Shown: positions 1-39,679 of the stretch, in pieces
Numbering within the stretch: the stretch's first letter is position 1
Layout of the letters: each line of letters begins with the position of its first letter
NCBI GenBank assembly: GCA_003433295.1
Contig: CP016202.1
Location: 1,164,315-1,203,993, forward strand
DNA: 39,679 bases
From: Eubacterium minutum ATCC 700079
Lineage (GTDB): Bacteria > Bacillota > Clostridia > Peptostreptococcales > Anaerovoracaceae
Reading direction: 5' to 3'
Position numbers and translations under genes: made by a program
Notes under the pieces: generated by a model
Database searches by the model: none
The model's input: only the letters and a program-made list of their open reading frames with translations
Told to the model about the DNA's origin: nothing

Positions 1-184
1 CTGTTTTTCCGGGAACCCTTATGTCCAGAACCGCCAAATCGAAATTGTTTTCCTCGTCGTCTATAAGTTCAACCGCATCATCCCCGCTCTCGCATTCCGT
101 AACCGAATATCCCGTTACGGTCATATACTCCGCCAAGACTTCCCGTATCATCTTCTCGTCTTCTAAAAACAATATGTTCGCCAT
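1..184 (-). CDS. Response regulator receiver domain, 5' part of gene (partial)
   Basis: The gene reads leftward off the edge of the window, so only its first 61 residues are present. They begin MANILFLEDEKMIREVLAEY and show the receiver-domain pattern: the acidic pair near residues 9-10 (E-D), and the phospho-acceptor Asp in the strand FDLAVLDIRVPG (about residue 54), followed by the usual R-V-P-G turn. The start is supported by GAAAGGAG a few bases upstream. It should be the DNA-binding partner of a two-component system, but the output domain and the kinase lie outside the window. The reading frame is easy to miss because the edge cuts it. Subfamily cannot be decided; the upstream 11-bp direct repeats hint at an OmpR/PhoB-type output domain (inference). 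Confidence 0.85.
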   Translation of the reverse strand, partial: MANILFLEDEKMIREVLAEYMTVTGYSVTECESGDDAVELIDDEENNFDLAVLDIRVPGKT

Positions 185-519
185 TTCCGGTTCTCCTTTC
201 TGTGTACACCTTACATCCGTGGTATGAACTTCGTATGAATTCCATATGAGTCTTTTCCCGCAGGCACGCAGCCACATCCTTGATGACCTGCTCCGGCAAT
301 CCTCATCGACAGTCTTTCCCGCAGGCACGGAATTACATAAAAATCCCCTGCACCTTCTGAATCTCCGTACAGAACGATTCAAAAAAACGCAAGGGTTTTC
401 ATCTTATCCGACCGTTAAAGGACGGACTGATTGCTTTTTAAACTGCTCGTTTTTGCTTTTTCCGCTCAATACATGTCCTTTCCTGACGTATAATGCGCTT
501 ACCGAGAACACTGTCTCTA
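185..519. other. Intergenic region with a 20-bp direct repeat, no gene seen
   Basis: No reading frame here has a ribosome binding site or a recognisable product. Besides the 11-bp repeats next to the response regulator, AGTCTTT(T)CCCGCAGGCACG occurs twice in direct orientation at 249-268 and 312-330, differing by a single T. Its role is unknown; it could be a degenerate repeat or a duplicated binding site. A terminator for the leftward gene ending at 520 was not obvious. Confidence 0.4.
222..250 (-). promoter_or_regulatory. Tandem 11-bp direct repeats upstream of the response regulator gene
   Basis: On the minus strand TTCATAC occurs twice exactly 11 bp apart (plus-strand GTATGAA at 222-228 and 233-239). 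A weaker third copy, matching 5 of 7, lies in the next 11-bp register at 244-250. Direct repeats with one-helical-turn spacing are the classic target layout of OmpR/PhoB-family regulators. The repeats sit about 40-65 bp upstream of the regulator's start codon, so autoregulation is plausible. This is inferred from layout only. Confidence 0.4.
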
Positions 520-1005
520 TTAATGTTTCGGCATCTTAGGTTTCTGTTTGCATGTTATTTTCTCTACCACAAGTTTATATACCGCCGTCCTCGGGAGAGC
601 CGCCCTGCTGAACGGGACATCTTTCCCGCCGTGGTACTGCTGCATAAGTTTTCTCAGCGCATGAATCTTATCGTCCTCGTCCTCGACCATAATGATTCTG
701 CCGCTGCCTATTACGCTCTCATATGCATAGGTGCAGTAACCTTTCTCTCTGATATACTCCAACTCGCCCTCGCAATCCATCTCAAAAGACGCGCGATTGT
801 CTCTGCGTATGAGGTTGAGTTTCGTACCCTCAAGCGCACTGTGAAAATACAGGGTCACTTTGCCGTCGATACAGTCCATTCCAAAACTGAGCGGGAGAAT
901 GTAAGGATATTCCTCATCGTTGAGTGCAATTCTACACACCTCACATTTCTTCATTACTTCAACTATCTTCTCTATGTCTTTTACTTCTCTGTTCGCTTTT
1001 CTCAT
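520..1005 (-). CDS. Pyridoxamine 5'-phosphate oxidase-family (NimA-like) flavin-binding protein
   Basis: 161 residues, typical for the small split-barrel FMN-binding proteins annotated as NimA-like or PNPOx-like. The N-terminal VMKKCEVCRIALNDEEYPYILPLSFG is the characteristic first strand pair (short C-R-I-A-L strand, then a Y-P-Y-I-L-P-L-S-F-G core). It is followed by LYFHSALEGTKLNLIRR, the usual phosphate-contacting F-H-x-A-x-x-G-x-K segment, and a VIGSGRI strand near residue 110. The start at 1005 follows GGAGAAGG. Members bind FMN or haem and some reduce nitro compounds; the substrate here is unknown. The gene stands alone between the response regulator and hbd, with no operon partner. 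Family assignment is firm; nitroimidazole-reductase activity is not implied. Confidence 0.85.
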   Translation of the reverse strand: MRKANREVKDIEKIVEVMKKCEVCRIALNDEEYPYILPLSFGMDCIDGKVTLYFHSALEGTKLNLIRRDNRASFEMDCEGELEYIREKGYCTYAYESVIGSGRIIMVEDEDDKIHALRKLMQQYHGGKDVPFSRAALPRTAVYKLVVEKITCKQKPKMPKH

Positions 1006-1284
1006 GAATCCTTCTCCTCATCCGTCGTTTACGTCGCCTATCTCATTGCCGACAAGTTCAACATTCATCGCTCATCCAATTCCCGACAAACTCAGAACGT
1101 AAAATCCTAATAAATTATCCTTAATCGACGCCTATTTTATCACAACCGACCGCTTTCCGGAATACATGCAAAATGAAAAGAGCCGCACTCAAGGGACTCC
1201 CCTCGTACAGCTCTCTCCAATGCCGCTGTATGCCGCGGCTCGCATAAGCATGAAGATTTTGAACCGATCTTTTCGGTTATAGTC

Positions 1285-2133
1285 TTATCTACTGTAGTCG
1301 AAGAATCCGCCGCCGGTTTTCATTCCGAGTTTTCCGGCCGCAACCATCTGGCGCAGCAGAATGTTCGGACGATACTTGGAATCGCCGAATTCCGTATACA
1401 GAACTTCCATAATCGCAAGGCAAACATCAAGTCCGATCAAATCTCCCAAAGCAAGAGGTCCCATCGGATGGTTACATCCAAGCTTCATTGCCGTATCAAT
1501 ATCCTCGGCTGTTGCGATCCCTTCGTTCAGAATTGAAATAGCTTCATTGATCATAGGTATGAGGACTCTGTTGACAACAAAACCCGGCGCTTCCTTTACC
1601 TGAACCGGAACCTTGCCCAATTCCTTTGAAAGTTCCGTAACGACTTTGTTTGTTTCTTCCGACGTCAAAAGACCGTTGATAACCTCAACCAGCTTCATTG
1701 CGGGAACAGGGTTGAAGAAATGCATTCCCACAACTTTGTCAGGTTTCGATGTGGCCATAGCGATCTCGGTGATCGACAGCGATGATGTGTTCGATGCGAT
1801 TATGCAGTCAGGGCGTGTCAAGTCATCAACTTCCTTGAGCAGAGATTTCTTTGCTTCCTTATCTTCCGTGGAAGCCTCGATGATCATATCCGCATCTTTT
1901 ATCACGCTAAGTTCTGTAGATCCGCTGATGCGTCCGAGAATTGCAGTCTTGTCACCTTCGCTGATCTTTTCTTTGCTGACCATCTTGGTCAAAGCCTTTT
2001 CCACCTTGGCAAGTCCCTTATCTATGGACGCCTGATGTCTTGCTCTCATAACCACTTCATAGCCGTTCTGCGCTAATACCTGAACGATTCCGGCTCCCAT
2101 CGTGCCGGTTCCCAGAACTCCAATTTTCTTCAT
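1285..2133 (-). CDS. hbd: 3-hydroxybutyryl-CoA dehydrogenase
   Basis: 282 residues, the normal length of the clostridial short-form enzyme that reduces acetoacetyl-CoA to (S)-3-hydroxybutyryl-CoA with NAD(P)H in butyrate synthesis. The N-terminus has the Rossmann motif G-T-G-T-M-G-A-G. The family signature MHFFNPVPAMKLVEVI (about residues 137-152) includes the catalytic His, and APGFVVNRVLIPMINEA marks the start of the C-terminal helical domain. The start follows TAGGAGG. A separate promoter lies just upstream, so it is probably a single transcription unit rather than the tail of the sufB-like operon. One oddity: the second strand of the Rossmann fold reads VVMRARHQ, where an acidic residue would favour NAD, so cofactor preference may tilt to NADPH (inference). 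Function is confident. Confidence 0.95.
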   Translation of the reverse strand: MKKIGVLGTGTMGAGIVQVLAQNGYEVVMRARHQASIDKGLAKVEKALTKMVSKEKISEGDKTAILGRISGSTELSVIKDADMIIEASTEDKEAKKSLLKEVDDLTRPDCIIASNTSSLSITEIAMATSKPDKVVGMHFFNPVPAMKLVEVINGLLTSEETNKVVTELSKELGKVPVQVKEAPGFVVNRVLIPMINEAISILNEGIATAEDIDTAMKLGCNHPMGPLALGDLIGLDVCLAIMEVLYTEFGDSKYRPNILLRQMVAAGKLGMKTGGGFFDYSR

Positions 2134-2214
2134 CTTGAAACCTCCTACTTAATACAGCTTCTTTAAATTTTTATATGATAAAAGTTGTTAAAAAATTAAC
2201 TTTACCTATCAAGA

Positions 2215-2242
2215 ATTATAGCACATTCATTCCCGTTGTAAA
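2215..2242 (-). promoter_or_regulatory. Sigma-A promoter for hbd
   Basis: Read on the minus strand: TTTACA (2237-2242), a 16-bp spacer, then a perfect TATAAT (2215-2220). It lies about 80 bp upstream of the hbd start, in an AT-rich stretch with no gene. This is one of the best sigma-A promoters in the window and supports separate transcription of hbd. Confidence 0.7.
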
Positions 2243-2278
2243 GTGGATTTTTGAAAATATTACACGCGGGCACACGCC

Positions 2279-3205
2279 TTATTTCAAAAAACCGTTTACA
2301 ATCTGCTCTTCCGCCTCTTCCTCCGTCAGTCCGAGTGTCATCAGTTTTATAAGCTGGTCCCCGGCGATCTTTCCGATAGCCGCCTCATGAACCAGTGCGG
2401 CATCGACATCATTTGCTTCAAGTCCCGGTACCGCAAGGATTTTTCCATCGTCCATGATTATGGAATCACATTCCGTATGTCCGTTACATGCGGCATTGCC
2501 GACTATCTTGGCGTCAAATTTCTGATACGAAGTGTCTTTCGCCACGGATCGCGATACAACATCGGCGCTGCTTCCTGCACCGTTCAAATCGACCTCGTAT
2601 ACGCTTATCGCCCTCTGATTGCCGTGTGTCATAAGGCGCTCCCTGACCACAAGTTTGGCTCCTTGCGCAAGTTCCGCCGTGGTCGTACGCTCCGTATCAT
2701 CCACACCCTTTATCTGAACCATCTCCATCTCCATGCTACTGTTTTCTTCCATGTAGACTTCGGTTCCCGGATTGAGTATCCTCTTGCCGCTACCGCTGCC
2801 TGAGCCATAGTGTTTTTCAACATACCTGACCTTTGCGTTCTTTCCAACATAAAACCTGTGGATCCCGTCGTGCTCGGAGTCCTGTATTCCGCAGTTATCT
2901 ATCCCGCACCCTGCCACAATCGTGACATCGGCGTTCTCACCGATATAAAAATCATTGTAAACAACCTCCTTGAGTCCGCTTTTCATCAGAACAACGGGGA
3001 TATGCACACTTTCGTTTTTTGTGCCTGGTTTTATGCGTATGTCCATTCCGCTCACATCTTCTTTGGACGTTATCTCTATATTTGCCGTCGACGCCCTTGC
3101 TACCGACTTGCTGTCCGAGCGAATATTATACGCGCCCTCCGGCACTTTATGAAGATCCGCCACTTCCATCAGCAGCCTTTTCTGTATTTCATCAAAATTC
3201 ACCAT
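2279..3205 (-). CDS. SufB/SufD-family Fe-S cluster assembly scaffold
   Basis: 308 residues, much shorter than classical SufB (about 460-480) and close to the short SufB-type proteins paired with a lone SufC in archaea and clostridia. The C-terminal beta-helix core is clear: SVAKDTSYQKFDAKIVGNA, then GHTECDSIIMDDG, then PGLEANDVDAALVHEAAIGK, which matches the SufB/SufD C-terminal motif with a Glu and His near the cluster-assembly site. A Cys lies in GHTECDS. The gene follows the SufC-like ATPase with 76 bp between and has its own AAAGGAG site. No sufS, sufU or sufD is present, so this looks like a minimal two-gene system (compare the SMS/SufBC type). It would assemble Fe-S clusters in the cytoplasm. 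Whether it acts as housekeeping or dedicated machinery is not shown. Confidence 0.85.
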   Translation of the reverse strand: MVNFDEIQKRLLMEVADLHKVPEGAYNIRSDSKSVARASTANIEITSKEDVSGMDIRIKPGTKNESVHIPVVLMKSGLKEVVYNDFYIGENADVTIVAGCGIDNCGIQDSEHDGIHRFYVGKNAKVRYVEKHYGSGSGSGKRILNPGTEVYMEENSSMEMEMVQIKGVDDTERTTTAELAQGAKLVVRERLMTHGNQRAISVYEVDLNGAGSSADVVSRSVAKDTSYQKFDAKIVGNAACNGHTECDSIIMDDGKILAVPGLEANDVDAALVHEAAIGKIAGDQLIKLMTLGLTEEEAEEQIVNGFLK

Positions 3206-3281
3206 GTCCCGCCAACTCCTTTAAGTTTCAATGTAATCGTATTCTTTGAAACATGACTTGCTCCTTTTGAACATTGAAGTT

Positions 3282-4037
3282 TCAGCATGCCCCGTTAAAT
3301 TCTTTGAGTACACCCTTTTTCCTGCACTCCTCGACTGCGGAATCGGTTCCGATCAGCTGCGGCAGGATCTCATCCTTTGCGCCTTTTGCCGTGAGCATTC
3401 CATTCTTCAACACCACGATTTCGTCCGCTATATTCAGTATTCTTTCCTGGTGAGATATTATCAAAATCGAGCTACCCGCAATACTCCTGCGCATTCCCTC
3501 AAAAACCTCTATGAGATTTTGAAAACTCCACAGATCTATGCCAGCCTCAGGTTCATCGAACACCGAGAGCGCGGGCCCTTTCGCCAGTATGGTCGCAATC
3601 TCTATTCTCTTGAGTTCACCGCCCGACAGGCTGCTATTGACCTCTCTGTCTATATAATCCCTTGCGCACAGGCCTACGGCGGAAAGGTACTCGCAGGCAT
3701 CGGCAGGTGAAAGACGGCTCCCCTTTGCAAGCCGGATAAGATCCAAAACCTGAATACCCTTGAAGCGTACGGGTTGCTGAAACGCAAAACCTATCCCGTT
3801 CTTCGCCCGCTCGGTAATGGACATCTCCGTGATGTCCTCGCCGTTTAAAATAATCCTGCCCTCTGTGGGTTTCTCGATTCCCGCGATAAGACGCGCCAGC
3901 GTGGATTTGCCCCCGCCGTTCGGTCCTGTAACCACGAGAAACTCATCGTCCGGTATCGTCAGGCTAACGTCCTTTATGATTTCCTTATATTGACCGTCCG
4001 CATCGACTCCGAATGAAATATTTTTTAATTCCAACAT
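3282..4037 (-). CDS. SufC-like Fe-S assembly ATPase (ABC ATPase)
   Basis: 251 residues, the usual SufC size. Visible motifs in order: Walker [10 protein letters not shown] (about residues 39-47), a Q-loop in FAFQQP, the ABC signature [12 protein letters not shown], and Walker [18 protein letters not shown], where the D-E-P-E-A-G-I-D segment is typical of SufC rather than of transporter ATPases. The H-switch is in [14 protein letters not shown] sits 10 nt before the start. The first 53 nt overlap the 3' end of butyrate kinase in another frame, so translation is probably coupled. It should power conformational changes in the scaffold encoded by the next gene. A transporter role is unlikely because no permease gene accompanies it. 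Confidence 0.88.
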
Positions 4038-5145
4038 GATCTATGTACCTCCGAATCATTGAAAGTAGCGGAAATTCTCCTTCTCGGTAAGCATCCGCAC
4101 CGGATGCGAGCGCTTCCATCTCTCTTTCGCCCGGCATCACCTTTATCTTCGCTATATGCGAGCAATATTCTTCTATCTTATCCGTAAGCCACCCGGATCT
4201 CGCCAGTCCCCCTGTAAGGATTATGACATCCACCTTGCCTTTCAATGCGCAGGAAAGTCCCGCTATCGCCTTTGCCGCCTGGTAACCCATAGCCTCATAA
4301 ATCAGAGTTGCGTAGCTGTCCCCCTCGTCCACCAGCCGCTCGACTTCAATTGCGTTCTTCGTGCCTAAATGCGAGTAAAGTCCGCCTTTTCCGGCGATTA
4401 CGCGCTCAATATCCTTCTCAGATGAATTTTTGTCAAAACACATACGCTTGAACAAGAGAAGAGGCACTCCTCCCGTTCTCTCAGGGGCCATCGGGCCGTC
4501 ATCATATGAATAAACATCAACCACGCTACCGTTTGTCATGGCATTTACGGTTATTCCTCCGCCCATATGGCAGTTTATGAAATTCATATCCCTGTAATCT
4601 TTCCCGATTTCTTCCGCATATATGATATCCTGCGCCCTCGAATTCAAAAGATGTGTAGCCCCCTGTTTTTCAAGACCCGCAATCCCGGTAATCTTAGCCA
4701 CTTCCGAGAGTTCCGAACCCATGGGTGAGTCGTATATGAATGCCGGTATCTCCAGCGGTTCGGCAATAGCATAAGCGAGCAACGCTCCGAGGCTGGAAGC
4801 ATGCTGCGGAAGTTCAGGATCCTGCATTTTTACGTAAAGAGCGTCGTTTATTCTATAGCCGCCACCTTTAAGTTCCTGCAGCATTCCTCCCCTGCCCACA
4901 ATCGCGGAAAGATCTGACATTTCATACCGCCTTTCAGCGAGCCAGTCGAGAACAGTCCTTTCCCTGTACTCTCTCTGATCCGCGACACTGTCGAATCCAA
5001 GTATCCTTTCCTCGTCGTGCACTATATTTTCTTCAAAGCGGACCACGGGTTTGGCGGTTTCTTCATTCACGGAGAAAACCCCGATTTTGGTCGAAGTCGA
5101 ACCCGGGTTTATAACTAAAACATCTTTAATTTCACTTATTTTCAT
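3985..5145 (-). CDS. buk: Butyrate kinase (ASKHA acetokinase family)
   Basis: Converts butyryl phosphate and ADP to butyrate and ATP, or the reverse. The N-terminal [16 protein letters not shown] is the acetokinase phosphate-binding motif, and [13 protein letters not shown] and [15 protein letters not shown] are the second phosphate and adenosine motifs. The C-terminal [18 protein letters not shown] is diagnostic of butyrate kinases. The open frame continues 34 codons upstream, but the start at 5145 is preferred because AGGAG lies 7 nt before it and the protein then begins right before the conserved core. The product is 386 residues, about 25-30 longer at the C-terminus than usual: the tail [15 protein letters not shown]... 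arises from reading through the start of the sufC-like gene (53-nt overlap). Branched-chain acid kinase activity is also possible. Confidence 0.92.
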
Positions 5146-5263
5146 TCTCTCCTGTCTCTCTTTCGCCCCTCGTTTTTGTGTAGATAATGTCTCACGCACA
5201 TCCACCGTCTTTTGATGATATACCACTGATTTCCCGCCGGGAATCAATAAAATTCTACATATC

Positions 5264-6271
5264 TTAAGGCTCTTTCCTCAACATCCTGATTTCTTCGGCG
5301 TAGCCGCTTAGATTCTCCTGTGGTGTTTCCAGAATGCACGGCAACGAAACAAGCGCGGGATGGTGCACCACTTTCCTCAGGGCTTCCACCCCGATAGTCC
5401 CTGCCCCTATCGCCGCATGCCTGTCCTTGTGAGAGTTAATCTCATTTTTGCTGTCGTTTACGTGTACCGCTTTCAGATAATCCAGTCCGATGACCTTGTC
5501 AAATTCCTCAAGCACGCCGTCAAGATTTCCCGCTATGTCGTATCCACCGTCGTTCACATGGCACGTGTCAAGGCAGACTCCTATCTTGCTTCGCAGTTCC
5601 ACACCTGCGATCAGTTCCGATATCTCCCGGAAATCACTTCCAACCTCACTGCCTTTGCCCGCCATGGTCTCCAGCAAAACCGTAGTGGTCTGCTCAGGGT
5701 GAATAACCCGGTTCAGCAGCTCGCATATAAGCTGCGCCGCCTTTTCAAAGCCCTGTCCGACGTGACTTCCGGGGTGAAAATTGTAATAATTCCCGGGCAG
5801 GTATTCCATTCTCTCGAGATCGTCTTTCATCGCGATGTAGGCAAATTCTCTGACCTTTTTATTTGCCGAGCAGGGATTCAGTGTATAAGGCGCATGCGCA
5901 ACAAGCTTTCCGAAATCGTGTTTTCCCATCAGTTCGATCAAAGCTTTCACATCTTCCGGATCGATTTCTTTTGCCTTGCCGCCTCTGGGATTTCGCGTGA
6001 AAAACGCAAATGTATTTGCGCCTATTCTAAGGGCATCTTCCCCCATAGCCTTGAATCCCCGGGCGGAGGAAAGGTGGCAGCCTATATAAAGTTTTTTCAC
6101 GGCAGCGGTCGCACATTCCGCGGATATGTCCGCTGCCGCATGAGCCGCAGATCCACTCGATGCCGTATGATCCGCGGATTCAACCGATATCGCATGAGCC
6201 GCAGATTCACCGGATACCGCATGACCTCCGGATTTATCCCCTGCCGCGTGAGCCGTACGGTTATCTGACAT
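5264..6271 (-). CDS. nfo: Endonuclease IV (AP endonuclease) with repetitive N-terminal extension
   Basis: The core from about residue 58 ([15 protein letters not shown]) to the end matches the Xylose-isomerase-like TIM barrel of endonuclease IV, which cleaves DNA 5' of abasic sites using three Zn ions. Metal-ligand segments are visible: H in [56 protein letters not shown] and ILETP. The ATG at 6271 overlaps the stop of orr by 11 nt. The 57 residues before the core are mostly six 9-residue repeats with no match to the family. A GTG at 6100, immediately before KKLYIG, gives the canonical length and may be the ancestral start, though it has no good ribosome binding site. Enzyme identity is firm; the start is uncertain. 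Confidence 0.9.
6101..6262 (-). repeat. Six degenerate 27-bp tandem repeats inside the nfo 5' end
   Basis: The translation falls into six consecutive 9-residue units: [54 protein letters not shown]. The DNA shows the same 27-bp period, with a GCCGCATGAGCCGC-like core on the plus strand. Because 27 is a multiple of three, changes in copy number keep the downstream frame open. The repeats lie between the stop of orr and the conserved nuclease core. Confidence 0.85.
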
Positions 6272-7349
6272 ATTTCTTTTCCACGTACGGACTGGTTGCG
6301 GTCTTGAGCATCCCGCCGTAACCAAGTTCAAATGCAATTACATCTCCAACCGCATACTGCCTGTCACAGTGAGTCAGATCCAGAATCGTATGATCGGAAC
6401 TTCCTCCCATGATTTCTATCTGAGGATCGACCGGCGTCATACTGTCGAGATCAGTATCCTGCTTGCCTACGGCAATTATGCCGCGCTTCATTATTCCCCT
6501 GTCTTCATAATACGGCTTCTGACCGAAAGCATCGACTCCCACTTCACCGATAGGCAGCGACGGCTTTTCCTTGAGTTCCACAATCTGAGCCTCGAGAATC
6601 ACGGTATCGCCCGCAGTTCCCGGAAGATCCGTTTCATATGCGGTATCATTTCCCAAAAGTGCAGCCTCGCCCAGTCTAAGATTATTGATTCCCTCAGGCA
6701 TCTCTCCCCTGTCTATCAGATAAATCGAACTTGAGTTTCCGCCCGAAATCATATCAAGGGTTATTCCGAAACGTTTTTCTATTTTACGCGCAATGGTCAC
6801 AAGTTGTGACAGGTTGTCGTTCTTAGGAATTATTGCGCCGTAACAGGTCAGATTCACCGCAATTCCGTGCAGATTTATATTCTCCATCTTCAAAACCTTT
6901 TCGACAGCGTTCATTATATCCTCTTCATTTTCAAAGAAGATACCCTCGCGAAGGTCTCCCAGATCTATCATCAGAACTATGTCGTGAATTCTGCCCGCTT
7001 TTTTTGCCTCGTCGTTCAGCAATGCTATCGTTGTCGGTTCGGAATTAAACGATACGTCCGCATATCCAACCACATCCGCCACTTCATCCTTCATAGGGAT
7101 CCTCAAAAGCAACGTTTTCTTACCGTTTTCTCTTGCAATCCCGGCATAACTTCTCAAGTTCTGTATTCTTGAGTCTGCCATATAGTCTACTTTCTCATGC
7201 TCCGCAACGAGTTTCACATACTCCTTGTCGGCACACAAGCCTTTCGTAACTATCATCAGCGAGCAGCCGCCTCTGTCCTTCGTTATTTCGGCAACCGCAT
7301 CCAGGTTCTGTTTAAGTTTCTTTAAATTTATCACAAGTCTCGGGTACAT
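6261..7349 (-). CDS. orr: Ornithine racemase (alanine racemase-like, PLP-dependent)
   Basis: 362 residues with the fold-type III (alanine racemase N-terminal barrel) layout. The Schiff-base lysine is K36 in [10 protein letters not shown], and later barrel segments include [24 protein letters not shown] and [10 protein letters not shown]. It lacks the full C-terminal domain of classical Alr proteins and is closest in layout to the D/L-ornithine racemase of the clostridial ornithine pathway, which interconverts L- and D-ornithine so that the aminomutase receives D-ornithine. Its neighbour upstream is the GlmL-type chaperone of the same pathway, and nfo overlaps its 3' end. AGAGGAG precedes the start. 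General amino-acid racemase activity cannot be excluded, but context favours ornithine. Confidence 0.88.
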
Positions 7350-7475
7350 ACTTCTCCTCTTTCTTCTTGATACTCAACTTTATACTTTCATACGCCTTTT
7401 AGTTTTATGCTTTCTAATTCTTTACGGTTCTACACTTTCTGTGATTCTCCGTTGCTCTTTCGCACCGCTTCACCG

Positions 7476-9224
7476 CTATTCTTCCCATTTCCCCTTGATT
7501 CCTTTTCCTGCTATGAGGGAATCTTTATCGTTTGCAGCAGGTTTGTTCCCGTCCGAACCGTATTTTGCCGGGGCTGTCGTTCCTTCCGCGGTTTCCGGAT
7601 TTCCGGCTTCTGTCATACCGCCGGAGTTGCACGAAGCCGGGGCGCTTTCCGGTGTTTGGGCGCCGCGTGCGTTCGCGCCGCCTATAGGCTCTTCATTTTT
7701 GTAGGCGGTCATATCATATCCCATTTCTTCCATTTCTTTTATATGCTCGAGATAATCATGTTCCCTCTGCATGGCTTCGTTATATTCTTCCTCCACTTCA
7801 GCCATCGCTTTTGTGTTGAGGGTATATATTTCATCCTCGACCTTGTCCGGAAATTTAAAGTCAAGACTCTGTTCAAGAAGTCTTATTGCAGCTTCTCTGT
7901 TCGTCTTTGATAAAACGCCGAGCGACGCCATTATATAGTCATTGTCCACAAGAACTTCCGCATGTGATGTCGGAAATAACTTCATACCGGTTACGTTCTT
8001 ATCAGGAATTTCGCTCATTATTTCGACCCTGTGAGGAAGTCTTGTCAGCGCACCGCCGGTCCCCACTATGTATTTGACCTGCGTCAGATCCTTACCTTCG
8101 GCAACCGTTGTTCTGCCGGACGGTTCGTATATGTGCCGCAACTGTCCCGCATGACGCTCAATCGCTTTGAATACCGCTTCTCTTGTAAGTCTTTCCACCA
8201 GTTTAATCTCATCATCGTTTTTAGGTATCGCATAATATGTTTCAAGGGTTTTGTCCAGATCGATATGCAACTCATCTCTGCATTCCTCTCGCAAAACATC
8301 TTCTCCTATCGATTCTATTATCTTATGGCGATTTACAAATACGCCGAGATCTCCCTCTACCGTTCTTTTCGCCTTAGGTTCGGGAGCTGTCATAATGCGC
8401 GCCACCTTGTCGGACTCCACGGCTACCGAATGCAGATCCGTAGTCGCCCCGCCCACGTCAAGGACTATCAGATCGCCGAGGCAGTCGTATAAAACTTTGG
8501 TACATTCCATAACGGCTCCCGGCGTCGGGATTATAGGTCCTGTGACCATATCTCTCACGTGTTCCATCCCGGGCGCATGCGTTATATTCTGTTCGAAGGC
8601 TCTCTGGATGATCCTTCTGCACGGCTCGACATTCAGATTGTCTATCTTAGGATACACATTGTCCACTATGTACAACTCCTGACCGCTGTCCTCAAATATC
8701 AATCTGATTTCTTCCTGATTTTCCACGTTGCCCGCATAGATAACGGGAACTTTCAGCCCCATACTCCTGATCATCTCGGCATTGTCGAGCGCAACGTCAC
8801 GATTTCCGTAATCTACTCCGCCCGCTATCAGTATCAGGTTCGGCTTTATCTCCTCTATCTTCTTGATATCGGTTCTTCTTATCCTGCCCGCGGTTATGTA
8901 GTGTATGATCCCGCCCGCGCCCAGCGCCGCCTCCTTTGCGGCTTTTGCGGTCATATCATATACAAGTCCGTGAACCGTCATCTTGAGTCCGCCCGCAGCC
9001 GATGATGTGGCGAGCATCTTGTCGTATTCTATTCCGGAAATGCCCTTGCTCCTGCACATATCGTCTATGGCCCCTTGGAGACCTATACGCACGTCTCCGT
9101 CCATGACTGACGTAGGCGCCTGCCCCTGTCCCCAGAAGCACGGATTGTCGGTTTCCAGATCGGTAAATGCGTTCACCACGGTCGTTGTCGAACCGATTTC
9201 TGCCACTAATACGTCTACTCTCAT
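7476..9224 (-). CDS. GlmL/MutL-family protein of the ornithine aminomutase cluster
   Basis: 582 residues. The N-terminal VLVAEIGSTTTVVNAF is an ASKHA phosphate-1 motif. VLDVGGATTDLHSVA (about residues 252-266) and VGTGGALTRLP are the phosphate-2 and adenosine motifs. This family (GlmL, MutL) accompanies adenosylcobalamin-dependent mutases and is thought to reactivate or protect them; the partner here would be OraSE. The match to the family ends near residue 511. The last 71 residues are low-complexity, rich in Ala, Gly, Pro, Thr and Glu, with a basic end, and are unlike the family, where proteins are about 460-510 residues. AGGAG precedes the start. It is separated from oraE by 7.5 kb of unrelated genes, so it needs its own promoter. 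Not the DNA mismatch-repair MutL. Confidence 0.87.
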   Translation of the reverse strand: MRVDVLVAEIGSTTTVVNAFTDLETDNPCFWGQGQAPTSVMDGDVRIGLQGAIDDMCRSKGISGIEYDKMLATSSAAGGLKMTVHGLVYDMTAKAAKEAALGAGGIIHYITAGRIRRTDIKKIEEIKPNLILIAGGVDYGNRDVALDNAEMIRSMGLKVPVIYAGNVENQEEIRLIFEDSGQELYIVDNVYPKIDNLNVEPCRRIIQRAFEQNITHAPGMEHVRDMVTGPIIPTPGAVMECTKVLYDCLGDLIVLDVGGATTDLHSVAVESDKVARIMTAPEPKAKRTVEGDLGVFVNRHKIIESIGEDVLREECRDELHIDLDKTLETYYAIPKNDDEIKLVERLTREAVFKAIERHAGQLRHIYEPSGRTTVAEGKDLTQVKYIVGTGGALTRLPHRVEIMSEIPDKNVTGMKLFPTSHAEVLVDNDYIMASLGVLSKTNREAAIRLLEQSLDFKFPDKVEDEIYTLNTKAMAEVEEEYNEAMQREHDYLEHIKEMEEMGYDMTAYKNEEPIGGANARGAQTPESAPASCNSGGMTEAGNPETAEGTTAPAKYGSDGNKPAANDKDSLIAGKGIKGKWEE

Positions 9225-9314
9225 AACTTCACTCCTACTGTTCCCTGGTTTTATCTGTATCTGTGATTGATCTGTGCTTGCTTGTTTTATTTCGTTGTCC
9301 GCTTCGCCCTATCA

Positions 9315-9343
9315 AGTTTAGTCGCTATCCTGCATAAAATCAA
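9315..9343 (-). promoter_or_regulatory. Possible sigma-A promoter for the glmL-orr-nfo unit
   Basis: Minus strand: TTGATT (9338-9343), 17-bp spacer, TAAACT (9315-9320). It lies about 90 bp upstream of the GlmL-type gene and just downstream of the AraC-type gene. The -10 box is weak (4 of 6). A promoter is expected here because the ornithine operon is interrupted upstream. Confidence 0.35.
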
Positions 9344-9365
9344 GCCCTGCCGCCCAACAATCCGA

Positions 9366-10370
9366 TCAATTATCCGACGGTTTTTGCATTTTTTCTCTGT
9401 ACTCGGTAGGTTTCATTCCCGTGCGCCGTCTGAACATATCGGATAAACTGCCAATATGTTTGTAACCGACCATTTCGGCAATCCGAGATACCGGAAGCGC
9501 CGTATCCCTAAGGAGATGTTCAGCATGCGCAATACGACGCGTAACTATGTATTGCTGAATGCTCATATGATACACATCCTTAAAGATGTACTTCAGCTTG
9601 GCCCGACTCATGCATGCGATTTGAGAAAGAAAATCCATTCTGATATCCGCGGCATAATGCTCATTGATATAATTAGTCACGGATATGACGGCATCCAGAT
9701 CATCTTTCGGTATTGAAAATCTTCGTCTTCCTTGTTCTCCGTTCTGTTTCCCGGCTTTTTCAAGAATTATGGAGAGTGCTTCATTTGCCTTGCTTTCATA
9801 GAACAGTTTTGCCGATATACCCTCCCCCGTATAATTTTTTATTTGATTAAAAACCGTGACAAGCTCGGGGAAGTCGGTACATCCGTCTACCTGCCCGAAG
9901 GCTTCTGAAGGATCTTCATAAAGATTCGGGTACCGTTCGCTTAAATATTCCTTATAATATTCAGGCATAAATGTGATACTTACACTGTTTATAGGGATTT
10001 TTTTGTGAAGCACCATACGGTATTCGCTCTTTTTCCCCACATATGCCTGAATTGCTCCCGACGTCAAACGGCGATACGGCGTCAGGATTTCTCCGGAAAC
10101 AGAGTAAAAATAACCGACACAAATATATTCCGGCTGTTCAAAGGTACAGCATGTATCCGCATAGTGAATCTGATTCATAATGGTCACAGTCACGTATGGA
10201 TTACACTGATATACCCAGCAATATCCTTCACCGAGTTCAGGCTTCATTTTATAAAATTCGCCGTTCGTATTAAATCCCGGGACGGGTCCACATGGGATAA
10301 GTCCCCGATCCGCAAAAATATCCTCGTACATTTTTTCTAATTGCTTACTCATAACATCCATTTTCTCCAT
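9366..10370 (-). CDS. AraC/XylS-family transcriptional regulator
   Basis: 334 residues in two parts. The C-terminal 100 hold the double helix-turn-helix: YINEHYAADIRMDFLSQIAC, MSRAKLKYIFKDVYHMSIQQYI and the second motif ISRIAEMVGYKHIGSLSDMFRRRTGMKPTEYRE-type segment (here reading VSRIAEMVGY then SDMFRRRTGMKPTEYR). The N-terminal half is an unrecognised sensor domain rich in aromatic residues and Cys (GYCWVYQCNP, ADTCCTFEQPEYICVGYF). It is divergent from a methyltransferase gene 262 bp away, and it probably controls that gene in response to a small ligand (inference). The start is uncertain: Met codons at 10370, 10361 and 10352 are all possible, and GGAG lies between the first two. Nothing links it to ornithine. 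Confidence 0.88.
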   Translation of the reverse strand: MEKMDVMSKQLEKMYEDIFADRGLIPCGPVPGFNTNGEFYKMKPELGEGYCWVYQCNPYVTVTIMNQIHYADTCCTFEQPEYICVGYFYSVSGEILTPYRRLTSGAIQAYVGKKSEYRMVLHKKIPINSVSITFMPEYYKEYLSERYPNLYEDPSEAFGQVDGCTDFPELVTVFNQIKNYTGEGISAKLFYESKANEALSIILEKAGKQNGEQGRRRFSIPKDDLDAVISVTNYINEHYAADIRMDFLSQIACMSRAKLKYIFKDVYHMSIQQYIVTRRIAHAEHLLRDTALPVSRIAEMVGYKHIGSLSDMFRRRTGMKPTEYREKMQKPSDN

Positions 10371-10414
10371 TCGGTAAATAATTTAGGCTAACGGCTAATC
10401 ATCGCACACTCTTA

Positions 10415-10443
10415 TTGACGCCAAGAGCATGAATAAGTAAGAT
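10415..10443 (+). promoter_or_regulatory. Sigma-A promoter for the methyltransferase gene
   Basis: TTGACG (10415-10420), 17-bp spacer, TAAGAT (10438-10443) on the plus strand, in the 262-bp divergent intergenic region. The transcript would have a leader of about 180 nt. The -35 matches 5 of 6, the -10 matches 4 of 6. The divergent AraC regulator would be expected to bind nearby. Confidence 0.45.
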
Positions 10444-10632
10444 AAAACATAAGTTAAGCGCGACTAATCAAATTATATATTAAGCAAAATGCGCTTTCAA
10501 GTTTTTGTATATGGAAGGATGTGAAAGTGCAATCGTAATTGCCGGATTGTATTTTTTATCAGATGCAGGAGACGGGAGCACGACAACGGAAGACACTATT
10601 ATTTTGATGATAAACGGAAAGGATAAACCACT

Positions 10633-11634
10633 ATGATTAACAAAACAAATATTTATGAACAACTTACTTCTCTGCCATATCTTTCGGCTTATCGGCAGTT
10701 GGTACAGGGCGCTGTTGAATTAGATGTATTCTCTCAGCTTGAGGCTCCCGTTACGGCAAAAGAACTATCCGAAAAAATGGATTGGAATGAATCCAATACC
10801 CTTAATCTTCTGCATGGACTGTACAGTCTGGGTTACCTTGAGAGGAAGGAAGATAGATTCTGCAATAAAACGGAAACTTCAAAGTACCTGGTCAAAGGAA
10901 ATCCTGAATACATGGGAAATGTCCTTATGTTTTTCTGCAATAATCAGGGGATGGATCTCGGGGATGTTGCAAAGCAGGTTAAAGAAGGCCCCGAGCCAAT
11001 GAAGCAAACACAGCAGTCTATGGATTTCACATCCTATGGCGAAGCAATGCGTGAGGCTCAATCGGGAATACGGCAATATGAACTTCTTCAAATTCTCCAC
11101 TCCCTTCCCGAATATGAATCAATTCAAAAAATGTTGGATCTCGGCTGCGGAGCGGGTTGTCTCGGAATTGCAGTGATACAGGATGCGGAAAACAGCACCG
11201 GAGTTCTTTTTGACAGTCCTGCCATGCGGCAGCTGATTGAAGAAACAGTTACACTTTCCGGTATGGAAAAGAGAGTTTCCGTCAAAACGGGAGATTTTTT
11301 GAAGGACGATATCGGGAGCGGCTATGATCTGATTCTCTGTTCTTCCATTATGCTGTTCGCTATTGCGGGCGGCGCGGATTTCTTCTCAAAGTTGAGAAAC
11401 GCGCTGAACCCCGGAGGCGTTGTCGTGTGCTTAAACGAAGGAATCGAACCGGATCATTCAGGACCTTGGGATATGGTGTTGGGGTACATGGCTTTTAATC
11501 TACAGGGGATGCCGATAGGCGTCATTAAAGGTCAGATTGCCGAAGCGGCAAAGGCCGGGGGATTTAATTCCGTAGAAAACCGTAGTCTCCTGCTCAGCAC
11601 GGGCATGCACGATATAAATATTTTAAGGAAATAA
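10633..11634 (+). CDS. SAM-dependent methyltransferase with N-terminal winged-helix dimerisation domain
   Basis: 333 residues with the architecture of small-molecule O-methyltransferases of the acetylserotonin/hydroxyneurospirene type. Residues 1-90 form an ArsR-like winged helix (APVTAKELSEKMDWNESNTLNLL, then SLGYLERKEDRF), as in the dimerisation domain. Residues 160-330 form the Rossmann methyltransferase. Motif I is MLDLGCGAG (168-175), with LFDSPAM as the acidic strand 2 end, KTGDFLKDD as motif II-like, and ALNPGGVVVCLNEG as the typical post-motif strand. A GGAAAGGA site precedes the ATG. The substrate is unknown; a catalytic His for O-methylation is not clearly placed. The AraC-type gene next door is the likely regulator. 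Tandem hairpins follow the stop codon. Confidence 0.85.
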   Translation: MINKTNIYEQLTSLPYLSAYRQLVQGAVELDVFSQLEAPVTAKELSEKMDWNESNTLNLLHGLYSLGYLERKEDRFCNKTETSKYLVKGNPEYMGNVLMFFCNNQGMDLGDVAKQVKEGPEPMKQTQQSMDFTSYGEAMREAQSGIRQYELLQILHSLPEYESIQKMLDLGCGAGCLGIAVIQDAENSTGVLFDSPAMRQLIEETVTLSGMEKRVSVKTGDFLKDDIGSGYDLILCSSIMLFAIAGGADFFSKLRNALNPGGVVVCLNEGIEPDHSGPWDMVLGYMAFNLQGMPIGVIKGQIAEAAKAGGFNSVENRSLLLSTGMHDINILRK

Positions 11635-11648
11635 GCCGCTGAGGCTCA

Positions 11649-11710
11649 TGAGGTTCAGGTTTGCAAGCGAATGAACCTCAAAAGGCATGAGCAACTCCTG
11701 CTCATGCCTT
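11649..11710. terminator. Two tandem hairpins, bidirectional terminator between methyltransferase and fic
   Basis: First hairpin: TGAGGTTCA (11649-11657) pairs with TGAACCTCA (11672-11680), perfect 9 bp. Second: AAGGCATGAGCA (11682-11693) pairs with TGCTCATGCCTT (11699-11710), perfect 12 bp with a 5-nt loop. The second is followed by an AT-rich stretch. The position between two convergent genes fits a shared terminator. Confidence 0.75.
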
Positions 11711-11729
11711 ATATTCTCCTTTACGACTC

Positions 11730-12332
11730 TTACAGTTCTTCCGTCTTAAATGCCGAATAACCTTCATAATGATAACTGTGGTCAACGCCTTTCATGTATA
11801 ACTCACGACTGTTTATCTTGTCCGTTAAGGCGTTTTTCAAAAGGTGCCCTATTTCAATATCTTTGATCGGACTGCGTTCCATAGCCGTAAGGTAGTCTTC
11901 CTTGCTGACTTTACTCCAATCCACTACCTTTCCGATTTCATTTTTCAATATATGGTCAAGCCAGATGCGCATGCTGCGACCGTTACCTTCTCGGAAAGGA
12001 TGCGCAACGTTCATCTCCACATATTTTTCGACTATCTTACCAAAATCGGACTGAGGCATTTTGTCAATATTCTCAAGTGCCTCCCTCAGGTACACGACCG
12101 AAGCGAATCGGAAGTTACCCTTTGCGATATTCACCGTACGTATTTTGCCTGCGAAATCATAAATGTCTTGAAACAGATATCTGTGAATTTCTTTCAGGGT
12201 CGAGATCTTGCCCGGCACAAATCCATCGAGTATATCGCTTTCAAACAGCTCGGCAGCCCTTTTCTTGCTTATGCGTTCTTCTTCACGGGCAAGCTCGGCA
12301 GAAGTTGTAAGATCTAATTTATTTTCAATCAT
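11730..12332 (-). CDS. Fic-family protein adenylyltransferase (class III, self-inhibited)
   Basis: 200 residues from the ATG at 12332, which follows AAGGGAAA; the open frame continues further upstream without a good site. The catalytic Fic motif is HPFREGNGRS (111-120), matching HxFx(D/E)GNGRxxR including the Arg at 122, so it should be active. The sequence follows the small Neisseria-type Fic protein along its length (IHRYLFQDIYDFAGKIR, YVEMNVAHPF, TAMERSPIKD). Near the C-terminus SYHYEG (186-191) fits the inhibitory motif (S/T)xxxE(G/N) placed at the C-terminal helix, which defines class III. Such enzymes transfer AMP from ATP to targets such as DNA gyrase and are relieved by auto-modification of a Tyr in this helix (known for the Neisseria protein; Tyr187 or Tyr189 would be the candidates here). 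It stands alone with no separate antitoxin gene. Confidence 0.9.
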   Translation of the reverse strand: MIENKLDLTTSAELAREEERISKKRAAELFESDILDGFVPGKISTLKEIHRYLFQDIYDFAGKIRTVNIAKGNFRFASVVYLREALENIDKMPQSDFGKIVEKYVEMNVAHPFREGNGRSMRIWLDHILKNEIGKVVDWSKVSKEDYLTAMERSPIKDIEIGHLLKNALTDKINSRELYMKGVDHSYHYEGYSAFKTEEL

Positions 12333-13056
12333 GATGAATTTCCCTTTTTTTCTCACTCCCGTAAACCATTCACCGCCCATTGCCGCGAACCGTATCTCGG
12401 TATCAAAATGCCGCAACGGGCATCTTACGGCGCATGCAAAGCAGTGTTCGGTTATGCGTTTTTCTGTGATTCTACACTCTCTTTATAAAAGAATCAACTG
12501 CAAAAGCGGTCATGCCGCTGTCAAGTTTTGCGAAAGCTCCGGTAACAAACACTTAAGTATTATTCCGATGATAAAACTCCTTAATTTTTTACACTGTCGG
12601 GAAGTCAATCCATGTGCTATTTCCAAAAAATATCTCAATTCTTCTTATAGACAAGTTGATGCAATTATGTTAGACTGTTCCAGCATAGAAATTCTATTGA
12701 TTTATTGTCGATTAAAAAGTGAAACACGACATTTTATTCATTAAAACCACTTTTATCAAACATTGTAAACTTTAGCATTATCCGCCATTTTACCGAACAT
12801 CGCGACAGGTGGGAAGAAATCATCGTACGACGGGCAAAATCACATACCCCGAAATGAATTTTAAACTCAGATGCTCGGGGTTTTCTGTTCAGTATCTTGA
12901 TTGACGGTGAATCGTATTGTTTATACCCCGATGCTTCTGGGTATGAAAGTCTTCCGACATACATCTCTCGCGGAATCGTTCATTGTATAAAACGGCACGA
13001 AATTAAATCGAAAGAAGAAAAACAGGTGTAAATAAAAGAGAGGAGAACACTTATTT
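12333..13056. other. Intergenic region upstream of the adhesin gene, no confident gene
   Basis: About 720 bp. A minus-strand frame (12734-12964, 76 codons) and a plus-strand frame ending at about 13031 (LIDGESYCLYPDASGYESLPTY...) overlap, but neither has a ribosome binding site or a recognised product. ACCCCGA pairs with TCGGGGT around 12846-12881, followed by TTCT, which may be a weak plus-strand terminator. Two weak promoter-like pairs lie around 12897-12925 (TTGATT or TTGACG with TTTATA or TATACC). The stretch 12640-12740 is AT-rich. The adhesin's own site, GAGAGGAG, lies 11 nt before its start. Confidence 0.4.
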
Positions 13057-16000
13057 ATGAAAAAGAGAAACAACCCCATGCATCATATAACGCATCCGGG
13101 TCTTGTGAAGAAGAACATTTTAACTTTACTTATAATAAGCTGCATGATTTTCTGCGGCATGAACGTGAACCTGCAGAGATCGCACGCATATACGGATCCG
13201 TACGATGCGCTCAGTGACCTTTCTATCAGTGTCACCACCCGCAGCGGTACGGTTATGAATAACGGCGACGTGTTCAACCTGCCCGCGCAAGAGGTCAATC
13301 TGAAACAAGTTGACTTGGCATTTACCGTGACCCAGGACGGCACGTTGAAAGCCGGCGACAAAATCAGGATACCGGTTGAACTCACAAACAACGCAAATGC
13401 GACATACTATGCCAACCTCGGTTCGGGCGTGGATGAAAAGATACAGGGCGTGGGAAGTATAAAGTTTGAGCATCCCGCACCCGACAAACTTGCGTACGTA
13501 ATAACCATCGACAGTGATTTCGGCTCCAAGCCGGCGGGGTTTCAGCGTGCGGCAGCGGTTACTCAGAAAGCTGCGACAGGCGCAAATTTCAAAGCAAAAT
13601 CCAGTAAATCCAATGTGGTTTTGAAGATCGACGGTTCCACGTTCAGTTTCAAACCTGTTCCGAGGCAATTCCCTAAAACAAGCGGGCCTTTTACCTCGTA
13701 CAACATACTGAACAGCACCGCCGCAAACCTCATAAATGTAGGTACTTCTCTCGGCGATGCGAACTACTATAACAACCTGCTCGGTACCGGAAATCCGGGA
13801 GAAACCGGCATCCCGCACGGTCAGTTCATTGTAATCAAGAGGGTCAAAGTGACGCAGGGATCGGAAATCCTGAAAGCAAACATCAAACCGAACATGATAA
13901 CCAGTACGCTCACCATAAGTGAGGACGGAACATACATGGTAAAGGGCGATACATCGACTTCGATCGCGCTCACAAGCCTCGCTCCGAAAAATATAACACT
14001 TCCCGCCGATGCGACAGACGAACAGATCATCAGCGCGCTCAAATCGGCAGGTAAAAACGCAAGAGCGGTGATAAAGAACAGCGACGGAACCTACACTCTT
14101 GCCACCAATTTGGGCAAGCTTCGCGGCCCGGATGCGACAACTTATCACGATTTCCGCCCTCAGGACGACTTCGGAACGTTCGGAGATCAGTTCCAGGAGA
14201 TTGACAGAACGGATGCCGTAAACAACATTCTGAATGCAAAACTGGCTACCGCCAGTGCCCTGCAGGGGTTCGGAGTGTCTGCAGAAATCCGGTTCACAAG
14301 TGCTTCGGAAGCAAATCATATTTCTTCTGTTTCAAAGCACTATGATGTGCCGGACAACGGTTCCGCAACGCTATTCAAGAGTGAGAACAACACAGCTCAT
14401 ACGACTCCTTCCGTCGCGCGTTCCGCCGGGCAGAGCAAAATAACCGTGCGCCATGTGGATACGGACGGTCACGAAATAGAGGTTCAGGATTTTAAGTATG
14501 GCTATTATCCGGGCAACGGACTTAAACCGACATCTCCGGATTTTCCGGCGGCACCGAAAACAATCGCGGACTACACTCTTGTAACGGAGGCCAACAGTAT
14601 AGCGAGCGTCCCCGGAACGCAGCTCACCGCAGGGGGCAACATAGCTTTTGAAAGCAACGACAAAAATTTCTATTTTGTTTATGCAAGAAACAAATCGAAA
14701 GCCGAAGTCGCGTATATTGACGATACGACGGGCGGAACCGTACTTCACACTGAACATCTCGAAGGAACCTACGGCAGTACGAGCACTTACAGAACAACCG
14801 ACAAAATCAACGAATATAAGAATCAGGGTTATGAAAAGGTTTCCGACAACTATCCGGCGGGCGGGGTGCAATTTAATGCACAGTTGCAGAAATTTGAGGT
14901 TCACCTGAAACACAAGGAAGTTGAAAGCACCGAAACCAAAAATGTAAAACTTACCGTAAGATACAGCGGAGCCGGGAGCAAAACGCCTCCGGACAATGTA
15001 CAGAATGCTGTCTGGACACGAAAAATCAAAACAGATAAAGTTACTAATGCGGTTACGGAGATCCTGCCTTGGACGCCTGACAAGGTCATGTACAACGAGG
15101 TACCTTCCCCTCCTGTCGCAGGCTATATGCCGGACTTGCAGACAGTTCCCGCGGAAGCCGTGACCCAAAGCGATATAGTCAGAAACGTCGTATATACCGG
15201 TCAAATTCAGAAAGTCACCTACACCGTAATAGACGATACCGACGGGAGTAAACTGAAGGATAAAGAACCGCTCGTCAGCGGAAACTCCGACAAGCCGCTC
15301 CCCGCATCGGCACAGGGAACTTACGACAACATAATAAAGAGCTATGAAGACAACAACTATGTGCTCGTATCCAAAGATCCTCTTCCCGCAAACTTTGACG
15401 ATGACACGACGGTCGACCAGAACGTGACAGTTCATCTGCGGCACAAAACAGAGGAAAAAACATACGACAAAGAATCCAAACTCACCGTTCGTTATCACGG
15501 TGCGGGAAGCAATACTCCGCCGAATAATGTACAGAAAGTAAAATGGACCCGCAAGGTTAAAGTCGATAAGGTAACAGGTACGGAAACAGAAACCGTGCCA
15601 TGGACACCGGCCAAAAATTCATATGATGAAGTTCTTTCACCGGTTATACCCGGCTATACCGCGGATCCTCTAAAAGTTCCGGCAGAGACCGTGACTCAGG
15701 ACGATATATATAAAGATGTCAATTACAGAGGAGACGGTCAGCACGTGACCTATACCGTAATTGACGAGACCGAAAACAAGACGCTTGAAGATTCTTCAAT
15801 GCTGGCCAGCGGACCGTCCGACACCAATCTGCCGGCAAGCGCACAGACTGATTATGAGCAGGTTGTCAAAGGATATGAGAATCAGGGATATGAACTCGTA
15901 TCCAAGGATTCCCTGCCCGCAAAGTTCGACAATGATACCGCCGTTGACCAGAACGTCAAAATACGATTGAAGCATGGAACAAAAATCGAAGCGGAAGAAA

Positions 16001-16647
16001 AAAACGTTACGCTGACCGTGCATTACCACGGCGCCGGGAACCAAACGCCCCCGGACAACGTCCAGCACGCGAAATGGACACGTTCTGTGACCAAGGACAA
16101 GGTCACGGGTAGCGAGATCTCCGCGACACAGTGGATTTCCGACAAAGCAAAATATAATAAGGTGGATTCTCCCGTTATATCGGGATATACCGCAGATATC
16201 AGATCGATAACCGAGGAAACCGTGACGATGATGAATATAGTCAGGCACGTCAATTACAGTCCGGTTCCCGCGCCGACCCCGACCCCAAATAAACCGGGCG
16301 GTCCGGTACCGAACAGTCCTGACAATCCAAAGCCCGGCACACCGGCAACGCCTAATACGCCGCAAAAGCCTAAACCGAAAACTCCCCCGACAAAGGGAAC
16401 GGTTAAGAAAACGGCTAAAAAGAAGACTCCCGTTAAACAGGAGCAAGTGTCGGAAGCGCGTAAAAAACATGCGGGAAATCTCAAAGATCCCGACAAGAAA
16501 AAGGTTTCACGGTCAAACGACCCGGGACAACCGAAAACCGGAGACAATACGAACTTAATCCTGTATGCAGGGCTGCTGATCACCGTTGCGCTTACGCTTA
16601 CGATCCTGCTCCTGTTGCGGAAAAGAAATCAAAAGAACAATAACTAA
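13057..16647 (+). CDS. Large cell-wall-anchored mucin-binding-type adhesin
   Basis: 1196 residues, exported and wall-anchored. Residues 1-44 are a long signal peptide (basic N-region, core ILTLLIISCMIFCG, cut expected after RSHA). Residues 45-455 form a unique N-terminal region with no recognised family. A MucBP-like unit (ITVRHVDTDGHEIEV...) covers about 461-545 and a second, VAYIDDTTGGTVL..., about 548-625. Then a repeat array of exact 177-residue period alternates a Mub-B2-like part (starting 629, 806, 983; LTVRYHGAG, TPPDNVQ, TVTQ-type segments) and a MucBP-like part (719, 896; VTYTVIDDTDG). A Pro-rich stalk begins near 1068, followed by a basic linker. The sorting signal is QPKTG (1158-1162), a membrane helix and the basic tail RKRNQKNNN. 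Likely role: adhesion to mucin or host glycans. The sortase is not in the window. Confidence 0.88.
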   Translation: MKKRNNPMHHITHPGLVKKNILTLLIISCMIFCGMNVNLQRSHAYTDPYDALSDLSISVTTRSGTVMNNGDVFNLPAQEVNLKQVDLAFTVTQDGTLKAGDKIRIPVELTNNANATYYANLGSGVDEKIQGVGSIKFEHPAPDKLAYVITIDSDFGSKPAGFQRAAAVTQKAATGANFKAKSSKSNVVLKIDGSTFSFKPVPRQFPKTSGPFTSYNILNSTAANLINVGTSLGDANYYNNLLGTGNPGETGIPHGQFIVIKRVKVTQGSEILKANIKPNMITSTLTISEDGTYMVKGDTSTSIALTSLAPKNITLPADATDEQIISALKSAGKNARAVIKNSDGTYTLATNLGKLRGPDATTYHDFRPQDDFGTFGDQFQEIDRTDAVNNILNAKLATASALQGFGVSAEIRFTSASEANHISSVSKHYDVPDNGSATLFKSENNTAHTTPSVARSAGQSKITVRHVDTDGHEIEVQDFKYGYYPGNGLKPTSPDFPAAPKTIADYTLVTEANSIASVPGTQLTAGGNIAFESNDKNFYFVYARNKSKAEVAYIDDTTGGTVLHTEHLEGTYGSTSTYRTTDKINEYKNQGYEKVSDNYPAGGVQFNAQLQKFEVHLKHKEVESTETKNVKLTVRYSGAGSKTPPDNVQNAVWTRKIKTDKVTNAVTEILPWTPDKVMYNEVPSPPVAGYMPDLQTVPAEAVTQSDIVRNVVYTGQIQKVTYTVIDDTDGSKLKDKEPLVSGNSDKPLPASAQGTYDNIIKSYEDNNYVLVSKDPLPANFDDDTTVDQNVTVHLRHKTEEKTYDKESKLTVRYHGAGSNTPPNNVQKVKWTRKVKVDKVTGTETETVPWTPAKNSYDEVLSPVIPGYTADPLKVPAETVTQDDIYKDVNYRGDGQHVTYTVIDETENKTLEDSSMLASGPSDTNLPASAQTDYEQVVKGYENQGYELVSKDSLPAKFDNDTAVDQNVKIRLKHGTKIEAEEKNVTLTVHYHGAGNQTPPDNVQHAKWTRSVTKDKVTGSEISATQWISDKAKYNKVDSPVISGYTADIRSITEETVTMMNIVRHVNYSPVPAPTPTPNKPGGPVPNSPDNPKPGTPATPNTPQKPKPKTPPTKGTVKKTAKKKTPVKQEQVSEARKKHAGNLKDPDKKKVSRSNDPGQPKTGDNTNLILYAGLLITVALTLTILLLLRKRNQKNNN
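14941..16257 (+). repeat. 531-bp coding repeats in the adhesin
   Basis: The protein repeats with an exact 177-residue (531-bp) period: unit 1 from 14941, unit 2 from 15472, and a last partial unit (B2-like half only) from 16003. Anchors are the LTVRY/LTVRY/LTVHY strands at residues 632, 809 and 986, and VTYTVIDD/VTYTVIDE at about 720 and 897. The copies have diverged in DNA, so the array is old, not a recent duplication. Confidence 0.85.
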
Positions 16648-16673
16648 AAGCGCGGAAACCCTGCGCCAAATCA

Positions 16674-16704
16674 GAAGAGGGAAGCAGAAATTGCTTCCCT
16701 CTTC
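16674..16704. terminator. Perfect 13-bp hairpin between adhesin and oraE
   Basis: GAAGAGGGAAGCA (16674-16686) pairs with TGCTTCCCTCTTC (16692-16704) around a 5-nt loop. It sits 27 bp after the adhesin stop and 80 bp after the convergent oraE stop, so it can serve both. There is no long T-run on the plus strand. Confidence 0.7.
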
Positions 16705-16783
16705 CTATGCTACGATATTCGTAACCATGGGGCCCGGACAGTCGCAGTCGGCAATGTCGGACATTCATGGATTTTATTTGTTA

Positions 16784-19036
16784 TTATTCCTCATCTATGC
16801 CTTTGAGGTGTCCGCCCGGAGGTAATTCTCCGCGTCTTCTCATAGCTTCTTCCGCAAGGAATGTTGCAACGTCTATACCGTGTGAATCTCTTCCGAAACC
16901 CTCATCTATACCGGTTGCACGAGCGTCCTCAGGGGAAACCTGTGTTCCGCCGGCAGCAACGATAACCTTATCTCTGATTCCTTTTTCTATCGCAAGCTCA
17001 TTGATCCTCTTCATGTTCTTGTAATGGATGTTGTCATGAGAGATTATCGTCGAAGCAAGTATAGCGTCCGCGTCGAGCTCCACGGCAGCGTCCACGAGTT
17101 TTTCCACAGGCACGGAAGTTCCAAGGTAGTTAACTTCTATACCCCACTTCTCTATTCCGCCATGCTTGATGTTGATGATCTCGCGCAATCCCACGGAGTG
17201 TTCGTCATCGCCCACCGTTCCGCAAACGACTCTCATATGATGATCCTTGAACTCCTCAAAGAGTACTGAATCAGCGAGGTGATGAGGTGGCGGCGGCAAT
17301 ACCAGCGAGTCGGGGTCTATGTCAAATGTAAGTCTTCCTTTGACTTCGATCCTTGTACCCTCGGATGGATGCATCATTTCCTTTGAAATAACTTCCGGAT
17401 TTTCCAGACCCATTTTCTCGGCAACCTGAAGTCCCGTGGCTTCCGCCGTTCTGACATTTGCAGGGATCATCATGGTCAGCATTACGATACCGTCTCCGCA
17501 CCATTCCATCTCAGGGATTATTGCATCGCCGTCGAGATATTTCTTAACCTTGTCAAGTCTGATATCAACGGTATCCGTTTCGTCAAGCTCGTCTATGTAG
17601 ACGATCTTGCTTCTGTCCTCAAAGGTGCAACCTCCGATAAGTGCCGCAGGATCGTCGGGATCTCCGCCGTACTGTTCAACGTTGTTGTATCCGTAATGTG
17701 CCGTTACCGGTGCCATGTAATCTTCTTCTCTCGGGAATATGAATCCATAGCCTACGCCGCCTTTGATCTTTCTTGCGATACCGTCGCCGTTTCTTGCCGG
17801 ATATTTTGCCGAGTCAACGAAGAATCCCTGTTCAACAGCCTCAAAGTAGCCGCCCGCTTCCACGATTTCCATCATAAACAGTGTGGCTCTTTCTTTCAGA
17901 TCCCTGACCATCTCCACGAGAGGTCCGTCTTTCTTGAGTTCAACAAGTTCGTTGAAACCGTCAAGATATACATATGCCTGCTTGGCGTTGTCGATGGCTT
18001 CCATGTTGTATATGTGCCAAGGAACGTTTCTTCCCTCGTCCGGCGTAATCGTGGACTGTATGTCTGCACTCGTGAGCTTGGAAATCACCATGTTCATGAT
18101 ATGCGTTACAGTAGCCTCTCTTACGGACGAGCAGACATACTTCGTATTCTGCTGCGCTCTCATCTTGTATCTGTTACAGATATCCCTCAAAGCCACCGCG
18201 TAAGGCAGGTCGAGGTACATTGCGGGCGCAGGCGCCGCATCCGGAGGTACCGTTGACAAACTGATGTTTTCAGGCAAAATGCCGACTTTCTCCGAAAACA
18301 GCGAGTTGATAGCATGCTGCACGATAAGCTCAGGCATTACTTTCCATGCCTCTCTTGCCGTAGCATTTGCGTTGTGAGCACCGTCAATCTGTAAAATTTC
18401 AGCCCATGCGAGAACTTTCTTGGATTCGCAGGCGTCTACAAAAGATCTCACACAGTTGATATCTCTGTAAAGAACGTTGTACTGCGGATCCTGATGGGCT
18501 CCGTTGATTCCCTCTTCCGCAAACATTACCGCAACGTCAGGTCCGGCTACGCCGGATACGTATGAATGGTAGTTCAGTTCACGGCCGACTTCATCTTCTA
18601 TCAGATCCAGCGCTTTTCTCTGCGCTCTGACCTGTTTTCTCGTAATAGGGACACCGCCTATTCCCTGCGGGGTACCTTCCATCAGTCCGTCGATGTGAGA
18701 CTGACCCATGTGGCGGATAACCATTATGTGATCCGCGCCGTGCCATGCGGCCATTCTCATTCTTCTGATGTCATCCTCAAAGCGTCCCGACGCGATCTCG
18801 GTCGTGATTACCGGCTGCGGCTGAGGGTCGATGTTGTCAAAGAACTTCGCGGGAGGCAGTCCGATGCCCTGTTTAAGCGGCTTTGACATATCGTGGAACG
18901 TGAAAGGTCCCATCGTCAGATTCGGAGCGGCCTCTCTCCAGTGCCAGCCGCGTCTTCTCGGTTCATAATGTTCAAGATCCTTGAGAATCTCGCGAACATC
19001 AAGCTTTTCATTCTTGTTCAGTACCATATCTGCCAT
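16784..19036 (-). CDS. oraE: D-ornithine 4,5-aminomutase, large subunit (B12- and PLP-binding)
   Basis: 750 residues. It converts D-ornithine to (2R,4S)-2,4-diaminopentanoate by radical migration of the terminal amino group, using adenosylcobalamin and PLP. The C-terminal third is a B12-binding Rossmann domain with the base-off motif D-x-H-x-x-G in CGTVGDDEHSVGLREI, followed by STIISHDN and VIVAAGGTQVSPEDA. The N-terminal barrel (GIGLPPAKFFDNIDPQPQPVITTEI, HMGQSHIDGLMEGTPQGIGG) matches the lysine/ornithine aminomutase family. The start at 19036 is 1 nt after the oraS stop and has GGAGG upstream; a longer open frame reaching 19336 only overlaps oraS in another frame and is rejected. It forms a heterotetramer with OraS. 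It is the last gene of the core operon here, since an unrelated block follows. Confidence 0.95.
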   Translation of the reverse strand: MADMVLNKNEKLDVREILKDLEHYEPRRRGWHWREAAPNLTMGPFTFHDMSKPLKQGIGLPPAKFFDNIDPQPQPVITTEIASGRFEDDIRRMRMAAWHGADHIMVIRHMGQSHIDGLMEGTPQGIGGVPITRKQVRAQRKALDLIEDEVGRELNYHSYVSGVAGPDVAVMFAEEGINGAHQDPQYNVLYRDINCVRSFVDACESKKVLAWAEILQIDGAHNANATAREAWKVMPELIVQHAINSLFSEKVGILPENISLSTVPPDAAPAPAMYLDLPYAVALRDICNRYKMRAQQNTKYVCSSVREATVTHIMNMVISKLTSADIQSTITPDEGRNVPWHIYNMEAIDNAKQAYVYLDGFNELVELKKDGPLVEMVRDLKERATLFMMEIVEAGGYFEAVEQGFFVDSAKYPARNGDGIARKIKGGVGYGFIFPREEDYMAPVTAHYGYNNVEQYGGDPDDPAALIGGCTFEDRSKIVYIDELDETDTVDIRLDKVKKYLDGDAIIPEMEWCGDGIVMLTMMIPANVRTAEATGLQVAEKMGLENPEVISKEMMHPSEGTRIEVKGRLTFDIDPDSLVLPPPPHHLADSVLFEEFKDHHMRVVCGTVGDDEHSVGLREIINIKHGGIEKWGIEVNYLGTSVPVEKLVDAAVELDADAILASTIISHDNIHYKNMKRINELAIEKGIRDKVIVAAGGTQVSPEDARATGIDEGFGRDSHGIDVATFLAEEAMRRRGELPPGGHLKGIDEE

Positions 19037-19037
19037 C

Positions 19038-19409
19038 TTACTTGCCCTCCTTACTGAAAATCGCCACCGCATCGTCCCAGTATTCTCCCTGTGCCAATGC
19101 TGCCGAAGCTTCACGGATAGAAATTCCCTTATCCTTTGAAATTCTGTAAACGATATGACCCGTACCGTGCCCCATGAGGCCTCTGTCAATCGCACCTTCC
19201 ACAATCTTCTGCGTATCCAGCGACGATACTCCCATGCGCAGGAGAACCGCTCTTTCAACTGAAGGCGTGGTATTCTTCGTTCCAAGTTCAAGCAACGGAT
19301 CCACGACTTTGGAGCACATTTCCCAGAACTTGTCATAGAGCTGCTCGTCTGTAAGATCTGCGATACCTTTCTCTACTCTTCTTTTTGCAAAATCGTCTTC
19401 TCTTATCAT
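19038..19409 (-). CDS. oraS: D-ornithine 4,5-aminomutase, small subunit
   Basis: 123 residues, the expected size. The sequence MIREDDFAKRRVEKGIADLT begins like OraS, and GLMGHGTGHIVYRISKDKGISIREA is the recognisable core. The small subunit is needed for assembly and cofactor handling by OraE. It starts after AAAGGAAG, 60 bp downstream of ortB, and its stop is 1 nt before the oraE start, so the subunits are translationally coupled. Confidence 0.94.
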   Translation of the reverse strand: MIREDDFAKRRVEKGIADLTDEQLYDKFWEMCSKVVDPLLELGTKNTTPSVERAVLLRMGVSSLDTQKIVEGAIDRGLMGHGTGHIVYRISKDKGISIREASAALAQGEYWDDAVAIFSKEGK

Positions 19410-19469
19410 TCTTTTTTCTTCCTTTCTACTCTACTGCAGAAAAACCGTGTTGATCTGCGCCGGGAGTCT

Positions 19470-20885
19470 TTACAGTCCCAATTCTTTCAATGCAGCTTTT
19501 ACAAAATCCGCATCGGTTTTGGTTTCCTCGGCCAGGAACTGCAAATCGGCTTCCGTAGGCTTAGCTCCTTCGGCTTTTTTCACAGCTTTTTTTATCAACG
19601 ATTTTCTGAAACGGTTCAGGTCCGCCTCCTGAATCCTTATCATGCCCGGATCTGCCGGCAAAACGAGATTTTCGCCCGGCTTGTCCTCTTCGACAGGATT
19701 TCCGAAGCGAATATCGATTCCGTTCTCTCTTGCGAATGCCATCTGGGGCTGAATATGTTTTCCCGCTCCTGTATATTCCGTTTCGCTTATCACGATCACA
19801 GCGTCCTCCGGAAGCTCCTGCGCAAGCGAGAATGCTGCGGCAAGCGCCGTATTTCCGGCAGGTCCTCTTTCTATTCCTTCCAGATTCGCGAGCGCCTCCG
19901 TCATGTACATGACCTCACCCTGCTTTACCGTCACGTAGCGATCCATGTATCTGAGCGGTCTTGCGGCACTCCTCGGAACATCGGAGTGATCCGGATCCGT
20001 AGCGTAAGGAACACCGAATCCCGTGTGACCTGTAGTGCAGGACTTCATGTTGAACTGACGATCCGACGCCATGGAAAGGCCTGTCAAATCTATAGATGCG
20101 GCAACCATGGTAGTGTCCACCGATCCCGCTTTCTGAAGACCGCGCGCGGTTCCCGTCATCATTCCGCCGCCGGCATTGGTGCAGACCACCATCTCAGGGT
20201 CTTTGCCCACGATTTCTCTGCACTGCATTGCGATTTCATATCCCAGGGTCTCAATTCCGGCAATCCCGAACGGTGAATACAGCGAAGCGTTGAAATAACC
20301 CGTGTCCTCAAGCACGGAAAGGAAAGTGTAGAAAAGTTCGGGTCCCACCGTAAGCTGGATAACTTCCGCACCGTAAGCCTCGCACTTTCTTGCTTTCTCA
20401 ATAATCTCAGGCTGTCCTATCTGTTTGGAATCGTAGCATTCCTGAACGATGATGCAGTCCAGTCCCTGCATTGCCGCCTGTGATGCGACCGCAGAGCCGT
20501 AGTTTCCCGAGGTTGCGGCGATTACACCTTTGTAGCCCAGCTTCTTGGCATGAGCAACCGCACATGCAGCCCTCCTCGCCTTGAAACTGCCGGACGCATT
20601 GCATGCTTCATCTTTCGCAAAAATTCTTGCACCATATCCCGGCTTCGCATACTTCCGCGACAGCGCCGATATATTTCTCAATTCTATCAGAGGTGTGTTT
20701 CCGACATCGGTTCTCGACTGGATTTTATTGATCTCGTCCAGCGTATATCCCGTGTCCTTCATCAGGGCTTCGTAATCAAACGCTATTGAGCCCGACTCAT
20801 ACCCCGCATAGTCCAAACCCAATGCCTTCTTCTGAATTTCATTGGATCTTCCCATTACGGACTTATAATCTTTTGCCAGTGCCAT
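19470..20885 (-). CDS. ortB: 2-amino-4-ketopentanoate thiolase, beta subunit (PLP)
   Basis: 471 residues, fold-type II PLP enzyme related to threonine synthase. The Schiff-base Lys is K102 in NASGSFKARRA; AATSGNYGSAVASQAA is the serine-loop region near the PLP; CTNAGGGMMTGTARG supplies the glycine-rich phosphate-binding loop. With OrtA it cleaves 2-amino-4-ketopentanoate with CoA to give acetyl-CoA and D-alanine, the last step of oxidative ornithine breakdown. Its ATG shares one base with the ortA stop (TAATG). Family assignment is strengthened by exact operon order ord-ortA-ortB-oraS-oraE. Confidence 0.94.
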   Translation of the reverse strand: MALAKDYKSVMGRSNEIQKKALGLDYAGYESGSIAFDYEALMKDTGYTLDEINKIQSRTDVGNTPLIELRNISALSRKYAKPGYGARIFAKDEACNASGSFKARRAACAVAHAKKLGYKGVIAATSGNYGSAVASQAAMQGLDCIIVQECYDSKQIGQPEIIEKARKCEAYGAEVIQLTVGPELFYTFLSVLEDTGYFNASLYSPFGIAGIETLGYEIAMQCREIVGKDPEMVVCTNAGGGMMTGTARGLQKAGSVDTTMVAASIDLTGLSMASDRQFNMKSCTTGHTGFGVPYATDPDHSDVPRSAARPLRYMDRYVTVKQGEVMYMTEALANLEGIERGPAGNTALAAAFSLAQELPEDAVIVISETEYTGAGKHIQPQMAFARENGIDIRFGNPVEEDKPGENLVLPADPGMIRIQEADLNRFRKSLIKKAVKKAEGAKPTEADLQFLAEETKTDADFVKAALKELGL

Positions 20886-21184
20886 TACTTGCCCTCTCCT
20901 TTCATTATGCCTCTAAGCTGCTTGTCTATCTCTATTATTTCAGGAACGAACTTGCCGTAACTGTGGGTATAGTATGGTCCCACTTCAACGAGGGTCCCTT
21001 TCTCTCTGCGTCCGACTATGGTTTCAATTTCAACTTCATCGCCGACATTTGCATCGCTGAGTAAAGTTCCCTTTGTCCACATTTCCAGATCGCAGGCTTT
21101 CGTATCGTCCGGTAGCTTTGCAGTTCTCTCATCCGCTTTCAAAACCACCTTGTGTATGCGTACCCAATCGCCTTTTTTCGCCAT
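20885..21184 (-). CDS. ortA: 2-amino-4-ketopentanoate thiolase, alpha subunit
   Basis: About 99 residues (MAKKGDWVRIHKVVL...). It is a small beta-rich protein with no catalytic motif of its own; OrtA homologues are found only beside ortB and are required for thiolase activity. Segments such as GDWVRIHKVVLKADER and VGPYYTHSYGKFVPEI match the family. The ATG at 21184 is preferred over the GTG three bases earlier because AAGGAGG lies 5 nt before it. It starts 10 bp after ord and overlaps ortB by one base. Confidence 0.92.
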   Translation of the reverse strand: MAKKGDWVRIHKVVLKADERTAKLPDDTKACDLEMWTKGTLLSDANVGDEVEIETIVGRREKGTLVEVGPYYTHSYGKFVPEIIEIDKQLRGIMKGEGK

Positions 21185-21194
21185 CACGTCCTCC

Positions 21195-22256
21195 TTATTT
21201 TACCAGTTTCTTGTCTTCATCGATCAGATCTCTAAAGTCTCCCATGATTGCATGAGGTACAGGAATATCGATCATCGTTCTCAGACCAGGTTTCGCGTTG
21301 ATAACGTGAGGAATGCAGTTCATGATCATAGCCATCGTTCCGATTCCGCCTTCGATTTCAGGGCTGTTTGCCATATTTACAGGAGGAACCGCATCGAGAA
21401 TTACATAATCTCCGGTGTCAACGCCAACCTGTTCAGGTTCAATCTGCTGTGGATGATCCATGTCGAGTTTTCTCTCGCCGTCAACTATTCCCCAGCCTTT
21501 CATTGCAACTCCGGCAACGCTTCCGGCAGGAGCAAATCCGTAAGGGGATTTTCTGTCAACGTCCGTAACTATAGGTTCCATGTCCTGTCCGAACTCGTCG
21601 AGTTTCCATCCCAAAGCTTCGCACATCATGCCTACGGATTCAGCAAATCCAACGTGTCCGGCCATAGTTCCGTCAGCCTTTCTTGCATTGAATTCATCTA
21701 CGGAAATACCGATGCCCTGTTCTTCCATTACGGCAGGTCCGAAAGGTGAAAGCGAGTTCACTCTCCTCGATGTTATGTGGTTTACCTCTTCACAAGCTGC
21801 CGTCCAGAGGATAACGAGAAGATCCATGATCAGGCCCGGATTGATACCTGTACCCATTACCGACACGCCGTTCTTCTTCGCGCATTCGTCGAGCTTCTTC
21901 GCAAGTTCAGGTTCCTGTGCCTGTGGATAAGCCATTTCCTCCGCGGAAGTAATTACGTTCATGCCTTTTTCCATAACGAAAACGAGTTTGTCGTATACGT
22001 CCTTCGTGAAAGAGTTGGTGCAAACCACAACGACATCGGCAGCACCCGGAACGATAACATCTTCAGGTGTTCCGACTATTACGTCAGGACGATCCCCCTG
22101 CTGTATTCCCGGAACCACGTCATAGAGATTCTTGCCGATCTTGTCGCCTATATCAATACCGCCAACGATATCGACGCCTTTTTTCTTAGCCAGCATTTTT
22201 CCGATTCCGCCGCCCATTGCTCCTAATCCCCAAAGGATTACTTTTACATTTTTCAT
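21195..22256 (-). CDS. ord: 2,4-diaminopentanoate dehydrogenase
   Basis: 353 residues from the ATG at 22256, chosen because AAGGAGAG precedes it and the protein then begins directly with the Rossmann motif (VKVILWGLGAMGGGIGKML). An open frame extends 33 codons upstream without support. The enzyme oxidises 2,4-diaminopentanoate to 2-amino-4-ketopentanoate and ammonia with NAD(P)+. Family features include VVVCTNSFTKDVYDKL (strand following the cofactor site), MGTGINPGLIMDLL and a dihydrodipicolinate reductase-like C-terminal domain. It is the promoter-proximal gene of the operon, behind a sigma-54 promoter about 180 bp upstream. Confidence 0.95.
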   Translation of the reverse strand: MKNVKVILWGLGAMGGGIGKMLAKKKGVDIVGGIDIGDKIGKNLYDVVPGIQQGDRPDVIVGTPEDVIVPGAADVVVVCTNSFTKDVYDKLVFVMEKGMNVITSAEEMAYPQAQEPELAKKLDECAKKNGVSVMGTGINPGLIMDLLVILWTAACEEVNHITSRRVNSLSPFGPAVMEEQGIGISVDEFNARKADGTMAGHVGFAESVGMMCEALGWKLDEFGQDMEPIVTDVDRKSPYGFAPAGSVAGVAMKGWGIVDGERKLDMDHPQQIEPEQVGVDTGDYVILDAVPPVNMANSPEIEGGIGTMAMIMNCIPHVINAKPGLRTMIDIPVPHAIMGDFRDLIDEDKKLVK

Positions 22257-22432
22257 TTGCTTTTCTCTCCTTTTCATTTTCATTAAGAAATCAATAATTG
22301 AATTGTTTTGCGCGGTGATTTCAACTTTCGGGCTCTTATCCCGGGTTTTCTTCAAATGGATTTACCCTGTAATCTTTTACTTACTTTTTTTACGGATCGA
22401 GTCGAAACAAAAATCCCCGCACTTAAATAGTA

Positions 22433-22448
22433 AGCAAGTTCCGTGCCA
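22433..22448 (-). promoter_or_regulatory. Sigma-54 (-24/-12) promoter of the ornithine operon
   Basis: Minus strand TGGCACGGAACTTGCT: the GG of the -24 element and GC of the -12 element with the exact consensus TGGCACG-N4-TTGCT. No other sequence in the region comes close. Transcription would start near 22421-22423, giving a leader of about 165 nt before ord. A sigma-54-dependent activator gene lies directly upstream. Sigma-54 itself (rpoN) is not in the window. Confidence 0.9.
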
Positions 22449-22454
22449 GATTCG

Positions 22455-22491
22455 GACGCCAAAAAGTTTTGTCATAAAACTTTTTGGCGTC
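22455..22491. repeat. Perfect 16-bp hairpin just upstream of the sigma-54 promoter
   Basis: GACGCCAAAAAGTTTT (22455-22470) and AAAACTTTTTGGCGTC (22476-22491) form a perfect stem with the loop GTCAT. It sits about 35-70 bp upstream of the predicted start of transcription, between the promoter and the distal palindromes. No U-run follows in either direction, so a terminator role is not obvious. It could be a binding dyad, a DNA-bending or cruciform element, or a remnant of a repeat. Confidence 0.7.
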
Positions 22492-22760
22492 ACCTTACGG
22501 ATTCATCTACGTGCCCGCTATGTGTCCATAAATGCCCCAAACTTCTCTGAATCCGTTTCTCGTTGCCATGATCTGCCACAGAGTTCCGATGAGTTTTTTA
22601 TTTTTGTTCCCCCGACATCAGTTTTTTTATTTTTTTAGTGCACTGCACACTGTTTTCTTTTTCACTCCTCTTAGGTGCTTTTCCTCTTTTTCTCTTATTC
22701 CCGCCTAATCTGTCTTTTCCTCCATTCCGCTGCATTTTACAAGAACGACCCGAACAAAAA

Positions 22761-22823
22761 ATTACGCCGCGGTGCAAAATACTTTGCGTTTGTATGGCAA
22801 AATATTTTGCACTGTGGCGTAAT
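22761..22823 (-). promoter_or_regulatory. Paired palindromes (upstream activator sites) within a large inverted repeat that may also terminate the activator gene
   Basis: Two palindromes of the form TGCAAA-N4-TTTGCA lie here: TGCAAAATACTTTGCG (22773-22788) and GGCAAAATATTTTGCA (22796-22811), with starts 23 bp apart. They are about 340-370 bp upstream of the sigma-54 promoter, the usual range for enhancer-like sites. They are nested in a longer inverted repeat: 22761-22781 and 22803-22823 pair in 19 of 21 positions. On the minus strand the right-hand end is followed by TTTTTTG, so the transcript of the activator gene (stop at 22840) would end in a terminator-like stem. Both roles are possible at once. 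Confidence 0.65.
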
Positions 22824-22839
22824 GGTTACACCGTTTGTC

Positions 22840-24246
22840 TTACGGTTTTATCTCATATTTTTTGAGCTTGTGCTGCAAAGTCTGCCTCTTGATCTGCAGG
22901 TTCTCCGCCCCTTTCGATACGTTGCCGCCAGCTTCTATCATTGCATTCTTTATTATCGCCTTCTCTATCTCCGCCATGTACACATCCAAAGGTTCTCTGC
23001 CGTCCCATTTTTCTATATCTTTTCCCATTCCTCCGACTTTCTTGGGCATTTGTAGAAGTTTTTCCGTGAGGACATGCTCATTTTCCGCCATTGAAACCGA
23101 CTGCATTATGATATTCTCAAGCTCGCGTACATTTCCCGGATAGTTATATTCCATAAGTTTTTTCATTGCTCTGTCTGAAACCATCCAAAGTTCTTTGCCG
23201 AAAACTTTATCGTGCTTCTCCAGAAATCTTTCAACCAAAACCGGGATGTCATCTTTTCTGCTGCTCAGATCGGGTATGATCAATCCTACCACATTAAGCC
23301 TGTAATACAGATCTTTCCTTAATTTCCCTTCCTCTATCAGTTTTTCCGCAGGTTCGTTGACCGTCGCAATTATTCGCACGTCTATCGGGATGTCTTTGGT
23401 GCCGCCCACACGCCTTATGTAATCTTCCTGGAGAACTCTGAGAAGCTTGCTTTGGAGCTCATAAGGCATGGCGCTGATCTCGTCGAGCAACAGAGTTCCG
23501 CCATTGGCCTGCTCAAAAAGTCCCGCTCTGTCCACGGCTCCCGTAAAACCTCCTTTTGCGGTGCCGAACAGAATCCCCTCGAGCAGCGACTCCGGAAGCG
23601 CTGCGCAGTTTTGTGCAAGAAAAGGTTTGCCCGCTCTGCTCCCGCCGTAATGTATGCTCTGGGCAAACAGTTCTTTGCCCGTTCCGGTTTCTCCGTATAT
23701 AAAAACAGATGCGTTGTTCTTTGCGGCTCTTTTCGCTCTCTCCACAACCCCTCTGAACTCGCGGTTCTCTCCGATTATGTCATCGAATGTATACCTCTTT
23801 ATCTTCTTGGTTCCGCTTTTAGCCGCGCCCTGCGGCTGCGGCAATGTATCCTCCCGCAGTTTCAAAATGGTATCGCTCATCGACCTTATATCGGTTATGT
23901 CCCTTGCCACTTCGACGGCGGCTATCGTTTTTCCGTCAAGTTTAACCGGTACGGTGCTGTTCAGCGTGGTGACCTCTTTGCCGTACAGATTGGTGTATGT
24001 CTGCTGTTTGTTTCTGGTCGCAAGTCCCTTTCTGAGTGCCCGGTACATAGTACTTTCATCAAGGCCGACTCTCGGAAACGCCATATTGAAAGGCTTTCCT
24101 ATAACGTCTGAAACCTTTATTTGTTCATTTTTCGCCATCTCGTCGCTGTAAAAAAGACCTATGCCTTTTTCATCAACTATGTAGACGCCCTCCTGCAAGA
24201 GGTCTATGAGTTCCTCTATTATCTTTCTGTATCCGTTGTCGTCCAT
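22840..24246 (-). CDS. Sigma-54-dependent PAS-AAA+-Fis transcriptional activator
   Basis: 468 residues from the ATG at 24246, which follows AAGGAG at 7 nt; an open frame of 81 more codons upstream has no support and would cross the promoter. Order: PAS sensor (about 10-120; DLLQEGVYIVDEKG, DVIGKPF, GKTIAAVEVARDITD), AAA+ domain (about 154-385), Fis-type HTH (about 429-468; GGNVSKGAENLQIKRQTLQHKLKKY). Walker A is GETGTGKE (185-192), Walker B is GGTLLLDEIS (249-258), and the R-finger region is RKDLYYRLNV. The sigma-54 contact loop reads GGFTGA (232-237) instead of GAFTGA. The layout is RocR-like, consistent with sensing an amino acid such as ornithine through the PAS domain (inference). It probably activates the ord operon and, by its own palindrome, limits its own expression. 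Confidence 0.92.
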   Translation of the reverse strand: MDDNGYRKIIEELIDLLQEGVYIVDEKGIGLFYSDEMAKNEQIKVSDVIGKPFNMAFPRVGLDESTMYRALRKGLATRNKQQTYTNLYGKEVTTLNSTVPVKLDGKTIAAVEVARDITDIRSMSDTILKLREDTLPQPQGAAKSGTKKIKRYTFDDIIGENREFRGVVERAKRAAKNNASVFIYGETGTGKELFAQSIHYGGSRAGKPFLAQNCAALPESLLEGILFGTAKGGFTGAVDRAGLFEQANGGTLLLDEISAMPYELQSKLLRVLQEDYIRRVGGTKDIPIDVRIIATVNEPAEKLIEEGKLRKDLYYRLNVVGLIIPDLSSRKDDIPVLVERFLEKHDKVFGKELWMVSDRAMKKLMEYNYPGNVRELENIIMQSVSMAENEHVLTEKLLQMPKKVGGMGKDIEKWDGREPLDVYMAEIEKAIIKNAMIEAGGNVSKGAENLQIKRQTLQHKLKKYEIKP

Positions 24247-24268
24247 TCTTCCACTCCTTTTCGTTACG

Positions 24269-24297
24269 ATAGTACCATATTTCAGGGTGCGGTGCAA
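24269..24297 (-). promoter_or_regulatory. Sigma-A promoter of the activator gene
   Basis: Minus strand: TTGCAC (24292-24297), exactly 17 bp, TACTAT (24269-24274), about 25 bp before the Shine-Dalgarno sequence of the activator. The -35 hexamer lies inside the palindrome at 24291-24310, so a protein bound there should block RNA polymerase. Confidence 0.7.
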
Positions 24298-24310
24298 ACA
24301 TTTTTGCACC
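24291..24310. promoter_or_regulatory. Operator-like perfect palindrome over the activator's -35 box
   Basis: GGTGCAAACATTTTTGCACC: an 8-bp perfect inverted repeat with a 4-nt centre, sharing the TGCAAA-N4-TTTGCA core with the two sites at 22773-22811. The shared core and position suggest the activator binds here and represses its own gene (inference). Confidence 0.7.
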
Positions 24311-24649
24311 ATAGATGTTACTTGCCCCGGGCAGGGGTGGCACCCGCAAGTCAGGTCCTCATCCCTGCCCGGGGCTACTGAACCATTCAAGGCTTCAATA
24401 CAAAAGCAATAGCCCGATTCCTTGCAACAATATCCTCCTCGCAGAGAGTCAAAAGGCTCACTCGCGGAGGTGGTCTTTTGTCCGCCCAAACCACTGTCGT
24501 TTGCCGATGAATGTTCAAACTAAAACAAGTATGTTTATACTATAATAAATGGGGTATTAAATAAATGTATGGGCTTATGGTTGTGATGATTTTTATGTGA
24601 AAAAACGGACATAAATGGAAATCAAGCAAATCCGGGGGAGGGTTGATTT
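24311..24649. other. Intergenic region with a GC-rich structured element and a promoter for the lipoprotein gene
   Basis: A perfect 13-bp GC-rich inverted repeat, GCCCCGGGCAGGG (24324-24336) with CCCTGCCCGGGGC (24363-24375), encloses 26 nt. A second imperfect hairpin lies at about 24433-24470 (CCTCC...GCGGAGG on the plus strand, with inner GAGTC/GGCTC). Both are upstream of the activator promoter and outside the lipoprotein transcript, so they are not leaders of either gene. They may be a small RNA gene or an old repeat. A plus-strand -10 region, TATACTATAAT (24536-24546), probably serves the lipoprotein gene; its -35 is poor (TTCAAA). Confidence 0.5.
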
Positions 24650-25306
24650 ATGTTTAAGATTCAAACGCGAAAATTGAAATCACTTATGCTTGTCGTCGTC
24701 CTGTTGACAATGGTTGCAATGCTTGTATCGTGCGGGAAAAAAGAAAACTCCTCAAGCGACGGGCAAAAGCACGTACAAGAATCCGCGGAGGGCGGCAAAC
24801 AGGGTTCAGGACAGCTTATACAGGTGAAAAGGTTGAGATTGAAAAAGAAAAAATCCGAGCCGTTTAATCCCGCTACTCTTTATGAAAGCAAAAACAAAAT
24901 GATAATAACGGGTGTGCATGGTGGAATAACCCTTTACGATAAGAAGAGGGGGAAGATAACGAGATTTGTCGAGTTGATTGATCCATCGGAAGATTGGGGT
25001 ATGCACGGGAAGATTTTTATCAACGGGCAAGGTAGCGATGCTTTCGGAACCTTGATGGACAAGAAGCACACCAAAATCATCATATTCAACATGAATGAAC
25101 GTAATAAGTATCACTATGTTTATAACATAAAACAAAACAAGGCTGTCAAGGTGCAAAAAACCTTCAGCCATAAAAAGTTGCTGAGCATGAATTTGAAGCT
25201 CTATAGATTGAATCGAAAATGGGAATTCATCAATGGCATAAGTACTCCGCAGACTGTGGAATATTCCTCGCCTATTGACAAAAAGAAGTATAGACCATTT
25301 GTATAA
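24650..25306 (+). CDS. Putative lipoprotein of unknown function
   Basis: 218 residues. The N-terminus has a basic start, hydrophobic stretch LMLVVVLLTMVAM and the lipobox LVSC with Cys28, so the mature protein should be lipid-anchored on the outer face of the membrane. A Ser/Gly/Lys-rich linker follows, then a cluster of basic residues (KRLRLKKKKSEP). The rest (VHGGITLYDKKRGKITRFVELID, NGQGSDAFGTLMDKKHTKIIIF) looks like a small beta-rich domain but I do not recognise it. GGGGGAGG precedes the start. It is followed by hairpins and then another gene for a membrane-tethered basic protein of similar composition; the two may be related in function. Confidence 0.75.
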   Translation: MFKIQTRKLKSLMLVVVLLTMVAMLVSCGKKENSSSDGQKHVQESAEGGKQGSGQLIQVKRLRLKKKKSEPFNPATLYESKNKMIITGVHGGITLYDKKRGKITRFVELIDPSEDWGMHGKIFINGQGSDAFGTLMDKKHTKIIIFNMNERNKYHYVYNIKQNKAVKVQKTFSHKKLLSMNLKLYRLNRKWEFINGISTPQTVEYSSPIDKKKYRPFV

Positions 25307-25332
25307 TTTACTGCTATTTCAACAAAATCAAC

Positions 25333-25387
25333 AATTTCCGCCCTAAATTAGGCGGAAATTCCCCATGCGCTTTGTGTATGGGGAATT
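25333..25387 (+). terminator. Two overlapping hairpins after the lipoprotein gene
   Basis: AATTTCCGCC (25333-25342) pairs with GGCGGAAATT (25351-25360); AATTCCCCAT (25357-25366) pairs with ATGGGGAATT (25378-25387). The two stems share AATT and so compete. They lie about 27 bp after the stop codon. A strong U-run is missing, so termination efficiency is uncertain. Confidence 0.55.
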
Positions 25388-25547
25388 GCTATTTCCAAGG
25401 GTTTAAAATATAGGGAAAATGGTAGATACGAAATAAGAATCAGTGCCTGCTAAACGACATTGAATTTCGATTCTACGATCCGGCGGCACAAACAGTTCTC
25501 TACAAGCGTTTGTACCGCTGATTAAAACTACTGAAGGGAGTTTTACA

Positions 25548-26237
25548 ATGAATATATTCAATAAAAAAATATGGGTTCTCATCGCGGGAATATCTCTCAT
25601 TTTGCTTTTGGCGGCTATAGTGGTTCACTTGAGATCCCCGGCGGCAAAGCCCGAGTCGCTGGCGCTGTATTTTGTCAAACACGTTTATTCTGACTTCAGA
25701 AGCGACCGGGATAACAAGGAATTCGAACGTAACGTGAAAATGTACGTTGCCGCGGATTCTCATGACTTCAGGAAACTCTTACTGGACAAAAAACTCATAA
25801 AGGAGCGTGACGACAGGTATTTTTCATCAAAGGAATCGTTGCGCAAGGCTGTTTACAAGAAGCCGGAAGTTTTGTCCGAAGACAATGGTATAATCCTGAA
25901 AATAAAAGCCGAATATGACTATGACGAGTTTTATGTGACCAAAAACGGGCATGAGAAAAAATTGAGCAGTTCCGGAGAAGTCGCGGACTACATAGTTCAT
26001 TTAATCAGATCAAACGGATGGAAAATAAAAGATATACATTCAAACGACCTGACCTCCGGGATCATGTTCCCCGAAGTACTTACTCAAGATGTTTCGAAAA
26101 AATCCGCTTACGAAGATTTTTTCGGCAGCAAATCAAAACAAAAGACATATGATTTGAAGCGGATACTGCGCAAAAGAAAGAAACTCGGGCAAGAAACCGT
26201 AAAGGAAATGGAGAAAAAATTCCATGGTACTGGTTAA
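25548..26237 (+). CDS. Membrane-anchored protein of unknown function
   Basis: 229 residues. One N-terminal hydrophobic segment (IWVLIAGISLILLLAAIVVHL) with a positive N-side suggests a signal anchor with the rest outside the cell. The extracytoplasmic part (LALYFVKHVYSDFRSDRDNKEFERN..., ILKIKAEYDYDEFYVTKNGHEKK..., YIVHLIRSNGWKIKDI) resembles small NTF2-like or DUF4878-type lipoprotein domains in its closing W-K-I-x-D-I strand, but this is only a resemblance. The C-terminus is strongly basic. GAAGGGAG precedes the start. The stop overlaps the convergent pheA stop by 4 bp. Confidence 0.75.
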   Translation: MNIFNKKIWVLIAGISLILLLAAIVVHLRSPAAKPESLALYFVKHVYSDFRSDRDNKEFERNVKMYVAADSHDFRKLLLDKKLIKERDDRYFSSKESLRKAVYKKPEVLSEDNGIILKIKAEYDYDEFYVTKNGHEKKLSSSGEVADYIVHLIRSNGWKIKDIHSNDLTSGIMFPEVLTQDVSKKSAYEDFFGSKSKQKTYDLKRILRKRKKLGQETVKEMEKKFHGTG

Positions 26238-27373
26238 CTTTCGATGTAATTCCCTAAAAACGCAAATTGCTCAGGTTGAGCATACAGCTCCGACAACAAG
26301 TCCAACACCTCCGGTTGAAGTACAGACGCCTCCATATCGAAATAAAACATAAACTCGAAATCGCTGCCCAGAATCGGTCTTGACTCCAGCTTGGTTAAAT
26401 TCACCCCCAAAGCCGAAAACTTCGACAGCATGCTGTACAACGAGTTCGGTCTATGCGGTAAAGACAGCATCAAGCTGATTTTATTCGCCCCCGGGTATAT
26501 TTCAAGATCCCTTGTAATGCAAATAAATCTTGTATAATTGTTATCGCTTAACTGTATTCCGTCCTTCAGCACCGTAATTCCATAGAGTTCGGCGCAATCT
26601 GCGGAAGATATTGCCGCAATGTCTGTTCTGTCTGAACTTGCAACAATTTCAGCAGCCATGGCAGTGTTGGGGCAAGTTGTAATTTTTATATTCCCCAGCG
26701 ATTTTATAAATTCTGCACATTGCCCCAGCGCCTGATTGTGAGAAACAATTTCTTTTATGTCTGAAATTTTCGCTTCCGCTTTTCCAAGCAGTTTATGAGA
26801 AATATGGACTTTAAAGCACTTTGCAATGTAAAAATTATGATTTTTCATTAGGTCGTATACCTGTTCCACCGACCCGTGAGAACTGTTTTCTATAGGTAAC
26901 ACTCCATATTGGCACAGCCCCTTATCAACCGCGGAAAATACCCCGTCGAAACTGTCAAAATACATGATTTCAGGCACGGAAAAAATCTTTTCCGCCGCAT
27001 GCTGGGAATAAGCTCCCTCTATGCCTTGACATGCCACTGTGGCTCTCCCGGGAAAAAGCGCGGGTGTATTTGATAATGCAGTTAGAATTCGATCTTTCAA
27101 CGGGCTCTCGGAGTGCAGCAACCTGTTTTGATAGGAGCGACTTATATCAAACAAAGTATTGTACAGAAGCCTTGCATATCCTTCGAACTCTTCTCCTGCG
27201 TTTTCCGAAATCCTGCTTAAAATTTCTCTCTCCCTCTTTCCGCTGAGTACGGGCGTTCCCGTTGATTTCCTTTCTTCCGCCACTTTAACCGAAAGTTTAA
27301 TCCTTTCCACAAAAAGCGATACGAACTTTTCGTCTATGTCATCTATCCGTTTTCTCAAATCCTCGTAACTCAT
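26234..27373 (-). CDS. pheA: Bifunctional chorismate mutase / prephenate dehydratase
   Basis: 379 residues from the ATG at 27373, with AAGGAG 6 nt upstream; longer open frame rejected. Residues 1-85 are an AroQ-type chorismate mutase (SYEDLRKRIDDIDEKFVSLFVERIKLSVKVAEERK). The prephenate dehydratase domain follows (ACQGIEGAYSQHAAEKIF, GVLPIENSSHGSVEQVYDLM, and the catalytic T-R-F in NNYTRFICI). The C-terminal ACT domain carries the Phe-binding E-S-R-P motif in LTKLESRP, so feedback inhibition by phenylalanine is expected. It makes phenylpyruvate for phenylalanine synthesis. No other aromatic amino-acid gene is nearby. The upstream region was searched for a T-box leader and none was recognised. 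Confidence 0.95.
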   Translation of the reverse strand: MSYEDLRKRIDDIDEKFVSLFVERIKLSVKVAEERKSTGTPVLSGKREREILSRISENAGEEFEGYARLLYNTLFDISRSYQNRLLHSESPLKDRILTALSNTPALFPGRATVACQGIEGAYSQHAAEKIFSVPEIMYFDSFDGVFSAVDKGLCQYGVLPIENSSHGSVEQVYDLMKNHNFYIAKCFKVHISHKLLGKAEAKISDIKEIVSHNQALGQCAEFIKSLGNIKITTCPNTAMAAEIVASSDRTDIAAISSADCAELYGITVLKDGIQLSDNNYTRFICITRDLEIYPGANKISLMLSLPHRPNSLYSMLSKFSALGVNLTKLESRPILGSDFEFMFYFDMEASVLQPEVLDLLSELYAQPEQFAFLGNYIES

Positions 27374-27446
27374 AAAGAACTCCTTCTGCTCAAGATCTTT
27401 TATCATCAAATTATTACATATAAGTATTCCGTATTCCGGGCAAAAG

Positions 27447-27544
27447 CTATGGACATTTCCCTGTGGCGGCGCCATGGACGTCTTTCTGTGACAGAGCTAT
27501 GGACGTTTCCCCGGCGGAACCGTGAATGTTTTTCCGTGTCGGAG
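27447..27544. repeat. Four imperfect 24-26-bp tandem repeats upstream of pheA
   Basis: Units begin CTATGGACATTTCCC (27447), CATGGACGTCTTTC (27473), CTATGGACGTTTCCCC (27497) and CGTGAATGTTTTTCCG (27521); the first is 26 bp, the rest 24 bp. They lie 75-170 bp upstream of the pheA start. Function unknown. Confidence 0.65.
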
Positions 27545-27632
27545 CCGCCCAGAATCGTGCGTTCATTATATCATATCCTTCGATTAAAACCGCATCGACC
27601 AAACTATTTAACGGTGCCAAGTTTTTGTGAGT

Positions 27633-27692
27633 TTTTCGTTAGATCATCCGTAAATGAAATTCTTGAAAAGCACTGTTTCCTGAAGTATAATT
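27633..27692. repeat. 60-bp direct repeat, copy 1 (left boundary of mobile-element region)
   Basis: TTTTCGTTAGA-Y-CA-Y-CCGTAAATG... to ...CTGAAGTATAATT; the same 60 bp recurs in the same orientation at 31734-31793 with two differences. It immediately follows another IS-end-like sequence at 27611-27632. It most likely marks the end of an insertion sequence. The second copy is at the far end of the decayed element cluster. Confidence 0.85.
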
Positions 27693-27786
27693 CCTGTCTT
27701 TGACAGTTAGAGGAAGAAACACTCCCGCTAACCCTTGAAAAAAGGGATATACGGGAGTTTGTGCATTGTACAGATTTTGCACAATG

Positions 27787-28330
27787 TCATGCTTTTTTCG
27801 AGGCTTTAATAATTTTTCTAATTTTTTTAGCCGTAATGACTTCATAATCAGTACAAAAGCCTGAAATACTGAGATATATTGGCCTTGCTTCAAATTCGGA
27901 TTTCATTATCCTGAAGCATTCCTTAATCTCCCATCTGCCCTTCATGACGTTGATGATCTTTTCGGGTTCATCCTCCAGATTAGTGCATACACCGTAGAAA
28001 CCGTCAAAAGAAGCATCTTCAAGAAAGGTCTGCTTATCCAGGGAACTGACGACCTTTTCCGCCACCTCACCGTCATCTGTAATGTTCACCGAAGTTATGT
28101 ATTTTCTAACATCGTTTTGACCTTTGCGCAATATCTTTGCCGTACCTTTTTCAATCATCTTAGAAGCTCGTGCTACGCGCTTTTGCCGAATCTGTTTCTC
28201 GTAATTTTCATACTTGGGGCAAAAGGTGACAATAAGTCTTTGCTCTATGCCGTTCTCATTGAGCCACCGCTCTTTCCAGAAGAGGTATGCTGCATAATCA
28301 TAGAGGCTTATCAGTGGGGAGAAGAATTAA
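27787..28330 (-). pseudogene. IS1634-family transposase remnant, internally deleted
   Basis: The frame can be read from about 28330 (after a stop) through RLIVTFCPKYENYEKQIRQKR, MIEKGTAKILRKGQNDVRKYI, DGFYGVCTNLEDEPEKIINV and the catalytic-region motif GRWEIKECFRIMKSEFEARPIYL, all typical of IS1634 (IS4 superfamily; the Y-x2-R-x3-E-x6-K-type signature sits in the last segment). After RPIYL the expected next hundred or so residues are missing and the frame joins directly to the family's extreme C-terminus (TDYEVITAKKIRKIIKASKK). The N-terminal half is absent. It cannot be functional. Confidence 0.85.
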
Positions 28331-28480
28331 AGCGGTTTTCCGGTGGTACTGCACTCACCAAAACCACTTTCTGCTTCCGAAATATTAAAAACAATGTCTA
28401 CAAACAAGAGCATAGATGATATCTACGAGAAGATGACTGCTAAAAAACAACTTGAAAGTACTATTCCTATGTGCTGAGAT

Positions 28481-28606
28481 TTAGTTGTATGGGGTGAGTT
28501 TCACCATTATAGTAACTATCCGGTTTACCAGGATTAGCCACACACACTTTTTCTCCTATAGCCTTAATTCTACTCGAAAAAGCTCAAAATCCACTCATAC
28601 AACTAA
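28481..28606. mobile_element. 126-bp MITE-like element with terminal inverted repeats
   Basis: TTAGTTGTATG at 28481-28491 and its exact complement CATACAACTAA at 28596-28606 bound 126 bp with no gene. The similarity between the ends continues imperfectly inwards (GGGTGAGTTTCA against AGTGGATTTTGA). The right end abuts the stop codon of the TraX-family gene, so the insertion may have set that gene's present C-terminus. Target-site duplication is not clear. The stretch 28331-28480 just left of it holds no recognisable gene. Confidence 0.55.
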
Positions 28607-29479
28607 TCAGACAGCAAGAAAATGTAGAAGCAGGATATGCGAAGGATAGTAAAAATAGAAAAAATATTTAACGAATCTCACGTATCTGATTTTTTGGCTT
28701 TTGTAGTTCAATATTATCGGAAGGGAAAATATCATCATCCATGAATAGTTTACGTAGAGGGCGGATTCGCCTATGCCTATCAGAGGGCCCATTCCAAGTT
28801 CAAAGAAAAATTCCAGAGCATCGGAAAGTTCACTTCCTATAACCGGAACAAGTTTTACCCTATACAGCAGTGCAAAAAGGTAGTGTGTGGTATTGCAGAA
28901 AGTATGAATTGCGGTTAATCCGCAGAATGAGAAAGCAAGGTTTCTCTTGTCATCTCTGAAAATATAAAATGCAATACCCAAGATAACGTAAAAAATGCCT
29001 CCGTCTAAGTTTAGGCAGTTGCCCGAAATAGCAGGTAGTAGAAAAGCGGCAAAATCCTCCATTGCCGCAGAGGAATGTTGATTTATATAAAGAACCACCA
29101 CAGATGTGGCTACTTGCCAAATCAAGAAAAGTGATGCGTACTTTGCGGCAGTTCTCTTATCTGTCTTATGGATTGCTATGATGCAGCATGATACGGCAGT
29201 CATAAATATGCTTCGAAAGATATTCATTTCTATCTGTGTGAAACTTTGTATCAATCCCATTATAACGGATGCCAAGTAGAGGCGGAGGACATACATGAAC
29301 TTATTGGTGGTATATGTTATACTTTCCGCACAAAGAAACATAAAAATTGGGGCTGCCAAACGTCCTATCCAGTGGAAGTATATTGGAAACCTCTCGGGGA
29401 AAAATATTGCTATGTGATCAAAAGTCATAGCTATCAAAGCCGCAATTTTTAAATGATTCCTATTAAGACGAAGATTCAT
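28607..29479 (-). CDS. TraX-family integral membrane protein
   Basis: 290 residues with about eight hydrophobic segments. The N-terminus LNRNHLKIAALIAMTFDHIAIFF carries the TraX signature K-x-x-A-x-x-x-M-x-x-D-H, followed by FHWIGRLAAPIFMFLCAE, also typical. In F plasmids TraX acetylates pilin, and chromosomal relatives in Bacillota are putative membrane acyltransferases of unknown substrate. AAAGGAT precedes the start. The gene lies between decayed transposons, with lower GC than the flanking housekeeping genes, and its stop codon touches a MITE-like element. Transfer by mobile DNA is likely. No conjugation genes accompany it. Confidence 0.85.
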   Translation of the reverse strand: MNLRLNRNHLKIAALIAMTFDHIAIFFPERFPIYFHWIGRLAAPIFMFLCAESITYTTNKFMYVLRLYLASVIMGLIQSFTQIEMNIFRSIFMTAVSCCIIAIHKTDKRTAAKYASLFLIWQVATSVVVLYINQHSSAAMEDFAAFLLPAISGNCLNLDGGIFYVILGIAFYIFRDDKRNLAFSFCGLTAIHTFCNTTHYLFALLYRVKLVPVIGSELSDALEFFFELGMGPLIGIGESALYVNYSWMMIFSLPIILNYKSQKIRYVRFVKYFFYFYYPSHILLLHFLAV

Positions 29480-29499
29480 GTCACATATCCTTTCCGGAG

Positions 29500-29606
29500 A
29501 GGGTTACATATATTCTCTCGATATAGCATTGATTCTGATAGTAGCAGCCACTTTTTGGTAGATCCGTCATCCGCAGCAGTTTAGATATCGGACGATTTTT
29601 CTTCAT
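29500..29606 (-). pseudogene. IS3-family orfB fragment
   Basis: A short frame reads MKKNRPISKLLRMTDLPKSG followed by CYYQ, matching the start of IS3-type orfB proteins (A-L-x-x-x-Y-P-I-x-x-L-L-...-P-K-S-x-Y-Y-Y-Q). The integrase core is gone. Together with the orfA fragment at 30152-30246 on the same strand it flanks the ISLre2 remnant. Confidence 0.65.
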
Positions 29607-29634
29607 GGCGTCGATCGTTAACCTTTGCTTCCAT

Positions 29635-30116
29635 ATGAAGACCTCTATAGAAGCAATTATACAACAAATCATATTGGAATTAGGAAGAAAAATAACAGGT
29701 ATGTTTACCCGCTTGACCATGCTGTGGGAATCAGAAAATATGAAAGAGTGGGCGACATCATAAGTGCAAGAATGTTAAGCCTTGCTACAGAGATGTCCTA
29801 TGCCAAAAGCGCTGCTATTGGAAGTGATAACAAGTTAAGCAGGCAGACCGTGAAAAACCATATTAAAAAACTGAGACCGCTTGAAAAGAAAGTGCAAAGC
29901 GAAGAACAAAAGAGAATCAAAGAACTGCATATATACGCAGATGAGGATCATGCGCATATGCAAAGACCCAACAAGAACAAGGGCAAGCGCAGTAAGATTA
30001 TACCGCTTGTAACTGTTACGGAAGGGATACGAAAAGAGAGCAAGGGAAGAAACAGAACAATAGCAAGCATGCACTTTGTGGAAAACGAGAAGAAAACGAG
30101 GAAAACGAAACTTTGA
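29635..30116 (+). pseudogene. ISLre2-family transposase remnant
   Basis: In one frame from 29635, MKTSIEAIIQQIILELGRKI resembles the family's N-terminus. The main part is in another frame: YVYPLDHAVGIRKYERVGDI, MLSLATEMSYAKSAAIGSDN, KLSRQTVKNHIKKL and ELHIYADEDHAHMQ, then PLVTVTEGI, which are the ISLre2 (UPF0236) hallmarks including the D-E-D-H region. A central deletion with frameshift joins the two, and the C-terminal half is missing. Confidence 0.82.
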
Positions 30117-30151
30117 TACAAACAGGTTATGGCAAAGCATACAAATGTTCT

Positions 30152-30246
30152 CAGCTTGGATAACCAAGTCGATGCACAGTCTCAGTAACGGATCTGATCC
30201 TGTGATACATCCTTAATGCTTTTGTTTGTTGCTCTTTCGAGTACAT
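30152..30246 (-). pseudogene. IS3-family orfA fragment
   Basis: MYSKEQQTKALRMYHRIRSV then TETVHRLGYPS matches the N-terminal helix-turn-helix of IS3-type orfA (usually continuing R-Q-T-L-Y-x-W-I). It has an intact GGAG ribosome site but stops right where the ISLre2 remnant begins, so the IS3 element appears to have been split by that insertion. Confidence 0.72.
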
Positions 30247-30369
30247 ATTTTTGCTCCTTTCAGAGCCCTGTATCTGTCCAGGTTTTTGTCCGCACCCCCT
30301 TCTTGTGCCTCCAATAGTATTATTAATTGCGACGGCTCTCGCCAATCTTTGTTTCTTCAGTGTTTGCGC

Positions 30370-31437
30370 TTATTCCAGTTCGCGCATCGTTCTACGCATA
30401 AACTCAACCAATTGTTCTTTTGTAGGTAAATGGAGCATATATGTCGATACGAACAACTGATTGTCCATACCTGATAGAGCATATTCGACCATCTCGGATC
30501 CCTTGTCCGTACATAGCAAGATGCCTATCGGCAAATTGTCACCTTCAACCATTTCGTTCTTTTTGTAGTACGCCACATAGGAATTAAGCTGTCCAAGATC
30601 CTCATGCTTGAATTCATCATTCTTCAGTTCAATGATGACATTGCAATGAAGCAACTTGTTATAGAAAACCAGATCGACGAAATAATACTTATCATCTATA
30701 ACAATTCTCTTTTGTCTGGCTTCAAAGCAGAAGCCTTCACCAAGTTCAAGTATGAACTCTTGTAAATGATCCATTAACGCCTGTTCCAGATCCGATTCAG
30801 ATACCGCATCGCCCGGATTCAGTCCAAGAAATTCAAATGTAAAAGGATCCTTTATCGAAAGCGCAGTGCTTCCGGCATTATCCTCTGATGGCTTCATCAA
30901 TAACTCTGGTTTCTTGCTGATTCCAGCTCGCGCGAATAGATTTGTCTTAATCTGTCTGCGGAGCTCTCTAACGCTCCAATTGCATTTCATCGCCTCTGCT
31001 TCATAGAAGTATCTTTCCATCGGGTCATCCAGAATCATGATTTCCCGTATGTGTGAAAATGAAAGATTATTAACCAGCAGTTCTGGTTTCATCATAAATT
31101 CGTGCGACACTGTCGCACTTTTTTGAAAGTCAAGCAAGCCGAATTGGTGCGACACTGTCGCACCAATCTGCGGATACATCACATAAAACTGTCTGCACCA
31201 CTTAAACAGCGTAGAATTTAATCCCTTTTGATCAATCTGTCGCTCCAGATTGTTTAAAAGATTAGCTCCATATTCAGCTCGATCACTGCCACCTTGCTCA
31301 TACTCAACTATATAGTAGCCGATAGCCCAGTTTCTAAGCGTCATCAGCTTATTAACGGCATTTTTTGCTACATTGCCTGCTTCATCATTTAGCTTTTTTA
31401 TGCTGTCTGCAAGCGTCATGAATTTGATATCTGACAT
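30370..31437 (-). CDS. DUF1016/YhcG-family PDDEXK nuclease domain protein
   Basis: 355 residues from the ATG at 31437 (GAGAGG upstream; 17 more upstream codons rejected). The N-terminal DUF1016_N helical domain (LRNWAIGYYIVEYEQGGSDRAEYGANLL, LFKWCRQFYVMYPQIG) is followed by the C-terminal PDDEXK domain: FCFEARQKRIVIDDKYYFVDLVFYN, then VIIELKNDEFKHEDLGQLNSYVAYY, giving E, D and E-x-K residues. ERYFYEAEAMKCNWSVRELRRQI is a family hallmark. These proteins are predicted nucleases found near mobile elements and restriction systems; their biological role is not established. The gene appears intact although its surroundings are decayed. Two palindromes encoding A-T-V-S-H lie inside the coding region. 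Confidence 0.9.
   Translation of the reverse strand: MSDIKFMTLADSIKKLNDEAGNVAKNAVNKLMTLRNWAIGYYIVEYEQGGSDRAEYGANLLNNLERQIDQKGLNSTLFKWCRQFYVMYPQIGATVSHQFGLLDFQKSATVSHEFMMKPELLVNNLSFSHIREIMILDDPMERYFYEAEAMKCNWSVRELRRQIKTNLFARAGISKKPELLMKPSEDNAGSTALSIKDPFTFEFLGLNPGDAVSESDLEQALMDHLQEFILELGEGFCFEARQKRIVIDDKYYFVDLVFYNKLLHCNVIIELKNDEFKHEDLGQLNSYVAYYKKNEMVEGDNLPIGILLCTDKGSEMVEYALSGMDNQLFVSTYMLHLPTKEQLVEFMRRTMRELE
31102..31167. repeat. Two copies of a 17-bp palindrome inside the DUF1016 gene, one extended to 25 bp
   Basis: GTGCGACACTGTCGCAC occurs at 31102-31118 and 31148-31164. The second is extended to ATTGGTGCGAC-ACT-GTCGCACCAAT (31143-31167), a perfect 11-bp inverted repeat with 3-nt centre. Both are translated, each giving ATVSH. 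The start-to-start spacing is 46 bp. Confidence 0.85.
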
Positions 31438-31570
31438 AATGTTTCCTCTCGTTTCAAAGATTTTCGACTCGTTGCGTCGAAAATTCAATTACATCGGATT
31501 TAAAAGGATTACAAGCGCATACATCCTTTTGATCGCTTTTGTGAAGGCCTCGAAATTTATCACAAATTGA

Positions 31571-31681
31571 TTCAGTCCAAGAACTCCATGGCACAACGGA
31601 AAGATTGAGCGCAGCCATAGAAACGATCAGGAGCGCTTCTACAACTTTATAAACTTCTACTCCTTCAAGGAAATGAAATCA
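31571..31681 (+). pseudogene. IS481-family transposase C-terminal fragment
   Basis: After a stop codon the frame reads FSPRTPWHNGKIERSHRNDQ then ERFYNFINFYSFKEMKS. This is the segment around the last catalytic Glu of IS481-type integrases (T-P-x-H-N-G-K-x-E-R-x-H-R-x-D). Both sides are missing. Confidence 0.8.
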
Positions 31682-31733
31682 TGTTGCCTTTTCTTTTTGA
31701 CAATCTTGGTCTCACATCATTGACTAATGCACA

Positions 31734-31793
31734 TTTTCGTTAGACCACCCGTAAATGAAATTCTTGAAAAGCACTGTTTCCTGAAGTATAATT
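31734..31793. repeat. 60-bp direct repeat, copy 2 (right boundary of mobile-element region)
   Basis: Matches 27633-27692 in 58 of 60 positions and in the same orientation. The two copies bracket 4.1 kb that hold all recognised transposase remnants plus the TraX-family and DUF1016 genes. Confidence 0.85.
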
Positions 31794-31931
31794 AATGTCT
31801 ACTCGTTAATTTCCAACCGAACTTAATGAGCCTATGATAGAGTTTTTCCAAACTTTGAAGAGTTCGCGCCGGTCAATATGAACCTCCGCAGAACCGATTT
31901 TTAAATCTTAAACAGGGGCAAGGGCGAAAGT

Positions 31932-32264
31932 ATGAGAATAAGACGCGACAAAAGCGTGGCAAAAGAATTACAGGGGATCGAGGCAGAGCTAATCGCAAAT
32001 GTTTCGGATGCATTGGCGCATCCTGTCAGGCTGGCACTTTTCAGACACATCATGCATTGCAACAAGGAAATGACCCCCGTATGCACCAAAGACCTTGTCG
32101 GCGTTTTTGACTATGCCCAGGCGACAATCTCTCAGCACATGAAAAAACTCACCCGTTCAGGACTTGTCGAGGTGAAGAAAATAGAAAAATTCAGCTACTT
32201 CTACGCCAATCTGGGGGTTCTGGGAAAATACGTAAACGCCACAAAAAAGTTCAGCGTGCTTTAG
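31932..32264 (+). CDS. ArsR-family winged-helix transcriptional regulator
   Basis: 110 residues. NVSDALAHPVRLALFRHIMH is the characteristic first helix of ArsR proteins. The recognition helix is in FDYAQATISQHMKKLTRSGL, and the wing is VEVKKIEKFSYFYANLG. It has no CxC motif typical of arsenic or cadmium sensors in the recognition helix; MHCNKEMTPVCTKD has two Cys that could bind metal or react with thiol signals. It ends 62 bp from the convergent atpC stop. The ribosome binding site is weak (AGGGCG). The target gene is not evident. Confidence 0.85.
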   Translation: MRIRRDKSVAKELQGIEAELIANVSDALAHPVRLALFRHIMHCNKEMTPVCTKDLVGVFDYAQATISQHMKKLTRSGLVEVKKIEKFSYFYANLGVLGKYVNATKKFSVL

Positions 32265-32325
32265 CGGTCATACGTAGACTCCCTTGCGGCTCTTCCCAAA
32301 CCGGTCATATCAATTCGACCTTTTC

Positions 32326-32589
32326 TCACATCCATTCGGCATCTTCGGTGAACAGCGTAAATACATCCCTAATCTCAACAAAGCCTCCCTGGACCTTGGC
32401 TTCGATTCGTTCATCAGAACCCTTTTTCCGTATGCTCACTTTGCTGTTTTCTTTCAGCAGTTTACGGCACCAGATATGTCCGTGCAGATAGCCCTCGCTT
32501 CCGTCAGGGGTCTCCACGGTCAGCGATTCCACCTCTCCCGAAAAGAACATGCTGTGAGGCGTTAGAATTTCAAGTTTTACACTTTTCAT
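32326..32589 (-). CDS. atpC: ATP synthase epsilon subunit, beta-sandwich domain only
   Basis: 87 residues against about 130-140 for usual epsilon. The N-terminal beta-sandwich is recognisable (VKLEILTPHSMFFSGEVESL, VETPDGSEGYLHGH, VQGGFVEIRDVFTLFTEDAE). It stops directly where the C-terminal helical hairpin would begin, and no continuation is seen in any frame downstream. The C-terminal helices mediate ATP-hydrolysis inhibition in many bacteria, so this enzyme may lack that control. Short epsilon subunits are known from some bacteria such as green sulfur bacteria, so this could be natural rather than a mutation. The gene follows atpD by 23 bp. The segment after GYLHGH (IWCRKLL) is unusual in composition. 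Confidence 0.85.
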   Translation of the reverse strand: MKSVKLEILTPHSMFFSGEVESLTVETPDGSEGYLHGHIWCRKLLKENSKVSIRKKGSDERIEAKVQGGFVEIRDVFTLFTEDAEWM

Positions 32590-32612
32590 GGCTCACCGTC
32601 CCCTACATCTTC

Positions 32613-34037
<1,425 letters not shown>

Positions 34038-34143
34038 TCAGATCCAACTCACCTTCCGACTTCTCCCGGGCGGCGCATTCCCCCTACCAGCGAGTTTTCA
34101 ATAGTCATCGAAACTCAATCCCCGCAAAAGCAGACGCAGGATT

Positions 34144-35013
34144 TTATGATTCCTGCGCCTCTGCGCCGGAAACAATTTCTATGATTTCATCCGTTATACG
34201 GGACTGTCTTGCATGGTTGTACTCTGTCTCCAATCCTCTGAGCATGTCATTTGCACTGTCGTTCGCATTCTCCATGGCTTGTCTTCTCGCCGCATGCTCG
34301 CAGGTCGCCGACTCTATAACCGCGCTGTAAATATTCATTTCCAAATACTTATACATCAAATATTCAAATACCTCATCTATTGAAGGTTCAAATTCAATAT
34401 TGTTCACTTCGCCACGCATATTGCGTTCTCTGGACTTAAGGTCGATAGGCAGGATTCTTTTTTCGACCACTTCCTGCTTTAAAGAATTTATATATGCCGT
34501 ATATACAAGAATAATCTCATCTATCTCTCCGGACAGATATTTGTTCAGAAGCGGATCCGCAATTGTGATGACCTTCTCGTAGTCCATGGTGTCCGCCGGA
34601 GGGTCGTGCTTGTCTATAATCTCATAGCAAAGCTGCTCAAAATGTTCTCGCCCCTTGCTCCCTATCGTTACCATCTTTATGTTGCCACAACTTCCGGTGA
34701 TGTTCTCATCGACGTGACGAATCAAATTTCCGTTGAAACTTCCACAAAGTCCGTTGCTTCCCGTAATTATTATGTAACAGGTATTCTTTATCTCACGATT
34801 TCCGAGCAGATATTTTTCGGGAAGTCTTTCCTGTATGTCAAAAGCCTCTTCTATCGACTCAACGATTCGTCCGAGGTATTCCCTGCTATGCTCATAAATC
34901 GCCTTGGCTTTCCTCAATTTGGAAGCGGAGACGAGTTTCATCGCATTTGTTATCCTCTCGGTACTGTTGATGCTCTTGATTCTGCGCTGTATACCCTGAA
35001 TTTGCTCAGCCAT
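34144..35013 (-). CDS. atpG: ATP synthase F1 gamma subunit (rotor)
   Basis: 289 residues. N-terminal [35 protein letters not shown] and the C-terminal helix ([39 protein letters not shown]) are the two halves of the central coiled coil. The ATG at 35013 overlaps the atpA stop by 8 nt and is preceded by AAGGTGG; an open frame of ten more codons upstream is rejected. Length and motifs are normal. Confidence 0.96.
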
Positions 35014-36520
35014 GCGAAAACCCCACCTTTTTAAAATCTTCAACAGCTTTTTTTATCATCCCCGCCGACCGGTCGGAGAATTTTCCGTCGGTGGAAATTT
35101 CCCTCTTGACATCGGGATAGTGATCGTCCATATAGCGGTAAAAGCCCTCTTCAAAGTTCTTTAAGTCCTCGATCGCGACATCGTCGAGCATACCGTCCGT
35201 CGCCGCATAAATAATCATTATCTGATGAACGACATCTAAAGGTTTATACTGCGGCTGTTTCAGTATTTCCATGAGAACCGCACCGTGATCGAGACGCTTT
35301 TTCGTTTCCGCGTCTATGTCCGAGCCGAACTGCGCAAACGTCTGAAGTTCCCTGTACTGAGCGAGCATCAGCTTAATCCTGGCGGAAACTTTTTTCATTG
35401 CCGGGGTCTGTGCGTTGCCTCCGACACGGGAAACCGAAATCCCCGCATTTATAGCGGGTCTCTGCCCGGCAAAAAACAGTTCACTTTCCAGAAAGATTTG
35501 CCCGTCCGTTATTGAAATCACATTCGTCGGTATGTATGCGGAAATGTCGTTTGACTGGGTTTCTATAATCGGCAGCGCCGTAATAGATCCTCCGCCAAGC
35601 TCATCGGAAAGCTTTGCCGCACGCTCAAGCAGCCTGCTGTGAAGATAAAAAACATCACCCGGGAAAGCTTCTCGCCCCGGCGGTCTTCTCAGTAGCAGCG
35701 ACATCGCCCTGTATGCGACGGCGTGCTTGGACAAATCGTCGTATATTATGAGAACGTCTTTTCCCTTGTACATAAAATATTCGGCTATTGCACTCCCCGA
35801 GTACGGCGCGATGTACTGCATGGCGGGCACTGCGCTTGCCGTTGCGGAAATTACCGTTGTATACTTCATGGCATCTTTTGCTTCAAGTGTATGAACAAGT
35901 TGTGCCACCGTTGACTGTTTCTGCCCGATTGCAACATATATGCAGATTACGTCTTTTCCCTTTTGATTTAAAATAGTGTCTATGGCGATAGCGGTTTTCC
36001 CTGTCTGCCTGTCTCCTATTATAAGCTCTCTCTGACCTTTTCCTATGGGGATCATGGAATCGATAGCTTTTATTCCTGTCTGCAAAGGCTCCTTCACCGG
36101 CTGTCTGTCGAGCACGCCCGGCGCGGGATGTTCGACCGGTCTGAACGTGACGGTGTCTATCGCGCCCTTTCCGTCAATCGGTCTTCCGAGCGCGTCAACG
36201 ACCCTGCCGACAATCTTCTCTCCGACCGGAACATCCATTATCTTTCCGGTCGGTTTCACTATGTCGCCCTCGCCGATCTTTCTGTCGGAGCCGAGCACAA
36301 CAACACCGACGTTATCCTCCTCAAGGTTCATCGCCATACCATAAACTTCGCCGGGAAATTCCAGAAGTTCTCCCGCCATGCAGCGATTCAGGCCATATAC
36401 TCTTGCAATCCCGTCGCCCACCTGCATCACGGTTCCGTAGTCGGATATCTCAAGATCACTTGTATAATTTTTTATCTGTTCTTTGATTAACCCGCTTATT
36501 TCATCCGGTCTCAAATTCAT
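35006..36520 (-). CDS. atpA: ATP synthase F1 alpha subunit
   Basis: 504 residues, normal. Walker A GDRQTGKT (169-176), Walker [13 protein letters not shown], the arginine finger in [10 protein letters not shown] and the C-terminal DFKKVGF region are present. AAGGAG precedes the start. The stop overlaps atpG. Confidence 0.97.
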
Positions 36521-36574
36521 CGAAACATCTCCTTATATACTTAAATTGAAAGCCTCCCGCACCGGCATAATCCG

Positions 36575-37114
36575 CTATCCGAACACTCCGATCTTCTCTG
36601 CAATCTGATCGAGACGACCTGCCATCGAGGCGTCGAGAATTTTCCCCTCTACGAGAAGTCTGACCCCGCCGATAAGTTTTTTCTCAATCTTATTGTTCAG
36701 GTGGATTTTCTTGCGGAAAAGTTTGCTCACCTCGTCTTCAAACCTGCCGATCTGCTTCTCATCCAGAGGGCAAACCGAATATACGATTCCGTAACCTTCT
36801 CCTCTCGCCTCGTCATCGAGATCGTAATAAAATTTTATCATCTTATGCAGTCCGTAAAATCTTCCTTTATCGACCAGAACATACATAAAATTGAGCAGTT
36901 CTCTATGTATTCTGCCCTCAAAAACGTTCTTCAGCATATCCCTTTTTTTCACAACTGAAATTGCAGGGTTTGCCATTACCTTTTGAAAATCCGTTTCATC
37001 GCGAAAAATATGGTCTATCTGCAGGATCTCGTCTCTTATTTCCGCCGCGCAGCCATTATCTGTAGCAGCACCGTAAAGCGCCCTCGCATAGATCATCGCA
37101 ACCTCTAATTCCAT
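36575..37114 (-). CDS. atpH: ATP synthase delta subunit (stator)
   Basis: 179 residues. The N-terminal helical domain (ELEVAMIYARALYGAATDNG, FQKVMANPAISVVKKRDMLKNVF) contacts alpha, and the C-terminal domain (KIEKKLIGGVRLLVEGKILDASMAGRLDQI) contacts the b subunit. The G-G-V/I-R-L...G-x-x-x-D-x-S motif is diagnostic. The start overlaps the atpF stop by 10 nt. Confidence 0.95.
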   Translation of the reverse strand: MELEVAMIYARALYGAATDNGCAAEIRDEILQIDHIFRDETDFQKVMANPAISVVKKRDMLKNVFEGRIHRELLNFMYVLVDKGRFYGLHKMIKFYYDLDDEARGEGYGIVYSVCPLDEKQIGRFEDEVSKLFRKKIHLNNKIEKKLIGGVRLLVEGKILDASMAGRLDQIAEKIGVFG

Positions 37115-37614
37115 CGTTTTGCCTCTACTTCTTTTATGACGTCGTCAACAATCCCCTTGTGATCTTCAGGCTTGATTTCCTTTTTTAAAATGCGGCGTGC
37201 CGCCATTACGGCAAGCGTTCCCACTTCTTCTCTGAGTTCCTTCTCGGCGTTGAATTTCTCCCGCTCAATTTCCTGCTGTGAATGTTTGAACATCTTGTGT
37301 GCCTCTTCATTCGCTTCGGAGATTATGCTGTCAGCCTCAAGTTTCGCCTCATCTCTCGCGGTCTTTATAATCCTTCTGCTCTCCGTGGAAACATCAGCGA
37401 TCTTCTTTTCATAGTCTGCCAGTTTTTCGTCCGCAAGTCTGCTCGCTTCAGCCGCATTGTCGAGCGCATCCTCAACCTCTTTCCTCCTGCTCTCCATGAA
37501 GTTATGCACCTTTTCAAAGAAAAAGTGTTTCAAAATCAGAAAAAGCACAAGGAAAGTTATCATTGAAAATATAAAATCCCAACTGCTGAACTCTATTAGT
37601 TTTTCAAATTTCAT
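37105..37614 (-). CDS. atpF: ATP synthase Fo b subunit (stator stalk)
   Basis: 169 residues. One N-terminal membrane helix (FSSWDFIFSMITFLVLFLILKHFFF) is followed by a long charged coiled coil (ESRRKEVEDALDNAAEASRLADEKLADYEKKIADV...). Two starts are possible: TTG at 37626 and ATG at 37614; the ATG is preferred, though the GGAT-type site is weak for both. Single b gene, so the stalk should be a homodimer. Confidence 0.94.
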   Translation of the reverse strand: MKFEKLIEFSSWDFIFSMITFLVLFLILKHFFFEKVHNFMESRRKEVEDALDNAAEASRLADEKLADYEKKIADVSTESRRIIKTARDEAKLEADSIISEANEEAHKMFKHSQQEIEREKFNAEKELREEVGTLAVMAARRILKKEIKPEDHKGIVDDVIKEVEAKRWN

Positions 37615-37699
37615 ATCCTGATCCAATCTGTCTTTACATTCCGGTTCAGATTACCTTTGACTTCCGGTTCAAATCATCTTTGCATCCCGCCGGGCAGTT

Positions 37700-37921
37700 C
37701 TACAGCTTGCCGAACAGCAGAATTGCAATGACAAAAGCAAACACAAGCGCCGTTTCCATTATCGCCATACCGACGATCATCGTTGTCATAATTTTTCCCG
37801 ATATTTCAGGCTGTCTCGACATGCCCTGAAGTGCGTTACTTGCGACAAATCCTTGACCGATACCTACGCCGAGAGCCGCCATCCCCATAACGATTGCTAC
37901 ACTTATTGCTATAATTCCCAT
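37700..37921 (-). CDS. atpE: ATP synthase Fo c subunit (ring)
   Basis: 73 residues, two membrane helices joined by the conserved R-Q-P loop (SRQPEIS). The ion-binding carboxylate is E56 in AIMETALVF. Q23 in GIGQG and T57 next to E56 match positions that bind Na+ in Na+-dependent rings (Q, E, S/T), whereas H+-type rings often lack the Gln. However the residue five after E56 is F61 where Na+ rings usually have Tyr, and the second hydroxyl is Ala58. Ion specificity is therefore undecided. TTGGAGG precedes the start. Confidence 0.95.
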   Translation of the reverse strand: MGIIAISVAIVMGMAALGVGIGQGFVASNALQGMSRQPEISGKIMTTMIVGMAIMETALVFAFVIAILLFGKL

Positions 37922-38068
37922 TTCTCTACCTCCAATAAAGTTTTCTTATTGTTTCTCATCACTTCTTTTTATTTCTTTATTCTTCTCCCCGGTTGCTTCC
38001 CGGTTATTCTTCTCCCGGCTTTCTTTCCTGTTCTTTTTCCGTATTTCGTTCATCGTCTTACTCGCCCG

Positions 38069-38848
38069 TCAACCCGCATTTCCATGCTTGCGCGCACTAC
38101 GCCTCAACCTCCGTTTTTCCGCGGTTTCCGGACTCATTCCTTCGATATTTTCTCTCAAATTGATTCCGGTCAGAATCGTAAATATATACGCCTGCACCAG
38201 AGGTTCAAATATATCGAAGAAAAGATTCAGCGGTATCACCGTCACACACCTGAGTATCGGCACTGATGTGAATTGAAAACTCAGGTATTCCATAAGTTTC
38301 ATCCAGAGATCTATAACGATCATCCCTCCGAATATGTTTCCGAAAAGTCGAAGTGCAAGTGTAGTCGGCAGAACCAGTTCGCCCACCACATTTATCGGTA
38401 ATATTGCGTAAAACGGATCGCCCAGACCGTTCAGTCTTCCACGTATCCCGAGGTTTTTTAAAGACATCGCCTGAATCGTTATGAACGATATGGCGGCAAG
38501 CGCCGCAGTTACGTTAATGTCTGCGGTTATCGGGCGCAGCCCGAGCAGACCGAAACTGTTTGCAAAGACCAGCCACACAAAAAGTGTCCCGATGTACGGC
38601 GCAAACTTCCTACCGAATCTCCCGCCGATAATCTCATCGGAAAATTTATACACCCATGATACCAACGCCTCCGCGAGAACCTGCTTACCCTTCGGGATTT
38701 TCTCAAGGTTTCTTCCCATCCAGATCCCCAGCACCGCAAGCACCGTCGCCAAAATAAACCCGTATATCGTGGTTTCCGCAAGATGAAACTTCAGACCTTT
38801 TCCGAAGTATATTGCTATCCCGGGACCGAGTTCATTCACGTTAATCAT
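38069..38848 (-). CDS. atpB: ATP synthase Fo a subunit
   Basis: 259 residues with five or six membrane helices. The essential Arg is in LPTTLALRLFGNIFGGMIV. Other marks: GLLGLRPITADINVTAALA and the C-terminal PLVQAYIFTILTGINL. It forms the ion channel with the c-ring. The start codon overlaps the atpI stop (ATGA). Confidence 0.95.
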   Translation of the reverse strand: MINVNELGPGIAIYFGKGLKFHLAETTIYGFILATVLAVLGIWMGRNLEKIPKGKQVLAEALVSWVYKFSDEIIGGRFGRKFAPYIGTLFVWLVFANSFGLLGLRPITADINVTAALAAISFITIQAMSLKNLGIRGRLNGLGDPFYAILPINVVGELVLPTTLALRLFGNIFGGMIVIDLWMKLMEYLSFQFTSVPILRCVTVIPLNLFFDIFEPLVQAYIFTILTGINLRENIEGMSPETAEKRRLRRSARKHGNAG

Positions 38849-39285
38849 TCTGAATCGCCCCCTTCCCCTACATTAGTTCCAAGTTCTCTATCATCGCTCA
38901 GCCCGCATCGTCTTTTATCCCCGGCAATCGTAATCTGCCATGTAATAATCACACTTGCGATCACACATAAAATGCCGATCAAAAATCCGATCAGAGCCAA
39001 AAATCCCGCCATATATGACAAAACCGCTCCCGCCGCATAAATCACAAGTCTGATTATGTAAAAAAGAACCGAAACCCCGATTTTGGCGTCGGCAACAAAA
39101 CGTGTGATCAGAACTCTTAAAAGGCTGAAATTGATTGTCATTGTGGCAATTCCGCCGAGGATTCCGGCGAGAAGTCCTTTATCAAAGCCCGCCGGTTTCA
39201 GTGAAACCAACCAGCAAACCGTACCAAACACAACACATAATATCAGGCTCTTCACGCTGATATTTACAATCTTCTGCTCATCCAT
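38845..39285 (-). CDS. atpI: ATP synthase subunit I-like membrane protein
   Basis: 146 residues with four hydrophobic segments (LILCVVFGTVCWLVSL, GLLAGILGGIATMTINFSLL, GVSVLFYIIRLVIYAAGAVL, LIGFLIGILCVIASVIITW) and an acidic tail. It is the first gene of the atp operon with a 4-nt overlap to atpB, the place of AtpI/Atp-Z-type proteins that assist c-ring assembly or Mg2+ supply. Sequence conservation in this family is low, so the name rests mainly on topology and position. No strong ribosome binding site is seen. Confidence 0.75.
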   Translation of the reverse strand: MDEQKIVNISVKSLILCVVFGTVCWLVSLKPAGFDKGLLAGILGGIATMTINFSLLRVLITRFVADAKIGVSVLFYIIRLVIYAAGAVLSYMAGFLALIGFLIGILCVIASVIITWQITIAGDKRRCGLSDDRELGTNVGEGGDSE

Positions 39286-39343
39286 TTAATTTCACAAATC
39301 CTGCTCCCCAATTAATCCGCAACCTGCATCTCAAACTGCATTT

Positions 39344-39372
39344 ATGATACTCCCAAAGCATTTAAAATGCAA
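39344..39372 (-). promoter_or_regulatory. Sigma-A promoter of the atp operon
   Basis: Minus strand: TTGCAT (39367-39372), exactly 17 bp, TATCAT (39344-39349), about 60 bp upstream of atpI. It is the only good promoter-like pair between the operon and the IS-end sequence. Confidence 0.6.
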
Positions 39373-39389
39373 GTTCGTTCAAGAAACGG

Positions 39390-39417
39390 ACGGTGTCAAG
39401 TTTTTGTGGAGTTTTTT
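39390..39417. repeat. IS-end-like sequence, similar to 27611-27636
   Basis: ACGGTGTCAAGTTTTTGTGG followed by AGTTTTTT resembles ACGGTGCCAAGTTTTTGTGA followed by GTTTTT at 27611. Such sequences are typical ends of IS elements. The neighbouring unknown ORF loses its frame just next to it, suggesting a solo end left after deletion. Confidence 0.5.
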
Positions 39418-39424
39418 ATTGACA

Positions 39425-39643
39425 TCAACTCCAAAAGGTATTTTTTAAACTCCCCATTCCCTGTATTAAACTCTGCGTTGCACTTGCTCCGTTTAAGATT
39501 GGCGGCTCTTTATCAAAGATGCTCCAATCCATGCGCTCAGCTACCGCTTCATCAAGCACCCGCCTTGCATAATCGCTGTAGCTTTCTTTATCATCACTCC
39601 CGGGCTTGAACTCATCTGCCGTGATCCTTCCTCCGTTTTTCAT
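39425..39643 (-). CDS. Short ORF of unknown function, probably truncated
   Basis: 72 codons (MKNGGRITADEFKPGSDDKE...). I do not recognise it. It is acidic and helical in look (YSDYARRVLDEAVAERMDWSIF). The last residues (KNTFWS) come from the IS-end-like DNA, so the original C-terminus has probably been lost. It has no clear ribosome site. Confidence 0.35.
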   Translation of the reverse strand: MKNGGRITADEFKPGSDDKESYSDYARRVLDEAVAERMDWSIFDKEPPILNGASATQSLIQGMGSLKNTFWS

Positions 39644-39679
39644 TTATACGCGAAGTTTACTGAGTTTCCCAAGCCCTTC

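What the first reader, a model, noticed from the sequence alone, without database searches (positions are those of the whole stretch)
22433..24310. A shared palindrome links sigma-54 activation of ornithine catabolism with autoregulation of its activator
Seen: a consensus -24/-12 promoter (TGGCACGGAACTTGCT) before ord; two TGCAAA-N4-TTTGCA-type palindromes about 350 bp upstream of it; the same palindrome, perfect with GG/CC flanks, covering the -35 box of a TTGCAC-17-TACTAT promoter in front of the PAS-AAA+-Fis gene. Known: sigma-54 activators bind paired dyads 100-400 bp upstream. Inference: the activator switches on ord-ortA-ortB-oraS-oraE and represses itself. I know of no described regulator for the oxidative ornithine pathway, so this may be new.
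Basis: partly seen in the sequence, partly recalled or inferred. Interest (0 to 1): 0.8.

Follow-up and report, generated by a model that had tools for sequence, protein, structure and literature searches.

The report
Ornithine-gene enhancer doubling as terminator
The two DNA palindromes that probably let a regulator switch on ornithine-degradation genes also look like the stop signal that ends the regulator's own transcript, and a third copy sits where it could make the regulator switch itself off.

Summary
A -24/-12 promoter precedes ord, two one-mismatch TGCAAA-N4-TTTGCA palindromes lie 332-355 bp upstream of it, and the genome's only perfect copy covers the -35 of the PAS-AAA+-Fis gene.

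Comparative genomics supports activation and autorepression. In the window's family (Anaerovoracaceae) 78 of 81 loci carry the operator; 64 of those 78 have a -10-like box exactly 17 bp beyond it. The pair stays with the sigma-54 promoter in rearranged loci, and 10 of 10 named genomes without a strong regulator match lack it.

The claim that no regulator is described is wrong: OrdR was predicted for ord in 2019 and a -24/-12 promoter mapped in C. difficile in 2020.

The two palindromes are the arms of a 27-bp hairpin with a TTTTTT tail just after the regulator's stop codon. In other families of the order, 42 of 47 pairs lying behind the regulator carry the T-run, and the stem covaries: an enhancer-terminator fusion. 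The window's family mostly lacks the terminator form and has the -35 operator; the window has both. No function was tested.

The parts
22840..24246 (-). Regulator gene, proposed ordR orthologue: PAS, AAA+ sigma-54 activation domain, Fis-type HTH
   Evidence: translation; PF00158 3.5e-62, PF02954 4.1e-11, PAS 1.3e-06
24291..24310 (.). Autoregulatory operator GGTGCAAACATTTTTGCACC, perfect TGCAAA-N4-TTTGCA palindrome
   Evidence: site with at most 1 mismatch in 78 of 81 family loci
24292..24297 (-). -35-like box TTGCAC, overlapping the operator
   Evidence: sequence; spacing to a -10-like box conserved in 64 of 78 loci
24269..24274 (-). -10-like box TACTAT, 17 bp after TTGCAC
22796..22811 (.). 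Enhancer palindrome 1 (promoter-distal UAS), TGCAAAATATTTTGCC on the minus strand, also 5' arm of the hairpin
22773..22788 (.). Enhancer palindrome 2 (promoter-proximal UAS), CGCAAAGTATTTTGCA on the minus strand, also 3' arm of the hairpin
22755..22823 (-). Terminator-like hairpin: 27-nt arms 89% complementary, 9-nt gap, then TTTTTTG; starts 16 bp after the regulator's stop codon
   Evidence: 101-nt stretch -37.3 kcal/mol, z -5.85; -33.5, z -6.9
22433..22448 (-). Sigma-54 -24/-12 promoter of ord, TGGCACGGAACTTGCT
   Evidence: an element of this kind found in 65 of 66 named loci that hold the regulator
21195..22256 (-). ord, 2,4-diaminopentanoate dehydrogenase
   Evidence: NF040740 2.1e-149
20885..21187 (-). 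ortA
   Evidence: NF040739 1.3e-40
19470..20885 (-). ortB
   Evidence: NF040741 7e-244
19038..19409 (-). oraS, D-ornithine 4,5-aminomutase small subunit
   Evidence: PF16552 2.4e-48
16784..19021 (-). oraE (the open frame extends to 19336; the family match starts at residue 106)
   Evidence: NF040743 E 0

Best explanation
The regulator is an OrdR-type sigma-54 enhancer-binding protein. As a dimer it binds TGCAAA-N4-TTTGCA. Two dimers on the pair at 22773-22811 form the enhancer that loops to the -24/-12 promoter at 22433-22448 and switches on ord-ortA-ortB-oraS-oraE. One dimer at 24293-24308 covers the -35 of the regulator's own promoter and represses it. The enhancer pair is also the stem of an intrinsic terminator that ends the regulator's transcript just after its stop codon, so one sequence works as a DNA enhancer and as an RNA stop signal that insulates ord from upstream transcription. 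SHOWN by sequence and comparison: sites, promoters, hairpin, T-run, conservation, covariation. INFERRED: that this protein binds these sites, that sigma-54 drives ord, that the -35 site represses, that the hairpin terminates. The inducer is unknown; ornithine or a derivative sensed by the PAS domain is a guess.
For: Family survey, 81 loci including the window. Operator with at most 1 mismatch upstream of the regulator in 78 of 81 (15 of 16 genera), and a -10-like box at one exact spacing in 64 of those 78 (13 genera). UAS pair in 75 tandem loci plus 3 divergent ones. In one search, 67 of 69 scored pairs lie 93-198 bp from the best -24/-12 match; the exceptions are the window (332) and L076, where the scan picked a match on top of the pair. 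Three loci with the regulator divergent from ord keep the pair on the ord side and the single site at the regulator's -35; L121, with 1,059 bp between the genes, has a degenerate pair (3 and 4 mismatches) 136 bp before the promoter and not at the regulator's stop. Named loci with at least 350 bp upstream of ord: regulator in the fetched stretch 66, pair 61, sigma-54 element 65; not in it 12, pair 1, element 1. Whole-genome search of those 12: in 10 there is no match, or only matches of about 231 bits or less over the AAA+ part, and 0 of 10 have the pair; two have a 54-56% regulator elsewhere, of which L219 has the pair and L221 does not. Own genome has rpoN. Terminator: window hairpin with TTTTTTG tail. 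Out of family, 42 of 47 tandem loci in 36 genera have at least 6 T in 8 bases after the second palindrome, against 0.10 elsewhere; N4 complementarity 3.49 of 4 against 1.96 shuffled. Covariation score 0.357 against 0.107 (sd 0.012) shuffled and at most 0.11 for slid pairs. Where another gene directly precedes ord (serine hydroxymethyltransferase in L302 and L318, EAL/GGDEF protein in L349 and L355), the pair still follows that gene, with 5-7 T in 8.
Against: No binding, expression or termination data. In the window's own family terminator form is not the rule: T-run in 10 of 75, the same as background; with a 14-base frame 6 of 75, the window not among them because its stem reaches further out. 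The window's pair is imperfect and lies 332 bp from the -24 element, far for its family, although L360, L364 and L372 outside it are at 339-347. The window's element has C, not T, before TGGCA, and so fails the strict clostridial consensus, which finds one place elsewhere in the genome. The window's -35/-10 boxes match the sigma-70 consensus poorly (7 of 12 by my count) and one search did not list them. L099 and L141 have the pair but no operator, L078 only a 2-mismatch one. Five named loci with the regulator have no pair: L189, L194 (Flavonifractor plautii), L203, L229, L249. Out of family, 22 of 80 loci have no pair at the threshold used; nine of these have regulator and -24/-12 element (L310, L311, L326, L327, L328, L335, L352, L357, L361), six are the Clostridioides-like loci with one recognisable site, and seven have no regulator in the fetched stretch. 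L362 has a T-run though no open frame was found just before it, and divergent L118 reaches 6 T in 8 without a continuous run. Shuffles do not remove shared ancestry; one locus per genus was used in part to limit this.
Confidence: 0.78

Rival explanations
1. The two upstream palindromes are only the regulator gene's terminator and not an enhancer; resemblance to the -35 site is incidental.
For: They form a long hairpin with a T-run right after the stop codon, and in other families most have that form (42 of 47).
Against: In the window's family the pair persists in 75 tandem loci while the T-run is at background, 10 of 75. In divergent loci L116, L118, L125 and L367 the pair stays upstream of ord without a continuous T-run (L118 reaches 6 T in 8, the others 2-5). 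It is missing in 10 of 10 named genomes without a strong regulator match.
Confidence: 0.05
2. The pair is only an enhancer; the hairpin is the automatic consequence of two nearby palindromes and ends no transcript in this organism.
For: Two copies of any palindrome can pair. Most of the window's family lacks the T-run.
Against: The window adds 10 paired flank positions within 12 beyond the palindromes and a TTTTTT tail, the longest extension of the 69 scored. Out of family the spacer N4 and the outer flank covary, which dimer binding should not need.
Confidence: 0.17
3. The site at the regulator's promoter activates or has no effect rather than repressing.
For: B. thuringiensis SoxR shows autoregulation with a sigma-54-linked positive component (PMC4941409, passages).
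Against: The site covers the -35 at fixed spacing from a -10-like box in 64 of 78 loci, the geometry of occlusion, and no -24/-12 element of at most 1 mismatch was found within 450 bp of it in this genome.
Confidence: 0.1

Closest known systems
OrdR, predicted sigma-54 activator of ord-ort-ora in Clostridiales (Nie 2019, PMC6615313; C. difficile promoter in PMC7438776)
   Same: Enhancer-binding protein beside ord, -24/-12 promoter, upstream activating sites, oxidative ornithine pathway.
   Different: A term search of PMC6615313 found no 'autoregul' and no 'terminator'. The OrdR motif itself is in a figure and supplement I could not see.
RocR of Bacillus subtilis
   Same: Sigma-54 activator of arginine/ornithine catabolism, UAS sites, negative autoregulation reported (review PMC4813224, passages); a PAS domain is reported for the B. 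thuringiensis RocR (PMC4428206, passages).
   Different: Controls the arginase route (rocABC, rocDEF), not ord/ora. Its UAS letters were not available, so motif identity was not tested.
SoxR of Bacillus thuringiensis
   Same: Sigma-54 activator whose one site serves target promoters and its own (PMC4941409).
   Different: One shared site, sarcosine catabolism; the word terminator does not occur in the paper's text.
Rho-independent (intrinsic) terminators
   Same: Hairpin directly followed by a T-run after a stop codon.
   Different: Stem letters are at the same time proposed protein-binding palindromes for the next operon; no Rfam family reaches its gathering score in the window.

Membership tests
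Sigma-54 enhancer-binding protein (bEBP) | AAA+ domain with Walker A and a GAFTGA-type loop | tested here: met
   PF00158 3.5e-62; GETGTGKE and GGFTGA present. GGFTGA replaces GAFTGA in 62 of 81 loci.
Sigma-54 enhancer-binding protein (bEBP) | sigma-54 encoded in the genome and a -24/-12 promoter at the target | tested here: met
   Sigma54_DBD match 1.1e-62; 22433-22448
Sigma-54 enhancer-binding protein (bEBP) | ATP-dependent activation of sigma-54 polymerase | not testable with these tools
   needs in vitro transcription
OrdR group | gene adjacent to ord and upstream activating sites before the ord sigma-54 promoter | tested here: met
OrdR group | orthology to C. difficile CD0441 | tested here: inconclusive
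OrdR group | published OrdR DNA motif | not testable with these tools
RocR-type autorepressed activator | same binding site at target enhancer and at own promoter | tested here: met
   (sequence only)
Intrinsic terminator | stable hairpin followed by T-run downstream of a gene | tested here: met
   for the window; 42 of 47 out-of-family tandem loci have the T-run
Intrinsic terminator | transcripts actually end there | not testable with these tools
   needs 3'-end mapping

The most novel reading that the evidence does not exclude
The enhancer-terminator is a true two-way switch: OrdR sitting on the pair alters elongation or termination at the end of its own gene, and transcription arriving from ordR strips OrdR off the enhancer, so regulator output and ord activation are coupled through one piece of DNA. 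Families without the terminator replaced this coupling by the -35 operator; the window's lineage has both.
Probability: 0.15. Interest if true: 0.78.

Novelty: new variant of a known kind. Interest (0 to 1): 0.52.

Why it matters
The regulator itself is a new member of a predicted group. What is unusual is that a bacterial enhancer and an intrinsic terminator seem to share the same letters, in 33 of 36 genera scored outside the window's family (joint criterion), with motif conservation and RNA pairing both visible in the alignment. If it works as proposed, it is a compact way to insulate a sigma-54 operon from upstream transcription. It would also mean that terminator predictions and binding-site predictions can hide each other at such places. 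Oxidative ornithine breakdown is linked to C. difficile colonisation (title and start of abstract of PMC8803604 in the listing), so how the operon is switched on is of practical interest.

Tried and rejected
Regulon beyond this locus: 12 places with at most one mismatch genome-wide equal the reversed-pattern control, and none but the pair lies near a -24/-12 element; rejected. Riboswitch in the 5' leader of ord: no Rfam match at gathering score anywhere in the window. The long gap between enhancer and promoter as a repeated mobile insert: 22449-22760 has no second full copy in the genome, only stretches of 16-31 bases besides its own palindrome matching itself. Palindrome 22455-22491 as a conserved element: 12 other loci of 81 hold some inverted repeat of at least 10 bp in that intergenic stretch, but none with these letters. 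Terminator-only and enhancer-only readings: see rivals. RocR site letters: not found by term search in the open papers tried; the PNAS paper on the rocG enhancer is not held. Prior description of an enhancer that is a terminator: nothing seen in the listings; that search is narrow (open-access library only, listings only).

Own errors: the sigma-54 scan tested the wrong columns and printed no promoters (corrected); one search crashed and was rerun; the structure was one column off (its +1 slide gave 90.5% paired) and was rerun; the L313 stretch had wrong coordinates and is disregarded.
Full report
WHAT IS THERE. On the minus strand the window carries a PAS-AAA+-Fis regulator (22840-24246), an intergenic stretch, and ord-ortA-ortB-oraS-oraE. 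The genome has rpoN and five strong Sigma54_activat matches among nine, this protein one of them. Named relatives of the locus include Hornefia butyriciproducens and Aminicella lysinilytica (the former is in Anaerovoracaceae).

IS IT CHANCE? Counting motifs does not decide it. The window holds 38 matches at up to 3 mismatches against 27.4 expected, and the genome has 12 places at up to 1 mismatch, the same as the reversed control. Position decides. Only one place is perfect, and it is on the regulator's -35. Of the 12 places, only the pair has a -24/-12 element of at most 1 mismatch within 450 bp. Against this, the strict consensus TTGGCAY-N5-TTGCW misses the ord element, which has C before TGGCA, and finds one place elsewhere.

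FAMILY SURVEY. A search of 296 genomes (drawn evenly from the family) found Ord above cut-off in 120 and a match to the regulator at E 1e-60 or better in 201, many of them clearly paralogues. I fetched 80 loci, 77 of them with both genes on one contig by the coordinates of those calls, and added the window: 81. The operator with at most 1 mismatch lies upstream of the regulator in 78 of 81, 15 of 16 genera; the exceptions are L078 (2 mismatches), L099 and L141. A -10-like hexamer starts at exactly the same place, 17 bp after the TTGCAC position of the site, in 64 of 78 loci and 13 genera; the next best offset has 19 loci. In 7 loci of two genera, mostly g19, a box sits closer (position 23), still next to the operator. 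The enhancer pair (spacing 21-23 bp as a rule) is present in 75 tandem loci and 3 divergent ones. Of the other three, L121 has a degenerate pair, and in L147 and L149 the fetched contig ends 5 and 50 bp after the regulator. By resampling, such a pair arises in 1 of 15,200 trials.

TESTS OF THE ENHANCER READING. (a) In L116, L118 and L125 the regulator faces away from ord; the pair stays next to the ord promoter and the single site stays at the regulator's -35. (b) In L121 the genes are 1,059 bp apart; a degenerate pair (3 and 4 mismatches) begins 136 bp before the sigma-54 promoter. (c) The named scan found 257 relatives of Ord and kept the best 80 (some are the same genomes as in the family set, so the sets are not independent). 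Of these, 78 have at least 350 bp before ord (L202 and L248 dropped; L248 has a -24/-12 match). With the regulator in the fetched stretch: 66, of which 61 have the pair and 65 a -24/-12 element. Without: 12, of which 1 has the pair and 1 the element. A whole-genome search of those 12 finds no match at 1e-60 in seven and only partial matches of about 231 bits or less in three; none of these ten has the pair. The other two have a 54-56% regulator elsewhere: L219 (Sedimentibacter saalensis, second ord copy) has the pair, L221 does not. Out of family, 12 of 80 loci had no regulator within the fetched stretch. Five of them have the pair (L302, L315, L318, L351, L362) and three have sites at wider spacing (L347, L359, L365). 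One search shows a 47% regulator 3-5 kb from ord for L347, L351, L359 and L365, and 47-48% ones elsewhere for L318 and L362. For L302 and L315 the best match is 42-43% and may be a paralogue. The pairless L306, L331 and L368 have only weaker or partial best matches (255-368 bits). Co-occurrence is therefore strong but not perfect.

AUTOREGULATION IS CLADE-BOUND. Named loci with regulators at least 58% identical to the window's have the operator in 34 of 35 readable cases, those at 50-58% in 4 of 21, those at 40-50% in 0 of 4. Outside the family, in 64 readable loci from 44 genera, only 3 have a site with at most 2 mismatches, and 1 with at most 1.

The two upstream palindromes are the arms of one inverted repeat, 27 nt per arm, 89% complementary, 9 nt apart. 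It begins 16 bp after the regulator's stop codon, and on the regulator's strand it is followed by TTTTTTG. The 101-nt stretch folds at -37.3 kcal/mol, z -5.85. Two palindromes always can pair, so I asked whether relatives show more than that. In the window's own family the T-run is mostly missing: at least 6 T in 8 in 10 of 75, control 0.10, although N4 complementarity is somewhat raised (2.56 of 4 against 1.94 shuffled) and 16 of 75, the window among them, pass a looser joint criterion. The window has the longest stem extension of the 69 loci scored, where 4 of 69 had both extended stem and T-run.

OUTSIDE THE FAMILY. A pair was found in 58 of 80. The 22 without are six of one Clostridioides-like genus with one recognisable site, seven with no regulator in the stretch, and nine with regulator and -24/-12 element. 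In 47 loci (36 genera) the pair lies within 110 bp of the regulator's stop, in 35 of them at -2 to 10 bp. Of these, 42 of 47 have the T-run (33 of 36 with one locus per genus) against 0.10-0.12 elsewhere in the same intergenic DNA; the joint criterion is met by 43 of 47. Complementarity between the two sites is 14.79 of 16 against 12.55 when partners are shuffled across genera. In the N4 spacer, which the palindrome motif leaves free, it is 3.49 of 4 against 1.96. Departures from the consensus in the first site are mirrored in the second in 38 of 53 cases, against 13 of 66 in the window's family. On an alignment of 37 sequences (36 genera plus the window) the stem is 92.3% paired, with changes on both sides at 11 of 20 pairs and a covariation score of 0.357, against 0.107 (sd 0.012) shuffled and at most 0.11 for slid partners; RNAalifold predicts the same helix, 17 pairs, unprompted. 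In the Clostridioides-like genus (L293-L298) one AGCAAA-N4-TTTGCT is followed by C and then 7-8 T.

NATURAL SWAPS. Where another gene directly precedes ord, the pair still follows that gene and carries T: serine hydroxymethyltransferase in L302 and L318 (6 and 7 T in 8), an EAL/GGDEF protein in L349 and L355 (5 and 6). L325, behind an unassigned open frame, has 7; L351, whose preceding open frame ends 116 bp away, has 4; L362 has 7 with no preceding open frame found. In the divergent loci L116, L125 and L367 there is no such run (5, 5 and 2); L118 reaches 6 in a broken stretch. The two functions thus largely separate in nature: enhancer without terminator (most of the window's family, divergent loci), and terminator of whichever gene comes first.

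MECHANISM. I propose: OrdR dimers on the pair activate ord through sigma-54; the same DNA, transcribed, forms the hairpin that ends ordR and keeps its transcription out of ord; in the window's family an OrdR dimer also blocks the ordR -35. The order-wide pattern suggests an exchange, terminator out and operator in, perhaps because a self-limited regulator gene needs less insulation. The window has both. That exchange may be a single ancestral event, so it is one observation, not many.

KNOWN AND NEW. OrdR with sigma-54 was predicted for ord in five species (PMC6615313: abstract, sections 6 and 17 and passages seen) and the C. difficile promoter mapped (PMC7438776: passages). Negative autoregulation is reported for RocR (PMC4813224, a review: passages) and SoxR (PMC4941409: passages). 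A term search of PMC8803604 for OrdR, sigma-54, SigL, regulator and CodY found none. No paper in the listings was seen to describe an enhancer that is also a terminator; the library is open access only. Hence: new variant of a known kind.

LIMITS. All evidence is sequence. Thresholds for calling a pair differ a little. Shuffles do not remove ancestry. Start codons and -10 boxes are predictions.

Noticed in passing
window 22455-22491: Perfect 16-bp inverted repeat (5-nt loop) close upstream of the -24 element; single copy in the genome, no locus of the family holds one with these letters, no T-run. Unexplained.
   Followed up: partly
window 22840-24246 (protein level): The sigma-54 contact loop reads GGFTGA instead of GAFTGA, as in 62 of 81 family loci; GSFTGA in 12, GAFTGA in 7.
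   Followed up: partly
window 24324-24375: GC-rich inverted repeat (16-nt arms, 94% complementary) just upstream of the regulator's operator, possibly a terminator of another transcript.
   Followed up: no
window 22449-22772: Enhancer-to-promoter distance (332 bp) is well above the 93-198 bp of family relatives; the extra DNA has no second full copy in the genome.
   Followed up: partly
L189, L194 (Flavonifractor plautii): Regulator and -24/-12 element beside ord but no recognisable TGCAAA-N4-TTTGCA pair; perhaps a changed motif.
   Followed up: no
L181, L187, L216, L226, L230, L233, L234, L237, L239, L243: ord loci in genomes without a strong regulator match have no pair and no -24/-12 match within 330 bp before ord; they must be controlled in another way.
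   Followed up: partly
L302, L315, L318, L349, L355: ord directly preceded by serine hydroxymethyltransferase (L302, L318; L315 has an open frame of the same length, not scanned) or EAL/GGDEF genes instead of the regulator, with the pair still in place.
   Followed up: partly
window 13057-16647: 1,196-residue open frame with an LPXTG anchor match, convergent with oraE.
   Followed up: no
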